Source: Oryzicola mucosus
GTDB taxonomy: Bacteria > Pseudomonadota > Alphaproteobacteria > Rhizobiales > Rhizobiaceae
Assembly: GCF_014534685.1 (NCBI RefSeq)
Contig: NZ_JACVVX010000004.1
Coordinates: 434,001 to 498,000, forward strand
Reading direction: 5' to 3'
DNA length: 64,000 bases
Below the pieces are notes generated by a model. That model was not told the DNA's origin. It searched no databases and was given only the letters and a program-made list of their open reading frames with translations. Within the stretch, counting starts at the first letter, position 1, and the number at the start of each line of letters is the position of its first letter. Below are positions 1 through 64,000 of the stretch, one piece after another. A program made the position numbers and the translations under genes.

Positions 1-242
1 CCGTGAGCCATGCGGCATTTTTGCGCGCAGGTAGCCCCGCCCAGCTATCGTCGCAATCGTGCTGTGGAGATGGATGCTACGGTCCCGGAGGCTTGTCAGA
101 GACCTCGAAAGGCCGCAATTCGGGCAAAATTGCCGCCGAAGTTCGGGAAAACTCGCCGAAGACAGGGTGGCAAAAGCGAATTCCTGTTATTTAAGATGTA
201 TCGAGTACGCTTTCGCGCGTCATGATTCGCAATGGAGTCACC
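1..242. other. window edge, no gene recognised
   Basis: Short open frames exist here on both strands, but none has a Shine-Dalgarno site plus a recognisable protein. The stretch just before 243 holds the ribosome binding site of the IalB-like gene. A gene end from outside the window cannot be excluded. Confidence 0.4.
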
Positions 243-761
243 ATGAAGACCGGGCTTGCAAAGACCCTGGCGACGGCCGCCATCCTCGCAGCGACCTGCC
301 TCACGGCGCCGCTTTCCGCCGTAGCCCAGCAGAGCGGAACGGTGAAGTCCACGCATGGAGCATGGTCGGTCGTCTGCGACACCCCGGCAGGTGCCTCCAC
401 TGAGCAATGCGTGCTGATGCAGAACGTCATTGCCGAGGACCGGCCCGAGATGGGCCTTTCGGTGGTCGTGCTGCGCACCGCCGACAACAAAGCGGAAATC
501 CTGCGCGTTCTGGCGCCGCTCGGCGTGCTGCTGCCCAACGGGCTGGGCCTCAATGTCGACCAGAAGGACATCGGTCGCGCCTATTTCGTACGCTGCTTCC
601 AGGACGGCTGTTACGCCGAGGTCATTCTCGAGAAGCCGCTGGTCGATACGCTGAGAACCGGCAAGGCAGCCACCTTCATCGTCTTCCAGACGCCTGAGGA
701 AGGCATCGGCATTCCGGTCGACCTCAACGGCTTCGGCGAAGGTTTCGACGCGCTGCCCTGA
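243..761 (+). CDS. invasion-associated locus B (IalB) family protein
   Basis: Predicted 172-residue exported protein. The start MKTGLAK is chosen over an upstream in-frame ATG at 222 because a TGGAG ribosome site lies just before it and a typical signal peptide follows (Lys, hydrophobic stretch, AVAQQ cleavage region near residue 30). The mature part has the conserved W-S-V-V-C and cysteine pairs (C-F-Q-D-G-C) of the IalB family, which is widespread in Rhizobiales. IalB is linked to host-cell entry in Bartonella, but most family members are periplasmic proteins of unknown role, so a virulence function should not be read into it. It stands alone, in front of tldD. Confidence 0.85.
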   Translation: MKTGLAKTLATAAILAATCLTAPLSAVAQQSGTVKSTHGAWSVVCDTPAGASTEQCVLMQNVIAEDRPEMGLSVVVLRTADNKAEILRVLAPLGVLLPNGLGLNVDQKDIGRAYFVRCFQDGCYAEVILEKPLVDTLRTGKAATFIVFQTPEEGIGIPVDLNGFGEGFDALP

Positions 762-766
762 GCGCT

Positions 767-784
767 AATGCGCGTTCGCGCATT
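767..784. repeat. perfect 8-bp inverted repeat after the IalB gene
   Basis: AATGCGCG, TT, CGCGCATT begins six bases after the IalB stop codon. No T-run follows, so it is not a classical terminator; it may protect the 3' end of the transcript. Confidence 0.5.
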
Positions 785-852
785 GCCGAACGGACGCGCA
801 ATGCCTAAATCGGGACGGATCACATATCCTCCGTCACGAAAGCCCGCCAGTA

Positions 853-2268
853 ATGACCACCAGCCTGCTCAGCCAGTTCGACATTTCCGAAGAGCGGCTG
901 CGCCGCATCGTGGCGGACACCATCGAAGGCGCGGACGACGGCGAACTCTTCCTGGAATACCGGGAAGGCGAAGCGCTGATGTTCGACAATGGCCGGCTGA
1001 AGACGGCCAATTTCAACACCGATCAGGGTTTTGGGCTGCGCGCGGTCGCCGGCGAGGCGAGCGGCTATGCGCATGCCAGCGAATTGTCGGAAGCGGCCCT
1101 GCTGCGCGCCGCAGATGCGGTGTCCGCCGTCAAGGGCGGCTATTCCGGCGTGATGGCGGCGGCCCCTGCCCGCACCAACCGCCACCTTTACAGCGACGAG
1201 AACCCGATCTCGTCACCCTCCTTCGAGGAAAAAGCCAAACTCCTGCAGGACATCGACGCATGGCTGCGCGCCAAGGACCCGCGCGTCCGCCAGGTGACCG
1301 CGTCCGTCGCCTCGTCCTGGCAGCATGTCGAAATCCTGCGCGCCGACGGCCATCTGGTTCGCGACATCCGCCCGCTGGTCCGCATGAACGTCTCCGTCGT
1401 CGTCGGTTCTGGCGACCGCCAGGAAAGCGGCTCCTACGGCATGGGCGGCCGCAAGGGTTTTGGCGAGTTCCTGGCCGAGGACAGTTGGCATTTCGCAGCT
1501 GAAGAGGCGCTGCGCCAGGCGCTGGTCAATCTCGAAGCCATCCCAGCTCCTGCCGGCACGTTCGACATCGTGCTGTCGTCGGGTTGGCCGGGCGTGATGC
1601 TGCACGAGGCGGTCGGGCACGGCCTCGAGGGCGATTTCAACCGCAAGAAGACCTCCGCCTTTGCCGGGCTTCTCGGCCAGCAGGTCGCAGCCAAGGGCGT
1701 GACCGTGGTCGATGACGGCACCATAGCCGAGCGGCGCGGCTCACTGACAGTTGACGACGAAGGCACGCCCTCGGCTCGCAATGTCCTGATCGACGACGGC
1801 AAGCTGGTGGGCTACATGCAGGACCGCCAGAATGCGCGGCTGATGGGCATGAACGCGACCGGTAATGGCCGCCGCGAATCCTATGCCCACCAGCCCATGC
1901 CGCGCATGACCAACACCTACATGACCGCCGGGGACAAGACGCCCGAGGAGATCATCGCCTCGGTCAAGAAGGGCATCTACGCCGTCTCGTTCGGCGGCGG
2001 ACAGGTCGACATCACATCAGGCAAATTCGTCTTTGGCTGTACCGAGGCCTACATGATCGAGGACGGCAAGGTGACCCAGCCGATCAAGGGCGCGATGCTG
2101 ATCGGCAACGGCCCGGACGCCATGCACCGCGTGACGATGGTCGGCAACGACATGAAGCTCGACACCGGTATCGGCATGTGCGGCAAGGCCGGCCAGGGCG
2201 TCCCTGTCGGCGTCGGCCAACCGCATCTGCGGATGAACCAGATGACGGTCGGCGGCACACAGGTATGA
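853..2268 (+). CDS. tldD: metalloprotease TldD
   Basis: 471 residues, the usual TldD length. The zinc motif HEAVGH starts at residue 251 and is followed by GLEGDF, as in the TldD/PmbA (U62 peptidase) family. A Cys in the C-terminal half (FGCTEAY) is the likely third ligand. TldD pairs with TldE/PmbA to degrade unfolded peptides and mature ribosomal peptides; the partner gene is not in this window. It lies 91 bp after the IalB gene and may be co-transcribed with it. Confidence 0.95.
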   Translation: MTTSLLSQFDISEERLRRIVADTIEGADDGELFLEYREGEALMFDNGRLKTANFNTDQGFGLRAVAGEASGYAHASELSEAALLRAADAVSAVKGGYSGVMAAAPARTNRHLYSDENPISSPSFEEKAKLLQDIDAWLRAKDPRVRQVTASVASSWQHVEILRADGHLVRDIRPLVRMNVSVVVGSGDRQESGSYGMGGRKGFGEFLAEDSWHFAAEEALRQALVNLEAIPAPAGTFDIVLSSGWPGVMLHEAVGHGLEGDFNRKKTSAFAGLLGQQVAAKGVTVVDDGTIAERRGSLTVDDEGTPSARNVLIDDGKLVGYMQDRQNARLMGMNATGNGRRESYAHQPMPRMTNTYMTAGDKTPEEIIASVKKGIYAVSFGGGQVDITSGKFVFGCTEAYMIEDGKVTQPIKGAMLIGNGPDAMHRVTMVGNDMKLDTGIGMCGKAGQGVPVGVGQPHLRMNQMTVGGTQV

Positions 2269-2360
2269 AGCAGGCCATGGTCCTCGTGGAAGGATTATAG
2301 TTCAGCGCAAAAACGAAAACCGTCCGCGCACTGCGGCAGAACCGCGCTATTTGGTGAGGC

Positions 2361-3065
2361 ATGAAATACCCCTCCTCCATCGTCATCCTCACCGGCGCAG
2401 GCATTTCCGCCGAATCGGGCATTTCGACTTTCCGCGACCCGGACGGCATCTGGTCGAAGATCGACTATCGCGAGGTCGCCACGCCGCAGGGTTTTGCTGC
2501 CAATCCGTTGCGGGTGCATGAGTTCTACAACTGGCGGCGGCGCAACGTTGCTACCGTCGAGCCGAACGCAGCGCATTTCGCCCTTGGCAGGCTTGAGCAG
2601 GAGTTTAGAGGCGAGTTCCTTCTGGTCACCCAGAATGTCGACAGCCTGCACGAACGTGCTGGCTCGAAAAGGTTGATCCACATGCATGGCCAGCACGACA
2701 AGGCGCTCTGCACCGCCTGCGAGCAACGCTGCGCCTGGCATGGCGAAATGTCGCTGTCTTCGCAATGCCCGCATTGCGGGTCCGTCGGTTACATGCGCCC
2801 CGATGTCGTATGGTTCGGCGAAATGCCCTATGAAATGGACCGCATCTACACAGCGCTCACCGCTTGCGACCTGTTCATATCCATTGGAACCAGCGGAAAC
2901 GTCTATCCCGCCGCAGGCTTCGTGCGCGAAGCAAGGAAGGCCGGCGCCCGCACTGTCGAACTCAATCTCGAGCCGTCCGAAGGGGCGGCCCATTTCAACG
3001 AAGCAGAGCATGGACCTGCGACCAGCATCGTGCCCGCCTATGTCGAGCGGATGCTGAGAACCTAA
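2361..3065 (+). CDS. cobB: NAD-dependent protein deacylase, sirtuin class III (CobB-like)
   Basis: 234 residues. The NAD-binding GAGISAESGISTFR is at residues 12-25, TQNVD at 90-94 and the catalytic His at 109 (HMHGQHD). The zinc Cys pairs are C117/C120 and C136/C139. Tyr56 and Arg59 in FYNWRR match the Y-x-x-R pair that lets SIRT5 and CobB accept succinyl-lysine, so desuccinylase as well as deacetylase activity is expected from family knowledge. It converges on the RlmD-like gene with only 3 bp between the stop codons. Confidence 0.92.
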   Translation: MKYPSSIVILTGAGISAESGISTFRDPDGIWSKIDYREVATPQGFAANPLRVHEFYNWRRRNVATVEPNAAHFALGRLEQEFRGEFLLVTQNVDSLHERAGSKRLIHMHGQHDKALCTACEQRCAWHGEMSLSSQCPHCGSVGYMRPDVVWFGEMPYEMDRIYTALTACDLFISIGTSGNVYPAAGFVREARKAGARTVELNLEPSEGAAHFNEAEHGPATSIVPAYVERMLRT

Positions 3066-3068
3066 AAG

Positions 3069-4310
3069 TCAGCGGCGCTTTTTCGGCTTTTCGAGCAACG
3101 CCACCGCCTCGACATGCGGCGACCACAGAAACTGGTCGATGGGCGTCACGCTTTTCAGGCGATAGCCGCCATCGATCAGGATTTTCAGATCCCTCGCCAG
3201 CGTGGTCGGATTGCACGAGACCGCAGCCACCAAAGGCACATCCGAACGGGCAAGCTGCTTGCACTGGTCTTCCGCACCGGCGCGCGGCGGATCGAAACAT
3301 ACGCCGTCAAACGCGTTGAGCTCCTTGAAGGTCAGCGGCCGGCGTTCGAGGTCGCGGCGCTCCATGGTCACGCGCTTGAGGCCGGAGGCGAAGCGAAAGC
3401 CACGATCCAGCGCTGCGAGAGCCGGGCCGTCGCCTTCCACCGCGTGCACTTCGGAATTGGCGGCCAGCCGGAGCGCGAAGGTGCCGCTGCCAGAATAGAG
3501 GTCGGCCACCTTCTTCGCTTTTTTCAGATGCCCGCAAACGATGGATGCCATGGTCTGTTCTGCGGCTTGGACCGCCTGGACGAAACCGCCGGCAGGTGGG
3601 TGCACGACCGCCGTTCCGAAGGTCAGCGTCGGTTTGTTGCGCTCCAAAATGATTTCGCCGTCGATGGACAGCCGCGCGAAATCGCTTTGCATCATGAAAG
3701 CGGTTGCCTCCCTGCGCAGCCGTTCCGTCGGCTTGCCGCAATCGGCGACGGCGATATCGAGGCCGGTTTCCGTCGCCGTCACCAGCATGCGAAAGGCGCC
3801 GGGCGTGTTGGCCACGATGACCGCGAGCCGCTTGAGCTCGGGCTTCGCCGCGACGATCTCCGGCAGCAGAATCGGGCATTCCTCGATGTCGATGATGACA
3901 TTGGAGAGCGCGCGGTTGTAGCCCAAAAGCATGCCTGTATCGGTGCGGCGCGCAGTGAAGGCCGCGCGGCGGCGGCTGTGCGGCGCGCAAGGCACGATCT
4001 CGGAGACTTCGGCCTCGATACCCCAGCCGTTGAGCGGATGGACCAACAACTCGCGTTTCCATGCGCGATAGGCGGGGTCCTCAAGATGCTGGATGGCACA
4101 GCCGCCGCATTCGGTGAAATGACGGCAGGCCGGCGCCACACGTTGCGGCGACGATTGCAGCACGGCCAGCAGCGTTGCACGATCCCGTTCGCGCGCGGCT
4201 GTCACCACCTCGCCGGGCAGCGCAAAGGGGATGTAGACAGAGCCGCCCGGCGCATCGGCGATGCCGTCGCCATGCGCGCCCAGTCGGGCGATTTCGAAAC
4301 GCGTACTCAT
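3069..4310 (-). CDS. 23S rRNA (uracil-5-)-methyltransferase, RlmD/RumA family
   Basis: 413 residues, SAM-dependent RNA m5U methyltransferase. A TRAM-like N-terminal segment (residues 1-50) is followed by C62, C68 and C71 (CRHFTECGGC), which with a later Cys would bind a 4Fe-4S cluster. The Rossmann domain has DLYSGSGTF, then FDPPRAG and the nucleophile loop SCNPTTLARDL near the C-terminus. Its start overlaps the TlyA stop by four bases (ATGA), so the two RNA methyltransferases are translationally coupled. Which uridine is modified (RlmD or RlmC type, or tRNA) cannot be told from sequence. Confidence 0.9.
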   Translation of the reverse strand: MSTRFEIARLGAHGDGIADAPGGSVYIPFALPGEVVTAARERDRATLLAVLQSSPQRVAPACRHFTECGGCAIQHLEDPAYRAWKRELLVHPLNGWGIEAEVSEIVPCAPHSRRRAAFTARRTDTGMLLGYNRALSNVIIDIEECPILLPEIVAAKPELKRLAVIVANTPGAFRMLVTATETGLDIAVADCGKPTERLRREATAFMMQSDFARLSIDGEIILERNKPTLTFGTAVVHPPAGGFVQAVQAAEQTMASIVCGHLKKAKKVADLYSGSGTFALRLAANSEVHAVEGDGPALAALDRGFRFASGLKRVTMERRDLERRPLTFKELNAFDGVCFDPPRAGAEDQCKQLARSDVPLVAAVSCNPTTLARDLKILIDGGYRLKSVTPIDQFLWSPHVEAVALLEKPKKRR

Positions 4311-5071
4311 CGGTCTTTGGCTCCTGCCAGAAGAAACTCGCGGTTGCCGTCGCCGCCTTCGATTGGCGACGGGCAGAGGCCGATCGCACGCCAGCCCGGA
4401 TGTCGGTCAAGCCATCGCCGCAGCGATTCGGCCACTGCCTCGGCCATTTCCGGATCCTTGAGCAGGCCACCCTTGCCGATGGCGTCTTTGCCGGCCTCGA
4501 ACTGGGGCTTCACCAGGAAAATTCCGCTCGCGCCCGGCAGCGCCAGTTCCAACGCCGGCGGCAAGGCAAGCTTCAGCGAAATGAAACTGACATCCGAAAC
4601 CAGAAAATCGGGTGCCGTTCCGCCGATAGCGTCAAGCGTCAGATGCCGCGCATTGATACCTTCGAGGGTGCTCACCCGCGCATCCCCGCGCAGGCTGTCA
4701 TGCATCTGGCCATGGCCGACATCGACGGCGACCACATGGCTCGCGCCGCGCTCCAGCAGCACCTGCGTGAAACCGCCGGTCGAGGCGCCGACATCGAGCG
4801 CATGGCATCCATTGGGGTCGAGGGCGAAACGGTCGAGCCCGGCAATCAGCTTGAGCGCCGCGCGCGAAACGTAATTCGCGGCAGGGTCCTCCACCTGGAT
4901 TTCAACGTCGAGAGCCACCGTCTGGCCGGGCTTGGCGGCTGGCAAACCGCCAACGCGGACGGCGCCCCGCAACACGGCGTCACGGGCGCGCGAGCGGCTG
5001 GCGAAATAGCCGCGCTCGACCAACAGTTCGTCGAGCCGGCCTCTTGCGCTGGCTGGTGTTTCGGAAGTCAT
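4307..5071 (-). CDS. tlyA: TlyA family rRNA methyltransferase / hemolysin
   Basis: 254 residues. An N-terminal S4 RNA-binding domain (about residues 10-70, RLDELLVERGYFASRSRARD) is followed by an FtsJ-type SAM domain (ALDVGASTGGFTQVLL, then VSDVSFISL and FLVKPQFE). TlyA proteins methylate rRNA 2'-O positions; the hemolysin label is historical. It sits between dxs and the RlmD-like gene, all on the minus strand, a common rhizobial arrangement. Confidence 0.93.
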   Translation of the reverse strand: MTSETPASARGRLDELLVERGYFASRSRARDAVLRGAVRVGGLPAAKPGQTVALDVEIQVEDPAANYVSRAALKLIAGLDRFALDPNGCHALDVGASTGGFTQVLLERGASHVVAVDVGHGQMHDSLRGDARVSTLEGINARHLTLDAIGGTAPDFLVSDVSFISLKLALPPALELALPGASGIFLVKPQFEAGKDAIGKGGLLKDPEMAEAVAESLRRWLDRHPGWRAIGLCPSPIEGGDGNREFLLAGAKDR

Positions 5072-5118
5072 CGGCGTTCATCGGCGAAAGCGCTGCGGAA
5101 GGCAAGCCTTCCCATCCG

Positions 5119-7032
5119 TCATGCGCGGACTGCCTGCTCCAACCGGCCGAGCGCGGCGAAGACCGTACGCACGATGCCGGCCGAATCCAGTCCCGCATCG
5201 GCATACATCTTTTCGGGCTTGGCATGGTCGGTGAATTCGTCGGGCAAGATCAACGTCCGCACCTTCAGACCATGGTCGAGCAAGCCGTCGCGCGCCAGGA
5301 AATCCAGCACATGGGCCGCGAAGCCGCCGATTGCGCCCTCCTCCACGGTCACCAGAACCTCGTGCGACCGCGCCAGCCGGCGCAGCAGATCCTGATCCAG
5401 CGGCTTGGCGAATCGCGCATCGGCAACCGTGGTCGACAGGCCGGCCGCACCCAGTTCCTCGGCCGCGAGCAGGCAATCCTGCAAGCGTGTGCCGAAGGAC
5501 ACGAGGGCCACCTTGCTGCCCTCGCGCACCACCCTGCCCTTTCCGATTTCCAGAACCGAGCCACGTTCCGGCAGGTCGACACCGACGCCGTTGCCGCGCG
5601 GATAGCGGAAGGCAATCGGGCCTTCGTCATAGACAGCCGCCGTGCGCACCATATGGCGCAATTCAGCCTCGTCGGCGGCTGCCATCACAACGAAACCGGG
5701 CAGCGATGCGAGATAGGTGGTGTCGAAGGCGCCGCAATGGGTCGCGCCGTCGGCACCGACGAAGCCGGCGCGGTCGATGGGAAAGCGCACCGGCAGCTTC
5801 TGGATCGCCACATCGTGCACGACCTGGTCATAGGCGCGCTGCAGGAAGGTCGAGTAGATCGCCACGAACGGCTTGTAGCCTTCCGTCGCCATGCCAGCGG
5901 CGAATGTCACCGCATGCTGCTCGGCGATGCCGACATCGAAGGTGCGTTTCGGAAACGCCTGTCCGAACAGGTCGAGGCCGGTGCCCGACGGCATCGCCGC
6001 CGTCACCGCCACGATCTTCTCGTCCTCGCGCGCCTCGGCCATCAGGCTGTCGGCGAAAACCTTTGTGTAGGCCGGCGCATTAGCGGGCGCCTTGGCCTGC
6101 GCGCCGGTGATCACATCGAACTTGTTGACGCCGTGATATTTGTCGGCGGCTGCCTCCGCCGGCGCGTAGCCTTTGCCCTTCTGGGTGACGACGTGGATCA
6201 GCACCGGCCCGGTGCCGTTGTCGCGAACATTGCGCAGGATGGGCACGAGATGCTCGAGATTGTGCCCGTCGATGGGACCGATGTGGTAAAAACCCATCTC
6301 CTCGAACAGGGTGCCGCCCGTCACATAGCCGCGCGCGTGCTCAACGGCCCGGGTGATGGCGCGGTCGACCCGGGTGCCGAGATAGGAGGTCAGCTTCTTG
6401 CCGATGTCGCGCAGGCCCTGATAGGCGCGGCCTGAGGCAAGACGCGCCAGATAGCCGCTCATCGCGCCCGCTGGCGGAGCAATCGACATGTCGTTGTCGT
6501 TGAGGATGACGATCAGCCGGGCGTCGAGCGCGCCCGCATTGTTCATCGCTTCATAGGCCATGCCGGCCGACATAGCCCCGTCGCCGATGACGGAAATGAC
6601 ATTGTTGCGCCCGCCGGCGAGATCGCGCGCCACCGCCATGCCAAGACCCGCCGAAATCGAGGTCGAGGAATGCGCGGCGCCGAACGGGTCGTAGTCGCTT
6701 TCGCTGCGTTTGGTGAAGCCGGACAGCCCGCCTTCCTGGCGCAGCGTGCGCATGCGATCCCTGCGTCCGGTCAGGATCTTGTGCGGATAGGCCTGGTGGC
6801 CGACGTCCCAGATGATCCGGTCGTCGGGGGTGTCGAAGACATAGTGCAGCGCCACCGTCAGCTCCACCACACCAAGGCCGGCGCCGAGATGCCCACCGGT
6901 CTGCGAGACGATGTCGATCAGGTCGCTGCGCAACTCACTGGCGAGCTGCGGCAGCTGTGTTTCGTCGAGCGCGCGGAGGTCTGCCGGCACCTTTACCGTG
7001 TCGAGCAGGGGCGTTTGCAGTCTTGCCGTCAT
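5119..7032 (-). CDS. dxs: 1-deoxy-D-xylulose-5-phosphate synthase
   Basis: 637 residues, full length. It catalyses the first step of the MEP isoprenoid pathway (pyruvate plus glyceraldehyde 3-phosphate), with thiamine diphosphate as cofactor; it also feeds thiamine and pyridoxal synthesis in many bacteria. The ThDP motif GDGAMSAG...NDND is in the N-terminal third, and the transketolase central domain ([15 protein letters not shown]) and C-terminal domain follow. In many rhizobia xseB lies directly upstream; here pirin and a toxin-antitoxin pair lie between. ispE of the same pathway is at about 31 kb. Confidence 0.97.
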
Positions 7033-7107
7033 GCTAGAGCCTTTTGCTGTCCAAAGGCTGGCAATAAGCTGCCATTGTGGCGATGTAAACGCCGACCCGA
7101 GAAAGCA

Positions 7108-8028
7108 TCAGCCCGCCGGCAGGGGAACGAACTCTTCCTCGTCGCCCGGCACGATGTCGAAACGACCGGTGCGCCATTCTTCCTTGGCCTGCTCGATGCG
7201 CTCCTTGGAGGACGACACGAAGTTCCACCAGATATAGCGTTTCGACCCCAGCGAGGCGCCGCCGAACAGCATGAAATGCGCGCCGGTGGCGCTGGAAACG
7301 ACGATCTCGTCGCCGGGACGGAAGACCAGTAGCCGCTCGGGCGGAAACCGGTCGCCGAGAATGTCGACCTCGCCGGCAAGCGTGTAGATGGCGCGCTCCT
7401 CGGCGGCTGCGGGAATGCTGATTTTTGCCCCGGCCGCCAATGCAAGATCGACATAAAGCGTCTCGGACGCGGTGGCCACCGGCGCGCGCATGCCATGGAA
7501 ATCGCCGAGAATGACACGGCCCTTGATGCCTTCGGCATCGAAAACCGGCAGAGACGCGCGCGAGGTGTTCTCGAACAGCGGCGCAACCTCCTCCTTGCCG
7601 TCGGGAAGCGCCAACCACGTCTGCAGCCCCGACACCGACATGGGGGCGCCGCGCAGTTCTTCCGGCGTGCGCTCGGAATGCACGATGCCGCGACCCGCGG
7701 TCATCAGGTTCACGTCACCGGGTTCGATGACCATCTCGGTTCCCAGCGAATCGCGATGCCTGATCTTGCCGTCGAACAGATAGGTGACGGTGGAAAGACC
7801 GATATGAGGATGCGGACGAACGTCCAACGCCTGTCCGCCACGCAGGATCGCAGGCCCCATGCGGTCGAAGAAGATGAATGGGCCGACGAGGCGTCGTTTC
7901 GCGGTCGGCAGCGCCCTGCGGACGCTGAAACCATCGATATCCCTGGCGTTCGGCACGACCATCAGTTCGATCTGGTCGCAGGCGAAGGCATCGCCGGGTT
8001 CGGGGTCATTGGCTGGGAAAAAGCTCAT
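7108..8028 (-). CDS. pirin family protein
   Basis: 306 residues, bicupin. The N-terminal cupin carries RPHPHIGLSTVTYLFDG and HSERTPEE, the usual pirin metal-site segments. The start at 8028 has GGAG five bases upstream; an earlier TTG at 8052 overlaps the PIN gene stop and has no ribosome site. Pirins are non-haem iron proteins variously described as quercetinases or redox-sensitive regulators; the substrate here is unknown. It directly follows the PIN toxin gene and may be read through from the toxin-antitoxin promoter. Confidence 0.9.
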   Translation of the reverse strand: MSFFPANDPEPGDAFACDQIELMVVPNARDIDGFSVRRALPTAKRRLVGPFIFFDRMGPAILRGGQALDVRPHPHIGLSTVTYLFDGKIRHRDSLGTEMVIEPGDVNLMTAGRGIVHSERTPEELRGAPMSVSGLQTWLALPDGKEEVAPLFENTSRASLPVFDAEGIKGRVILGDFHGMRAPVATASETLYVDLALAAGAKISIPAAAEERAIYTLAGEVDILGDRFPPERLLVFRPGDEIVVSSATGAHFMLFGGASLGSKRYIWWNFVSSSKERIEQAKEEWRTGRFDIVPGDEEEFVPLPAG

Positions 8029-8048
8029 CTCTTCTCCAACATCCGCCT

Positions 8049-8441
8049 TCAAGGCCAGGTGAGAATGGCGGCATCATAGCGTGAAAGGCGCTGATCGTAA
8101 GTCACGAACTGCATACCTTCAACGATGGACTGCGCCAGCATCAGCCGGTCGAACGGATCCTGATGGATCGGAGGCAGACGTTCGACGAAGGCGGCATGCG
8201 TGGCTTTGATATCGAGAAGTGAGAATCCCGCAGTCTCGAAGTGAGCGATCGCTGCGCTGCCGGAAAATGGCGGGCTGTCTGCACGCCCGAGCCTGAACTT
8301 GAATGCAGTTTCCCATATGGAAACGACCGACACGTAAACGGAGTTGTCTGGATCGGCGATCGGGTCGAAAATCTCCGCTGGAATTCTTGAGGGTTCCGTC
8401 AGCAGCCAGATCGCGACATGCGTGTCGAGCAGAAATCTCAC
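8049..8441 (-). CDS. PIN-domain toxin, VapC-like
   Basis: 130 residues. The acidic residues of the PIN nuclease are in place: D6 (FLLDTH), E44 (SIWE), D95/D98 (QDPFDR) and D116 (TYDQ). It starts four bases inside the end of the Phd-type antitoxin gene (ATGA overlap), the standard type II layout with antitoxin first. The likely target is RNA (tRNA or mRNA), by family knowledge. The HQDPFDRL motif places it in the subgroup that pairs with Phd/YefM antitoxins. Confidence 0.9.
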   Translation of the reverse strand: MRFLLDTHVAIWLLTEPSRIPAEIFDPIADPDNSVYVSVVSIWETAFKFRLGRADSPPFSGSAAIAHFETAGFSLLDIKATHAAFVERLPPIHQDPFDRLMLAQSIVEGMQFVTYDQRLSRYDAAILTWP

Positions 8442-8698
8442 GTCTCTTTCGACCCAAGAAGGAACGTCGCCTCGATCTCTGCATCCATTGCCTGAAAAGC
8501 CTCGAAATCCATCGGCGGATACTTCCCTGCCAACAATCCCAACCGGCGTTTTTTTCGGGGAGGGACATCAATCGGCACGAGCTTGGCTGCCGGCTTACCG
8601 TTGCGGGCAATGACGATTTCAGACTCGCTGCCGTTTTCCACTGCATCGACAAGTTTCGAGAGGGACGTCTTGGCATCCAGCATATTGACTGTAAGCAT
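8438..8698 (-). CDS. type II antitoxin, Phd/YefM family
   Basis: 86 residues. The N-terminal Phd fold (VNMLDAKTSLSKLVDAVENG, then IARNGKPAAKLVPID) is typical of YefM/Phd antitoxins; the Lys/Arg-rich middle and acidic tail would wrap the PIN toxin. The start ATG at 8698 is preceded by AAGGAGG; an adjacent ATG at 8701 is possible, and a TTG at 8716 would place the ribosome site inside the gene. An 8-bp-arm palindrome covers the ribosome site and the -10 box, consistent with autorepression. Confidence 0.88.
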   Translation of the reverse strand: MLTVNMLDAKTSLSKLVDAVENGSESEIVIARNGKPAAKLVPIDVPPRKKRRLGLLAGKYPPMDFEAFQAMDAEIEATFLLGSKET

Positions 8699-8707
8699 CA
8701 TAACCTC

Positions 8708-8727
8708 CTTAGCCAAGTCTGGCTAAG
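8708..8727 (-). promoter_or_regulatory. palindromic operator of the Phd/PIN pair
   Basis: CTTAGCCA, AGTC, TGGCTAAG: perfect 8-bp arms with a 4-bp centre. It overlaps the right half of the -10 box and reaches the ribosome binding site of the antitoxin gene, the expected place for the antitoxin or the toxin-antitoxin complex to bind. Binding by this antitoxin is inferred. Confidence 0.6.
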
Positions 8728-8753
8728 ATAAGATGGACTACAGTGAGAGGCAA
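8725..8753 (-). promoter_or_regulatory. sigma-70 type promoter of the toxin-antitoxin pair
   Basis: Read on the minus strand: TTGCCT (8753-8748), a 17-bp spacer, TATCTT (8730-8725). Transcription would start about 20 bases before the antitoxin ATG. It lies between xseB and the antitoxin gene. Confidence 0.6.
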
Positions 8754-8757
8754 CAGG

Positions 8758-9018
8758 CTACTCCGGATCGAGCGGCTCGGTTCCGGCCGGCTTGCCGTCG
8801 CGCGACAGGCGAATCTTTTCCACCTTGTCCTCCGCAGCCTTCAGCAAGCGGTCGCAATGCGCCTTCAGCGCTTCGCCGCGCTCGTAGATCTTGATCGACT
8901 GATCGAGCGCGACGTCGCCGCGCTCAAGATCGTCGACGATCCGCTCCAGAGCCTGCAAAGCCTGCTCGAAGCTCATCGCTGGGATATCGTCGTTGGGCTG
9001 TTCGGCCATGGCTGTCAT
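8758..9018 (-). CDS. xseB: exodeoxyribonuclease VII small subunit
   Basis: 86 residues with the XseB signature [18 protein letters not shown] and IYERGEAL. It partners XseA (not in the window) to degrade single-stranded DNA. The ATG at 9018 overlaps the stop of the HDAC-like gene (ATGA), suggesting coupling; an in-frame ATG at 9009 has AAAGG at a good distance and is an alternative start. Confidence 0.93.
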
Positions 9019-9941
9019 CCTTTCATCAGACGGGAGACATGCGCTGCCACCGAAAACGCGAGACCCTCCAGGTCGTAGCCGCCCTCCAGAAGGCTCACCA
9101 GCCTGTTGGAGGAGAATCGGTCGGCGCGCTCCAGAAGCTTTCCCGTCGCCCAGTCGAAATCGTCTTCGGACAGATTGATCTCGGCGAGCGGATCGCGATG
9201 ATGGGCATCGAAACCGGCAGAGATGATGATCAGGTCCGGTGCGAAATTATCCAGAGCCGGCAGCACGCGCGACTTGAACGCCTCGCGGAAATGATCGCTT
9301 CCGGTCTGCGGCGACAGCGGCGCGTTGACGATGTTCCCGACACCTGTCTCACCCTTCGCACCCGTGCCGGGATAGAGCGGCATCTGGTGGGTGGAGCAGT
9401 AGAGCACACTCGGATCGTCCCAGAAGATGTCCTGCGTGCCGTTGCCGTGATGCACGTCCCAATCGACGATGGCGACCCTCTCGGCGCCGTAATGCCTCTG
9501 CGCATAGCGCGCGGCAATGGCCGCGTTGTTGAACAGGCAGAAACCCATCGCCTTGTTCTTTTCGGCGTGATGGCCGGGCGGGCGCGAGGCGACGAAGACG
9601 TTGGATGCACGGCCAAAAAACACATCGTCCACGGCGGCATTGGCTGCGCCGATAGCCGTCACCGCCGCTTGCCAGCTCTTGGGGCTGGCCGTGGTGTCGT
9701 CATCGATGCGCACGATGCCCGTCTCCGGAATCTGCGAGCGGACGTGTTTCACGAAGCTCGACGGATGCGCGTAGAGGATCGTTTCCTCATCGCCTTCCGG
9801 CGCCTCGACCCGGTCGAGACGTTCGAATTCCTGCTCTTCCAGGGCGCGCTCGATAGCGCGCACCCTGTCCGGCCGCTCGGGATGGCCGGGGGGCGTGATG
9901 TGTTCCACGAAGATGGGATGCGTGTAGAGCCTTGTGACCAT
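9015..9941 (-). CDS. histone deacetylase family hydrolase (acetylpolyamine amidohydrolase-like)
   Basis: 308 residues from the start MVTRLYTHP, which matches the usual family N-terminus; upstream in-frame starts at 9962 and 9977 have no clear ribosome site. The class II HDAC core is complete: H124/H125 (PPGHHAE), then [10 protein letters not shown] with zinc ligands D162 and H164, and a late GGYDLEGLA loop. Bacterial members act on small acetylated amines or unknown substrates. It is the first gene of the HDAC-xseB pair. Confidence 0.9.
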
Positions 9942-10013
9942 TCTACCGATATAGGCGGTCATATCGGCTTTGACCACCGCGCGCAGTCAGCCGGTTGCGG
10001 TGTTCAACAGGGT

Positions 10014-11111
10014 TTAGAGAATCTCGGTGCGGGCGATGCGAATGCCGAAGCCTTCGAGACCGACATAGTGGCGTTCGCGGGAGGCAATCAGGTTGATCGA
10101 GCTGATGCCGAGGTCCTTGAGGATTTGCGCGCCAAGCCCGATCTGGCGCCATTCCTCCTCGCGGCGGCGAGCTTCCTCGTGCTCTTCGCGGTCCGGCATG
10201 CGGCGGTTGCGCACCTCGCTGGCCACGCCCACCGAGCCTTCGCGCAGATAGACGATAACCCCGCGCTGGCGCTCGCCCAGCATCTGCATCACACTGTCCA
10301 GCTTGTGGCTGCGGCCGAACACATCGGCCACGACGTTTTCGGTATGCAGCCGCACCGGCACATCCTCGCCGTCTCGGATATCGCCGAAGACGATGGCGAG
10401 GTGGTGCATGTTTTCCCACGGCAGCATGTAGGTGATGGCCTGCGCCTTACCGCCGGGCGTGTCGATCTCGAAGGTCTCGATGCGCTCGATCAACGTTTCC
10501 TTGCGCTGGCGGTAGGCGATCAGGTCGGCCACCGACACCTGCTTCAGCCCATGCGTTTCGGCGAAGGCGGTCACCTGCGGCCCGCGCATCACGCTGCCAT
10601 TGTCGTTGACCAGTTCGCAGATCACCCCAACCGGCGGCAGGCCGGCGAGCTTGCACAGATCGACCGCCGCTTCGGTATGACCGGAGCGCATCAGCACCCC
10701 GCCCTCGCGGGCGATCAGCGGGAAGATATGGCCGGGACGGACGAAATCCGCGGCACCGACATTGCCGTTGGCGAGATTGCGCACGGTCAGCGTACGATCC
10801 TCGGCCGAAATACCGGTTGTGGTACCGTGCTTGAAGTCGACGCTGACGGTAAAGGCCGTGGTATGAGCCGAGTCGTTGTCGGCCACCATCGGCGTCAGGT
10901 GGAGCCGGCGGGACTCGTCCTTGGTCATCGGCGCACAGACGATGCCGGAGGTGTGGCGCACGATGAAGGCCATCTTTTCCGGCGTGCAATGAACCGCCGC
11001 CACGATCAGGTCACCCTCGTTCTCGCGGCCGTCATCGTCCATGACGACAACGATCTCGCCGCGCTCGAAGGCGCGGAGGGCTTCGACGATTTTCTTCTGA
11101 TCGTATGCCAT
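10014..11111 (-). CDS. ribB: 3,4-dihydroxy-2-butanone-4-phosphate synthase with degenerate GTP cyclohydrolase II domain
   Basis: 365 residues. Residues 1-205 form an intact RibB domain ([23 protein letters not shown]), which makes the four-carbon unit of riboflavin from ribulose 5-phosphate. The remainder aligns in character with GTP cyclohydrolase II ([34 protein letters not shown]), but the three zinc cysteines of active RibA (C-x10-C-x-C) are absent: the position following RLHTE is Asn and the later pair is replaced by H and D. RibA activity must therefore come from elsewhere. Start MAYDQKK is unambiguous. Confidence 0.93.
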
Positions 11112-11130
11112 TGGGTCGCTCTCTGTTTGA

Positions 11131-11203
11131 GAGCGAATAGCGAGTAGGGAGTAGCGAATAGGGAAAAGGCCGCTATTTGCTATTCGCTACTCCCTATTCG
11201 CTC
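11131..11203. repeat. long imperfect inverted repeat between aroC and ribB
   Basis: Left arm pieces 11131-11140 and 11147-11161 match, as reverse complement, the 24-base right arm 11180-11203; six bases (CGAGTA) are extra in the left arm. The word GCGAATAG or its complement CTATTCGC recurs four times. The right arm includes part of the aroC stop codon. Both flanking genes are transcribed leftward, so the RNA would form a strong hairpin between them. Its modular build suggests a dispersed repeat. Confidence 0.75.
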
Positions 11204-12299
11204 ATTTCCCCGTCTGTCCGCGATGACGCAAATAATGATCGGCAATCGCACAAGCCACCATCGCCTCGCCGATGGGAACGGCGCGGATGCCCACGCAGGG
11301 GTCGTGACGACCCTTGGTCATGACATCGACATCTCTGCCGTCCTTGTCGATCGACCTGCGCGGCGTCAGGATCGAAGAGGTCGGCTTGACGGCAAAGCGC
11401 GCCACGACCGGCTGTCCCGTCGAAATCCCGCCAAGAATACCGCCGGCATTGTTCGACAGGAAGACCGGATTGCCATCATTGCCCATGCGCATTTCGTCGG
11501 CGTTCTGCTCGCCGGTCATCCCGGCGGCTTCGAAGCCATTGCCGATCTCGACGCCCTTGACGGCGTTGATCGACATCAGGTTCGACGCGAGATCCTGGTC
11601 CAGCTTTGCATAGAGCGGCGCACCGAGACCCGCCGGCACCCCATCCGCGACAATCTCGATCAGCGCGCCGACCGAGGAGCCCGACTTGCGGATGCCGTCG
11701 AGATAATCGCTGAACACCTCAACCGATTCCGGATCTGGCGTGAAGAACGGATTTTCCGCATCGTCGACAAAATTCCAGTTCCAGTTGGCGCGGTCGATCT
11801 TCTTGTCGCCCATGGCGACCAGCGCACCACGCACCACGAGACCGGGCACGACTTTCCGCGCGATTGCGCCGGCGGCCACGCGGGTCGCGGTTTCGCGCGC
11901 GGAGGAGCGTCCGCCGCCGCGATAGTCGCGGATGCCGTATTTGACGTCATAGGCGTAGTCGGCATGGCCGGGACGATACTGCCGGGCAATCTCGCCATAA
12001 TCCTTCGACCGCTGGTCGGTGTTTTCGATCACCATAGAGATCGGCGTTCCGGTGGAGATCATCGTCACGCCGTCTTCGTCGAATACGAAGCCGGACAGCA
12101 CCTTGACCTCGTCCAGCTCGCGGCGCTGCGTGACGAAACGCGACTTTCCGGGACGACGGCGGTCGAGGTCGGCCTGGATCTCCGCAAGCGTGAAGCGGAT
12201 GCCGGGCGGGCAGCCATCGACCACGCAGCCTATCGCGGCGCCATGGCTCTCGCCCCAGGTGGTGACACGGAAAAGATGTCCGAAAGTGTTATGCGACAT
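11202..12299 (-). CDS. aroC: chorismate synthase
   Basis: 365 residues. It carries out the last step of the shikimate pathway (EPSP to chorismate), using reduced FMN. Signature stretches are [18 protein letters not shown] near the N-terminus, [12 protein letters not shown] at about 48-59 and the FMN-site [16 protein letters not shown] in the middle. Start [10 protein letters not shown] is standard. A promoter with TTGACC / TAGAAG lies just upstream. Confidence 0.97.
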
Positions 12300-12331
12300 A
12301 TGCCCGGTCCAGCGCCTTGAATTGCTGCTGC

Positions 12332-12360
12332 CTTCTATTGGCGTTTTCCGGAATGGTCAA
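12332..12360 (-). promoter_or_regulatory. probable aroC promoter
   Basis: Minus strand: TTGACC (12360-12355), 17-bp spacer, TAGAAG (12337-12332). The implied start is about 25 bases before the aroC ATG. Confidence 0.5.
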
Positions 12361-12486
12361 ACGGCATGAAACGCAACGTGATAACAGCCTTTTAAGTTTT
12401 GACACATTCGGCTGCTTTCTGCTTTGGTCATCCGATTCAAAAAGCCGCAAGGACAGTGCGGCGATTACAAAACAGAGAGGTCGACG

Positions 12487-12735
12487 ATGCGTAGGATTTT
12501 TGGCGCGGTCATAGCCATTCTTGCCGTGTCGGGCATTGCGTTCGCCGCCGAAGCCGAAGGCAAGATCAAGTCCATCGACAAGGACAAGATGGTCATCACC
12601 CTCAACGATGGCAAAGCCTACAAACTACCCGGAGAGTTCGACGTGGACGGCCTTTCGACCGGCATGGAGATCCTGCTCGCCTACGACACCGTCAATGGCG
12701 AGAACATGATCACCGACATGCAGGTTTTCGAATAG
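12487..12735 (+). CDS. DUF1344 small exported protein
   Basis: 82 residues. Start MRRIFGAV has AGAGAGG upstream; a longer frame from 12424 has none. The signal peptide covers about residues 1-19 (cleavage after SGIAFA). The mature part is a small OB-like beta protein (EGKIKSIDKDKMVITLNDGKAYKLP) of the DUF1344 family, common in Rhizobiales, function unknown. It ends 1 bp before the stop of the convergent phosphatase gene. Confidence 0.85.
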   Translation: MRRIFGAVIAILAVSGIAFAAEAEGKIKSIDKDKMVITLNDGKAYKLPGEFDVDGLSTGMEILLAYDTVNGENMITDMQVFE

Positions 12736-12736
12736 C

Positions 12737-13345
12737 TTAGGCGGTATTGCGGGACGTCGGCTTGAGCCATTCGAGCCGGCCGTTCTCGAAACGCAGGATG
12801 GTATCCTGCGGCGTATCCATGGTCGATGCTTCTTCGTCGTCCAACCCCCCGGCAATACGGAAGATCGCACGGATGACGCCGCCATGGGTGACGCAGACCA
12901 TGTCGGTCCGCACCTCGGCGAGCCAGGGCGCGATGCGCTGCGTCAGCATGCGGTAGCTCTCGGCACCCTCGCCCGGCGGCACGAAACCCCATTTGTCCTT
13001 CATCCGGCGCGCATTGGCGCCGGGATCGCCGACTTCGAGTTCGGCCATGGTGTAGCCCTGCCAGTCGCCGAAGCTCAGTTCGCGCAAACGGTCGTCGGTT
13101 CGGTAGGCTTTCGGGTCCAGCCCCATCTCCGTGCGCACGATCTCCATCGTCTGGCGCGTGCGGCGCATCGGGCTCGCCACGAAATCGAAGGCCGACGCAT
13201 CGGGAATCAGGGTGGCGAGGAAGCGGCCATTGGCAGCCGCCTGTTGCTTGCCGACTTCATTGATGTCGACATCCGACTGACCCTGCAACCGCGCTTCCGC
13301 GTTCCATGCCGTTTGCCCGTGGCGCACGAAATAGACGAGCGGCAT
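12737..13345 (-). CDS. histidine phosphatase family protein (phosphoglycerate mutase-like)
   Basis: 202 residues. The catalytic RHGQTAWN is at residues 8-15, and the second histidine is in VCVTHGGVIRA near residue 160. This superfamily includes phosphoglycerate mutases, alpha-ribazole phosphatases and broad phosphatases; the sequence does not tell them apart. It lies downstream of fabI on the same strand with a 94-bp gap. Confidence 0.88.
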   Translation of the reverse strand: MPLVYFVRHGQTAWNAEARLQGQSDVDINEVGKQQAAANGRFLATLIPDASAFDFVASPMRRTRQTMEIVRTEMGLDPKAYRTDDRLRELSFGDWQGYTMAELEVGDPGANARRMKDKWGFVPPGEGAESYRMLTQRIAPWLAEVRTDMVCVTHGGVIRAIFRIAGGLDDEEASTMDTPQDTILRFENGRLEWLKPTSRNTA

Positions 13346-13439
13346 GATCTGCGGTCCTTGAGCTCAGTGTATCTGGGGTTCAGGATATCCGGACCAGTCC
13401 GAGCGCTGCGCGCAGCGCCCGGCCAGCAACCAGAGCGGC

Positions 13440-14258
13440 CTATTCCTTGACGGTCGAGATATCGGGGGCGTCCACCGCCTTCATGCCAACGACATGATAG
13501 CCGGAATCGACATGGTGGATTTCACCGGTTACGCCGCGCGACAGATCCGACAGGAAGTAAAGACCGGAATCGCCGACTTCCTCAGGTGTGACCGTACGCT
13601 TGAGCGGTGCATTATACTCGTTCCACTTCAGGATATAGCGGAAATCGCCGATGCCGGAAGCAGCCAGCGTCTTGATCGGGCCAGCCGATATGGCGTTGAC
13701 GCGGATGTTCTTCGAGCCCAAATCGACGGCGAGATAGCGCACGCTCGCCTCGAGCGCGGCCTTGGCAACGCCCATGACGTTGTAGTGCGGCATCACTTTT
13801 TCGGCGCCATAATAGGTCAGCGTCAGGAGCGAACCGCCGTCGGGCATCAGCTCTTCCGCGCGCTTGGCGATGGTGGTGAAGGAGAACACCGAGATGTCCA
13901 TGGTGCGCAGGAAATTGCCGTGGGTGGTGTCAATATAACGGCCGTCCAACTCGTCCTTGTCCGAGAAGGCAATGGCATGAACGACGAAGTCGATCTTGCC
14001 CCACTGCTTCTTGATCTCGTCGAACACCGCATCCAGGCTGGCCGGATCGGTCACGTCGCAATGGCCGGCGATATGCGCGCCAAGTTCCTTGGCGAGCGGC
14101 TCGACTCGCTTGCGGAAGGCCTCGCCCTGATAGGTCAGCGAGATTTCCGCGCCCTGCTCGGCGCAAGCCTTGGCGATGCCCCAGGCTATCGACCGGTTGT
14201 TGGCCACGCCCAGGATAAGCCCACGCTTGCCGGCCATCAGGCCCTGTCCAACTGCCAT
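13440..14258 (-). CDS. fabI: enoyl-[acyl-carrier-protein] reductase (NADH) FabI
   Basis: 272 residues, last step of each fatty-acid elongation cycle. Start MAVGQGLMAGKRG is preceded by GGAGAG at seven bases; a longer frame to 14354 has no support. Hallmarks are GVANNRSIAWGIA (NAD site), the YNVMGVAKAAL catalytic Tyr-x6-Lys, and a C-terminal LSRGVTGEIHHVDSG. Rhizobia often carry two FabI paralogues; only this copy is seen here. Confidence 0.95.
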   Translation of the reverse strand: MAVGQGLMAGKRGLILGVANNRSIAWGIAKACAEQGAEISLTYQGEAFRKRVEPLAKELGAHIAGHCDVTDPASLDAVFDEIKKQWGKIDFVVHAIAFSDKDELDGRYIDTTHGNFLRTMDISVFSFTTIAKRAEELMPDGGSLLTLTYYGAEKVMPHYNVMGVAKAALEASVRYLAVDLGSKNIRVNAISAGPIKTLAASGIGDFRYILKWNEYNAPLKRTVTPEEVGDSGLYFLSDLSRGVTGEIHHVDSGYHVVGMKAVDAPDISTVKE

Positions 14259-14372
14259 ATCAGCGCTCTCCGAAGTGTCTTTCTGGCTGTGCCTATCGCA
14301 TAGGCACCGAACAGCTTCAAGCTCTGGATGTGGACCGACCGGCGAAGCGCGCACGCTGTCGCCGGCGCAGCG

Positions 14373-15314
14373 TCATCCCTTGGCCTTGCGCATCAGCGAT
14401 TCGAGCTCCGCATCAGGCTCCGGCAGCATGATGCGGACATGCACGAACAGATCGCCATGGCCGCCATGCTTTTCAGGCAATCCCTTGCCCTTCAAACGCA
14501 GCACCTTGTCTGAGCTCGACCAGGCCGGCACGTTGACGGCGAGACGGCCGGTCGGCGTCTCCACCGCCACCTTCGCTCCGAGCACCGCATCGCGCAAAGG
14601 CACGGGTTGATCGACATGCAGGTCGCGTCCCTCCAGACGGTAGCGCGGATGCGAGCGGATGCGAATCTTCACCAGCGCATCGCCGGTGCCGCCCGGCCCC
14701 TGTTCGCCCTGGCCTTTCAGCCGGATGACCTGGCCGTCCTCGACGAAGTCCGGAAGCTTGACCGCTATCTTACGTCCGTCCGGGAACATCGCCGCGACCT
14801 TCGCAGCCGTCGCGACCTCCTCGATGCTTACGGCGAGCGCCACCTCGACATCGCCGCCCTTGGGCGGGACGCGCTGGCCGCCGCCCATGCCGGGGCCGCC
14901 GCGCTGCTGGCTGCCGAAAGCACCGCCGAAGAGCTGGCTGAAAATATCGTCACCCAGGCCTTCCGCACCTGGCCCGCCTGGCCCCGAAGAGCGGAATTCA
15001 TATCGTGTGCCGCCCGGCCCGCCCGCCGACTGGCGGCGGAAACCGGCGAAGGGATCGCCACCCGCGGCACCTTCGAAGCCCTGGAATCTCGGCTTGCCGT
15101 CAGCATCGATCTCGCCGCGATCGAAGGACGCCCTGGACTTCTCGTCGCCGAGAATTTCATAGGCCTGGTTGGCGGCGGCAAAGCGGTCGTTCGCCGAAGG
15201 ATCGTCCGGATTCTGGTCCGGGTGATACTTCTTGGCGAGCTTCCGAAACGCAGATTTTATGTCTTTTGCCGAGGCGTCCTTGGCGACGCCCAGCACCTGA
15301 TAAGGGTCGCGCAT
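14373..15314 (-). CDS. DnaJ-type co-chaperone (CbpA-like, no zinc finger)
   Basis: 313 residues. J domain at 1-70 with the HPD motif (KKYHPDQNP), a Gly-rich linker ([14 protein letters not shown] and beyond), then the DnaJ C-terminal substrate-binding domains ([25 protein letters not shown]). The CxxCxGxG zinc repeats of DnaJ are absent, as in CbpA. Start [10 protein letters not shown] is chosen; an ATG four codons upstream has no ribosome site. It lies between the RT0821-like lipoprotein gene and fabI. Confidence 0.9.
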
Positions 15315-15397
15315 GCTGTGTTCCATGAAAGAGATGTCTGTCTGCCCGTATATGCGTGTGGTTAGGAAGAAATTCCAGCCCTAAAGGCAGCTTATCC

Positions 15398-15862
15398 TCA
15401 CAGCCCGTTGAATGCCACCATGCGCCAGACGCCAGCGCCCGCGGTACAGACATCACCTTTGTAGAGGCCGACGCCGTCGAAGCTTTCGCGCGAGGCGGTG
15501 AAGCTTCGGCAGAGCAGGCCATCCTCCTGCTTTCGCTCGTTCATGGCGGTGATGACGCCGCGCGAGCCGGTCTCGGCATTCGCCCAAGGCACCGGCTTTC
15601 CTTTGACCTGGGCAATGTCGGACGAGGAAACAGCGTTGCGGATGGTGGTCTCGTCCGAAAGCCGCTCGGCATCCTTGGCGGACGGCGGCGCCGGCACGTT
15701 GCTTGTCAGGATGGTTTCGTCGACCTCGGCTTTTTCCAGGCTGAAACCGCCTCCGCCGCAGGCCGTAAGGGCCACACAGGCCGTTAAAACCGCCGATGAC
15801 ATTGCAAAGCGGCACCAACCGTCGGCAAACCCGGCTGTCAATGCTTGCACTGCGCCTTGCAA
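15398..15862 (-). CDS. RT0821/Lpp0805-like surface lipoprotein
   Basis: 154 residues from a TTG start at 15862 that has AGGAG eight bases upstream; an ATG at 15802 would also give a full signal peptide. The lipobox ALTAC near residue 35 predicts lipidation and outer-membrane anchoring. The C-terminal half (VPWANAETGSRGVI, LCRSF) resembles the RT0821/Lpp0805 surface-antigen family. The function is unknown. It is divergent from pdxH with only 42 bp between starts. Confidence 0.7.
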   Translation of the reverse strand: MQGAVQALTAGFADGWCRFAMSSAVLTACVALTACGGGGFSLEKAEVDETILTSNVPAPPSAKDAERLSDETTIRNAVSSSDIAQVKGKPVPWANAETGSRGVITAMNERKQEDGLLCRSFTASRESFDGVGLYKGDVCTAGAGVWRMVAFNGL

Positions 15863-15904
15863 TAAGCAATCTCCTGACTGGATTTTAAACTTCGGGTAAG
15901 AACT

Positions 15905-16522
15905 ATGAGCAGCACCGAGTTAACAAGCCGTGACTTTACCGAGGCTGGAGAACCGTTCCGGCTGTTTGCGGAATGGCTCGGCGACGCCACCAAAAACGAG
16001 CTGAACGACCCCAACGCGGTGGCGCTCGCGACCGTCGACACCGACGGCCTGCCGGACGTTCGCATGGTGCTGCTCAAGGGGCTCGACGAGCGGGGCTTCG
16101 TCTTCTACACGAATTTCGAGAGCGCCAAGGGTACTGAAATCCTGGCAACGATGAAGGCGGCGATGTGCTTTCACTGGAAGTCGCTGCGACGCCAGGTGCG
16201 GGTGCGCGGGCCTGTGGAAATCGTCACCAATGAGGAAGCCGACGTCTATTTCGCATCGCGCCCGCGCGGCAGCCGAATCGGCGCCTGGGCTTCGAAGCAG
16301 TCGCGCCCTCTGGAAAGCCGCTTCGCGCTGGAAAAGGCTGTGGCCGAATACACCGCCCGGCACCCCATCGGCGATATCCCCCGTCCGTCCTACTGGTCGG
16401 GGTTCCGGATCGTGCCGACGCATGTCGAGTTCTGGCACGACCGGCCCTTCCGCCTGCACGACCGGGTGACATTTACCCGAAATGCAGATGGCGGATGGGA
16501 CAAGTCCCGGCTCTATCCGTAG
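15905..16522 (+). CDS. pdxH: pyridoxamine 5'-phosphate oxidase
   Basis: 205 residues. FMN enzyme that makes pyridoxal 5'-phosphate from PNP or PMP. Signature segments are [36 protein letters not shown] and the C-terminal WDKSRLYP, which ends in the invariant R-L-x-P. It converges on the enoyl-CoA hydratase gene with a 6-bp gap. Confidence 0.96.
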
Positions 16523-16528
16523 AGTGAA

Positions 16529-17281
16529 CTAGGCCTTCTTCCGCGACATGAACGCCGTCAGCGCGGCGAGCGCTTCCTCGGACTTCAGCCGCTCACGGAA
16601 AAGGCGACCTTCTTCCCGAATGCGCGCCATTAACGGCTCGCGGTCGCCGCGCATGAGGTCGCGGGCAAGCATCAGCGCTTCCGGCGGCTTGGCGGCAATA
16701 CCTTCCGCCGCCCGCAACACATGTTCCTCAAGCGCGTCTTCGGAAACCACCTCGTAGATCAGGCCCGCCGCCTTGGCGCGCTCGGCCGAAAAACCCTCAC
16801 CCAGCCCGAGCAGCGCAAACGCACCTTGAAGCCCCAGCACCTGGGGCGCGAGCAGGCTGGAGCCGGCTTCCGGCACAAGCCCCAGGTCGACGAAAGGCGT
16901 GCGGAAGACCGTACGCGCGGTGGCGAATGTCATGTCGCAATGCAGGTTCAGCGTCGTGCCTATGCCGACGGCGATGCCATCGACCCCCGAGACCATCGGC
17001 TTGCGCGAGCCGGCAAGCGCCAGGAGAAAATCCCAGACCTCCGTGCCGCCCTCACCGCCGGTGGCAATGGTCATGAAGTCGTTCAGGTCGTTGCCGGCGG
17101 AGAACGCCCCCGGCACGCCGAGAAAGACATGCACCCGCACCGCTGGGTCCGCATCACCATTGGCCAACGCTTTCGACATCGCCGCATACATGGCGCGGGT
17201 CAGCGCGTTCTTCTTGTCAGCACGATTCATGCGGATGATCTGCACCGCACCCTGCCGCTCGACGACGATGTGTTCGCTCAT
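16529..17281 (-). CDS. enoyl-CoA hydratase/isomerase family protein
   Basis: 250 residues, crotonase fold. The oxyanion-hole segments are FSAGNDLNDF at about 61-70 and the GIAVGIGTTL helix. The first catalytic Glu position of classical hydratases is not obvious, while PEAGSSLL carries an acidic residue as in enoyl-CoA isomerase-type members. It lies 16 bp downstream of the acyl-CoA dehydrogenase gene and so probably acts on its product. Confidence 0.88.
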   Translation of the reverse strand: MSEHIVVERQGAVQIIRMNRADKKNALTRAMYAAMSKALANGDADPAVRVHVFLGVPGAFSAGNDLNDFMTIATGGEGGTEVWDFLLALAGSRKPMVSGVDGIAVGIGTTLNLHCDMTFATARTVFRTPFVDLGLVPEAGSSLLAPQVLGLQGAFALLGLGEGFSAERAKAAGLIYEVVSEDALEEHVLRAAEGIAAKPPEALMLARDLMRGDREPLMARIREEGRLFRERLKSEEALAALTAFMSRKKA

Positions 17282-17297
17282 AAAGACCTCCTCAAAA

Positions 17298-19070
17298 CTA
17301 GACGGCCTGCAGGCTCTTAGCCGCTTCGGCCAGGCTTTCCGCGCCCTCTTCGACCCGCGCCTTCATGGCAGCCGCCTCGCTCAGAAGGTTTTCAGCATAG
17401 AACCGGCACAGCCCGACACGTCCGGTATCGGCCAGGGCTGCGCGGGCGAGATAGGCGCCGCCGGCCGCAAGCGACAATTGCCGCAGATAAGGCGTGGCGC
17501 CCGCAAGCGCATCATCCTGCCGTCCCTGCGCCATCCATGTCTGGAGCAGCCGCGTCGTTTCCGCCACACCGTCCAGCGCATCGCGAAGCTTCTCGGCGGT
17601 GCGGCCGAAGCCGGAATTGTCCGCGGCTTCGACGCGGGCAATCACCTCCGACAGTTCTGCGATATAGTCATGGACAGCGTCTCCGCCGCCGAGAGGCAGC
17701 TTGCGCGCCACGAGGTCGATGGCCTGGATACCGTTTGTGCCCTCGTAGATCGAGGCGATGCGCGCGTCACGATAATATGCCGCCGCGCCGGTCTCCTCGA
17801 TGAAGCCCATGCCGCCATGGACCTGAATGCCAATCGAGGCGACCTCTATGCCGATATCGGTGGAGAATGCCTTTGCCAGCGGCGTCAGCAAGCCGGCGCG
17901 ATGGCTCCAACGCTCGGCTTCCTCGCCTTCGGAGACATGCGCCAGGTCGATCGCATAGGCGCAGGAATAGGCGATGGCGCGCGCAGCCTGGGTCAAGGCC
18001 TTCATGGTCAGGAGGTTGCGCTGCACGTCGGGGTGCAGGACGATGGGCGCCATGCCGTCGCCGGTCCAGGCGGAAGCCTTGCCCTGGCGGCGGTCCCTGG
18101 CATAGCCGAGCGCCTTCTGATAGGCGGCTTCCGCGACGGCGACACCCTGCATGCCGACGGCCAAGCGTGCATTGTTCATCATGGTGAACATGCAGGCGAG
18201 GCCCTTGTTCTCCTCGCCGATGAGATAGCCCACCGCACCCGGCTCGCGGCCCCCGGCAAAACCATCGCCGAAGATCATGGTGCAGGTTGGCGAGGCATGA
18301 ATGCCCAGCTTGTGCTCCATCGACGCGCAGAACACATCGTTGCGCTCGCCTGGCGCGCCATCCGCATCGAGCAGGAATTTCGGCACCAGGAACAGCGAGA
18401 TGCCACGCGTCCCGGCGGGTGCATCAGGCAGGCGGGCAAGTACCAGATGGATGATGTTGTCCGTCAGGTCGTGTTCGCCATAGGTGATGAATATCTTCTG
18501 GCCGAAGATGCGGTAGGAGCCGTCCGGCGCACGCTCGGCTCGGGCGCGCAGCGCGGCAAGGTCTGAACCCGCCTGTGGCTCCGTCAGGTTCATGGTGCCC
18601 ATCCACTCGCCGGAGACGAGCTTTTCGAGATAGGCGTCCTTCAGGTCCTGGGAGGCGTGCTTGTCGAGCGCCTCGACCGCGCCCATGGTCAGCGTCGGCC
18701 CGAGGCCGAACGCCATGGCCGCACCGTTCCACATGTCGAGCGCAGCGACATTCAGCATGGTCGGCAATCCCTGCCCGCCATATTCGGCAGGTCCCGACAG
18801 GCCGTTCCAACCCCCTTCTGTCCATCGCTTGTAGAGGTCCTTCCAGCCGGCTGGCATGGTCACGGCGGCATCCTTGAGTTGCGCACCGACCTCGTCGCCG
18901 ATCTTCTGCAACGGCGCCACCTGGTCACTCGCAAACTTGCCGGCCTCTTCCAGAATGGCGTCGACCAGGTCTTCGCCGAGATCCCCGAAGACGCCCGCCT
19001 CCATCGCCTGGCTGAGCCCCGCCACATGCTTGAGGGCGAAAGCAATCTCTTCGACGGGGGCGCGATACAT
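17298..19070 (-). CDS. acyl-CoA dehydrogenase, large DmdC-like type
   Basis: 590 residues. Start MYRAPVEEIAF has GGAGGAGA upstream; the longer frame from 19115 is not supported. Typical acyl-CoA dehydrogenase N, middle (MNLTEPQAGSDLAAL) and C-terminal domains are present, with catalytic Glu in IYEGTNGIQ, plus an extra C-terminal helical extension as in the 3-methylmercaptopropionyl-CoA dehydrogenase (DmdC) and related family. The natural substrate is not predictable; most rhizobial members are annotated as general fatty-acyl dehydrogenases. Operon with the hydratase gene. Confidence 0.9.
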   Translation of the reverse strand: MYRAPVEEIAFALKHVAGLSQAMEAGVFGDLGEDLVDAILEEAGKFASDQVAPLQKIGDEVGAQLKDAAVTMPAGWKDLYKRWTEGGWNGLSGPAEYGGQGLPTMLNVAALDMWNGAAMAFGLGPTLTMGAVEALDKHASQDLKDAYLEKLVSGEWMGTMNLTEPQAGSDLAALRARAERAPDGSYRIFGQKIFITYGEHDLTDNIIHLVLARLPDAPAGTRGISLFLVPKFLLDADGAPGERNDVFCASMEHKLGIHASPTCTMIFGDGFAGGREPGAVGYLIGEENKGLACMFTMMNNARLAVGMQGVAVAEAAYQKALGYARDRRQGKASAWTGDGMAPIVLHPDVQRNLLTMKALTQAARAIAYSCAYAIDLAHVSEGEEAERWSHRAGLLTPLAKAFSTDIGIEVASIGIQVHGGMGFIEETGAAAYYRDARIASIYEGTNGIQAIDLVARKLPLGGGDAVHDYIAELSEVIARVEAADNSGFGRTAEKLRDALDGVAETTRLLQTWMAQGRQDDALAGATPYLRQLSLAAGGAYLARAALADTGRVGLCRFYAENLLSEAAAMKARVEEGAESLAEAAKSLQAV

Positions 19071-19209
19071 GATGGTCTCCTCCAAACGGTCGGCGGCCTG
19101 CGGAAGACTCCGCACTTAAAAGATGCAACCTTTTACGTTTACGTCAAACTCCCGGCAAGCCTTTGCAGGTCGCCGTTTTGGGTTTACATCCATGAAAAAG
19201 GAGAGTGCG

Positions 19210-19458
19210 ATGCTGGCGAGACCCGATCCCTATGCCTGCGTGGAATGCGGCACGCCGTTTCGTTCGGACGGTTTTCACTATCATGAAGGCATCGTCGAGA
19301 ACGGTCCGGCTTATTGGTCCGACCGTGGCATTCTGTGCTCGCCGCAGTGCTCGCTGGCTCACCACCAGAAACGCAAGGCCGAGGGAACCCTGCGCCAGAC
19401 GCCTGCACCCGATCCGTTCGACCTGTCTTCGATGACGCAGGATTTCTGGAAGCGTTAG
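19210..19458 (+). CDS. small Cys-rich hypothetical protein
   Basis: 82 residues. Start MLARPDPYACVEC has AAGGAG placed seven bases upstream; an ATG at 19192 would put the ribosome site inside the gene. Two cysteine pairs (CVEC near residue 10, then CSPQC about 35 residues on) and several histidines suggest one zinc-binding knuckle. I recognise no named family and no function can be assigned. It is divergent from the acyl-CoA dehydrogenase operon and converges on purD with a 7-bp gap. Confidence 0.75.
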   Translation: MLARPDPYACVECGTPFRSDGFHYHEGIVENGPAYWSDRGILCSPQCSLAHHQKRKAEGTLRQTPAPDPFDLSSMTQDFWKR

Positions 19459-19465
19459 ACGACGC

Positions 19466-20737
19466 CTAGCCTTCCCGCTCCACGGCGCGCCAGCCGATGT
19501 CGCGGCGGCAGAAACCCTCCGGCCAATCGATACGATCAAGCGCGGCATAGACCTTCGACCGCGCATCGGAAACCTTGGCCGCCATGCCCGTCACGTTCAG
19601 CACGCGGCCGCCATTGGCGACGAGGTTGCCATCCTTAAAGGCCGTTCCGGCGTGGAAAATCTGGATGTCGCCGGCGCCGGCTTCCTCCACGCCCTTGATG
19701 ACGGATCCTTTTTTCGGCGCGTCCGGATAGCCCTCGGCCGCCAAAACCACCGTCAGCGCCGTATCGTCGCGCCACCGCGTTGAGACGTGGCCAAGCTGGC
19801 CGTCCACGGCGGCATTCAACAGCACCAGCAGATCGTCCTTCAGGCGCATCATCAGCACCTGGCATTCAGGGTCGCCGAAACGCACATTGTATTCGATCAG
19901 CTTGGGGCCGTTTTCGGTCAGCATCAAGCCGACGAAGAGAATGCCGGTAAACGGCGCGCCCATCTCGGCCATGCCGCGCATGGTCGGCGCGACGATTTCG
20001 TCCATCGTGCGGTCGATCATCTCCTGCGTCATCACGGGCGCGGGCGAATAGGCGCCCATGCCACCGGTGTTGGGGCCGGTATCGCCCTCGCCGACGCGCT
20101 TATGGTCCTGGGCTGTGCCGAAAGGCAGTGCGGTCGTTCCGTCACAGAGGCAGAAGAAGCTTGCTTCCTCGCCGGTCAGGAATTCCTCGACCACCACCGA
20201 CGCGCCGGCGCTGCCGAACGCGCCGTCAAAGCAGGCCTCGACCGCATCGAGCGCTTCCTGCAGTTCCATGGCGACCGTCACACCCTTTCCGGCAGCCAGA
20301 CCGTCGGCCTTGATCACGATCGGCGCGCCCACCTTCTCGACATAGGCGCGGGCGTCCGCAGCATTGTCGAACCGGCCGTAAGCGGCTGTGGGGATGTCAT
20401 AGCGGGCGCAGAGGTCCTTGGTGAAGCCCTTCGAACCTTCGAGCTGCGCGGCATGGCCGGAAGGTCCGAAAACGCGAATGCCTGCGGCGCGCAGCGCGTC
20501 GGCGATTCCGTCGACCAGCGGCCCTTCCGGCCCGACCACGACGAGATCAACTGCCTTTTCCCTGCAGAAGGCGACGACAGCGCCATGGTTCGACACATCG
20601 AGCGCCACCAGTTCCGCCTCCCGCGCGATGCCGGGATTGCCCGGTGCGGCATAGAGCTTCGTCAGCAGCGGCGAAGCGGCAAGCTTCCAGGCCAGCGCGT
20701 GCTCACGTCCGCCGGAACCGATGAGAAGAACGTTCAT
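19466..20737 (-). CDS. purD: phosphoribosylamine--glycine ligase
   Basis: 423 residues, second step of purine synthesis, ATP-grasp fold. N-terminal [22 protein letters not shown]-grasp segments [15 protein letters not shown] and [11 protein letters not shown], and the ILFVGLM / [11 protein letters not shown] loop are all intact. A single gene, divergent from ubiA. Confidence 0.97.
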
Positions 20738-20774
20738 GCCTGCAACTCCTTGCTAGAGTATTCCGTCGCCGCCT

Positions 20775-20803
20775 CCGGTATGGCGCATGACACAAGCGGT
20801 CAA
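20775..20803 (-). promoter_or_regulatory. possible purD promoter
   Basis: Minus strand: TTGACC (20803-20798), 17-bp spacer, TACCGG (20780-20775). The -35 is good, the -10 is weak. Confidence 0.35.
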
Positions 20804-20874
20804 GCGCGGAGGTGACGGAATCCGTGGCAAATCATCTTCTTGACGCCTGCCTGCCGCCCTGCCACTCACGAAGT

Positions 20875-21858
20875 ATGGATACGATACAGAGCAAGGGCGC
20901 CCAGGGCCGCGTCGCCGACGCACCCAGCGGGCATTGGGTTTATCGCACGCTGCCGCGCTGGGCGTGGCCCTACGCACAGTTGGCCCGTTGGGACCGACCG
21001 ATCGGCTGGGTGCTGCTGCTCTGGCCGTGCTGGTGGTCGGCAGCACTTGCCGCGAGCGCCTATGCGCGTCCCACCGACAGCCTGGTCTCGCTGTTGCCCT
21101 CGCCCTGGTATCTCTTTCTGTTTCTCGTCGGCGCCATAGCCATGCGCGGGGCGGGCTGCACCTACAACGACATCGTCGACGAAGACATCGACGCCAAGGT
21201 CGAGCGCACGCGGTCGCGGCCGCTGCCATCCGGACAGGTCAGCAGGAAGCAGGCCTGGGCCTTTCTCGTGGCACAGGCGCTGATCGGCCTGCTGGTGCTG
21301 ATCCAGTTCAACAGCTTCGCCATTCTGCTCGGCATCTCGTCGCTCGCCGTGGTGGCCGCTTACCCTTTCATGAAGCGAATCACCAACTGGCCGCAACTGG
21401 TTCTCGGGCTGGCATTTTCATGGGGCGCGCTGATGGGCTGGGCCGCTGAATTCGGCGACATCGACGGTCCCGCCATCGTGCTCTATATCGGCTCGATCCT
21501 CTGGGTGATCGGCTACGATACGATCTACGCCCACCAGGACCGGGAAGACGATGCACTCGTCGGCGTCCATTCCACAGCGCGCCTGTTCGGCGACAACACC
21601 AAAAGCTGGCTGCTCGGTCTGTACGGCGGCGCTCTGATGTGTTTCGCCATTGCCTTTGCCGCGGCCGAAGCACCGATGCCGGCCCTTGCCGGCCTGATCG
21701 CAGCCGGCGCGCATATGATGCGCCAGATCGCCGTTCTCGATATCGACGATCCCGACCAGTGCCTGAAGCTGTTCAAGTCGAACGGCCAGGTCGGCTGGAT
21801 GATTTTCCTCGGCCTTCTCGGCGGCGCGGTCTGGGTCGCGGTCAAGCCAATGCTTTGA
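20875..21858 (+). CDS. ubiA: 4-hydroxybenzoate polyprenyltransferase
   Basis: 327 residues, integral membrane enzyme with about eight hydrophobic segments. The first Asp-rich motif NDIVDEDIDAKVERTRSRPLP and the second, YDTIYAHQDREDDA, bind Mg-prenyl diphosphate. It attaches the polyprenyl tail to 4-hydroxybenzoate in ubiquinone synthesis. The start MDTIQSK is taken; a GTG at 20812 lies immediately after a GGAG and is less likely. The polyprenyl synthase at 34.3 kb would supply the tail. Confidence 0.93.
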   Translation: MDTIQSKGAQGRVADAPSGHWVYRTLPRWAWPYAQLARWDRPIGWVLLLWPCWWSAALAASAYARPTDSLVSLLPSPWYLFLFLVGAIAMRGAGCTYNDIVDEDIDAKVERTRSRPLPSGQVSRKQAWAFLVAQALIGLLVLIQFNSFAILLGISSLAVVAAYPFMKRITNWPQLVLGLAFSWGALMGWAAEFGDIDGPAIVLYIGSILWVIGYDTIYAHQDREDDALVGVHSTARLFGDNTKSWLLGLYGGALMCFAIAFAAAEAPMPALAGLIAAGAHMMRQIAVLDIDDPDQCLKLFKSNGQVGWMIFLGLLGGAVWVAVKPML

Positions 21859-21886
21859 ATCAACGTCCCCAGAGACTGGATCAAAA

Positions 21887-21907
21887 GGCCGGGCTAAGCG
21901 CCCGGCC
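21887..21907. terminator. bidirectional hairpin between ubiA and DUF6101
   Basis: GGCCGGGC, 5-base loop, GCCCGGCC. On the minus strand it is followed by TTTTGAT, suiting the DUF6101 gene; on the plus strand by a looser T-rich stretch after ubiA. Confidence 0.65.
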
Positions 21908-21931
21908 CTTAACGATTTTCTTAACGAAACG

Positions 21932-22498
21932 TTAACCTCGGGCAATGATTTCCTCGCCATTGACCACCAGCCGCAGGCCGAGATTGCCGGTCTTGCGGCG
22001 GGCGAGGAAACGCGGGCGACGGGTGCGAGAAACCTGCCCTTTGCGGCGTTCGCGCACCGGCGCTGTCTTGATGGCGGCCCCAAGGGACTCTTCCAGGGTC
22101 CGCGCGATACCGTCGGCCTCGATCAGCAGCATCGGCAGCCCGTAGGCTTCGGCCCAGGCGCGCCAGTCGGCGGCGATGTCGTCGAGGTCTTCGGCCACCA
22201 GCAGCGGCACAGACAGCATGGGATCGTTGTGAAGCAGTTCCAGCGTCACCGTCACCGCACCCGTCTCGTCCTCGAGCGCACGGGCGGCGACGCCACGGAA
22301 TGCCTTGGCGGGAAGTGCGACCACTGCGGGCAGGCCGCTGAGGGCCAGGATGCGCCGTACGGTTGCGCCGCGCCCGTCGATGGTGAAGGTTACCTCGCCG
22401 TGGTCGTCGCGTCCCGAATAGCTGACCACCTGCGGCAAGCGGAGTGGGTCCAGGCGCATGGCGCGGCCTGCCCAGACTGGCTTCAGTCCAGTGTTCAT
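21932..22498 (-). CDS. DUF6101 family protein
   Basis: 188 residues with AGGAAGG before the ATG. It resembles a family of Rhizobiales proteins annotated DUF6101; the role is unknown. No signal peptide or membrane segment. The C-terminal region is strongly basic (RERRKGQVSRTRRPRFLARRK), which could bind nucleic acid or polyanions; that is inference. Its 5' leader contains two GC hairpins. Confidence 0.75.
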   Translation of the reverse strand: MNTGLKPVWAGRAMRLDPLRLPQVVSYSGRDDHGEVTFTIDGRGATVRRILALSGLPAVVALPAKAFRGVAARALEDETGAVTVTLELLHNDPMLSVPLLVAEDLDDIAADWRAWAEAYGLPMLLIEADGIARTLEESLGAAIKTAPVRERRKGQVSRTRRPRFLARRKTGNLGLRLVVNGEEIIARG

Positions 22499-22522
22499 GT
22501 TTTGCCTTCCTGTTGCTCCTGA

Positions 22523-22570
22523 GAGCCGGTTTCCGGTCTCTCCGGGTCGGGTTTTCCCGGCCTCGTTGAG
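22523..22570 (-). other. GC hairpins in the DUF6101 leader
   Basis: On the minus strand GAGAGACCGG / CCGGCTCTC and CCGGG / CCCGA form two short adjacent stems before the ribosome site. Possible leader structure; no known riboswitch class recognised. Confidence 0.3.
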
Positions 22571-22732
22571 GAAGACATTAGCGAGGGACCTTCGCCGCCC
22601 GCTTAAGAAGTTCAGTTAAATTTTCCTGATCTCGCAGATGGTTATCGAAATGCGACCGGCTTGGGCGTTCGCGCAATCTTGCCGCTCGACCGTGCTAAAA
22701 GCACATTTGCGCTATTATACCTTATATGCTAT

Positions 22733-23065
22733 ATGACTGTCATGCGATGGACTGTCGAGACTCTCGATGTCGTGGATGCGGAAATCGAGGCTTTGCCGCC
22801 ATCTCTGCAGGCACGTCTGATCCGCTTGATGGAAATGGTGGAGACCGTCGGCCTCGACCAGATGCGTGAGCCGCATGTAAAACACATCGAGAATAAGCTC
22901 TGGGAGCTTCGCGCGAAGGCCTCCGAGGGAATCGCACGCGGTCTGTATGTGACGCTCACCGGACGGCGTGTCGTCGTCCTGCATGTGTTCGTTAAGAAAT
23001 CGCAGAAGACGCCCCGAAGTGCTTTGAACATTGCCCGAGAGCGAATGAAACAGGTGACATCATGA
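22733..23065 (+). CDS. RelE/HigB-type toxin (phage Gp49-like)
   Basis: 110 residues. The pattern of the Gp49/HigB family is visible: LPPSLQARLIRLMEMVE, then HVKHIENKLWELRAKASEGIARGLYV and VVVLHVFVKKSQKTP with the conserved basic residues of mRNA-cleaving RelE toxins. The start at 22733 (ATG) or 22742 (ATG) is uncertain since neither has a Shine-Dalgarno; translation may be from a very short leader. Its stop overlaps the antitoxin ATG by four bases. Toxin-first order is typical of HigBA. Confidence 0.88.
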   Translation: MTVMRWTVETLDVVDAEIEALPPSLQARLIRLMEMVETVGLDQMREPHVKHIENKLWELRAKASEGIARGLYVTLTGRRVVVLHVFVKKSQKTPRSALNIARERMKQVTS

Positions 23066-23340
23066 CGAAGATTGCCGACCTTAAAAAGCGGCTGATGAAC
23101 AATCCCGATTTCCAAAAGGAATACGCGAAAGCCGACGCTGAGTTCTCCATCGTCGAGGCGCTGGTGAAAGCCAGAACCGATGCCAAACTCTCCCAAGCAG
23201 AGGTGGCACGCCGGATCGGAACGACGCAATCCGCTATTGCGCGCCTGGAGGGCGGCGGTGTCTCGCCGTCCCTTTCGACACTGCGCCGCTATGCCGAAGC
23301 CACCGGCACCAAGCTTCATGTCGAGTTGCTTGCGCGATAA
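23062..23340 (+). CDS. HigA-type antitoxin with XRE helix-turn-helix
   Basis: 92 residues. The XRE domain spans roughly 42-85 (KLSQAEVARRIGTTQSAIARLEGG, SLSTLRRYAEATG). The N-terminal part contacts the toxin. ATGA overlap with the toxin gene shows coupled translation. It probably represses its own promoter; a short palindrome, GTGCT-AAA-AGCAC, lies at 22692-22704 upstream of the toxin. Confidence 0.9.
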   Translation: MTKIADLKKRLMNNPDFQKEYAKADAEFSIVEALVKARTDAKLSQAEVARRIGTTQSAIARLEGGGVSPSLSTLRRYAEATGTKLHVELLAR

Positions 23341-23365
23341 GTCCGAATTCAGCGCGCCACTGCGC

Positions 23366-24805
23366 TCACAACACCTTGCCAGGGTTCATAATGCCGGCCG
23401 GGTCGAAGGCGGCCTTGATGCGCCGCATCAGGTCGATGCTCACCGGCGAGGTGGTTTCGACGAGCTCCTTACGCTTCATCGAACCGATGCCGTGCTCGGC
23501 CGAGAACGAGCCGTGAAGCTGCCGGACGATGGCGAAGACGGCCTTGTTCATCGCCGAGTACAAAGCGAGGTAGTCCTGTGGCGCCATGCCGACCGGCTGG
23601 GAGACATTGTAGTGCAGGTTGCCGTCGCCGAGATGGCCGAAGCAGCAGACGCGAGCGCCGGGGCAGACACGTTCCACCTCCACCGCCGCGAGTCTCAGAA
23701 ACTCGGGGATCGAGGCGACCGGCACCGAGATGTCGTGCTTGATCGAGGCGCCTTCGGGCTTCTGTGCATCTGAAAAACCCTCGCGCAGCCGCCAGAATTC
23801 CTTCGCCTGGGCGATGTTGGCAGAGATTGCCGCGTCCTGGACCAGGCCGGCCTCGAATGCCTCGGTGAGGATCGCCTCAATGGTCTGCCGCGCATCGTCG
23901 TCGGAATGGCCCGACGAAATCTCGAGCAGGACATACCACGGCCAGCGTCCCTCCAGCGGATTGCGCGCATCGGGAATATGGCGAAGGCCGAACTCCAACG
24001 GCGTGTCGCCGATCAGCTCGAAGCTTGTCAGGCTGCTGCCTGCCGCCTCGCCGGCCCTGTGCAGCAGGTCGAGCGCGACATCCGGCGTCTCGATGGCGAT
24101 CCAGGCCGATTCCCGGCCCTTGGGCTTGGGGTAGAGCTTCAGCACGGCGGCGGTTATAACACCCAATGTGCCTTCGGCGCCGACGAACAGGTTCTTGAGA
24201 TCGTAGCCGGTGTTGTCCTTCTTCAGCTTGCGCAGATCGTCGAACACCTCACCCGTCGGCAGCACGACCTCGACGCCAAGGCACAGATCGCGCGCGCTGC
24301 CATAGACCAGCGCGCCGACGCCGCCGGCATTGGACGACAGATTGCCGCCGATCTGGCAGGAGCCTTGCGACGCCAGGGACAGCGGGAACAGCCGGTCGAT
24401 ACCGTCGGCGGCGGCGTGCAGGTTTTCGAGGATGACGCCGGCTTCGACGGTGACCGTATTCGACAGCGGGTCGAGCTCGCGGATGCGGTTGAGCCGCGAC
24501 AGCGACAGGATCACCTGCCGGCCCGATGTGTCCGGCACCTGCCCGCCGACGAGGCCGGTGTTGCCGCTCTGCGGCACGATCGCCGTACCGGTCTCGGTGG
24601 CCAGCTTCATGATGCGGCTGACCTCTTCGACGTTGCCCGGACGCAGCACCAGCGCGGCCTTGCCCCCGAACAGGCCGCGCCGTTCAGCTTCGTATGGCGC
24701 GATATCGTCTTGATCTTGCAGCGCATAAGCATCGCCGACGATCTCGGCGAACCGGTCGATGAGGACGGGAGGCAGATGGTCTGGGAGGTCCGTCATGTCT
24801 GTCAT
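23366..24805 (-). CDS. FAD-binding oxidase, GlcD / D-2-hydroxyacid dehydrogenase family
   Basis: 479 residues. A PCMH-type FAD-binding domain (IVPQSGNTGLVGGQVPD, QIGGNLSSNAGG) is followed by the FAD-oxidase C domain with the metal-site CCFGHLGDGNLHYN and the terminal EHGIGSMKRKEL. The family includes D-lactate, glycolate (GlcD) and D-2-hydroxyglutarate dehydrogenases; the substrate is not decided by sequence. It sits next to the TsaC/Sua5 gene, as in many rhizobia. Confidence 0.9.
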   Translation of the reverse strand: MTDMTDLPDHLPPVLIDRFAEIVGDAYALQDQDDIAPYEAERRGLFGGKAALVLRPGNVEEVSRIMKLATETGTAIVPQSGNTGLVGGQVPDTSGRQVILSLSRLNRIRELDPLSNTVTVEAGVILENLHAAADGIDRLFPLSLASQGSCQIGGNLSSNAGGVGALVYGSARDLCLGVEVVLPTGEVFDDLRKLKKDNTGYDLKNLFVGAEGTLGVITAAVLKLYPKPKGRESAWIAIETPDVALDLLHRAGEAAGSSLTSFELIGDTPLEFGLRHIPDARNPLEGRWPWYVLLEISSGHSDDDARQTIEAILTEAFEAGLVQDAAISANIAQAKEFWRLREGFSDAQKPEGASIKHDISVPVASIPEFLRLAAVEVERVCPGARVCCFGHLGDGNLHYNVSQPVGMAPQDYLALYSAMNKAVFAIVRQLHGSFSAEHGIGSMKRKELVETTSPVSIDLMRRIKAAFDPAGIMNPGKVL

Positions 24806-24826
24806 ACCTTATGCAATGCTCCTTGT

Positions 24827-25774
24827 TCAGCGAGGCGCGGCGGCGCGGGCGAGCCTGTCGTTGATCGCTTCGCCCAGACCGTGGAACGGCACCGGTTCGA
24901 CCGCGATGGTGGCAGCTCCAACCGCATCGAGCTGCCTGAGGTGTGAAAACAGATTGGCAGCGGCCTCGCGCAGATCGCCTGTCGGCGACAGGTTGAGCAC
25001 AGCACGCGCCCCGCCGCGCGCCCGGCTCGGTCCGAAGGCCAGCAGCGCCTCGCCGGGCTCGACGGCATCGACGTTGAGCCGCATGGCGGCAGCGGGCGCG
25101 TAATGCGACGTCATCATGCCGGGCGCCTCGATCCTGCCGCCGCTGCCGCGCTCGACCGGCGCCCCGGCCACGGCCTCGATATCTTCAGCCGCCACGCCGC
25201 CGGGACGCAGGAGACGAACGCGGCCGTTCTCGACCTTGACGATGGTCGACTCCACGCCGACCGGGGTCTGGCCGCCATCGACCACCAGCGGGATTTTCGC
25301 GCCGAGATCGCGGTTCACCGCGTCCGCGCTGGTGCCGCTGATTTTGCCGGAGGAATTTGCGCTGGGAGCTGCAATGGGATGGCCAAGCGCTGCGATCAGC
25401 GTCGAGGCGAAACCCTTCGGCATTCGCAGTGCGATGGTGTCGAGCCCCGCCGTCACCAGCGGATGGATGCCGGAGCCAACGCGCAGCGGCACGACGATGG
25501 TTAGCGGGCCGGGCCAGAATGCCTCGGCCAGTTTTCGCGAAAGCAGGTCGAAATCGCCGATCCGCTCGGCCATCGCCCAATCCGAGACATGGGCGATGAG
25601 TGGATTGAAACGCGGCCGGCCCTTGGCCTCAAAAATGCGCGCCACGCCGGTGCCCGAAGTGGCGTCGCCCGCCAGCCCGTAGACCGTCTCGGTGGGCAGC
25701 GCGATCACCTCGCCGCCGCGCAAAAGCTCCAGCGCGCGCTCCAGGGCGCTGTCGATAGGGATCAGTTCGGCCAC
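24827..25774 (-). CDS. L-threonylcarbamoyladenylate synthase, Sua5 type
   Basis: 315 residues from GTG at 25774, which has AGAGGA eight bases upstream; the longer frame to 25849 lacks a ribosome site. The YrdC domain (GEVIALPTETVYGLAGDA, then PSANSSGKISGTSA) is followed by the Sua5 C-terminal domain, so it is the long Sua5 form rather than TsaC. It makes threonylcarbamoyl-AMP for the t6A37 modification of ANN-decoding tRNAs. The gene ends 21 bp before the FAD oxidase gene. Confidence 0.93.
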   Translation of the reverse strand: MAELIPIDSALERALELLRGGEVIALPTETVYGLAGDATSGTGVARIFEAKGRPRFNPLIAHVSDWAMAERIGDFDLLSRKLAEAFWPGPLTIVVPLRVGSGIHPLVTAGLDTIALRMPKGFASTLIAALGHPIAAPSANSSGKISGTSADAVNRDLGAKIPLVVDGGQTPVGVESTIVKVENGRVRLLRPGGVAAEDIEAVAGAPVERGSGGRIEAPGMMTSHYAPAAAMRLNVDAVEPGEALLAFGPSRARGGARAVLNLSPTGDLREAAANLFSHLRQLDAVGAATIAVEPVPFHGLGEAINDRLARAAAPR

Positions 25775-25919
25775 TGCGAATTCCTCTCGCGCAAACGCGT
25801 ATCGCGCGTTGGTGGGAACTGCAAGAGTGCGCTGCCTACGGCCCCTCATATCCGGCGCTTGACGCTGAAGCCGGCACCGCGCAGGATTGCCGACATGGAG
25901 ATTTTAGGGTGGGGAAATC

Positions 25920-26297
25920 ATGAGAACGACCTGTGCAGTCGCAGTTCTGACGCTGTTGCTCGGAGTGAATGGAGCACGCGCCGACGAATTTCTGGGCAGC
26001 TATGTCGCCCGGATCTCGGCCAAGGATCACGTCGCCAGCGACGGCTATCCGCTGGACAGCGCGGCCCAGATGGTGCGGCAGGATCGCGCCAACTGGCACC
26101 GCTTCGGACGCGGCGACCGCGAGGACCAGGACGATCCGTGGTTCGGCTCGGCCAATGCGCGGACGCGGTTCGAACGGCTGCTGCAGCAGCCCGGCGCGAT
26201 GAGCGCGGCGACGAAGCGCGCGATCACGCGCGGACAGCCGGTGGTCGAGGTTCGTGTCTATCGCCAGAGCGTCGAGGTCGATGTGATCGGCAATTGA
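25920..26297 (+). CDS. secreted protein of unknown function
   Basis: 125 residues. GGTGGGG precedes the ATG. Signal peptide about 1-21 (LLLGVNGARA cleavage). The mature 100 residues are charged and contain the dense stretch RFGRGDREDQDDPWFG; no cysteine beyond the signal, no membrane segment. I recognise no family. A single gene with nothing of its own operon around it. Confidence 0.75.
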   Translation: MRTTCAVAVLTLLLGVNGARADEFLGSYVARISAKDHVASDGYPLDSAAQMVRQDRANWHRFGRGDREDQDDPWFGSANARTRFERLLQQPGAMSAATKRAITRGQPVVEVRVYRQSVEVDVIGN

Positions 26298-26417
26298 GGG
26301 CAGAGGGGGTTGGCTGAAAGAGGTGCCACTATCGGCGAACGGTCTGGCGGTGTGACGTTGCCTTTGTCACATTGATGTCTGATGCTTTGTCTGCATCGTC
26401 AGGGCCATCCTCCAAGT

Positions 26418-26481
26418 CACGGAATGGATTCCCGGGTTTCCGCCTTCGCTGCGCTCGGCTTCACCCGTGAATGACGAAGGC
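26418..26481 (+). repeat. RIME-like palindromic repeat, copy 1
   Basis: Begins with GGAATGGATTCCCGGG at 26421 and ends with CCCGTGAATGACGAAGG. Reverse complement of copy 2 with a diverged middle. Sequences of this kind occur in many copies in rhizobial genomes. Confidence 0.7.
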
Positions 26482-26532
26482 GTAGGAGCGCTATGTCAAT
26501 CACCAACGTTGGAGTTTTGCGGGGACCTCCTT

Positions 26533-26595
26533 ACCTTCGTCATTCACGGGCAAGCGAGGCGAAGCCGAGTGCGACCCGAGAATCCATTCCGCGAG
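26533..26595 (-). repeat. RIME-like palindromic repeat, copy 2 (inverted)
   Basis: Begins CCTTCGTCATTCACGGG and ends CCCGAGAATCCATTCC, an inverted partner of copy 1 about 50 bp away. Together they could form a large hairpin at the shared end of two converging genes. Confidence 0.7.
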
Positions 26596-26648
26596 TTATG
26601 AGATACGCAACGAATGCAGAACGAAGTGCGGATCATCTCGACCGGTCC

Positions 26649-29081
26649 TCACCCAGCAATCTTGGAGAAGTCGGCGACCTTGCCGGTGGCGGAGCGGATG
26701 CGGGCAAGCAGCGCCAACCGGTTGGCGCGGACGGCCTGATCTTCATCGTTCACGAGAACGTCCTCGAAGAATGAATCAACGGGTTCACGCAGTGCGCTAA
26801 GCGCGCGCATGGCGCCGGAAAAGTCTTCCTTTCGAATCGCTTGCACGACGTCGTTCTCGGCCCGATTCATCGCTTCATACAAGGTCTTTTCGGCTTCCGC
26901 CTTGAACAGCGCGGGATCGACGGCGTCGGAAACGACCGTGCCCTTCTTTTCCTCGGCGGCCAGGATGTTGGCAGCGCGCTTGGCGCCGGCCAGCAGATTC
27001 TTGCCCTCGTCGGTGTTGATGAAGACGATCAGCGCCTCGACCCGGCGCGCGACCAGAAGCAGGTTGTCGGCGTCAGGCGTCAGCACCGCATCGATGGCAT
27101 CGTGGCGCGCACCCTCGTCGCGGAGATAGACTTTCAGGCGGTCGTGGAAGAAGGAAAGGAGACTAGAAGCTATTTGACTTAGTTCGGTCGTAGCCCGAGA
27201 ATTTTCCTCATCAGTTTCATTGTTCCGATGACTCTGTAGCTCGACAGTCAGTTGTCGTGCCTGCGATTTCAAACCTGACTGTTCTAGACCGAAGATTGCT
27301 GCATCTTGTCGCTCTTCAACAACAAAGTCGTCTCGAAGCTCGAATTCTACCAAAGCGAGAAAAACTGCATCTGTTAGGGCAATCCGTACATCATTTTCCA
27401 ACAACAGCCGGATCACACCCAGCGCGGCGCGGCGCAGCGCATAAGGGTCCTTGCTGCCGGTGGGCTTTTCGTCGATGGCCCAGAAGCCGACCAGCGTGTC
27501 GAGCTTGTCGGCCAGCGCAACCGCTATCGAGACCGGATCGCGCGGCACGCGGTCGGAAGGCCCCTGCGGCTTGTAGTGATTTTCGATCGCCGCCGCGACC
27601 TGTTCGTCCTCGCCCTGCAGCAGGGCGTATTTTCGGCCCATGGCGCCTTGCAGTTCGGGGAACTCGCCGACCACCTCGGTCTGCAAATCCGCCTTGGCAA
27701 GGACTGCCGCGCGGTCGGCCAGGTCGGGATCGGCGCCGACGATGGGCGCCAGTTCGCGCGCCAGCCGACGGATGCGCTCGACGCGCTCGCCCTGCGTGCC
27801 CAGCTTGGCATGGAAGGTGACGTTGAGATGATCGAGCCGGGCCATGCGCTGGTCGAGCGGCTTGGCCATGTCGAGCCCGAATTTCTCAGCCGATGCCGTC
27901 AGCGTGGCAAGGTCCGGCAGGTCGCTTTGGTCGGTCTTCCAGAAATACAGCGCGTCGGACAGCCGCGCGCGTACCACCTTGCCATTGCCATAGGCGATTT
28001 CCTTGCCGTCGTCCTTGGCCTGGATATTCGCGGTCAGGATGAAGCGGTTGGCGAGTCTTGTTACCCCCTCACCCGGCTCGGCTTTCGCCTCGCCACCCTC
28101 TCCCCGTAGGGTAGAGGGGGACGCCGCCATTGATGCCGATCCCTTCTCCCCAGCGGGGAGAAGGTGGCCCGAAGGGCCGGATAAGGGGGCAATGCCGACA
28201 GGGCGTGTGACAAAACACTTCTGGTTGGCGCGGATGGTCAGCCGAATGACCTCGGCGGGTATCTGCAGAAAGTCTTCCTCGAATTCGCCTATCAAGACGA
28301 CCGGCCACTCGACCAGTCCCGATACCTCTTCAAGCAAGCCCTCGTCCTCGACCAGTTCGAGGCCGTTGGCGAAGGCGAGGTTCTTGGCGTCGTCGAGGAT
28401 CATGCGCTTGCGGCGCTCGGCATCGACCACCACCTTGGCTGCCTCAAGCTTCGCGGCGTAGTCGTCGAAGCGGCGCACGGTGATCGCGTCCGGCGAATGG
28501 AAACGGTGGCCGTAGGTGGTGTTGCCCGAGCGGATGCCGTCGACCTCGAAGTCGATGACAACGGGTTCGGAGGTTTCCGGCCCGAAGGTGCAGACGATGG
28601 ACTGCAGCGGCCGCACCCAGCGCAGGCTGCCCGGCTTTGCCGAAGCCTTGCCCCAGCGCATGGATTTCGGCCATGGGAAGGTGCGGATGATCTCCGGCAT
28701 CAGCGTGGCGACGATCTCTTCCGCAGCGCGGCCCGGCTTGGAGATATGCGCGACGTAGAAATCGCCCTTCTTCGGATCGGAGTGGATATGGGCCTGTTCG
28801 ACCGACTCCAGCCCAGCCTTGCGCAGAAAACCCTGGATGGCTTGGTCGGGCGCCTTGGTTGACGGGCCTTTGATGTCCTCGTGGGTATCTTTGGACCGCG
28901 CGGTCAGCCCGCGGATATCGAGCGCGAGCCGGCGCGGCGTCCAATACTCCTGGCAACCCTCATAGGTCAGGCCGGCTTCGACAAGGCCGTCAGTCAGCAT
29001 CTTGCGCAGGTCGCCCGCGGCCTTGCGCTGCATGCGCGCGGGGATTTCCTCGGAGCGGAGTTCGAGAAGAAGATCGGGCAT
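26649..29081 (-). CDS. glyS: glycyl-tRNA synthetase beta subunit
   Basis: 810 residues, longer than the usual roughly 690-770. It forms the alpha2-beta2 enzyme with GlyQ, 10 bp upstream. The N-terminus ([18 protein letters not shown]) and C-terminal DALR-like region ([14 protein letters not shown]) are standard. Two unusual inserts are seen. Residues about 297-340 (28064-28190) are a translated palindromic repeat, between TRPV and ANRFILT. Residues about 557-640 (27160-27410) have clearly lower GC than the rest and contain a Gln/Asn/Glu-rich stretch ([14 protein letters not shown]). The reading frame is open throughout, so it is likely functional. Confidence 0.95.
28064..28190. repeat. RIME-like palindromic element inside glyS
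   Basis: Contains two perfect or near-perfect hairpins: CCTTCTCCCC/GGGGAGAAGG and GGCCC-GAA-GGGCC, plus CCCTCTCCCC-GTA-GGGTAGAGGG. Its edges, CCCCCTCACCCGG and CCGGATAAGGGGG, resemble those of the intergenic repeat at 32927-33075. Here it is translated in frame. Confidence 0.8.
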
Positions 29082-29091
29082 GGGTGGCTCC

Positions 29092-30054
29092 TTACGCGAC
29101 CGTCAGAGGGAGGGAAGAGGGCGTGAAGCCGCCGGCTTCCGTCTGCAGGAACGCCTCGCCGCAGGCCTTGGCCAGATTGCGCACGCGCAGAATATAGCTT
29201 TGCCGTTCGGTCACCGAGATAACGCCGCGCGCATCAAGCAGGTTGAAGACGTGGGACGCCTTGATGCACTGGTCGTAGGCGGGGAACACCATGCGGTGCG
29301 GCTGGCCTTCGGGGCGGTCGGCGCCCGCCTTCAGAAGCGCCTGGCATTCTGCCTCGGCGTCGATGAAGTGCTGGTGCAGGATGGCGGTGTTGGCGTACTC
29401 GAAATTGTGCCGGGAATATTCCTGCTCGGCCTGCAGGAAAACCTCGCCATAGCTGACCTTCTCGTCGCCTTCGAGCCCGTTGAAGTTGAGGTCGTAGACA
29501 TTGTCGACGCCCTGCACATACATGGCGAGCCGTTCGAGGCCATAGGTGAGTTCGCCGGCGACAGGCGCGCATTCGATGCCGCAGACCTGCTGGAAATAGG
29601 TGAACTGGGAGACTTCCATGCCGTCGCACCAGCATTCCCAGCCCAGCCCCCAGGCGCCAAGCGTGGGGCTTTCCCAATCGTCCTCGACGAATCGGATGTC
29701 GTGCAGCAGCGGGTCGATGCCAATCGCCGCCAGCGAGCCGAGATAGAGCTCCTGCAGATTGGACGGGTTCGGCTTCAAGATCACCTGATACTGGTAGTAG
29801 TGCTGCAGCCGGTTCGGGTTCTCGCCATAGCGGCCGTCCTTGGGGCGGCGCGAGGGCTGCACATAGGCGGCGTTCCAGCGGCGCGGACCGAGCGCGCGCA
29901 GCGTGGTGGCGGGGTGGAAGGTGCCGGCGCCGACCTCCATGTCGTAGGGCTGCAGGATGACACAACCGCGTTCGGCCCAGTAATTGTGCAGGGTCAGGAT
30001 CAGCCCCTGGAACGAGCGGCTGGGGTGCATGTGGGCGGGCAGAGGTTCGGTCAC
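29092..30054 (-). CDS. glyQ: glycyl-tRNA synthetase alpha subunit
   Basis: 320 residues from the GTG at 30054 ([11 protein letters not shown]); an ATG at 30030 is an alternative. Class II core with [37 protein letters not shown] and [20 protein letters not shown]. It binds glycine and ATP and works with GlyS, which follows by 10 bp. Rhizobial GlyQ is of this length. Confidence 0.93.
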
Positions 30055-30162
30055 GGGCGGGCTCAACGGTTTGCGCCCCGAGGGGGCCAAAGGAGCGCCC
30101 GTCCTAGTACCGCGAACCGTGCAGCGTCAAGCGTTCGCCTTTGAAGGCAGCGCGCCGCTTAC

Positions 30163-30708
30163 CTATTTGCCGCCGCCGCGCCGGAGATGCTCGTCGAGCC
30201 GGGGCATGATCTCGACGAAGTTGCACGGCATATGGCGGTAATCGAGTTGCGGCTCGAGAATGCCGTCCCAGGCATCGCGGCAGGCGCCGGGCGAGCCTGG
30301 CAGCACGAAGACGAAGGTGGCGTTGACGACGCCGCCGGTGGCGCGGGACTGCACGGTGGAGGTGCCGATCTTGTCGTAGGAGATGCGGTGGAACACCTCC
30401 GAGAAGCCGTCCATGCGCTTTTCGAAGATCGGCTCCAGCGCCTCGGGCGTGACATCGCGGCCGGTAAAACCGGTGCCGCCGGTGGTGATGACGACGTCGA
30501 TGTCGTCCTGCCGGCTCCAGGACAGCACGCGATCGCGGATCAGGTCCTTGTCGTCGGTGACGATGTCGCGCGCCGCCAGCACATGGCCAGCCTCGGCGAT
30601 GCGGTCAGCAAGCGTCTGGCCGGACTTGTCGTCGGCAAGCGTCCGGGTATCGGACACGGTGAGCACCGCGATGCGAACGGGGATGAAGGAGCGGTCGGTG
30701 CCGGCCAT
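30163..30708 (-). CDS. moaB: molybdenum cofactor biosynthesis protein B
   Basis: 181 residues. Start MAGTDRSFIPVRIAV lies one base beyond the ispE stop; the longer frame into ispE is an artefact. The MoaB/MogA fold motif TTGGTGFTGRDVTPEA is intact. It adenylylates molybdopterin or assists that step. Co-transcription with ispE is likely though the pathways are unrelated. Confidence 0.93.
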   Translation of the reverse strand: MAGTDRSFIPVRIAVLTVSDTRTLADDKSGQTLADRIAEAGHVLAARDIVTDDKDLIRDRVLSWSRQDDIDVVITTGGTGFTGRDVTPEALEPIFEKRMDGFSEVFHRISYDKIGTSTVQSRATGGVVNATFVFVLPGSPGACRDAWDGILEPQLDYRHMPCNFVEIMPRLDEHLRRGGGK

Positions 30709-30709
30709 G

Positions 30710-31588
30710 TCAGTCGCGGTCCTTGTGAAGGGTTTGGGTCGCGGCGACGAACCAGTAAGGCCAGGCTTCGGCAATGCCGGCGGCGGCGGCCTCGGCTGCG
30801 GCAGCGTCGGTAAAAAGACCGAAACAGGTGGCGCCGGAGCCGGACATACGAGCGAAACCCGCGCCATGGTCCTTCAGCGCGTCGAGCGTTTCGCCGATCT
30901 CGGCGGCGACGGAACGCGCGGGCTGTTCGAGGTCGTTGCGGGTCCGGTGCAGCCAGTCCTGCAACGCATCGGCAGTGTCGAATGGCGGCAGCGGCGGGTT
31001 GTCCCGCTGCGTCAAGGCGCGGAACACGTCGGGCGTACCGACGGCGACGCCGGGATTGACCAGCACGATATGAAGCGGGGGAAATGCATCGAGCATCTGC
31101 GTATGCTCGCCGATGCCGGCGGCGATGAGCGGGCGGGCGGCGACGCACATCGGAAGGTCGGCACCCAATGGCAGGCCGAGCGCCTGCAGCCGCGCTTCGC
31201 CGGCACCGAGATTCCAGAAACGGTCGAGTGCGCGCAAAGTGGCAGCGGCGTCGCTGGAGCCGCCGCCGATGCCGGAGGCGGCTGGCAAATGCTTCTCCAG
31301 TTCGATGGCGACGGGGCCGGCGGATTGCTCGGGGAAAGCCGCGCGCAGGGCATCGCGAGCGCGCAGCACGAGATTGCCGTCGTCGAGCGGGACATGGGCG
31401 GCGAAATGGCCGCGCACGACAAAACTGTCTTCCTCGGCGGGAGAGACGACGATGCGGTCGCCGAAGGCGGTGAAGACGACCAGGCTCTCGAGCAAATGGT
31501 AGCCGTCGTCGCGACGGCCGACGACATGAAGGGCGAGATTGATCTTCGCCGGCGCGTGCTCGGCGACCGAAAAACGCTGCAGGGTCAC
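30710..31588 (-). CDS. ispE: 4-diphosphocytidyl-2-C-methyl-D-erythritol kinase
   Basis: 292 residues, fourth step of the MEP pathway. GHMP kinase signatures: APAKINLALHVVGRRDDGYH at the N-terminus and LPAASGIGGGSSDAAATL as the ATP loop. It pairs in pathway with dxs at 5-7 kb and is followed immediately by moaB. Confidence 0.95.
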   Translation of the reverse strand: MTLQRFSVAEHAPAKINLALHVVGRRDDGYHLLESLVVFTAFGDRIVVSPAEEDSFVVRGHFAAHVPLDDGNLVLRARDALRAAFPEQSAGPVAIELEKHLPAASGIGGGSSDAAATLRALDRFWNLGAGEARLQALGLPLGADLPMCVAARPLIAAGIGEHTQMLDAFPPLHIVLVNPGVAVGTPDVFRALTQRDNPPLPPFDTADALQDWLHRTRNDLEQPARSVAAEIGETLDALKDHGAGFARMSGSGATCFGLFTDAAAAEAAAAGIAEAWPYWFVAATQTLHKDRD

Positions 31589-31601
31589 GCCGGTTACGCG
31601 A

Positions 31602-31787
31602 TCAGTCCTTGGACAGGCGGTATTCGCCGGTCTTGGGATCCTTGATCAGCGTGCCGCTGGCACCCGTGGCGCGCTGCTGCTCGGTACGACGAACCTTCGC
31701 CGTCACGCGCTCCGCTTCTTTGACGAAGGAGCGGTAGCCCATATAGGCAACAGCGCCCACAACAGCGAAGAAAATAAGCTGCGGCAT
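31602..31787 (-). CDS. small membrane-anchored protein
   Basis: 61 residues with GAGGGA six bases before the second of two close ATGs. One N-terminal membrane helix (LIFFAVVGAVAYMGY) is followed by a basic, coiled cytoplasmic part (VKEAERVTAKVRRTEQQR) and a conserved-looking IKDPKTGEYRL tail. It precedes ispE by 13 bp in the same direction. Similar orphans are common in rhizobia; function unknown. Confidence 0.7.
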   Translation of the reverse strand: MPQLIFFAVVGAVAYMGYRSFVKEAERVTAKVRRTEQQRATGASGTLIKDPKTGEYRLSKD

Positions 31788-31955
31788 CGTCATTCCCTCT
31801 TCATCTCCGTTTCAGCACCATCCACACCGAAACAGGCAGACCGATCTGGCTGCGCAATGCTCACGAGCAGGGCTGGATGCCGCACGACACGCGGCACCGA
31901 TATGATAATAAGCATGGCCTTGCAAAATTTCAAAGCCCGCCGGCATCACGCCCGA

Positions 31956-32846
31956 TCACAAGCCGTAGCGCGCCCAGAGCGATCGGTCTTCGGCGGCATC
32001 GATGAAGCCCGTCGACGCCGCGGCGGCGATGTCGGGCGCCAACGAACCCAACAGGCCCCTGCCTCGCCCGAACAGGCCGCGCGGCGGGGCAATGAGCTTC
32101 ATCTTGGTCTTGGGGCCGAAGCGGTCGCGCAACACGCTGCGCATGTCTCCGAGGCCATCGACCAGCCCCAGTTCGACACCCTTGATGCCGGTCCAGAACA
32201 GGCCGGTGAACAGGTCCGGATCGTCCTTCAGCTTGGTCCCACGGCGGCTCTTGACCAGATCGATGAAGGTCTGGTGCACTTCGAGCTGCAGCGCCTTGAG
32301 ACGTTCGATGTCTTCCTGTTTCTCCGGCTTGAACGGATCGAGCACGGATTTGTTCTGCCCGGCCGTATGCACGCGGCGCTCAACGCCGATCTTCTTCATC
32401 AGATCGGTGAAGCCGAAGGAGGCGGAGACCACGCCGATCGATCCGACGATGGAAGACGGGTCAGCGATGATCTCGTCGCCCGCGACCGCGATCATATAGC
32501 CGCCCGACGCCGCGACATCCTCGACGAAGACCAGAACGCGCTTGTTCTTTTCCTGGGCGAGATCGCGGATACGCTTGTAGATCAGCCGCGACTGCACCGG
32601 CGAGCCGCCCGGCGAGTTGATCGAGATCGCCACAGCCGGCGCCTCCTTGATGGCAAAGGCCTTTTCGATCAGCCCCGCCGTCGAGGCAAGCGACAGGTTC
32701 TGCCGGAACTGGCCACCGCCGGACATGATCGTTCCATGCAGCCGGATCACAGGGATCGTGACATCGTTGGAACGCATGGATTTCGGAAGCAGACGGCGGA
32801 GAAGGCCCAAGCAGATCATCCTTTCAAGACTACGGTCCAAAGCCAT
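31956..32846 (-). CDS. S49 family peptidase (SohB/SppA-like)
   Basis: 296 residues, short SppA36K type. The catalytic Ser lies in VAASGGYMIAVAGDEI, and the Lys is in the downstream GSIGVVS-FGFTDLMKKIGV region. The N-terminus has a weak hydrophobic segment but no clear signal peptide. Roles in the family are signal-peptide or membrane-protein turnover. It lies in a run of minus-strand core genes. Confidence 0.9.
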   Translation of the reverse strand: MALDRSLERMICLGLLRRLLPKSMRSNDVTIPVIRLHGTIMSGGGQFRQNLSLASTAGLIEKAFAIKEAPAVAISINSPGGSPVQSRLIYKRIRDLAQEKNKRVLVFVEDVAASGGYMIAVAGDEIIADPSSIVGSIGVVSASFGFTDLMKKIGVERRVHTAGQNKSVLDPFKPEKQEDIERLKALQLEVHQTFIDLVKSRRGTKLKDDPDLFTGLFWTGIKGVELGLVDGLGDMRSVLRDRFGPKTKMKLIAPPRGLFGRGRGLLGSLAPDIAAAASTGFIDAAEDRSLWARYGL

Positions 32847-32926
32847 GTAGGTTTTGACGTCGAAAGCGCAATGGCGCTACTTCTGGCGAGATCTTGCCGT
32901 GAATTAGCAAACAGCGCATCGATCGA

Positions 32927-33075
32927 CCCCCCTCACCGGTTTGCTTCGCAAACCACCTCTCCCCCGTCCCGGGGGCGAGGAATGCTGCCTCACGAGACGC
33001 ATCCTATGCAGAACCTGGGTTCCTCGCCCCCATGAATGGGGGAGAGGTGGCGAGCGCAGCGAGCCGGTGAGGGGG
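32927..33075. repeat. palindromic intergenic repeat (RIME-like)
   Basis: Outer arms CCCCCTCACCGG and CCGGTGAGGGGG; inner arms CCACCTCTCCCCC and GGGGGAGAGGTGG, then TCGCCCCC / GGGGGCGAGGAA. Between S49 and the methyltransferase genes. It shares its CCCCCTCAC-CGG edge with the element inside glyS. Confidence 0.8.
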
Positions 33076-33090
33076 AAGCACGGCTGTGGC

Positions 33091-33891
33091 TCAATCTCCG
33101 AAAAGCGAGGCGCGGCCGTTGACGATGTCTTCGGCGCGGGCGGAAAAGGCCTCGCCAGCATCGTGCAGCACCAATGGCGGACAGAGCGAGAGCGGCCCCC
33201 GCGCCGCGCGAGTGCCGCGCAGGACGATGCGGATTGCGGGTAGCTCTGCGCGCGGATGGATGGGTACGATCTGCACGGAACCGAACCTGCCTTTCACGGC
33301 ATCGAGTAGCGGCGCGAGCGCATCGGGACGCGCGATCACCGCCACCCCGCCACGCGGCCGCACCACGGCCGCGGCACTTTTCATCCAGCGTTCGAACAGG
33401 CCGTCATCCATCACATGCGCCTTTTGTCTCAGCGGATCGGGCGTGGCGCGGTCATGCGCGGCATTGAAGGGCGGATTCATGATGACGAAATCGAAACTGT
33501 TGTCGGCAAGGCCAGCCTCGGCGCGTGCCCTCCCCGTCAGCTCGACATCCGCGCGGATCACTTTTGCGCGAGATTTCAGCGCTGCATTGGCCGGATGGGC
33601 CAGCGTGGCTTCGGCATAAAGCGCCATTTCCGGCGTGATTTCGGCGAGAGTGACACTGGCAGATGGGCAGCGCGACGCAACCGCAAGGCCCGCTGCACCC
33701 GCACCCGCACCGAAATCCGCGAGATGGCCGGCAAAGGCAGAGGGGACGCTAGCCGCCAACGTCATCGCATCCATGCCGGCGCGATGCCCGCCCCTGGCAG
33801 GCTGCACCAGCCAGAAACCGCCGCGATGGAACGCGTCCAGCGTGGTGGTCGCCGGCTCGACGGCGTCCGCGATCTCAGGTTCAGCCGTCAT
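33091..33891 (-). CDS. TrmN6-type tRNA (adenine37-N6)-methyltransferase
   Basis: 266 residues. Class I SAM fold with DFGAGAGAAGLAVA and the N6-adenine signature NPPFNAAH. The family (YfiC/TrmN6) methylates A37 of tRNA1Val in enterobacteria; the exact substrate here is inferred. ATGA overlap with the DUF2007 gene upstream indicates coupling. Confidence 0.88.
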   Translation of the reverse strand: MTAEPEIADAVEPATTTLDAFHRGGFWLVQPARGGHRAGMDAMTLAASVPSAFAGHLADFGAGAGAAGLAVASRCPSASVTLAEITPEMALYAEATLAHPANAALKSRAKVIRADVELTGRARAEAGLADNSFDFVIMNPPFNAAHDRATPDPLRQKAHVMDDGLFERWMKSAAAVVRPRGGVAVIARPDALAPLLDAVKGRFGSVQIVPIHPRAELPAIRIVLRGTRAARGPLSLCPPLVLHDAGEAFSARAEDIVNGRASLFGD

Positions 33892-34112
33892 TTCTGGCGG
33901 ATTTCATTGGCGATGCCTGCCGCCGTCATCAGTTCGCGCGCTTCCTTCAGATCGTCCTCGGCGATCATGATGCGTCGCGGCAGCACGCCGATCGATCCGT
34001 CGAGCACACTCATATTCTCATCGGCGACGAAGCAGTCGATGCCGGAGTCGCGCAGCAGCGACTGCACGAAGGATATGGTCACCGCATCATTGGTGCGCAC
34101 GAGTTCGATCAT
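33888..34112 (-). CDS. DUF2007 domain protein
   Basis: 74 residues. A compact alpha/beta protein starting MIELVRTNDAVTIS, with the pattern LLRDSGIDCFVADENMSV seen in the DUF2007 (putative signal-transducing, PII-like fold) family. Divergent from the polyprenyl synthase gene with about 150 bp between. Translationally coupled to the methyltransferase downstream. Confidence 0.85.
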   Translation of the reverse strand: MIELVRTNDAVTISFVQSLLRDSGIDCFVADENMSVLDGSIGVLPRRIMIAEDDLKEARELMTAAGIANEIRQK

Positions 34113-34266
34113 GGTACGGTCCTAACGTCTGGTTGCGGCTTCCTGTGTATATGGTAGGGCGAGCCGCGCCAATTCGCCACTTGCGACGATAGGGCTTGCC
34201 GACCTAGAGTCCGCCCGCGCGACGGAGCCTTGGCTTCGTCACACGGGTTTGACGGGAGTGGTAGAT

Positions 34267-35283
34267 TTGGGTGTGGTTCTGAACCTCGAACAGGGCAAAC
34301 GCGAGCCGGCGACGATCCAGGCCCTTCTCGACATGACGGCGGCCGATATGGGCCGAGTCAACAAGCTCATCCTGTCCAAGGCCGGCTCCGACGTCGAGAT
34401 GATCCCCGAAGTCGCGAACCATCTGATCTCCTCCGGCGGCAAGCGGTTGCGTCCGATGCTGACGCTGGCCGCGGCACAGATGTTCGGCTATTCCGGCGAA
34501 AACCACGTCAAGCTCGCCACCAGCGTCGAGTTCATGCACACCGCAACGCTGCTGCATGACGATGTGGTTGATGAGAGCGACCTGCGGCGCGGCAAGAAGA
34601 CAGCGCGCACCATCTGGGGCAACCAGGCGAGCGTGCTCGTCGGAGACTTTCTGCTCGGCCAGGCCTTCCGCATGATGGTCGAAGTCGGCTCGCTGGAAGC
34701 GCTCGACATTCTCTCGGCCGCCGCATCGATCATCGCAGAGGGCGAGGTGATGCAGCTTGCCGCGGCAAAGAATCTCGACACCACCGAGGACGAGCATTTC
34801 GCCGTCATCAAGGCAAAGACGGCAGCCCTGTTCTCGGCCGCGGCCGAAGTCGGGCCGGTCATCGCCAACGCATCGAAGAACGACCGCGCCGCGCTGCGCT
34901 CCTACGGCACCAATCTGGGCCTCGCCTTCCAGCTCATCGACGATGCGCTCGACTATGGCGGTTCGAGCAAGGACCTCGGCAAGAACACCGGCGACGATTT
35001 CCGCGAGGGCAAGGTGACGCTTCCCGTCATCCTCGCCTATCGGCGCGGCACCAGCGACGAACGCGCTTTCTGGAAGAGCGCTATCGAAGACGGCAATACG
35101 GACGAAGCGGCGTTGGAACGCGCAACGGGGCTGATGACACGCCACGGCGCTATTGCCGATACGATCGGCCGGGCCAGCCATTTCGGCGAGATCGCGCGCG
35201 ATGCACTGGCGCCGCTGGCAGCCACGCCGCAGAAGTCAGCGCTGATCGAAGTGATCGATTTCTGCATCCGGCGCGTGGTCTAG
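34267..35283 (+). CDS. polyprenyl diphosphate synthase (octaprenyl/decaprenyl type)
   Basis: 338 residues from TTG at 34267, which has GGGAG at eight bases; the TTG at 34249 used for a longer frame lies upstream of that site. The two Asp-rich motifs are LLHDDVVDESD near residue 100 and LIDDALDY near 225. The conserved GGKRLRPML is present. It makes the ubiquinone side chain; UbiA at 21 kb would use it. Chain length (C50 in most rhizobia) is not read from sequence. Confidence 0.92.
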   Translation: MGVVLNLEQGKREPATIQALLDMTAADMGRVNKLILSKAGSDVEMIPEVANHLISSGGKRLRPMLTLAAAQMFGYSGENHVKLATSVEFMHTATLLHDDVVDESDLRRGKKTARTIWGNQASVLVGDFLLGQAFRMMVEVGSLEALDILSAAASIIAEGEVMQLAAAKNLDTTEDEHFAVIKAKTAALFSAAAEVGPVIANASKNDRAALRSYGTNLGLAFQLIDDALDYGGSSKDLGKNTGDDFREGKVTLPVILAYRRGTSDERAFWKSAIEDGNTDEAALERATGLMTRHGAIADTIGRASHFGEIARDALAPLAATPQKSALIEVIDFCIRRVV

Positions 35284-35506
35284 GCCGCCACCGACGACCT
35301 CGGCACCTCTTACGCAGCCACGTTGCCACCTGTCCCGCCGATGCCACAGTTAGGCCCTTTCTTAGTAAGGTCACCTAATAGTGTGCCAAATCGATTGAAG
35401 GCTGTCCGTAAAAAGGCCATGCTTCTGCGATTACGGTTTCAAGGGGCCTCCGATGGCTCTAACGCGGGTTGGCGCTTGGCTGAGGACCCGGCAGGAAGGA
35501 CGTGAT

Positions 35507-37546
35507 ATGCGGCTAGGACGCGCGAGCTGGATCCTGAGCATGGCGGCGGTGGCGAGCATAGCCATTTCAGCCCCTTTCGCCTATGCAAAAGACACCCCGG
35601 AAACCGTACAGGTCGGCTCTTTCTCAGGCGCGTTCCTCGCTGCCAGAGTGGCCGAAGTCGACAACGATCTCGACACCGCAATCGCCTATTACAAGCGCGC
35701 GCTGGCCTTCAACCCCAATGACGTGCAGCTCAAGCAGAGCGTGTTGCTGGCACTGATCGCCCAAGGGCGGTTCGACGAATCGCTGCCTTACGCCGAGATG
35801 CTGAAGACCGTGCCGGATGTCGAGCGCTTCTCGCGTGTCGCGCTCGGCGTCGATGCCATCCGCAAGAAGGACTATCCCGCCGCCGAGACGTGGCTGAAGC
35901 TGGCGCTGCAGTCCGACCTCGACCGGTTGATTACCGGCGTGATGAGCGGGTGGGTGAAGCTGGGCGCCGACCAGAAGACGCAGGCAATCGAAGCCGTCGA
36001 AAAGCTCGAGGGACCGGAATGGTTCGGTCTGTTCCGCTCCTATCACGCCGCGCTGATTGCCGACGCTGCCGGGCTGAACGACAAGGCCGACCAATCCTAT
36101 CGCACCTTCATGGACAATATCGCCGCCGGCGGCAGCGCGCCCGAGACCTGGATGCGCGGCGCGGAGGCCTATGCCCGCTTCCTGGCGCGCCAGGGCAAGA
36201 AAGACGAGGCGCTGGCGATACTCGACCGCGCGGACGAGTTTTCCACCGGACGCCCTCCAATCGCTGCCCTTCGCGAGCAAATCCGGAAGGGCGAGACCAT
36301 CGCTCCGCTGGTCGCCACACCGGCCGATGGTTCGGCCGAAATCCTGCTGAATTTGGCGACCGCGCTGAACCGGGGCGGCGGCGAACCTTTCGTCCGCCTC
36401 TACCTGCAATATGCCCTGGCATTGAAGCCGGACAGCGACGAGACGCTGATGCAACTGGCCGGCGTGGCCGAGCAGTTCAAGGACGGACAGGCGGCAATCG
36501 ACCTTTATCGCCGCGTGCCCGAGGCCTCGCCGCTCAAGCGCATGGCCGACCTGCAGCTCGGCCTGAACCTTGCCGATCTCGACCAATATCCTGAAGCGGT
36601 CGAGCATCTGAAGAAGCTGGTCGCGCAAACACCGGACGACATGCGCGGCTACCTGGCGCTTGGCGGGGTGTATTCCTCCAAGGAGGACTATCGCGATGCA
36701 GCCGATCTCTACGACAAGGCCGTCGCCACGCTGACGACGCCCAGCCGCGCGACCTGGAACATCTTCTACCAGCGCGGCATCGCCTATGAACGGCTGAAGG
36801 AATGGGACAAAGCGGAGCCGAACTTCCGCAAGGCGCTGGAGCTCTTCCCCGACCAGCCGCAGGTAATGAACTATCTCGGCTATTCCTGGGTCGACATGCA
36901 CATGAACCTTGAGGAAGGCCTCGACCTGATCAAGCGCGCCGTCGAGCTGCGCCCCAGCGACGGTTACATCGTCGATTCGCTGGGCTGGGCGTATTACCGC
37001 ATGGGGCGCTATGAGGAGGCCGTGAAGGAACTGGAGCGCGCGGTATCGCTGATGCCGAACGATCCGGTGCTGAACGACCATCTGGGCGACGCCTATTGGC
37101 GCACCGATCGCAAGCTGGAAGCAACCTTCCAGTGGAGCCACGCACGCGACCTGAAGCCGGAGCCCGACATTCTGGCCCAGGTGCAGAAGAAGCTGTCGGA
37201 AGGCCTGCCCCCTGCCGACAAAGCCGAGGCGGAAAAGCCTGCCGAGCCAGCCAAGGTCGAAGCACAGCCTGTCCCGGCAACACCCGCGGAGCAGACCGAA
37301 AAGAGAACCGAGGCGCCCCCCGCGCCAGTGGCCATCGAAAAGACAGAGGCCGCAGTCCCCGCCGAGGCGGAGGTGGTGCCGGCGGTCTATACCGTGCAGC
37401 CCGGCCAGTCGCTTTGGTCCATCGCCGACCGCATACTGGGCAATGGCGAGCGCTATCGCGAAATCCTCAGGCTGAACCCGCAATTGCGCGGCGACCCCGC
37501 GCGCCTGCATCCCGGCCAGGAACTGACACTGCCCGCGGCGCAGTAA
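35507..37546 (+). CDS. TPR repeat protein with C-terminal LysM domain
   Basis: 679 residues. The start MRLGRASW gives a signal peptide (cleavage near FAYA-K) and has AGGAAGG; an ATG at 35453 is possible. Roughly a dozen TPR units cover residues 40-530 (e.g. AIAYYKRALAFNPNDVQ, AVKELERAVSLMPNDPV). A Pro/Ala/Glu-rich linker follows (PAEPAKVEAQPVPATPAEQ), then LysM (YTVQPGQSLWSIADRIL...LHPGQELTLP). It is probably periplasmic and peptidoglycan-binding. Function unknown; the neighbouring polyprenyl synthase gene is on the same strand. Confidence 0.88.
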   Translation: MRLGRASWILSMAAVASIAISAPFAYAKDTPETVQVGSFSGAFLAARVAEVDNDLDTAIAYYKRALAFNPNDVQLKQSVLLALIAQGRFDESLPYAEMLKTVPDVERFSRVALGVDAIRKKDYPAAETWLKLALQSDLDRLITGVMSGWVKLGADQKTQAIEAVEKLEGPEWFGLFRSYHAALIADAAGLNDKADQSYRTFMDNIAAGGSAPETWMRGAEAYARFLARQGKKDEALAILDRADEFSTGRPPIAALREQIRKGETIAPLVATPADGSAEILLNLATALNRGGGEPFVRLYLQYALALKPDSDETLMQLAGVAEQFKDGQAAIDLYRRVPEASPLKRMADLQLGLNLADLDQYPEAVEHLKKLVAQTPDDMRGYLALGGVYSSKEDYRDAADLYDKAVATLTTPSRATWNIFYQRGIAYERLKEWDKAEPNFRKALELFPDQPQVMNYLGYSWVDMHMNLEEGLDLIKRAVELRPSDGYIVDSLGWAYYRMGRYEEAVKELERAVSLMPNDPVLNDHLGDAYWRTDRKLEATFQWSHARDLKPEPDILAQVQKKLSEGLPPADKAEAEKPAEPAKVEAQPVPATPAEQTEKRTEAPPAPVAIEKTEAAVPAEAEVVPAVYTVQPGQSLWSIADRILGNGERYREILRLNPQLRGDPARLHPGQELTLPAAQ

Positions 37547-37572
37547 GCACTTTCAACAAAGCAAAATGTCAG

Positions 37573-37603
37573 AAGGCCGGGATTTTTCCTGGCCTTTGTT
37601 TTT
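37573..37603 (+). terminator. terminator after the TPR-LysM gene
   Basis: AAGGCCGGG, 6-base loop, CCTGGCCTT (one G-U pair) followed by TGTTTTT. Classic rho-independent form. Confidence 0.8.
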
Positions 37604-37607
37604 GGCG

Positions 37608-38117
37608 CTACCGCTTGAGCGGTGCGACCCAGATTTCAGCATCCAGCCTTTTCGTGGCGACGCCCTTGGCGAGCGCCTCGGCGTCTGACGCCTTGGCGGC
37701 TAGCGAAACCGCCTGACGCTTGCTGATCACGAGCCCTTCGGTGAGCGGACGCCGTCTGCCGAAGAGGCGGGACAGAAACGGCGGCCGACCCGCCTTGGCT
37801 TGCGAGAAGCGCGCGGCGATGGTGTGGCGGCCAGTGTGCGACGACACCTCGTCCGTCCAGCCGTCGACCAGACGCGCGCCCGGTTCCAACAGCAATATCC
37901 ACTCGCTCCGAGCCTGGCGGATGCCGGCGGCGATACCGCCCTGCCCGACATAGTGGCAGCCGGCATGGTCGGCGACGCGCTGGGTCTGGTCGGTCGACCC
38001 GATGTCGCAAACGATCACCTCGCGCACGACGCCCTCCACCGCCCCGCCGACCAGCGACGCCAGCGTGCGGGCCAGAGCTTCCTCGTCATTTTTGGTTTCG
38101 ATCACGACACTGAGCAT
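37608..38117 (-). CDS. family 2-like glycosyltransferase
   Basis: 169 residues, short. The N-terminal VVIETKNDEEALARTLASL and VCDIGSTDQT (D-x-S/T) resemble GT-A glycosyltransferases, but the protein ends before the usual second half, and the DXD is not clear. It could be a regulatory or degraded form. A Lys/Arg-rich C-terminus (FLSRLFGRRR) follows. No partner gene is adjacent. Confidence 0.65.
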   Translation of the reverse strand: MLSVVIETKNDEEALARTLASLVGGAVEGVVREVIVCDIGSTDQTQRVADHAGCHYVGQGGIAAGIRQARSEWILLLEPGARLVDGWTDEVSSHTGRHTIAARFSQAKAGRPPFLSRLFGRRRPLTEGLVISKRQAVSLAAKASDAEALAKGVATKRLDAEIWVAPLKR

Positions 38118-38283
38118 TCATGACCCTTAACAGGCTGGGGCCAAATTTCGCAACCGCGCCGAAAGCTGCAGTTCGCGAGCCAGTCCAAACAAAGTTCTTG
38201 CTTTGTTCTTATTTTAATGATAGGAATAATTTCATCAATCGGCATGAAGCCGATCCCCGAAGCTCTCCCCGGAGGCGTGAAAC

Positions 38284-39438
38284 ATGGAACCGATAGCCCG
38301 CGCAGATGTTGCAGCCTTCAGAAGCGGAGGGTCTGCAATGGCCAATGCTATGATCGATGACAGCGGCTTGCGCGTGCATGAGGACCGCAGGCGCGGTCGC
38401 GGGGCTGGCGTCAATCCGTCGGGACGGTTCGAACCGGTCAGCCGCCACGTCTTCGACGACGGTTGGAGCGGTCTTGAGGACTTGCCGCCGTTCAAGACCG
38501 AGGTTCAGGTCGAAAAGCCGCGCACCATCATCACCCGCAACGAATCGCCAGACATCTCCTTTGATCGTTCGATCAATCCTTATCGTGGCTGCGAACATGG
38601 CTGCGTCTATTGCTTCGCACGGCCGACGCATAGCTACATGGGGCTGTCCGCCGGGCTGGATTTCGAAGCCAAGCTCTTCGCCAAACCTGATGCCGCCAAG
38701 CTGCTCGACAAGGAGCTGTCCAAGGAAGGCTATCAGCCGCGCACCATTGCCATCGGCACCAACACAGACCCCTACCAGCCGATCGAGAAGAAGTGGCGCA
38801 TCATGCGCGAAATTCTCGAGGTGCTTGAAGCGCGCAACCATCCCGTCGGCATTGTCACCAAATCGGCGCTGGTGACGCGCGACATCGACATCCTGTCGCG
38901 CATGGCCGAGAAGGGGCTGGCGAAAGTGGCCGTGTCGGTGACGACGATGGATCGGCTTCTGGCCCGCACGATGGAGCCGAGGGCCGCGACGCCGACGCGC
39001 CGGCTCGAAGCGATCCGCGAATTATCGTCGGCCGGAATACCGACATCGGTCATGGTCGCGCCCATCATTCCCGGCCTGACGGATGCGGAGATCGAGCGCA
39101 TCCTCGATTCGGCCAAGGCGGCGGGTGCGACGGAAGCGGGTTATGTCGTGCTGAGGTTGCCGTTGGAAGTCAGCCCGATCTTCAAGGACTGGCTGCTCAG
39201 GCATTACCCCGACAGCTACCGGCACGTCATGTCGCTCGTACGGTCGATGCGCGACGGCAAGGATTATGACAGCGAATGGGGCAAGCGCATGCGCGGGGCG
39301 GGCCCCTATGCCTGGCAGATCGGCCGCCGCTTCGAGATCGCCGCGCGTCGGCTCGGGCTGAATGCCAAGCGGGAATCGCTGACCACGGAGCTGTTCAAGC
39401 CCGCACCGCGCAAGAACGAACAGCTGATGCTGCTTTAA
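38284..39438 (+). CDS. PA0069 family radical SAM protein
   Basis: 384 residues. Cluster motif RGCEHGCVYCFA (C-x3-C-x2-C) near residue 103 binds a 4Fe-4S cluster for radical SAM chemistry. The spore photoproduct lyase-like PA0069/Rv2578c group is typified by NPYRGCEHGC and TNTDPYQPIEK. GGAGG lies eight bases before this ATG; an ATG at 38338 also has GGAGG. The substrate is unknown. It precedes rnhB by 138 bp on the same strand. Confidence 0.9.
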   Translation: MEPIARADVAAFRSGGSAMANAMIDDSGLRVHEDRRRGRGAGVNPSGRFEPVSRHVFDDGWSGLEDLPPFKTEVQVEKPRTIITRNESPDISFDRSINPYRGCEHGCVYCFARPTHSYMGLSAGLDFEAKLFAKPDAAKLLDKELSKEGYQPRTIAIGTNTDPYQPIEKKWRIMREILEVLEARNHPVGIVTKSALVTRDIDILSRMAEKGLAKVAVSVTTMDRLLARTMEPRAATPTRRLEAIRELSSAGIPTSVMVAPIIPGLTDAEIERILDSAKAAGATEAGYVVLRLPLEVSPIFKDWLLRHYPDSYRHVMSLVRSMRDGKDYDSEWGKRMRGAGPYAWQIGRRFEIAARRLGLNAKRESLTTELFKPAPRKNEQLMLL

Positions 39439-39540
39439 CCTCTCAATACTGCGCAAGCCGCTTAACGTCTCCCGTCTGGCCCGTCCCCGGCCCAAGACGG
39501 AGCCCTCCCTGCCATTGCCCCACAAAGGCAGGAAGGACTT

Positions 39541-39604
39541 GCGGAGAATCGGATGGGGTGCGAGTCTTGGCCCATTATGGCTCGCACGCGTACCGATTCT
39601 CCGC
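39541..39604 (+). promoter_or_regulatory. hairpin with three GANTC sites around the rnhB start
   Basis: GCGGAGAATCGG (39541-39552) pairs with CCGATTCTCCGC (39593-39604); nested TGCGAG (39559-39564) pairs with CTCGCA (39581-39586). The start codon at 39577 lies in the terminal loop. GAATC, GAGTC and GATTC are CcrM-type sites. Confidence 0.7.
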
Positions 39605-40245
39605 TTCTCTTCGACCTGCCCGAAGGCCCTGATTTTTCCTTCGAGACCAGGGGCATGGCGCGCGGTCTCTGGCCGGTCGCGGGCCTGGACGAGGCGGGCC
39701 GCGGCCCGCTCGCGGGTCCAGTCGTCGCGGCTGCCGTAGTGCTCGATCCGCAGCGCATCCCCGATGGATTGAACGACTCCAAGAAGCTGAGCGCCCTGCA
39801 ACGCGAAGAACTGTTCCTGCAGATCCTGGGCTCGGCGCTGGGTGTGGCGGTCGCTTCGGTTTCGGCCGAGGGCATCGACCGCAGCAACATCCTCAAGGCA
39901 AGCCTGGAGGCGATGCGGAGGGCGCTGGCGGCGTTGCCAATCCTTGCGAAGTCCGCGCTTGCCGACGGCCGCGACGTGCCTCCTGGGCTCGCCTGCCCGT
40001 GCGAAGCCCTGATCAAGGGCGATCAGCGCTCGCAGTCGGTTGCCGCCGCCTCCATCGTCGCCAAAGTTACCCGCGACCGGATGATGGCGGCGTTCGGCGC
40101 CCAAGACCCGCGCTACGGTTTTGAAATCCACATGGGCTATGCCACCGAACGCCACCGCAAGGCCATCGGCCAGCATGGCGCCTGCGGACGCCTGCATCGT
40201 GTGTCCTTCGCGCCGTTCAGGGTGGATGCGGCAGAAGACTGCTGA
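39577..40245 (+). CDS. rnhB: ribonuclease HII
   Basis: 222 residues from [15 protein letters not shown], which matches rhizobial homologues; an ATG at 39553 gives eight extra residues. The catalytic core [15 protein letters not shown] is present with later acidic residues. It removes ribonucleotides and RNA-DNA primers. In many rhizobia the CcrM methylase gene follows rnhB; here it does not. Its start is enclosed in a hairpin carrying three GANTC sites. Confidence 0.93.
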
Positions 40246-40442
40246 GGCGTTTTGCGTCCTTCGAGGCGCGCCCGGTGATGATCAAATCCTTGTATTCACA
40301 GCCTTTGCGGACTTGCACCTCAAGGATGAGGTCCTGGGGGTGTCGATGCGTTTTCCGCGTTCGGTTCCGTCTGCGAGCCCGCAAGACGCTGCAAATCGAG
40401 CGATATCCTCCAAGGCGAGCCTCAAAGGATGCACAAACAAGA
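40246..40442. other. gene-free stretch between rnhB and the atp operon end
   Basis: 197 bp without a supported gene. It holds degenerate AGGATGAGGTC-type words that resemble dispersed rhizobial repeats, in plain sequence; the atp terminator follows. Confidence 0.4.
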
Positions 40443-40466
40443 AAGCCGCCGGTTGCCCGGCGGCTT
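40443..40466 (-). terminator. terminator of the F0 operon
   Basis: AAGCCGCCGG, loop TTGC, CCGGCGGCTT: perfect 10-bp stem. On the minus strand it is followed by TCTTGTTT, suiting the atp operon; on the plus strand by a T-rich run after rnhB. Confidence 0.8.
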
Positions 40467-40492
40467 CCTGAATTTTTTGGAGGCTCAGACGC

Positions 40493-40972
40493 TCAGTTGA
40501 GCTTGGACTTCACTTCGCTGACGGACGCCTGGAACATGTCGGCATCGGCCCTGGCGTCGACGCGTGCAGCAAGAATGCGGCGCGCGGCTTCGACACCGAG
40601 ATCGACCGCGCTGGCGCGAACCTCGTTGATTGCGTCGCGTTCGGCCTGACCGATCTTCTGTTCGGCAAGCGCGGCGCGGCGCGCAACATATTCCTCGGTC
40701 TTCTTATGAGCGTCCTCGGCCAGCATCGCGGCCTCGCGCTTGGCAGCCTCGACGATCTCGGAAGCCTCTTTTTCGGCCTCCTTGCGCTTGCGCTGGAATT
40801 CGGCCAGCAGCTGCTGGGATTCCTCACGCAGGCGACGCGCTTCCTCAAGCTCATTGCTGATCTTGGCGGCACGCTCGTCGAGCGCCTTCGAAATCATTCC
40901 CGGAACCTTCAGGTAGAAGATGATCCCGAGGAAAAGAAAGAGGGCTACGGTTGCCCAAAATGTAGCGTCCAT
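40493..40972 (-). CDS. atpF: ATP synthase F0 subunit b
   Basis: 159 residues. One N-terminal membrane helix (TVALFLFLGIIFYL) followed by a long charged coiled coil (ARRLREESQQLLAEFQRKRKE). Stator stalk of F0. Second b-type gene in the operon; the b' gene is 11 bp upstream. Confidence 0.93.
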   Translation of the reverse strand: MDATFWATVALFLFLGIIFYLKVPGMISKALDERAAKISNELEEARRLREESQQLLAEFQRKRKEAEKEASEIVEAAKREAAMLAEDAHKKTEEYVARRAALAEQKIGQAERDAINEVRASAVDLGVEAARRILAARVDARADADMFQASVSEVKSKLN

Positions 40973-40983
40973 CGCCTCTCTCC

Positions 40984-41571
40984 TTATTCTGCCGCGGCCT
41001 TGACGGCGGCAGCGGCTTCGGACCTTTCGACCGTGCCGCCAACCAGCGACTCGACGATGGCCGAAGCGGTTTCTTCCGCAATAGCACCGACGCCGCTCAT
41101 GGCCGAAGCCTTGATCCCGGCGATGCGTTCTTCCGCGGCTGCGAGTTTCTGGTCGAGACCAGCCTCGACTTCCTTGCGCTTGGCTTCCGCCTCGGCCTTG
41201 GCGACATTGCTCGCCTCATTGCCGATCGCGTTGGCCTTTGCCTTGGCCTCGGCAAGCTCCTGCTCGTAAGCGGCCACGGCGGCGTCCGCCTCGGCCTTCA
41301 TGCGGGCTGCCTGATCGAGATCCTGAGCAATGCGGTCGCGCCGCACTTCCAGGATACCGCCGATGCGCGGCAGGGCCACATTCTTGAGGAACAGGTAGAA
41401 CAGGCCGAAGCTGATGGCCAGCCACAGGAGCTGCGAGGCATAGGTGGACGTGTCGAAGGGCGGGAAAACGCCCTGCGTCGCGCCGTGTTCGGCAGCCACC
41501 TCGGTGTGAGCAGCACCCTCAGCCGGAGCTGGAGTTGCCTCTTGGGCATAAGCCGTTGTCACAAACATCAC
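40984..41571 (-). CDS. ATP synthase F0 subunit b'
   Basis: 195 residues. A longer N-terminus precedes the membrane helix ([15 protein letters not shown]), then coiled coil with Ala/Glu repeats ([22 protein letters not shown]). The b' and b chains form a heterodimeric stator in alphaproteobacteria. 58 bp downstream of atpE. Confidence 0.92.
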
Positions 41572-41629
41572 AGTCCCCTGTCCAACATAACCGGCCGCCA
41601 GATGCGGCCGGCTTCAACGCCTGCTTATC

Positions 41630-41857
41630 TTAGACTGCGAAGAGCAGCAGCAGAGCGATGAGGAGCGAGAAGATGCCCAGAGCTTCCGTCACCGCGAAGC
41701 CGAACACCAGGCGGCCGAACTGGCCGTCAGCTGCCGACGGGTTGCGGAGGGCGCCCGACAGATAGCTGCCGAAGATGTTGCCCAGGCCGAGTGCCGTACC
41801 AGCCATGCCAAAGCATGCGAGACCGGCGCCGATGTACTTTGCTGCTTCTGCTTCCAT
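41630..41857 (-). CDS. atpE: ATP synthase F0 subunit c
   Basis: 75 residues, two membrane helices. Start [10 protein letters not shown] has AAGGAG upstream; the longer frame to 41911 runs into the atpB end region and is rejected. The ion-binding Glu lies in VTEALGIF in the second helix. Forms the c-ring. Confidence 0.95.
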
Positions 41858-41931
41858 TTCCAAAACTCCTTCGTGGAACTGTTGCGATATCGTTGGAGCG
41901 CGGCGAACCATTCGCCGGCCCCGGGTGGTGA

Positions 41932-42681
41932 TCAGTGTCCGGGGTGGACCGCGTCGTTGAGGTACATGCAGGTCAGAACGGCGAAGACATAAGCCTGCAG
42001 GAACGCGACCAGGAACTCCAGGCCGGTGATGGCAACCGTCATCAACAGCGGGAGGATGGCGCCAACCACGCCGATCGCCCCAAAGGCGCTCAGCGACGTG
42101 ACGAAGCCAGCAAAGACTTTCAGCGTGATGTGACCCGCCAACATGTTGGCGAACAGACGGACCGAAAGGCTGACCGGACGGGAGAGGAAGGAGATGACCT
42201 CGATGATCACAACCAACGGCACCAACATAGCGGGAATACCGCTAGGCACGAACAATTTGAGGAAGCCAAAGCCGTGCTTGAGGAAGCCGTAGACGATTAC
42301 AGTTCCGATCACCAGCAGCGCCAACGCGAAGGTGACGATGATCTGGCTGGTGACGGTGTAGAAGTAAGGGAACAGGCCAAGCAGGTTGGCCACGAGCACA
42401 AACATGAACAGGGAGAACACCAGCGGGAAGAACTTCATTCCCTTGGAGCCGGCGGAGTCGCGCAGCATGGAGGCGACGAACTCATAAGACATTTCGGAGA
42501 TCGACTGCAGCCGTCCCGGCACGAGGCCGCGGCTGGAGGTCGTCATATAGAGGAACGCGCCCGTCGCAACCGCCGTCGCGACCATGAAGGCCGAAGCGTT
42601 GGTGAAGGAGAGATCGAGACCTCCGACCTCAATCGGAATCCATTTCGCGATGTGGAACTGATGGATCGGATCGTTGGCCAC
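41932..42681 (-). CDS. atpB: ATP synthase F0 subunit a
   Basis: 249 residues with five or six membrane helices. The essential Arg is in [12 protein letters not shown]. It forms the proton channel beside the c-ring. Between atpI and atpE. Confidence 0.95.
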
Positions 42682-42722
42682 GATGGCGCCCCTTCACAAC
42701 AATTTACGTCTTGCGACGCAGT

Positions 42723-43121
42723 TCACTTCCTGTCCGGCAGATCAGGAGGCCTGACGCCGGACTCTGAAACCATACCCGCGGACCGCAGGACATTGAGGAC
42801 GCCAGCGCAAAAGCCCAGCAGAAGGAAAACGATCAGCCCCCAGGGCGACGTGCCCGCGAAACGATCAATGAACCAGCCCAGCCCAGCCCCGATGACGATG
42901 CCGGCAATGAATTCGCTCGAAAGCTTCATCGCCTGGCCGTAACCGGAGGAGCGCGACGGCTGGCCGTCTCTTTCCCCCTCGGCTGCCGCTGGACGGCTCT
43001 TGGCAAGTTTTGCCTCGAGTTCGAGCCTGCGGCGTTCGAGATCCTCGTCACGAAACGCACTGTCGACTGGCCTGCCGGGCTCGGTCTTGCCGGTTTCGTC
43101 TGGCCGTCTAGACTTGGCCAT
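42723..43121 (-). CDS. atpI: AtpZ/AtpI family protein
   Basis: 132 residues, two membrane segments in the C-terminal half (FIAGIVIGAGLGWFID, LIVFLLLGFCAGVL) after a charged N-terminus. First gene of the F0 operon. Family members help assemble the c-ring or import Mg2+; role in rhizobia inferred. Confidence 0.88.
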   Translation of the reverse strand: MAKSRRPDETGKTEPGRPVDSAFRDEDLERRRLELEAKLAKSRPAAAEGERDGQPSRSSGYGQAMKLSSEFIAGIVIGAGLGWFIDRFAGTSPWGLIVFLLLGFCAGVLNVLRSAGMVSESGVRPPDLPDRK

Positions 43122-43177
43122 CCCAACCTCCCTGCCCGGTGGGAACGTCGTGTTCCTTCCGCTTCAAAGTCGCCGGC

Positions 43178-43206
43178 AACATAGTTAGAGGGCCTGCCCC
43201 CGTCAA
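43178..43206 (-). promoter_or_regulatory. promoter of the F0 operon
   Basis: Minus strand: TTGACG (43206-43201), 17-bp spacer, TATGTT (43183-43178). About 50 bases before the atpI ATG. AT-rich sequence precedes the -35, possibly an UP element. Confidence 0.6.
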
Positions 43207-43365
43207 GCCGGGCAGACCCTGTTAACTCCAAGTATTTTCTTGTTTTATTTCATATATTTAGCGTGGTGCGACATCCTGCCCGCCATTCGCCGGGCCTCGT
43301 CATGGCCGAATCCGTCACCGCGCGGCTTCATACAAACGCTGTCAAGGTGAGAATCCCCTGGCCGA

Positions 43366-44550
43366 TCAGCTCCAGCCGCCGCCATAGGTGCGGTAGAAGA
43401 TGTGAAGGCCGATCTGGTTCATCTTTTTCATGGTGCGCGACCAACGCGGATTGACATAGGTGGCGTGGTAGTGGGTCGCCGAGGCCACTTCCGGGATGAA
43501 TATCTTGCCCGCGGTGACCGCGAGAGCAATGTCCTTGGCGACCTTGAACCGCGATGGCTCGGTGATGATGTCGCGGATGCCATCGCAGGCGAAGGAGAAC
43601 TGGCACCGGTTGCGCCAGCCGTCATTCTGATAGACGACGCCGCAGATCGTGTCCGGATAAGTCGGGTTGCGGACGCGGTTGAGCACGACCTGGGCGACCG
43701 CCGCCTGCCCTTTCAGCAGTTCCCCGCGCGCCTCGAAGTAAATGGCCGTGGCGAGACATTGTTGCTCAGGATCCGTGAACACCGCCGCCGGCAGCGGCTT
43801 GCTCATCCAGGCATGGTCGCCGGGCGACAGAGGCGGTATGAAACGGCCCTCATTCGGGTTTTCTTCCTTCAGCAGCGCCTCGAAAGGCGAGGCCCTGGCA
43901 TAGTCAGGGCTGGACGGCCCATAGGCCGTCGCCAGAATATCGGGCGTGGTGTTGGTGACGAGATCGGCCAGCATGGTCGGCACGCCGCTGGCAGCGCTCG
44001 GCGCCTCGTTGATGTAGAAGGTGGAAGCGACCTCCACCTCCTTGCCGCGGATTTCGGGTTCGGCAAACGTCATCTTCAGCTCGCCGTCCAGCGTCGGCCG
44101 CAGCATGCTGGTGCGCTGGAAGATCGAGCCGGCGGTGAAATTCTTGGGCGGAGCCACCCGGGTTATGTGGACGATGCGGCCCTTCTTGTCGGAACGGGCG
44201 ATGCGGGCCTCGTCGGGAATGGCGCTGGCCTCACCCTTCTTGCCGGTGAAGGCGACCGTGCCGAGGCCGGGGAGTTCGACGCCGGCGCCGGAGATCGAGC
44301 CGGTGGGAAGGTCGCCGTCGCGGAATTGCATCTGCGCCTGATGAACCGATCCGGCCGCGGAGCGCTCGACATAGGCGTGCCAGCGGTCGCCCTTGCCTTC
44401 CAGGCCCGAGATCAGGCTCGTCATGTCCTGATAGGCTGCGACGGTGGGAAAGCCGATCCAGATACCCAGGCCGATCACCAAGGGCGCGACAAACGAACGC
44501 TTCACATCAGCGGCGACGGCAAAACGCCGCTTTACAAATCGTCGATGCAC
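43366..44550 (-). CDS. cell wall hydrolase, SleB family
   Basis: 394 residues from GTG at 44550 (VHRRFVKRRF), with GGAGAG close upstream; GTG at 44580 is an alternative. A basic N-terminus is followed by one membrane helix (FVAPLVIGLGIWIGF), a roughly 200-residue stalk, and a C-terminal SleB domain (ATAIYFEARGE with catalytic Glu, QFSFACDG, YHATYVNPRW). It is expected to cleave peptidoglycan in the periplasm. It converges with nothing; the atp operon begins 160 bp further left. Confidence 0.87.
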   Translation of the reverse strand: MHRRFVKRRFAVAADVKRSFVAPLVIGLGIWIGFPTVAAYQDMTSLISGLEGKGDRWHAYVERSAAGSVHQAQMQFRDGDLPTGSISGAGVELPGLGTVAFTGKKGEASAIPDEARIARSDKKGRIVHITRVAPPKNFTAGSIFQRTSMLRPTLDGELKMTFAEPEIRGKEVEVASTFYINEAPSAASGVPTMLADLVTNTTPDILATAYGPSSPDYARASPFEALLKEENPNEGRFIPPLSPGDHAWMSKPLPAAVFTDPEQQCLATAIYFEARGELLKGQAAVAQVVLNRVRNPTYPDTICGVVYQNDGWRNRCQFSFACDGIRDIITEPSRFKVAKDIALAVTAGKIFIPEVASATHYHATYVNPRWSRTMKKMNQIGLHIFYRTYGGGWS

Positions 44551-44738
44551 TGGACTCTCCGGACGCTTACTGAATCTCACCGAAGAAAAAATGAAGCATT
44601 AACCTTGATGGATGGTTAATGACGAACATGCTTAATAATTGATTTCATTAAGCCTTTCTTTACCATCAGCTGCCTGACGGCTGTCGTTGACGACCATGCT
44701 GAAAACTATGATTGTTTATTGAAGAGAATGGAGGCCCT

Positions 44739-45002
44739 GTGGAATTTTACCTGACGATCTTCATGCCCATGGCAATCTCAATCGCATTGGGAGTTGGCGT
44801 TCAGCGTGGCTTTCCATTTTGGCCGGCCGTATTCGCAATCGGGATAACGTTTTCGACCTTCGCCGCTTTCTTGATTGTTGGAGTTCACCAATCCTGCTCC
44901 ATCAATGAAAGTGAATGTATAGGAGCCACAGCCTTCGCCTGGCTCCTCGGCGTCTGGTGGTTCATGGCATTGATGATCTTCGTCGCCTATCAGAATGTCT
45001 GA
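44739..45002 (+). CDS. small three-helix membrane protein
   Basis: 87 residues. GTG start with GGAGG four bases upstream; a TTG at 44712 is less likely. Three hydrophobic segments (LTIFMPMAISIALGVGV, FAIGITFSTFAAFLIVG, FAWLLGVWWFMALMIFVAY) with two Cys in the loop (CSINESEC). GC is lower than in neighbouring genes, which suggests recent acquisition together with the VapBC pair next to it. No family recognised. Confidence 0.65.
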   Translation: MEFYLTIFMPMAISIALGVGVQRGFPFWPAVFAIGITFSTFAAFLIVGVHQSCSINESECIGATAFAWLLGVWWFMALMIFVAYQNV

Positions 45003-45035
45003 CGCGGCATAGTAATTGACGATAAATCGAGCCGC

Positions 45036-45449
45036 TCAAAAATCCCATGGGGAAATGAGATCGAGACCTGTCGTCTGAAAGTCCTTCAGGTTGCGAGTTG
45101 CAAGACGCCCACCGTTGACCTTTGCGATGGCGGCGATCATGCCGTCTGGCGCGGACATCGCAACACCCTGCCGCATTGCCCCACCCATCATCTCGCCATA
45201 GGTAATGGCTGCTGCTTCCGTGAAAGGAAAGATCCTTTCGGCGAAGCGATGACGCCAATCGGCAAGCCCTTGCTCCAATCGCAACGCGCGATTGTCGGGC
45301 TTGATCTTCTGAATACCAAAGGCAATTTCGCCAATGGTGATCGTCGGCAGCGCAACCTCGGCATCGTGCTTAACTAGCCATGCAACGACCGCGGGGTTCG
45401 GGCTTTTCCGCAGCGTTTCCGAAATGACGTTGGTATCCAGAAAGATCAA
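45036..45449 (-). CDS. vapC: PIN-domain toxin, VapC/FitB type
   Basis: 137 residues with D5 (FLDTN), E41 (IGEIAFG), D102 (APDGMIAA) and D123, the four-acid PIN site. It starts four bases inside the antitoxin end. FitB-like members cleave tRNA or rRNA; target unknown here. A different subfamily from the PIN toxin at 8 kb. Confidence 0.9.
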   Translation of the reverse strand: MIFLDTNVISETLRKSPNPAVVAWLVKHDAEVALPTITIGEIAFGIQKIKPDNRALRLEQGLADWRHRFAERIFPFTEAAAITYGEMMGGAMRQGVAMSAPDGMIAAIAKVNGGRLATRNLKDFQTTGLDLISPWDF

Positions 45450-45694
45450 ATATCAGGACCCGAATGTGGGCGCCGTGACTGACGAATAACTGCCTCTAGA
45501 TCGGCATCATCGGCAACGTCAGCCGAGAGACGCGCGTAAAAAGTCTCTGCCTGCTCGCGGTCACTGTTGCGAAGTTCATAAGCCTCGAGCGCGCGCTCGA
45601 TGACATCTGCGATCGAGCGCTGTTCACGTCGAGCTAGACGATGCGCAAGTTCGCGCGCCTTTGCGCTACGGACCGATAGCTGATGTTCTGCCAC
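45446..45694 (-). CDS. vapB: VapB-type antitoxin
   Basis: 82 residues. GTG start with GGAGG seven bases upstream. An N-terminal RHH-like DNA-binding segment (QLSVRSAKARELAHRLARREQRSIADVI) is followed by a toxin-binding tail. It precedes and overlaps vapC. A promoter TTGCCG / TATCAT lies 24 bp upstream. Confidence 0.85.
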   Translation of the reverse strand: MAEHQLSVRSAKARELAHRLARREQRSIADVIERALEAYELRNSDREQAETFYARLSADVADDADLEAVIRQSRRPHSGPDI

Positions 45695-45717
45695 TGCAAC
45701 GCCTCCATTTCATTTCA

Positions 45718-45746
45718 ATGATAGGTGGGCAAAGACCCTGCGGCAA
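45718..45746 (-). promoter_or_regulatory. promoter of vapBC
   Basis: Minus strand: TTGCCG (45746-45741), 17-bp spacer, TATCAT (45723-45718). The 5' leader would be under 20 bases and contains the ribosome site. Confidence 0.6.
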
Positions 45747-45780
45747 GACGGCTGAATTGGCTAGACGTCAGAGAGCCTAC

Positions 45781-47217
45781 TCAGTGCTTCTTCTTTGCCC
45801 GGCCGGCAAAGGGGTTGTCGGAGGTGCGCAGCGCCACACGGATCGGCACGCCGGGCATATCGAACGACTCGCGCAGCGAGTTCACGAGATAGCGCACATA
45901 GGATTCCGGCACAGCCTCGGGACGCGAGCAGTTGACGACGAAGCCCGGAGGACGCGTCTTGGCCTGGGTTACGTATTTGATCTTGAGCCGGCGCCCTGCC
46001 ACGGCGGGCGGCGGGTGGTGGGCCAGAATGCCCTCCAGCCAACGGTTGAGCTTACCCGTGGAGACGCGGCTGTTCCAGACGCGATGGGTCTTGATGATCG
46101 CATCCATCAGTTTGTCGAGCCCACGCCCGGTTTCGGCCGAGAGCGGCACCGCCTGGATGCCGCGCACCTGCGGCAAGAGGCGCTGGGTCTTTTCACGCAG
46201 TTCGGCGAGCGCTTCCTGCGGATTGTCGATCATGTCCCATTTGTTGAAGGCGATAACCGGCGCCCTGCCCTCGCGGATGATCAGATCGGCGATCTGCAAA
46301 TCCTGTTTTTCGAACGGGATCGTGGCGTCGAGCACAATGACGACGATCTCGGCGAAGCGAATGGCGCGCAGGCCGTCGGCGACCGACAGCTTCTCGAGCT
46401 TCTCCTGAATGCGAGACTTGCGGCGCATGCCGGCAGTGTCGTGCAGCCGGATCAGCCGGCCTTTCCAGTCCCAGTCGACGGAGATGGAATCGCGGGTGAT
46501 GCCGGCCTCGGGGCCGGTGAGCAGCCGCTCCTCGCCGATCAGCGCGTTGATGAGGGTCGACTTACCGGCATTCGGACGGCCGACGACGGCGATGCGCAGC
46601 GGCTTGGTCTCGTCGTAAGCGGAGACGAGTTCGACGTCGGGGTCTTCGATGTCCTCGCCGATCAGCACGTCGCTTTCGGCGATGTCCTCGTCTTCGTCCT
46701 CGTCGGCACCCAGGGTCCGTTCATGGCCCAGCGCCTCGATGACGGCGTCGCGCAGGTCGGGCAAGCCCTGGCCGTGCTCGGCCGAGATCGGCACCGGCTC
46801 GCCGAGGCCGAGTTCCCACGCTTCCAGCATGCCGCCCTGAGCGCCGCGCGCCTCGGACTTGTTGGCGACCACCACGACAGGTTTGCCGGAACGGCGAACG
46901 ATTTCACCGAAGGTCTTGTCGTCGGGCATGATGCCGCTCTTGGCATCGACCACGAAGAAGATCAGGTCTGCCTCTTCGATGGCGATCTCGGTCTGGGCGC
47001 GCATGCGGCCCTGCAAGGTGGCCGCGGCCGCATCCTCGAAGCCGGCGGTGTCGATGACGTCGAAATAGATGTCGTAAAGCTTGGCGGCATGAACGCGGCG
47101 GTCGCGCGTCACGCCCGGCGTGTCGTCGACCAGCGCGAGCTTCTTGCCGACGAGCCGGTTGAAGAGCGTGGACTTGCCGACATTGGGGCGACCGATGATT
47201 GCGACTTTGAAGGTCAT
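45781..47217 (-). CDS. der: GTPase Der (EngA)
   Basis: 478 residues. Two G domains, [10 protein letters not shown] near residue 9 and [10 protein letters not shown] near 210, each with DTAGF/DTAGM and NK-D motifs, then the KH-like RNA-binding domain. Essential for 50S ribosome assembly. The start MTFKVAIIG follows the preceding gene's stop by 5 bp; a longer frame into that gene is a shadow. Confidence 0.96.
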
Positions 47218-47222
47218 CTGGG

Positions 47223-47888
47223 TCAGGACGCCACGCCGGAGCCGCGGATCAGTTCGGCCATCAGCGTTGCCCGCTCGCGCGCCGCACGCGGGGCAGCATC
47301 GTCGGACGATATCTGGTCGAAAAGCTTCAGCGCATCCTCGTTCTTGCCGTCCTTCCAGGCGGCGAGCCCCAACGCCTCGCGTGCGGAATGGCGCAGCGGA
47401 TTGGTGTCGGCGGCAAGCGCCTCGACGCGGCTGGCGACATCGGCATAGCTGCCGTGATCGACCAGGAGATAGCCGGCGCGCAGCCGGGCCATGTCGCGGA
47501 TACTGTCGGGAATGGAGGTGTCGGTGGCGACCGCGTCGAAATCGGCGACAGCGCCGGTGAAGTCGCCCTTTTGGACGAGCACGGTGGCGGCGCGCAGGCG
47601 GGCGAGCAGCGGATAAGCACCGTAACCGTCCTTCTGCAACGCATCGAAAGCAGCGAGCGCCTCGTCGTTCTTGCCGGAATTCGCAAGCGTCAGCGCCTGG
47701 GAGAAATCGTCGCCGGAGGCGTTGGCCCTGGACTCCGTCCAGTATTCCCATGCCACGAAAGCACCGGTCCCGATGACCACGACAACCGCGATGACGATCG
47801 CGGCAGGGCCGAAACGGCTCCACAGCATCTTCGCCCGATCCTGGCGAATCTCGTCATTGACCTCGCGGAAAAAACCTTCGTCCGACAT
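47223..47888 (-). CDS. TPR-like membrane protein (YfgM/DUF2659 type)
   Basis: 221 residues. A short cytoplasmic head ([18 protein letters not shown]), a membrane helix ([18 protein letters not shown]) and TPR-like pairs ([19 protein letters not shown]) match the YfgM group, which links the Sec translocon and periplasmic chaperones in E. coli. Placed directly before der, as in E. coli and many proteobacteria. Confidence 0.87.
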
Positions 47889-48097
47889 AAAAACCAACCA
47901 TTGCCGCCCAAACGGGCCTTTCAGTTGCTCGCGTTTTACCGGAAAATCGCAGCCATGGAAGGGGGCGCGGGGAAAATCGGACGTTTACGGCGGCAAGCCG
48001 ACAATAGCGACTAAGACACGACAAACCCAAACCATGCCATATTTGCCGGATAAGCGCGTCGTCCCTTCGCCTATCAATACCCCAGTAGAGAGTGTTA

Positions 48098-49087
48098 ATG
48101 CAGCTTAAATCACCGTTTGTCCGCCTCGCTGCATTCGCCTCGGCATTCGCATTTGCTGAGCCCGCAATCGCCACCCCGGTCGCCGATCCCACCCATGCAA
48201 AGCCGAAGCAGGTGATCCTGATCTCATTCGACGGCGCACACGATCTGGCGCAATGGCAGCGCAGCCGGGCACTCGCACTGCGGACTGGCGCTGATTTCAC
48301 CTATTTCCTATCCTGCGTCTTTCTTCTCTCGCGCGACACCAAGGAGGCGTACCAGGCTCCCGGCAGAAGCGCAGGGCGCTCCAATGTCGGCTTCGCCATG
48401 ACCCGACAGGAGGTAGCCGAGCGGTTGCAGCAAATCCGCCTTGCCGCGTCGGAGGGACACGACATCGCCAGCCACGCTTGCGGCCATTTCGACGGCGGAA
48501 AATGGACCAAGGCGCAATGGAAGGCTGAGTTCTCAGCCTTTTCCAGGATTGTGCGCGATGCCTACACCATCAACGGAATCGCGCCTGAACCTTCGGACTG
48601 GAAGGATATCGCGGCGCATGCTTCGAAGGGTTTTCGCGTTCCGTACCTCTCTTCCAGCACGGCACTGGACGAAGCCCTGCGCGAGAATGGCACGGTCTAC
48701 AATGCCAGCGGCGTATCGCGCGGGCCGGTAAAACCGGATCTCGAAAAAGGCCTTTACCAGTTCGCGCTGCCGATGATCCCGGAAGGGCCGTCCGAACGGC
48801 GCATCATCGCCATGGACTACAATCTCTACGTCCGCCATTCCGGCGGGATGGAGCGGCCGAGCGAGGCCGCTTTGTTTGAAAACCGGACCTATGCCGCGTT
48901 CAACCGGGCGTTCAAGGAGCAATATGACGGCCCACGCGTGCCGCTGCAGCTCGGCTTTCACTTCACGCTGATGAACGACGGCGCCTATTGGCGCGCACTG
49001 GAGCGCTTTGCCGAAGAGGTATGCGTCAAAGCCGATGTCGAATGCATCAGCTATGCCGATTATGTCGCACGGCTGGAAGGCGATTAG
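48098..49087 (+). CDS. polysaccharide deacetylase-like exported protein
   Basis: 329 residues. AGAGAG precedes the ATG. Signal peptide about 1-26 (cleavage near AIA-TP). The NodB fold is recognisable (VILISFDGAHD, later GHDIASHACGHF with two His), but the usual TFDDG is SFDGA, so the second Asp of the metal site is missing, though H-D follow two residues on. Late GFHFTLMNDG fits the fold. Substrate and even activity are uncertain. Confidence 0.75.
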   Translation: MQLKSPFVRLAAFASAFAFAEPAIATPVADPTHAKPKQVILISFDGAHDLAQWQRSRALALRTGADFTYFLSCVFLLSRDTKEAYQAPGRSAGRSNVGFAMTRQEVAERLQQIRLAASEGHDIASHACGHFDGGKWTKAQWKAEFSAFSRIVRDAYTINGIAPEPSDWKDIAAHASKGFRVPYLSSSTALDEALRENGTVYNASGVSRGPVKPDLEKGLYQFALPMIPEGPSERRIIAMDYNLYVRHSGGMERPSEAALFENRTYAAFNRAFKEQYDGPRVPLQLGFHFTLMNDGAYWRALERFAEEVCVKADVECISYADYVARLEGD

Positions 49088-49111
49088 GCGATGGTGGAGA
49101 AATCTGACTGA

Positions 49112-49465
49112 CTAGCTCTCGCCAATCGCCTGCCCATACGATTCAGGCTTGAAGCCGAGGGTCAGCGCGCCGGCGCGGTCGAGCACCGGGCGTTTGATCA
49201 TGGAGGGCTGTTCGAGCATCAGGGCGATGGCCTTTTCCTGGTCGAGATCGGCCTTTGCATCGTCGGGGAGTTTCTTGAAGGTGGTGCCGGCGCGGTTCAG
49301 CACCTTTTCCCAGCCAAACTCGGCGCACCACCGCTCCAGTGATGCGCGGTCGATGCCGGATGCCTTATAGTCATGGAAGGCGTAATCGACGCAATGCGCT
49401 TCCAGCCAGTTCCGGGCCTTCTTCATCGTGTCGCAGTTCTTGATGCCGTAGATCGTGGTCGTCAT
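49112..49465 (-). CDS. ArsC/Spx family protein (YffB-like)
   Basis: 117 residues. Thioredoxin-like fold with one Cys11 in KNCDTMKKA and the conserved RPVLDR near residue 93. Family members include arsenate reductases and YffB-like glutathione-binding reductases; no ars genes are nearby, so an arsenate role is not suggested. Confidence 0.87.
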   Translation of the reverse strand: MTTTIYGIKNCDTMKKARNWLEAHCVDYAFHDYKASGIDRASLERWCAEFGWEKVLNRAGTTFKKLPDDAKADLDQEKAIALMLEQPSMIKRPVLDRAGALTLGFKPESYGQAIGES

Positions 49466-49524
49466 GATCGAATCCCGATGCGTGTCGGGAACCGTCTTGG
49501 GCGAGGATTATCGCCGGATCAAGA

Positions 49525-50445
49525 TCAATCGATCCACGCCACCGAAGGATCGACGGTGGCGCAGAAGCCGGCGGCGCTGCGGCGGGCATGTTCCACCACC
49601 ATCTGGATGAGATGCTGGTGGGTGGTCGACTGGTAGGTCGCGATGATGGGCATGGGCGGAAAGCGCTTCGACACCCTGATCGGATGCAGCAGGCCCATCT
49701 TGAGCTCCCGCTGGATGGTGACGGTCGGGATAGCGCCGATGCCGAAACCGGCAATCAGCAGATTGATGATGGCGAACAGCGAGTTGGTGCTCGTGAGCTT
49801 GGAGGCCAGCACCCGCTCATCCTGGAAATAGGGCGCTATCTGTCGGTAGGGCGGCGTATCCTTCGGGAACGAAATGATAGGCATGCTGCCGAGCTCATCG
49901 ACGCTGTACACCCGGTCGGGATTGATGATCTTGGCGGAGCCTGCCCAGGTCATCTGAAGGATGCAGCTGACGAAGCTGCGGAAGCCTTCGCCAACCGCTG
50001 GGTCGACGGCGAACATCATGTCGAGTTCGCCCTTGTTCATGCCCTGGGTGAGCAGCTTGGTGCCTTCCACCGTCAGCTCGATCTTCAGATTGGGCACCGT
50101 CTGATGCAGCGTTTCGATGAGATGCGGCATCCAGGTGGCAGCGACGGAATCGATGGCGCCGATGCGCACGAGTTGCGGCGTCGAAGCGTCGGGGCTTTCC
50201 AGAACGTCGCGCAGCTTGCCGATATCGCCCAGAATGGCCTGGAAGGCGTTCAGCGCCTTCTCGCCTTCGGGGGTCAGCTTGAACTCGCGATCGCCGCGCT
50301 CGACCAGACGACAGCCCAACTCCTGCTCGAGCGCTGTCAGCCGGGTGGATATGGCCGGCTGCGTTGCATTGAGCTCCTGGGCGGTGCGCCCGAAATGGCG
50401 GTTGCGCGCGAGCACCACAAAGGTTGTCATATCGAGGATACGCAT
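49525..50445 (-). CDS. LysR family transcriptional regulator
   Basis: 306 residues from MRILDMTTFVV; the long frame up to 50679 is a shadow of the ABC gene. N-terminal winged HTH (FGRTAQELNATQPAISTRLTALEQELG) and the C-terminal effector domain are complete. It is the last gene of the leftward ABC transporter run and lies 52 bp after the ATPase gene, so it likely regulates that transporter. Confidence 0.92.
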   Translation of the reverse strand: MRILDMTTFVVLARNRHFGRTAQELNATQPAISTRLTALEQELGCRLVERGDREFKLTPEGEKALNAFQAILGDIGKLRDVLESPDASTPQLVRIGAIDSVAATWMPHLIETLHQTVPNLKIELTVEGTKLLTQGMNKGELDMMFAVDPAVGEGFRSFVSCILQMTWAGSAKIINPDRVYSVDELGSMPIISFPKDTPPYRQIAPYFQDERVLASKLTSTNSLFAIINLLIAGFGIGAIPTVTIQRELKMGLLHPIRVSKRFPPMPIIATYQSTTHQHLIQMVVEHARRSAAGFCATVDPSVAWID

Positions 50446-50497
50446 GGCGTATCCATTAGCAATCTTTGGACGATCGCGCCGCATCGAACTGACCTTT

Positions 50498-51532
50498 TCA
50501 GCGCGGAATGATGCGGATGCGGGCGGGATCGATGGAAAGCGAGACGGTGTCGCCGAAAGTGAAAGTCTGGTCGTTGCCGGTGAGGATCTGGACGCGTTCG
50601 CCGGCCAGATCGAGGATATAGCGGCATCGCGCACCGAGAAACACGCGCGTGCGGACGGTGGCCTTAAGGCCTGCTGCACCCTCGGGCGCGATAGAAATAT
50701 CTTCCTGTCGCAGCACGAGAGAGACTTTGCCGGCCGGTCGATCCTGGCCGACGGCTAGACGCTGGCCATCGGCCAGAGTGGCGCTTCCGTCGGTGCCGAT
50801 CTCGGCAGCGACGAGATTGGCCGAGCCGAGGAAGTTGGAGGCGAATTCCGTTGCCGGCTGGGCGTAGATGTCGGCGGGCGTGCCCTGCTGCTCGACCTTG
50901 CCTGCGTTGAACAGCACGATGCGGTCGGACAGGCTGAGCGCTTCTTCCTGGTCGTGCGTGACGAAAATGGTGGTCAGCTTCAGCCGCTTGTGGATCTCGA
51001 TCAGCTCGACCTGCATGTCCTCACGCAAGCGGGCGTCGAGATTGGACAAGGGCTCGTCGAGCAGCAGCACCTGCGGATCGGAGACGATGGCGCGGGCAAG
51101 GGCGACACGCTGCTGCTGGCCGCCGGAAAGCTGGCGCGGCTTGCGGTCAGCGAGATGACCGAGCTGGACGGTTTCGAGAGCGGCGCGAACCTTGTCCTGC
51201 TGCTGCTCGCGGCTGCCGATGCCGCGCATGCGCAAGGGAAAGCGGATATTCTCGGCGACCGACAGATGCGGCAGCAGCGCGTAGGACTGGAACATCATGG
51301 AGATGTCGCGCTTTTCGGGCGCAAGCGCCGTGACATCGCGACCGCCGATCTCGACCTTGCCAGAGGTGACCGCTTCCAGCCCGGCAACGATGCGCAGAAG
51401 CGTTGTCTTGCCGCAACCCGAGGCTCCGAGAAGGCTGACGAATTCGCCCGAGGCGATGTCGAGCGAAATCCCGTGCAATACCTGGACGGGGCCAAAGGCC
51501 TTCTTCACGTTTTCAAGTCGGACATTGGCCAT
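50498..51532 (-). CDS. ABC transporter ATP-binding protein, PotA/spermidine-putrescine type
   Basis: 344 residues. Walker A LGASGCGKTTLL, signature RQLSGGQQQRVALA, Walker B VLLLDEPLSNLD, then a C-terminal TOBE-like domain (about 240-344). Energises the two permeases immediately upstream. Polyamine or opine-like substrates are typical of the family; the real substrate is unknown. Confidence 0.93.
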   Translation of the reverse strand: MANVRLENVKKAFGPVQVLHGISLDIASGEFVSLLGASGCGKTTLLRIVAGLEAVTSGKVEIGGRDVTALAPEKRDISMMFQSYALLPHLSVAENIRFPLRMRGIGSREQQQDKVRAALETVQLGHLADRKPRQLSGGQQQRVALARAIVSDPQVLLLDEPLSNLDARLREDMQVELIEIHKRLKLTTIFVTHDQEEALSLSDRIVLFNAGKVEQQGTPADIYAQPATEFASNFLGSANLVAAEIGTDGSATLADGQRLAVGQDRPAGKVSLVLRQEDISIAPEGAAGLKATVRTRVFLGARCRYILDLAGERVQILTGNDQTFTFGDTVSLSIDPARIRIIPR

Positions 51533-51535
51533 GGA

Positions 51536-52342
51536 TCAGGTACTCGCAAAACGTTGCAGGCCGAGCATGCGGTCGATGACCAGGATCAGCACGACGGTGA
51601 GCGCGATCATGATGGTCGACACGGCGGCGACCGAGGGATCGGGGCTGAATTCGAGCTGGCCATAAATCTGCACGGGCAAGGTGGTGAGGCCGGGCTTGCG
51701 CAAAAACAGCGACAGAACCGCCTCGTCGAAGGAAATGTTGAAGGCAAAGAAGGCGCCGGCGCCTAAGCCTGGAAGGCCTTGCGGAATGACGACATAGAGC
51801 AGGCGCTGGATGCGACCCGCGCCCATGGTGCGCGCGGCTTCCTCGAGAAACGGATCGGATTCCGATAGAACCGCGAGCGTGGTACGCACGACATAGGGAA
51901 TGGCGATAACGGTGTGGCCGATCCACAGCGTGACGAAAGACACGGGGCCGAAGACCGCGCTCCAGAACATCAGCATGCCGATGGCGTAGATGATGGTGGG
52001 CAGGACCAGGGGCGACAGGAAGAAGGTTGCCAGGAAGGCCGAGCCGGGCAGCATGCGCCGATGCAGCGCGATGGCCGCGGCCCCGCCGAGCACGGTCGCC
52101 GAAACCGTGACCAGAAGCGCGATGCGGATGCTGGTCCAGAAGGCGGAGGTATAGACGGTGTCGGACAGGACAGTCTGGTACCAGCGCAGGCTCAGACCAT
52201 CCGGTGGGAAGGCGATGAACTGGCTTTCGGAGAACGACACGCCGACCACCACGACCAGCGGCGCGAGCAGGAAGATCACCGTCACGACAATGAAGATACG
52301 CGCGGCGAGACGCACCCAGGATGGAATGAGGAAACTAGCCAT
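51536..52342 (-). CDS. ABC transporter permease, PotC-like
   Basis: 268 residues, six predicted helices with the EAA loop EEAARTMGAGRIQRLLYVVIPQ. Its start overlaps the end of the preceding permease by 8 bp. Pairs with it to form the membrane channel. Confidence 0.92.
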   Translation of the reverse strand: MASFLIPSWVRLAARIFIVVTVIFLLAPLVVVVGVSFSESQFIAFPPDGLSLRWYQTVLSDTVYTSAFWTSIRIALLVTVSATVLGGAAAIALHRRMLPGSAFLATFFLSPLVLPTIIYAIGMLMFWSAVFGPVSFVTLWIGHTVIAIPYVVRTTLAVLSESDPFLEEAARTMGAGRIQRLLYVVIPQGLPGLGAGAFFAFNISFDEAVLSLFLRKPGLTTLPVQIYGQLEFSPDPSVAAVSTIMIALTVVLILVIDRMLGLQRFAST

Positions 52343-53156
52343 TGTCGCTTGCCGTCAACCGAACATAGGGGATGAGCACCAGAAGGATGCCGGCGAAAAG
52401 GACAACCGCCTGGGCCGCGGCGAACGGCCAGTCGAGCGTCTGCGTCACCGATTTGTAGATCGAGGCCGCAAGCACCTGCAGGCGCGGGCCGCCGAGCAGG
52501 TTGGGCGTGACGAAGGAACTGGCCGACAGGGTAAAGACCAGAAGCGAACCGGCGACGACGCCGGGCAGCGAGAGGGGCAACACGATGGTGCGGATGGTTT
52601 GCAGGAAGCTGCAGCCCATGGTGCGCCCAGCCTCTTCCAGACGGGTGTCGATGCGGCTGATGACGCCGAGAATGGACAGCGCCATGAAGGGCAACAGCAC
52701 ATGCACCATGCCGATGACGATGGCTGTTTCGGTCTGCATCAGCGCGAAGGTGCGGCCCGCAAGCCCCATGTCGCGCAGCAGTTCAGGAATCAGACCGTTG
52801 CGGCTGAGCAGCACAACCCAGCCGAAGGTGCGGACAACCACGCTGGTCATCAGCGGCAAGATGACGAGAATGATCAGCCAGAGCCGCGCGCGCGGCCCGA
52901 CCCGCGCCATGATGTAGGCGAGCGGGAAGCCGATCAAGGCGCAGATGACGGTGATGATCAGCGACAAGCGCACGGTGCGCCAGAGCACGCCGAGGTAGAA
53001 ACCGTCACCGAGGAAGCGGGAGAAATGGGCGAGCGTGGCGCCCTCGGGGCCATCCACGCTCAGCACCAGCATCTGGCCTATCGGCAGGAAGAAGGCCAGC
53101 GCGAGAAGAAGAAGCCCCGGAGCAGCGAGCAGCAGATTTTCGGTACGATCACTCAT
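52335..53156 (-). CDS. ABC transporter permease, PotB-like
   Basis: 273 residues, six predicted helices. EAA loop EEAGRTMGCSFLQTIRTIVLPLS. Between the solute-binding protein and the second permease, as in potABCD-type operons. Confidence 0.92.
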   Translation of the reverse strand: MSDRTENLLLAAPGLLLLALAFFLPIGQMLVLSVDGPEGATLAHFSRFLGDGFYLGVLWRTVRLSLIITVICALIGFPLAYIMARVGPRARLWLIILVILPLMTSVVVRTFGWVVLLSRNGLIPELLRDMGLAGRTFALMQTETAIVIGMVHVLLPFMALSILGVISRIDTRLEEAGRTMGCSFLQTIRTIVLPLSLPGVVAGSLLVFTLSASSFVTPNLLGGPRLQVLAASIYKSVTQTLDWPFAAAQAVVLFAGILLVLIPYVRLTASDNG

Positions 53157-53182
53157 CAGTCCGGGACTTTCGGATGTTCTGC

Positions 53183-54217
53183 TTACTGGGCGATGGTCTT
53201 GTTCCAGGCTTCCACCCAGGCCTTGCGGTTGGCTTCGATCTTGGCCGGATCGAACCGGATCAGACCTTTCACGCCTTCCTCGCCATAAGCGACGTCGGCG
53301 GCGACCTCACCGGACAGTTCGGCCTTTGAGTTGGTCGGCGAATAGCGGAGCGCTTCTGCGAAACATTCCTGGGCGGCCTTTGAAATGCTGATGTCGATGA
53401 ATTTGAGCGCCAATTCCTGGTTCGGCCGGTTGGCGACGAGGTTCGAGGTGATGAAGCTCGCCGGCGTGCCTTCGGAGCCCTGCACAAACTTGGCCGTCAG
53501 GCCTGCCTTGCGCAACGTGTAGGCGTAGTCGGAAGCGTAGGGTGCAATCCAGGCGTCGTTCTGGGCGAATTCCTGCTGGATTTCGGGCGAAGTCGACACG
53601 ACGATGGCGCCAGCTTCGAGCAGCTTGGACACGGCATCGAGGCCCGGCTGGATGTTTTCGAGCGTGCCGCCCTCGGACTGGTTCAGCATCAGGAAGCCGA
53701 GCATGCCATAACCGTTGGAAATGTCGGTCAGCACGAGATGCTCGCTGAGCGCGGGATCGAGCAGGTCTTTCCAGCTGGTCGGCGCCTTGGGCGATTTCAC
53801 GCTGTCATAGACCAGGCCGATGGCAGCGATGGAATAGGCCGGACCCTCGCCCTTGGCGAAATTTGCCTTGGCAAAATCATAGAGATCGCCGGCGTTGCTC
53901 AACTTGGAGGCGTCGATGGGCGACAGCAGCCCCTCGGCTGCGCCGACGATCTCCTGGCCGCCGGAAAAATTGATGACGTCGAACTGCGGCGCATCCTTCT
54001 GCGCCCGGAGCTGGGCGAAGGCATCGGCCGAATAGGCGGTGACGATCTGAACCTTGGCGCCGGTCTCCTTTTCGAACGGATCGATGACGCAAGTGCGATG
54101 AGCCTGTTCATAGGCGCCGCCGAAGGAATTGATGGTGAGCGTCTTATCCTGGGCGAACGCCGTGCCGGACAAGACAGCGGAAACAGCCACAGCTGCCGAA
54201 GCGATGCGATACTTCAT
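53183..54217 (-). CDS. extracellular solute-binding protein, PotD/PotF-like
   Basis: 344 residues. Signal peptide about 1-22 (AVLSGTAFA cleavage). Type 2 periplasmic binding fold (TINSFGGAYEQAHRTCVIDPFEKETGAKV, DVINFSGGQEIVGA). Feeds the two permeases and ATPase. Substrate likely a polyamine, amino acid or opine-like cation, by family. Confidence 0.92.
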   Translation of the reverse strand: MKYRIASAAVAVSAVLSGTAFAQDKTLTINSFGGAYEQAHRTCVIDPFEKETGAKVQIVTAYSADAFAQLRAQKDAPQFDVINFSGGQEIVGAAEGLLSPIDASKLSNAGDLYDFAKANFAKGEGPAYSIAAIGLVYDSVKSPKAPTSWKDLLDPALSEHLVLTDISNGYGMLGFLMLNQSEGGTLENIQPGLDAVSKLLEAGAIVVSTSPEIQQEFAQNDAWIAPYASDYAYTLRKAGLTAKFVQGSEGTPASFITSNLVANRPNQELALKFIDISISKAAQECFAEALRYSPTNSKAELSGEVAADVAYGEEGVKGLIRFDPAKIEANRKAWVEAWNKTIAQ

Positions 54218-54342
54218 ATTTGGCTTCCCTTTTCTCTGTGAGATTTATGACCCTTCGGCGCCGCCCGTCCAATCGGAAAGGCAGCGCCGTCGTAGCAAAT
54301 CCGGATTGTGGCCGCTGATGTGTCTTCGCGGCTCGTTATTGC

Positions 54343-54819
54343 TTAGGCCAGACGGCCAATTTCGACGGTTTTGATACCCTCGATCCTGATCTTACGGCAC
54401 TGCTCGGCCACGGCGTCCAGCCCCTCGGTCATCCGGCCGAAATAGGTGCAGGAGATCCAGCCGGTGGGGCCGAAGGTGCGGCCGCCCTGGCCGTAAAACA
54501 TGCCGACTTCCCAGAATTCGGTCGGGTCGATCTTGAAGAAGTTCTTGGGCTGGTAGAACCAAAGAAGCTCGCCGACTTCCGGCAAGACGGTCTGGTTTTC
54601 CGGCGGCAGGCTGAGCGGATCGAAATTGCGGGCTTCCTCAGGCAGGCCCATCATGATCTCGGGACCGGAAAACATAGCATGCGAGGCCGGCACCCGGATC
54701 GGCTTCTCGAGGGCGCCCCACAGCGCCTCACAGGTTTTAGGCGCGGTCTCCCAATAAAGGGTTATAATGCCCTGCACGTCAGCGTCGACGAATTTCAGAT
54801 ATAGTTTTTTCTCGGTCAT
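54343..54819 (-). CDS. DUF3830 family protein
   Basis: 158 residues. Cyclophilin-like fold family DUF3830; features include AMFSGPEIMMGLPEEARNF and WEVGMFYGQGGRTFGPTGW. No catalytic role is known. It lies upstream of the ABC operon in the same direction (125-bp gap), a linkage suggesting a link to the transported compound. It is divergent from the DUF3606 gene. Confidence 0.82.
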   Translation of the reverse strand: MTEKKLYLKFVDADVQGIITLYWETAPKTCEALWGALEKPIRVPASHAMFSGPEIMMGLPEEARNFDPLSLPPENQTVLPEVGELLWFYQPKNFFKIDPTEFWEVGMFYGQGGRTFGPTGWISCTYFGRMTEGLDAVAEQCRKIRIEGIKTVEIGRLA

Positions 54820-54896
54820 TCCATGCTATGCCCTATTGGAGTTACCGCATTCGAAGACAAACGAGCACCTCTGTCCAATTTTGTTTCAGAATTTTC

Positions 54897-54917
54897 TCGA
54901 TAAAATTTATTTATCGA
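54897..54917. promoter_or_regulatory. AT-rich palindrome upstream of the DUF3830-ABC operon
   Basis: TCGATAAA, ATTTA, TTTATCGA: perfect 8-bp arms, 5-bp centre, between the divergent DUF3830 and DUF3606 genes. A candidate operator, perhaps for the LysR at the operon end; inferred. Confidence 0.5.
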
Positions 54918-54993
54918 TGTGTCAGCGGCGTTGCCGTTCGACACTTGGCTTAAGTCGAATGCGCGCTATTTTTACGTGTTTAGGAGAAGCATC

Positions 54994-55176
54994 ATGGCCG
55001 ACGATAAATCCAAGACCAAAGAAGACCGAAAGCTCGTTGCGAGCGGCGAGACCTACGAGGTCGCCGATTTCGCCAAGAAATACGGAGTACCGCCCAGCGA
55101 GGCGAAAACCATTATCAAACGCTATGGCCCCTCGCGGGCAAAGCTCGATACCTACATGCAGGGCCGCAACGCCTGA
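54994..55176 (+). CDS. DUF3606 family small protein
   Basis: 60 residues with GGAGAAG before the ATG. The pattern VADFAKKYGVPPSEAKTIIKRYG is the helix-turn-helix-like DUF3606 element common in rhizobia. Highly basic start. Function unknown, possibly stress-related DNA association. Confidence 0.82.
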   Translation: MADDKSKTKEDRKLVASGETYEVADFAKKYGVPPSEAKTIIKRYGPSRAKLDTYMQGRNA

Positions 55177-55179
55177 CGA

Positions 55180-55778
55180 TCAGCCGTTAAGCGGCCATCG
55201 GCCAAGGATGTTGTATCGTCCTTGGCCGAGCATGCTGTGCACCAGCGCAAACTCCTTGGCTATGAAACGCATCGGTTCGATCGCTTGCAAGGGTACGGTC
55301 GCCTCGCCGTAGGAGAGCGTGAGATGCGGGGTGAACCGCGTTGCCACACGCAGGCCCTTTTCGCGAAGCGCTTCCGTCAGAGTAGCATGAAGTTTGGGCA
55401 GACCATCGCCATCGCCCAGAAGCACCAAAGGCCTGCTCCGAGGCTTATTTGCCACCGGTGGCCTTCCATCGAAACTCCTGATGGCATGAAGCCGAACCTC
55501 GAACGCCGGGGCAGAGACCTCGCTTGCGGCAAGACCCACCGCATAGACGCGGGAGCTCTTGAGGCGGGTGTAATCGCCGATATGGCTGAGCGAGAGATGC
55601 AGGCGGCTTCGCTCGAGGCACCTGCCATCGAGCGCATTGGCGCGGATGAAGCTGGAGCCGAAAGCATACAACTCGCTTGCCGCAGCTACTTCAGGAAAGA
55701 TGCAGAGAAACAGCCGCTCGCCACGCTTCCGGTGCGGCGCTCCGAACCCATAAAATCAAACGCATACTGACTGGACAT
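55180..55778 (-). pseudogene. 2'-5' RNA ligase (LigT/ThpR-like), frameshifted
   Basis: An ATG at 55778 with GGAGG seven bases upstream opens MSSQYAFDFMGSERR, which then stops at an in-frame TAG. In the next frame the homologous continuation (GERLFLCIFPEVAAASEL) leads into a 163-residue open frame with both catalytic motifs HLSLSHIGD and HLTLSYG. One missing base between about codons 12 and 19 would restore a full gene, so the gene is broken here or carries a sequencing error. A hairpin also buries its ribosome site. Confidence 0.72.
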
Positions 55779-55783
55779 AACGA

Positions 55784-55811
55784 CGCCTCCTTCCCAAAAA
55801 GGAAGAAGGCG
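55784..55811 (-). promoter_or_regulatory. hairpin over the ribosome site of the LigT-like gene
   Basis: Arms 55784-55794 and 55801-55811, 11 bp with one G-U pair in RNA and a six-base loop. The GGAGG at 55786-55790 is inside the stem. Confidence 0.5.
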
Positions 55812-55855
55812 TTTTAGAACAAATCAGGAACTAATGGAAGCGCAAGCCGTGGTCA

Positions 55856-56509
55856 TCAGAATGGCAGGTATGAGCCGATCGTCTGCCCGGCGGCAACAGC
55901 CAGCAGCGCCAGCACGGCGAAATAGATGACTGTCAGAACCATCATGACATAGCCGCCGAGCACGAATACGCCGTCGCGCTGCGACAAGCCCAGAGCCATG
56001 GACAGGATGGCCAGCGCCGGCAAGGTGTTGGAAAACGGGATGAGCCCAAGCGGCAGCATCAGCAGAAGACCGCTGAACACGATGGCCGCACCGTTGAGGC
56101 GGTTGATGAAAACGCCGTCGACCAGCACGTCGAGGCGGCGGTGGATATAACGGTCGGCGCGCTGGACGATGCTTAGACCCTTGCGCAGAACCGGCAGCAG
56201 GCGCTCGGTTTCAAGGTTTCTGTCGAGCAGGAAGCGCGGAAGCCACGGCAGGCGATTCAACGTGATGCCGATGCTGATCAGGATGATGGCGGCGCCGAAG
56301 ACCGTGCTCACGCCTGGGATGGAGACCGGCAACAGGAACGGCACCGTCAGCAGGGCGCAGAGCACGAGAAGCCCCTGCTCGCCGATGATGAGGAAGAGCC
56401 GACGCAAGGTGACGGTGTCGCCGTCGATGGAGTTGATGGCCCGCAGCAAGGTTTCCGCGAGGCTCTGGTCGTTGTCCTGAAACGCGATCGTTTCGCTTGG
56501 CGAAGACAT
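55856..56509 (-). CDS. exoD: exopolysaccharide synthesis protein ExoD
   Basis: 217 residues, with an N-terminal soluble domain (IGEQGLLVLCALLTVPFLLPV) and about four membrane segments (VFGAAIILISIGITL, IVFSGLLLMLPLGLIPF, MALGLS, YVMMVLTVIYFAVLALLAV). ExoD affects succinoglycan production and nodule invasion in Sinorhizobium; its biochemical role is unclear. It lies leftward of a 213-bp leader with alternative hairpins. Confidence 0.88.
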   Translation of the reverse strand: MSSPSETIAFQDNDQSLAETLLRAINSIDGDTVTLRRLFLIIGEQGLLVLCALLTVPFLLPVSIPGVSTVFGAAIILISIGITLNRLPWLPRFLLDRNLETERLLPVLRKGLSIVQRADRYIHRRLDVLVDGVFINRLNGAAIVFSGLLLMLPLGLIPFSNTLPALAILSMALGLSQRDGVFVLGGYVMMVLTVIYFAVLALLAVAAGQTIGSYLPF

Positions 56510-56580
56510 GTCGGGTGGTTACCTCGGATTGCCTGAGTGGATTTCCTCGGACGTACTGCCAAACAGCCGCCGCATGAATT

Positions 56581-56635
56581 CCGGCGGCACACAGTGTCGC
56601 CCGCCGGATGTGTTCGCAACTGCGAACGGCGACAC
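56581..56635 (-). other. structured leader upstream of exoD
   Basis: Stems CCGGCGG/CCGCCGG (56581-56587 with 56601-56607), GTGTCGCC/GGCGACAC (56594-56601 with 56628-56635) and GTTCGCA/TGCGAAC (56612-56618 with 56621-56627). The first two share one base and cannot both form fully. Confidence 0.5.
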
Positions 56636-56722
56636 ACTACGTTTTCATACGATTGTTGTGAAGAGGCAGGAGTGCCACGCCGGCGAGGTTTTCGAGGTTG
56701 CCATTCCCGGCGCCAAGCCATC

Positions 56723-57898
56723 TCAGCCCTTGAGCACCCCGCGTGCGGCAAGATTGCGCATCAAGGCCGACACCCCAAACGTCCATGGTTCAGCCTTGTC
56801 GGTCGCCTGCACCCGATTGACAAGCGCGCCCAGCTTTGGCGTGGCGATGGTAACGATGTCGCCCGATTTGTGGGTGAAGCCGCGACCCGTTTCGCCCCTG
56901 TCCTTGACCGGCGCGAACATGGTGCCAAGAAAAAGGATCAGCCCATCGGGATAAGGGTGGTGGGCGTTGATCGCCTGAGCGGCGAGATCAACCGGATCGC
57001 GGCTGATCTGCGTCATGGATGAATGCCCCTCCAGCGTGAAACCCTCCGGTCCATCGACGCGCAGCGAAAGTTCCAGCCCACGGATGTCGTCGAGGCCGAA
57101 GCCTTCGTCGAGCAGGCGAATGAATGGGCCGATGGCGCAGGCGGCGTTGTTGTCCTTGGCTTTCCCAAGCAATAGCGCCGAGCGCCCCTCGACGTCGCGC
57201 AGGTTGACGTCGTTGCCGAGCGTGGCGCCAACGATACGGCCGGACGACGAGATGACGAGCACGACTTCAGGCTCCGGGTTGTTCCAGGTCGAGGCCGGGT
57301 GAACCCCGATATCCGCCTGCGGCCCGACCGCCGACATGGGCTGGCCCTTGGTGAAGATTTCCGCATCGGGTCCGATGCCGACTTCGAGATACTGGCTCCA
57401 GGCACCGGCCTCGATAAGGGCGGCCTTGAGCTTCGCCGCCTCGGGCGATCCGGGCTTGAGCTTGCGAATATCGTCCCCCACCGCCTCGACGATACGCTTA
57501 CGGACACTTTCAGCGGCGGAGGCATCGCCGCGAATGCGTTCTTCGATGACGCGTTCGAGCATGGAAACGACGAAGGTGACGCCTGCCGCCTTCAGGGCTT
57601 GAAGGTCGACGGGCGCAAGAAACCAGGGCCTACCGGCTTCGCGGTGTTGGGGAGCGGCGTTGCCCAGCAGATCGGCCACGGCGCCGATGTCCTCGCCATG
57701 GGCTGCGCGCAACGCTCTGGCCGGGTCGTCCACCTCGCAAAGGTCGCGCATGGTGGGAAAGGTCGCGGTAATGTCGATGACGCGGTCGCCGGCAATGCGC
57801 ACGACGGACGGGCCTTCCAATTCCGGCCGCCAGACGCGTCCTACGAGCGAAGCGGCGCTGTCGGCCGCAAGAGAAAGGGTTGCCTGATCGACCGTCAT
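56723..57898 (-). CDS. fumarylacetoacetate hydrolase family protein
   Basis: 391 residues from MTVDQATLSL, with GGGAGGA upstream; the longer frame is rejected. The FAH-fold metal site (EPEVVLVIS) and late FTHKSGDIVTIATP are present. The long N-terminal domain places it near 2-keto-3-deoxy-acid-type hydrolases rather than fumarylacetoacetase proper. Located 84 bp downstream of dadA; shared regulation is possible but the substrate is unknown. Confidence 0.82.
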   Translation of the reverse strand: MTVDQATLSLAADSAASLVGRVWRPELEGPSVVRIAGDRVIDITATFPTMRDLCEVDDPARALRAAHGEDIGAVADLLGNAAPQHREAGRPWFLAPVDLQALKAAGVTFVVSMLERVIEERIRGDASAAESVRKRIVEAVGDDIRKLKPGSPEAAKLKAALIEAGAWSQYLEVGIGPDAEIFTKGQPMSAVGPQADIGVHPASTWNNPEPEVVLVISSSGRIVGATLGNDVNLRDVEGRSALLLGKAKDNNAACAIGPFIRLLDEGFGLDDIRGLELSLRVDGPEGFTLEGHSSMTQISRDPVDLAAQAINAHHPYPDGLILFLGTMFAPVKDRGETGRGFTHKSGDIVTIATPKLGALVNRVQATDKAEPWTFGVSALMRNLAARGVLKG

Positions 57899-57982
57899 CG
57901 TTCCTCCCGGCGGTTCGTTACCGCCACTACGATGCACATCGTCATCTGCCTGCGCAAGCCACAGGTTCAGATGGATCGACCA

Positions 57983-59233
57983 TCAGCCATATCTTTGCAG
58001 CGACAGATCGCTGGTGTCGATATCGGCTTTGCGCCCGCTCACCAGATCGGCGACGATCCGCGCCGAGCCGGAACTCATGGTCCAACCGAGGGTGCCGTGT
58101 CCGGTGTTGAGGAACAGCCCGCCTATCCTGGTTGCGCCGATCACCGGCGTGCCATCAGGCGTCATCGGCCGAAGCCCCGACCAGAAGCTCGCCTGCGCCG
58201 GGTCGCCGCCGGGAAACAGATCGGTGACGGAATGCTCGAGCGTCCGGCGGCGCGGGAGCCCGAGATCGTTGGTGTAACCGGAAATCTCCGCCATGCCGCC
58301 GACACGGATGCGGTCGCCAAGCCGCGTAATCGCGATCTTGTACGTCTCGTCCATCACGGTGGATTCGGGCGCGCGGGTGGCGTCGACGATGGGAATGGTC
58401 AGCGAGTAGCCTTTTACCGGATAGACCGGCAGGCTGATGCCCGCCGGCTTGAGCAGAAGCGGCGAATAGCTGCCGAGCGCCACGACCACCGCATCGGATT
58501 TCAGCGGACCCTGATCGGTCAACACCCCCCTCACCGTCCCGGCTTCGATGTCGAGCGCCTTGACGGTGCGGCCATAGAGGAACTGGACGCCGAGTTCGGC
58601 GGCCCTGGCTGCCAGGGCGTTGGTGAATTTGAAACAGTCGCCGGTCTCGTCTTTGGGCGTCAGCAAGCCGCCGACGATCTTGTCGCGGACATGGCGAAGC
58701 GCTGGTTCCACCCGGATGCAGCCATCGCGATCAAGCACCTCATAGGGGATGCCGTCGGCGGCGAGCGCCTTGACGTCCTTGGCCGAGGCGTCGAGCTGCT
58801 GCTGGGTCCGGAAAAGCTGCAGCGTTCCCTGCATGCGCTCGTCATAGGCGATGCCGGTCTCGGCCCTGATCTCGGCGAGCGACGTGCGGCTGTAGTCGGA
58901 CAAACGCAGCATGCGGCTCTTGTTGATCGCATAGCGTTCCGAGGTGCAGTTTCTCAGCATCCGGATCATCCAGGAAATCATCGCCCAATCGACCTTGGGA
59001 CGCAGGATCAGCGGGGCATGTTCCATGAACAGCCATTTGATGGCCTTCTGCGGAATTCCGGGCGCCGCCCATGGAGAGCAATAGCCGAACGAGACCTCCC
59101 CGGCGTTTGCAAAGCTGGTTTCGAGCGCGGGCCCGGACTGCCGGTCAACAACCGTGACCTCATGTCCCGACTTGGCAAGCTGGTAGGCTGTCGTGACGCC
59201 GATGATCCCGGCGCCGAGAACTGTGACTTTCAT
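57983..59233 (-). CDS. dadA: D-amino acid dehydrogenase small subunit (DadA)
   Basis: 416 residues from [23 protein letters not shown], with GAGGATC before it. FAD-binding GxGxxG at the N-terminus and the DAAO-like substrate domain; [12 protein letters not shown] and [11 protein letters not shown] fit DadA. Oxidises D-alanine and similar D-amino acids to keto acids at the membrane. 26 bp after alr, forming the alr-dadA catabolic pair. Confidence 0.93.
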
Positions 59234-59259
59234 GGTGATCCTCAACGGTAGCGACGGGG

Positions 59260-60393
59260 TTAGAGATATTGGCGGCGGTAGCGATGACCGAGGCTGGTCA
59301 GGATTTCATAGGAGATGGTTCCGGCAGCTTCCGCAACGGCTTCCAAAGTCTGATTCGGCCCGATCACCTCGACGAGACTGCCAAGTCGCAGGGTCCCCTC
59401 AGGGAGAGCCGTGGCATCGACTGTGATGCTGTCCATCGATACGCGTCCGACAATGGGCAGGCGGACGCCCTGGTAGAAAACCGCGCCGCGGTTCGACAGG
59501 CTGCGCGGCAAGCCATCGGCATAGCCGGCGGCGATGGTAGCCAGCCGCATCTCGCCAGCGGTGACGTGGCTGCCGCCATAGCCGACAAGGGTTCCCGCCG
59601 GGATCGTCCGGGTCTGGATGACCGCCACATCGAGCCGGACTACCGGCTGCATGGGATTGGCCCGGCCCGCCGTCGGCGCACCGCCGTAAAGCGCTATACC
59701 CGTGCGGGCGAGATCGCCGTGATAATCGGGGCCGAGGAAGACGCCGCCGGAATTGGCGAAGCTGATGCCGAACTGCGGAAACTCGCTGGAAATTTTGCGC
59801 ATTTCGAGAAGCTGGTTGGCATTCTGCGTGCTGTCGACATCATCCGCCGACGCCAGATGGCTCATGACGAACAGCACGTCGAGTGAATCGGTAGCGGCCA
59901 GCTCCTCGGCAATCGCCCGCCTGTCCTGCGGGGGGATTCCCAGCCGCGCCATGCCCGTATCGAATTGCAGGATCGCTGGAAGCTTTCGCTGGAGCGTGAT
60001 CGCAAGGAAGGACCACCGCCTCAGTTGCTCCAGAGAATTGATGACGGGGATGATGCCGCTATCGGCGCAGGCCCTTTCATTGCCGGGCTGCAGTCCGTTC
60101 AGAACGAACAGTTTGGCATCCGCTGCAAGCGCCGGTCTGAGCGTCTCGGCCTCTTTGAAATGCGCAACGAAGAAATTGCGGCATCCAGACCCGTAGAGAG
60201 CCTGAGCGACGCGTTCCGCGCCCAGGCCATAGGCATCCGCCTTGACGACCGCGGCAGCCGGCGTCGATGCCAGAGCGGTGGACAGGATTTCGTAGTTCCG
60301 GCCGATGGCACTGAGATCGATCGTCAGATAGCCGGACTCGCCCGCTTTCTCCGCATCGTTCCCAGCCAGACTTTCCTGCCGTTCGCACGTCAT
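59260..60393 (-). CDS. alr: alanine racemase
   Basis: 377 residues. PLP lysine K51 in [15 protein letters not shown]; the second catalytic Tyr lies in [25 protein letters not shown]. An N-terminal extension ([16 protein letters not shown]) precedes the TIM barrel. As the partner of dadA and under the nearby Lrp-type regulator, it is probably the catabolic (DadX) form rather than the cell-wall one. Confidence 0.93.
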
Positions 60394-60431
60394 CAGCAGC
60401 CCTTTTCGCCAACGAGTGGATCATATTGAAA

Positions 60432-60452
60432 CGATGAGAGAATTTCTCATCG
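60432..60452. promoter_or_regulatory. palindrome between alr and lrp, likely Lrp operator
   Basis: CGATGAGA, GAATT, TCTCATCG: perfect 8-bp arms. It fits the 15-bp dyad form bound by Lrp/AsnC proteins. A second palindrome TGTTCG-A-CGAACA lies at 60493-60505. Confidence 0.6.
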
Positions 60453-60492
60453 ATCTTGGCTTGATCATTTCATTATTGCGTATTTTTTCGTA

Positions 60493-60505
60493 TGTTCGAC
60501 GAACA
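60493..60505. promoter_or_regulatory. second palindrome before the Lrp gene
   Basis: TGTTCG, A, CGAACA. 13 bp, 23 bp before the Lrp ATG. Possible autoregulation site. Confidence 0.4.
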
Positions 60506-60528
60506 AACGAAAGATCGTGCACATACCC

Positions 60529-60984
60529 ATGGACGCCATAGACCGCAAACTCATCCAGTTGCTTCGGCTCAATGCGCGGATGAGCAACGCCAAACTCGCG
60601 GCTGAAGTCGGGCTATCCGCCTCCGCCTGCCTGCGGCGGATCAACATTCTGGAAAGCAGCGGGATCATTCGCGGTTACACGGCGCTGGTCGACAATACCC
60701 TCGGCGAGAATGCCATTGCCGTGATCATCAACATCACGCTGGAGCGGCAGACCGAGGACTATCTGAACAGGTTCGAAGCGGCTGCGCGAAAGCACCCGGA
60801 TATTCAGGAGTGTTTCCTGATGACCGGCGGCGCCGACTACCTGCTGAAAGTGGAAGTCGCAAGCCCGGGCGAATTCGAGCGTATCCATAAGGAGATCCTC
60901 TCGACACTGCCGGGTGTTCTGAGAATCCATTCGAGCTTTTCAATCCGCAATGTGCTTGCCACCCGTGCCAAGGGCCGCCACTGA
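60529..60984 (+). CDS. Lrp/AsnC family transcriptional regulator
   Basis: 151 residues from MDAIDRKLIQLL; a GTG at 60517 is an alternative. Winged HTH (residues 5-60, NAKLAAEVGLSASACLRRINILESSG) and RAM domain (FLMTGGADYLLKVEVAS) are complete. Divergent from alr-dadA across 135 bp containing two palindromes, so it likely controls D-alanine use. Confidence 0.92.
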   Translation: MDAIDRKLIQLLRLNARMSNAKLAAEVGLSASACLRRINILESSGIIRGYTALVDNTLGENAIAVIINITLERQTEDYLNRFEAAARKHPDIQECFLMTGGADYLLKVEVASPGEFERIHKEILSTLPGVLRIHSSFSIRNVLATRAKGRH

Positions 60985-61045
60985 GCCATTGCGCACTCAC
61001 TCTTCCGGTCTGCCCCGGATTGCCGGGCGAAGCCGACTCGCGGCG

Positions 61046-61060
61046 ATTATCGTCGGACAA
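61046..61060 (-). promoter_or_regulatory. additional FadR/GntR-like half-site
   Basis: Minus strand TTGTCCGACGATAAT matches the left arm of the main operator (TTGTCCCACAATAAT) at 13 of 15 bases. About 75 bp upstream of that operator. Confidence 0.45.
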
Positions 61061-61120
61061 TAAAGTGCGATAAACTCGACCGTTACCTGCTTTTCCGCAT
61101 CGGCGAACGCATGAGAGCGG

Positions 61121-61149
61121 TTGACATCAAACTTTTGTCCCACAATAAT
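61121..61149 (+). promoter_or_regulatory. promoter of the APH-ACAD-GntR operon
   Basis: TTGACA (61121-61126), 17-bp spacer, AATAAT (61144-61149). The transcript would start about 12 bases before the first ATG and include AGGAAG. Confidence 0.7.
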
Positions 61150-61158
61150 TGTGGGACA
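61136..61158. promoter_or_regulatory. 23-bp operator over the -10 box
   Basis: TGTCCCACAAT, A, ATTGTGGGACA: perfect 11-bp arms. Each arm with its flank reads T-x-G-T-x3-A-C-x-A, the FadR-subfamily GntR site. The -10 lies in its centre, so binding would block transcription. Confidence 0.75.
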
Positions 61159-61168
61159 GGAAGCTCTG

Positions 61169-62275
61169 ATGACCCCGTCCTCAATATCTCCCGCCTTAGC
61201 AGAAATCATGCCCGCAGGCTTGAATTTGCTGCCTGTGGAGCGTGGCACGCCCTTGGACAGTGGGCGTGTCGCTGTCGAACTGGCTGGTCACGGCATCGAT
61301 ATCGACGGCGACTTCAAACCGCGGCAATTCGCGGGCGGGCTCGCCAATCTCAATTATCTGCTCAAGCTCGAGTCGGGCTGGGCCGTGCTCCGCCGGCCGC
61401 CGGGCGGTCCGCTGCCGCCCGGCGCGAACGACATGGCGCGAGAACATCGCATTCTGTCGAAGCTCTGGCGGGCGCTGCCGCTTGCGCCACGCAGCCTGCA
61501 TCTGTGCGCCGACACCGGCGTCATCGGCGTGCCGTTCCAAATCCTCGAATTTCGCACCGGCCAGGCCATTCGCGGCGATGAATTGCATCCCCTGCCTGAA
61601 ACAGCCGAGACCGGGGGGGCGCTGTCGGCGATGCTGATCGAGACGCTTGCCCAGGTTCACGAGGTCAAGCCGGAAGCCGTTGGTTTGGAGACGCTGGGAC
61701 GGCCGGAAGGGTTCTTCGCGCGGCAGGCCGAAGGCTGGATAAAGCGCGCCGTTCATGTCTATGGCGGGACACTTCCGGCAGCGGCCGCAGAGGTTGCCGG
61801 ATGGCTTAAAAACACCCCGCAACCGCCGGAAGACGCGACGGTGTTGCTGCATTCCGATTTCAAGCTCGACAACATCCTGCTCGACCCTGCCACACTGCAA
61901 CCCGGCACCATCGTCGATTGGGACATGGGCACGCGCGGCCCGGCACTTTTCGACCTCGCCACGATGCTGTCCTACTGGACCGAACCCGGCGACCCCGACT
62001 GCATGCACCGCCTGGCGCAGATGCCCACCGCCAAAGCGGGCTTTCTGTCACGCGCGGAGGCTGCACAAGCCTACGCCCAACACACCGGCCGTTCGATCGA
62101 GGCCATCCGGCCCTATCGTGTTCTGACGATCTTCAAGCTCGCGGTCGTCTTTCTGCAGCTTCACCATCGCCATCTCACCGGCGAAACCACAGACCCTCGC
62201 TATGTCGGCTTCGGCTCGATCGGCGAGGAGCTTTTTGCCCTTGCGCTCGACGTTGCACGCGGCCGCCTGTTCTGA
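61169..62275 (+). CDS. APH-fold phosphotransferase, ACAD11/LvaA-like
   Basis: 368 residues from MTPSSISPAL, AGGAAG eight bases upstream. The kinase core is complete: GGLANLNYLL (Gly-rich loop area), HSDFKLDNILL (catalytic H-x-D-x4-N) and DWDMG (metal Asp). The overall form matches the N-terminal kinase domain of animal ACAD10/11 and the LvaA protein of Pseudomonas putida, which phosphorylates 4-hydroxyacyl-CoA; that function is inferred by homology and by the ACAD gene 12 bp downstream. Confidence 0.87.
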   Translation: MTPSSISPALAEIMPAGLNLLPVERGTPLDSGRVAVELAGHGIDIDGDFKPRQFAGGLANLNYLLKLESGWAVLRRPPGGPLPPGANDMAREHRILSKLWRALPLAPRSLHLCADTGVIGVPFQILEFRTGQAIRGDELHPLPETAETGGALSAMLIETLAQVHEVKPEAVGLETLGRPEGFFARQAEGWIKRAVHVYGGTLPAAAAEVAGWLKNTPQPPEDATVLLHSDFKLDNILLDPATLQPGTIVDWDMGTRGPALFDLATMLSYWTEPGDPDCMHRLAQMPTAKAGFLSRAEAAQAYAQHTGRSIEAIRPYRVLTIFKLAVVFLQLHHRHLTGETTDPRYVGFGSIGEELFALALDVARGRLF

Positions 62276-62287
62276 AGGAACCACCTC

Positions 62288-63463
62288 ATGGACTTCGCCC
62301 TATCGCCCGAACTCGAGGCGCTTGAAGCCAAAACGCGCAGCTTCATACGCGAGCAGATCATTCCTTTCGAGAAGGATGCACGCCGTGCCGCACACGGTCC
62401 GGAAGACTCGCTGCGGATCGAACTGGTAGCCCTTGCCCGCAACGAAGGGCTTCTGACCCCCCAGGCCTCGCACGACTTCGGCGGCCTTGGCCTCAGCCAT
62501 CTCGGCAAGGCTGTGGTGCTGGAGGCATCGGGCTATTCCATGCTTGGCCCTATCGCCATGAATTGCGCCGCACCCGACGAGGGCAACATGCATCTCATGG
62601 AGGCGGTTGCGACCGAAGCGCAGAAGGAGCGTTGGCTGCGCCCGATGACGGAAGGCCGAAGCCGGTCCTGCTTCTGCATGACGGAACCAAGCCCCGGCAC
62701 CGGCTCCGATCCCTCGGCGCTCCGCACCACGGCGGTGAAGCAGGGCGACCGCTTCGTCATCAACGGCCGCAAATGGCTGATCACCGGCGCTGAAGGCGCC
62801 GCCTATGCCATCATCATGGCACGCACCATCGTCGACGGCGAGGATGTCGGCGCGACGATGTTCCTGACCGACCTTCCGGCCAAGGGTTTTACCATCGCGC
62901 GCACGCTCGACACGATGGATTCGAGCTTTTCCGGCGGTCATGCAGTGATCGACTTCGAGAACCTGGAAGTTCCGGAAAGCGACGTGCTGGGCGCGGTCGG
63001 CAAGGGATTTCACTATGCCCAGGTTCGGCTGGTGCCGGCGCGGCTGACCCACTGCATGCGCTGGCTGGGCGCAGCGCAAAGGGCGCATGACATCGCCGTC
63101 GACTATGCCGCGCGGCGCGAGGCTTTTGGCGTGCCGCTCGCCCAGCACGAAGGCGTGGGCTTCATGCTGGCCGACAACGCCATCGACCTGCACATGACGC
63201 GCCTCGGCGTCCGTCATTGCGCCTGGCTGCTCGACCAGGGCGCGCGGGGCGCAGCCGAAAGCAGCATGATCAAGGTACAGGCTTCGGAAGCGGTGTTCCG
63301 CGTCGCCGACCGCGCAGTCCAAATTCTGGGCGGCATGGGCGTCACCCGCGAAACCGAGGTCGAGCGCATTTTTCGCGATGTCCGCGCCTTCCGGATCTAT
63401 GACGGCCCCTCGGAGGTTCACCGCTGGAGCATTGCGCGCAGGCTTTTCAGGAAGGCGTCATGA
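62288..63463 (+). CDS. acyl-CoA dehydrogenase family protein, ACAD10/11-like
   Basis: 391 residues. All domains present: CMTEPSPGTGSDPSALRTT (flavin/substrate loop) and NGRKWLITGAE. The classic base motif YEGTS is YDGPSEVH, with Asp372 instead of Glu, exactly the variation of ACAD10/11 (DGPDEVH). It probably eliminates phosphate from 4-phosphoacyl-CoA or reduces rather than dehydrogenates; inference. Coupled to the kinase gene (12 bp) and the regulator gene (ATGA overlap). Confidence 0.9.
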   Translation: MDFALSPELEALEAKTRSFIREQIIPFEKDARRAAHGPEDSLRIELVALARNEGLLTPQASHDFGGLGLSHLGKAVVLEASGYSMLGPIAMNCAAPDEGNMHLMEAVATEAQKERWLRPMTEGRSRSCFCMTEPSPGTGSDPSALRTTAVKQGDRFVINGRKWLITGAEGAAYAIIMARTIVDGEDVGATMFLTDLPAKGFTIARTLDTMDSSFSGGHAVIDFENLEVPESDVLGAVGKGFHYAQVRLVPARLTHCMRWLGAAQRAHDIAVDYAARREAFGVPLAQHEGVGFMLADNAIDLHMTRLGVRHCAWLLDQGARGAAESSMIKVQASEAVFRVADRAVQILGGMGVTRETEVERIFRDVRAFRIYDGPSEVHRWSIARRLFRKAS

Positions 63464-64000
63464 CGCAATTGCCGAGTGCGGCACCGACGATAGCCACCGA
63501 GCCCGGCCAGACCGAGCCAGCCTTCCGGCTCGTCGCTGTCGCGATCGAAGCGCGCATCCTCAGCGGCGACATTCAGCCTGGCGACACACTGCCCTCCGAG
63601 ACCAATCTTGCCGAAACGCTCGGCGTCAACCGCTCGACCGTGCGCGAGGCGATCCGGGCGCTCGAACAGAACGGGTTTGTCCGGCGCGAGACCGGCCGCA
63701 AGAAGCTCTTTGCCGCCGTGCCTCAGTCGCGCGACATCTCCCGCCGCCTCAAGACGGCGATGGTCTTGGACCATGTAACGTTCGAGGAATTGTGGGAGGC
63801 GATGTTTGCGCTGGAACCGGCCGCTGCGCGTTCAGCCGCGCAGCGGCGCACCGATGACGACCTTGCGGCGCTGGACGCCAATTTGGCGCAGATGCGGCTC
63901 GCACTGCACGATTCCGATGTGCTGACCGACCTCGATATTGCGTTCCACCATCTCGTGGCGCTGGCCACGGGAAACCGTGCGATCCAGGCGGCGCGCCTGC
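63460..64000 (+). CDS. FadR-subfamily GntR transcriptional regulator (partial)
   Basis: First 180 codons; the gene continues past the window. Starts inside the end of the ACAD gene (ATGA). Winged HTH (residues 20-85, LPSETNLAETLGVNRSTVREAIRALEQNGFVRRE) and the start of the FCD ligand-binding domain (ALEPAAARSAAQR, DLDIAFHHLVALATGN). Likely repressor of its own operon through the 61136-61158 palindrome. Confidence 0.93.
   Translation, partial: MTQLPSAAPTIATEPGQTEPAFRLVAVAIEARILSGDIQPGDTLPSETNLAETLGVNRSTVREAIRALEQNGFVRRETGRKKLFAAVPQSRDISRRLKTAMVLDHVTFEELWEAMFALEPAAARSAAQRRTDDDLAALDANLAQMRLALHDSDVLTDLDIAFHHLVALATGNRAIQAARL

Follow-up and report, generated by a model that had tools for sequence, protein, structure and literature searches.

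A predicted phosphorylation route for 4-hydroxy acids in Oryzicola mucosus: a kinase-dehydrogenase operon with its own GntR/FCD regulator

The enzymes for the phosphorylation route of 4-hydroxy acids were assigned in 2017 in bacteria and only in 2024-2025 in mammals. Among the known systems, the lva operon of Pseudomonas putida (lvaR-lvaABCDE, levulinate) carries an APH-type kinase gene next to the LvaC-type dehydrogenase gene, and mammalian ACAD10/ACAD11 combine the two activities in one fused protein. In a 64,000-nucleotide stretch of the Oryzicola mucosus genome (here the window), a stand-alone APH-type kinase gene (KIN) adjoins an acyl-CoA dehydrogenase gene (ACAD) and is followed by a regulator gene. 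Does this locus serve the same chemistry and, if so, is it an lva operon in reduced form or an arrangement of its own? We consider it quite probable that KIN and ACAD bring 4-hydroxy acids into beta-oxidation by addition and subsequent removal of a phosphate, under a GntR/FCD repressor. The locus is very probably a separately controlled bacterial variant of the pathway known as lva in Pseudomonas and as ACAD10/11 in animals.

The two enzymes and their active-site residues

The locus lies within contig C23 of the 4.9-Mb host genome, and its features are listed in Table 1. The first-pass annotation had described the kinase and dehydrogenase as adjoining genes 12 bp apart, with motifs HSDFKLDN and DWDMG in the one and Asp372 within DGPSEVH in the other; genes, gap and motifs were all located as described. 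The regulator start overlaps the ACAD stop codon as ATGA (4-bp overlap). Directly upstream (57983-60984) an alanine racemase gene and a D-amino acid dehydrogenase gene occupy the minus strand and diverge from the gene of an Lrp/AsnC regulator; they form an ordinary D-alanine catabolic cluster with apparently no relation to the KIN operon.

Table 1. Features of the KIN-ACAD-regulator locus (window positions)
Feature	Position	Strand	Remarks
Upstream operator box TCGTCGGACAA, FadR-subfamily type GTCNGAC	61050..61060	+	candidate
Sigma-70-like promoter TTGACA-17-AATAAT	61121..61149	+	11/12 consensus matches
Perfect palindrome TGTCCCACAAT-A-ATTGTGGGACA, 11-bp arms, overlaps -10	61136..61158	+	unique in genome
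KIN, stand-alone APH-type kinase, predicted 4-hydroxyacyl-CoA kinase	61169..62275	+	D230, N235, D250, R91, R185
ACAD, LvaC/ACAD10-11-type acyl-CoA dehydrogenase, predicted 4-phosphoacyl-CoA to 2-enoyl-CoA	62288..63463	+	R247, R252, H255-C-M-R258, P96, D372
GntR/FCD regulator, 258 aa	63460..64236 (beyond 64000 window end)	+	GntR and FCD domains; D159, H163, H207, H229

ACAD is a protein of 391 aa carrying all acyl-CoA dehydrogenase domains. In ACAD11 the 4-phosphate is held by R626, H634 and R637 (with the HCMR motif), R631 is common to other ACADs, the base is Asp (D753) and not Glu, and substitution of R626/H634/R637 causes the phospho-intermediate to build up (PMC12440821). A pocket-widening Pro has also been described (PMC11342911). 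In our alignment the full reported 4-phosphoacyl-CoA site is present in ACAD (residues in Table 1), which is complete at every ACAD11 residue implicated by mutation or modelling (R626, R631, H634, R637, D753) and also has the Pro. The same set is kept in nearly all aligned relatives at 46% identity or more (a few of the aligned rows being truncated), the exceptions at His being L054 and L061. No host ACAD paralogue that was scored in the alignment is complete at these positions; the sites of these paralogues are ordinary, with a partial motif in one host acyl-CoA dehydrogenase, L076. The latter, with its partial HCMR, was considered and set aside, as it has no equivalent of R626 and no adjoining kinase. 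Another host acyl-CoA dehydrogenase (L157:8600-9814; contig C4, about 13600-14814) carries HCMR and DGPDEVH with Ser replacing the phosphate-binding Arg; it clusters with an AMP-binding ligase, an FMN oxidoreductase and a thioesterase, and no kinase adjoins it.

ACAD is 65.6% identical to the LvaC that plasmid p12939 encodes in a complete LvaR-LvaA-LvaB-LvaC-LvaD-LvaE locus, recognised from its gene order and annotated lvaB, and only 34.5% identical overall to human ACAD11. By identities and in a quick tree (SH-aLRT support) it groups with LvaC, away from ordinary acyl-CoA dehydrogenases, and its best solved-structure matches include ACAD11. From its Arg, HCMR, Asp and Pro residues ACAD is predicted to be a 4-phosphoacyl-CoA processing dehydrogenase. 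A second dehydrogenase type is present in the Pseudomonas genomes L105-L108 and L114, that of L105 being 57% identical to human ACAD11; it is distinct from the lva-operon LvaC, which reaches only about 33% against ACAD11 here. The published identities of LvaC to ACAD10/11, 62%/56% (PMC11342911), suit this second type (L105) better than the lva-operon LvaC.

KIN (368 aa counted from the ATG) scores 134.8 bits against Pfam APH and carries the catalytic motifs HSDFKLDN at residues 228-235 (D230, N235) and DWDMG at 250 (D250). Its R185 aligns with ACAD11 R176, a modelled CoA contact (PMC12440821), so that KIN combines the APH motifs with the CoA-contact Arg of ACAD10/11-type kinases. R91 adjoins the alpha-C Glu; no correspondence between it and R86 of the ACAD11 paper could be established by residue numbering. 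The solved-structure relatives of KIN are 9o56 (38.6%), 3dxp and ACAD11, and its identity to mouse ACAD11 is 28.8%. The generic family annotations (APH, Acyl-CoA_dh) would also suit an ordinary aminoglycoside kinase next to a standard medium-chain acyl-CoA dehydrogenase, a reading we regard as very improbable: ACAD has Asp for the Glu base, HCMR and the phosphate-binding Arg/His, which the ordinary paralogues of the host lack, and ACAD11 is among the structural relatives of both proteins. Best matches of that ordinary kind, which the first-pass annotation had named as a refutation, were not seen at the level of sequence.

LvaA of the lva locus is 25.8% identical to KIN and lacks both arginines (R91 and R185 positions), and KIN is closer by score to the ACAD11 kinase domain than to the LvaA type. 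In a tree of 64 kinases, built by a quick method with SH-aLRT support and no bootstrap, the LvaB-linked kinases form a single clade (11/11, SH-aLRT 100), and KIN is placed outside it, in a group whose 26 members lack LvaB. No LvaB was detectable in the host genome (best E 0.15). Given its clade, its residues and the absence of LvaB from the genome, KIN does not belong with the LvaA that pairs with LvaB, and its type apparently works without that subunit. The chemistry of LvaA/LvaC and ACAD10/11 that had been proposed for the pair is supported, ACAD being LvaC-type with a full phosphate motif and both proteins having ACAD11 among their best solved-structure matches; it is refined in that KIN is not of the LvaA clade.

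The GntR/FCD regulator and the boxes upstream of KIN

The regulator had been annotated as FadR/GntR. It does belong to the FadR subfamily, as a protein of the FCD type; it scores far under the NCBIfam FadR cut-offs and is therefore not the acyl-CoA-binding FadR proper. The four residues given in Table 1 are all kept and fit what we take to be the FCD metal/carboxylate site. Operators of the FadR subfamily are palindromes with TKGT/ACMA boxes in which GT and AC are usually separated by 3 nt (PMC4494728). The locus has the GntR helix-turn-helix, the FCD domain and GT-N3-AC boxes upstream of the operon, and the TNGTCNGACNA boxes match the subfamily consensus (PMC4494728).

The sequence GTCNSACAATAA occurs three times in the 4.9-Mb genome. 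Two of these sites lie upstream of KIN, one of them over the -10, and the third precedes a separate GntR/FCD gene adjoining a TRAP-type binding protein. The box TTGTCCCACAA (61135-61145) lies across the -10 within the region of the palindrome; a genome-wide search that tolerated up to 3 mismatches found the palindrome itself nowhere else. Among related loci, GTCNGAC occurs upstream of KIN in 10/11 with a linked GntR gene versus 3/20 in which no GntR was found; in the GntR-linked loci it was counted 19 times against 1.3 expected from mononucleotide shuffling, the loci compared being mutually related and the counts not independent events. In several loci (among L006-L009, L048 and the window) the distance between the two boxes is 63, 73 or 85 bp, near multiples of the helical turn; such spacing would be compatible with binding to a single face of the DNA or with looping.

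This comparison shows the association of box and regulator; binding of the regulator to the boxes and its response to a ligand are predicted. The regulator would repress its own operon via the pair of boxes ahead of KIN, of which one overlaps the -10, and a carboxylate ligand would release it. The conserved operator boxes lend support to the earlier claim that the operon has its own repressor. A search for known RNA elements found none. In a literature search we found no description of a FadR-subfamily regulator controlling a kinase/LvaC pair.

Related loci and the partner genes

A protein search with ACAD yielded 67 named ACAD-related loci, and an APH-type kinase adjoins the ACAD relative in more than half of them. 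This frequency, together with purifying selection on KIN, ACAD and the regulator gene (dN/dS 0.09-0.26 versus closest homologues), argues that the pairing is not due to chance. In 31/67 loci no kinase above thresholds was present within the fetched flank, and a homologous kinase was found elsewhere in 9/10 tested genomes of such loci. The betaproteobacterial dehydrogenases of L011 and L013-L018 (67-70% identical to ACAD, full active site) have no kinase found nearby, with homologous kinases elsewhere in the genomes tested. In G208, a genome of the host's family, the kinase upstream of an LvaC-type gene (L153:6221-6559) matches over a 113-aa frame only and may be broken or shortened; ACAD and GntR are kept at that locus.

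A fuller operon, KIN-ACAD-SDR-CoA transferase III-AMP-binding ligase-GntR, is present in at least 7 of the 67 loci, its carriers including Aquamicrobium LC103, an Alcaligenaceae bacterium and three pseudomonads, and the layout is also found in G248 (L152), of the host's family. With an SDR, a CoA transferase and a ligase, these sister operons encode the kinds of enzyme needed for making 4-hydroxyacyl-CoA. Since the nearest relatives of the window copy in both the ACAD and the KIN trees, L003 and L004, keep the full operon, the three genes in the middle were most likely lost from the window copy; no remnants of them were found between ACAD and the regulator gene. The lvaB, lvaD and lvaE partners had been reported as absent from the window: no LvaB was detected genome-wide, and the SDR and ligase present in sister operons were most likely lost here.

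With three partner genes missing that both sister loci have, the window copy could be read as a relic, i.e. a kinase-dehydrogenase pair left without a pathway. We think this improbable, because the three genes are intact and under the selection given above, every catalytic residue is retained, the promoter is near consensus and accompanied by operators, and the same KIN-ACAD-GntR arrangement recurs in L050. Against the pathway stand the missing genes and the weakness of their stand-ins in the host (ligase 55%, CoA transferase at most 41% and SDR at most 43% identity). The host ligase, at C22:32007-33656, was rejected as partner; it lies inside an Opp/Dpp-type (peptide-transport-type) operon with its own GntR/FCD gene.

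Within the host family ACAD has a patchy distribution, being present in 8/297 genomes, and it is 81% identical to the protein of a record labelled Alcaligenaceae, i.e. another class; the two facts together suggest horizontal transfer. The ACAD of L048, Corticibacterium sp. (Phyllobacteriaceae), is identical to one from a genome that belongs to the same genus as the host, which makes the host a Phyllobacteriaceae-type alphaproteobacterium.

Proposed pathway and its likely substrate

We propose that a 4-hydroxyacyl-CoA would be formed by an acyl-CoA ligase or a CoA transferase whose gene is unlinked, and that KIN would phosphorylate the 4-hydroxyl with ATP and with no LvaB subunit. ACAD, its phosphate-holding residues presumably being R247, H255 and R258, would then remove the phosphate using FAD and D372 to give the 2-enoyl-CoA, as suggested by its complete conserved site and the published ACAD10/11 chemistry. 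The two chemical steps, phosphorylation and then phosphate removal, are well supported by inference. The substrate is most likely a short-chain 4-hydroxy or 4-oxo acid.

A strict levulinate/4-hydroxyvalerate pathway, i.e. the lva substrate handled by another kinase and regulator, would agree with the identity of ACAD to LvaC and with the SDR and acyl-CoA ligase of the sister operons, which are the LvaD/LvaE kinds of activity. These are not close to LvaD/LvaE themselves, however, the sister ligases scoring about 95-130 bits against LvaE and 700-1260 bits against each other, and the regulator and CoA transferase also differ from lva. Furthermore, P. putida ASAD carries a fuller operon of the KIN type and an lva-type LvaC in one genome, and the presence of both dehydrogenase types suggests different substrates. 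We therefore judge a strict levulinate pathway rather unlikely. Somewhat more plausible, though still tentative, is the same chemistry on another hydroxyacyl-CoA, such as 4-hydroxybutyryl-CoA or the CoA ester of a 4-hydroxy acid with a branch or a ring. A less common acid is hinted at in the sister operons by their CoA transferase III and MbcS-like ligase. There is also, 4.7 kb beyond the regulator, a gene of the 4-hydroxybutyrate dehydrogenase type, but in a separate transcription unit.

Homologues of lvaABCD are widespread in Alpha-, Beta- and Gammaproteobacteria, and the P. citronellolis cluster likewise lacks lvaB (PMC6692424). The window locus shares with the lva operon (lvaABCDE and LvaR) the LvaC-type gene only and does not belong to it. 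Both have a kinase gene adjoining that gene, and the sister operons also resemble lva in their SDR and ligase; however, the window kinase is from another clade, there is no LvaB, GntR/FCD replaces the sigma54-type LvaR, the sister operons add CoA transferase III, and the window copy is without SDR and ligase. With ACAD10/ACAD11 it shares the two predicted activities, the complete Arg/His/HCMR/Asp site, the kinase motifs and the Arg equivalent to R176, whereas it has two separate genes, in an operon with its own regulator, in place of the fused protein. The literature search found no description of a GntR/FCD-linked, LvaB-less arrangement. On balance we lean towards a second route in bacteria that was assembled separately: a clade of stand-alone kinases would take the place of LvaA and LvaB, a GntR/FCD repressor with FadR-type operators that of LvaR, and a non-levulinate acid that of levulinate, some bacteria having both routes.

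The locus thus presents a further gene arrangement for the phosphorylation of 4-hydroxy acids, with a kinase apparently free of LvaB. With only two proteins, KIN and ACAD would allow the kinase step and the dephosphorylation step to be studied in a simple system. The repressor-operator pair is testable and could report on 4-hydroxy acids, and the locus offers a way to find non-levulinate natural substrates of this phosphate-based chemistry. The 4-hydroxybutyrate dehydrogenase-type gene mentioned above (window-equivalent 68968-70158; L002:12968-14158) encodes an iron-type alcohol dehydrogenase that scores 543 bits against the NCBIfam 4-hydroxybutyrate dehydrogenase cut-off of 500; it adjoins SDR and TRAP transporter genes and is noted here as a lead to a possible 4-hydroxy acid link.
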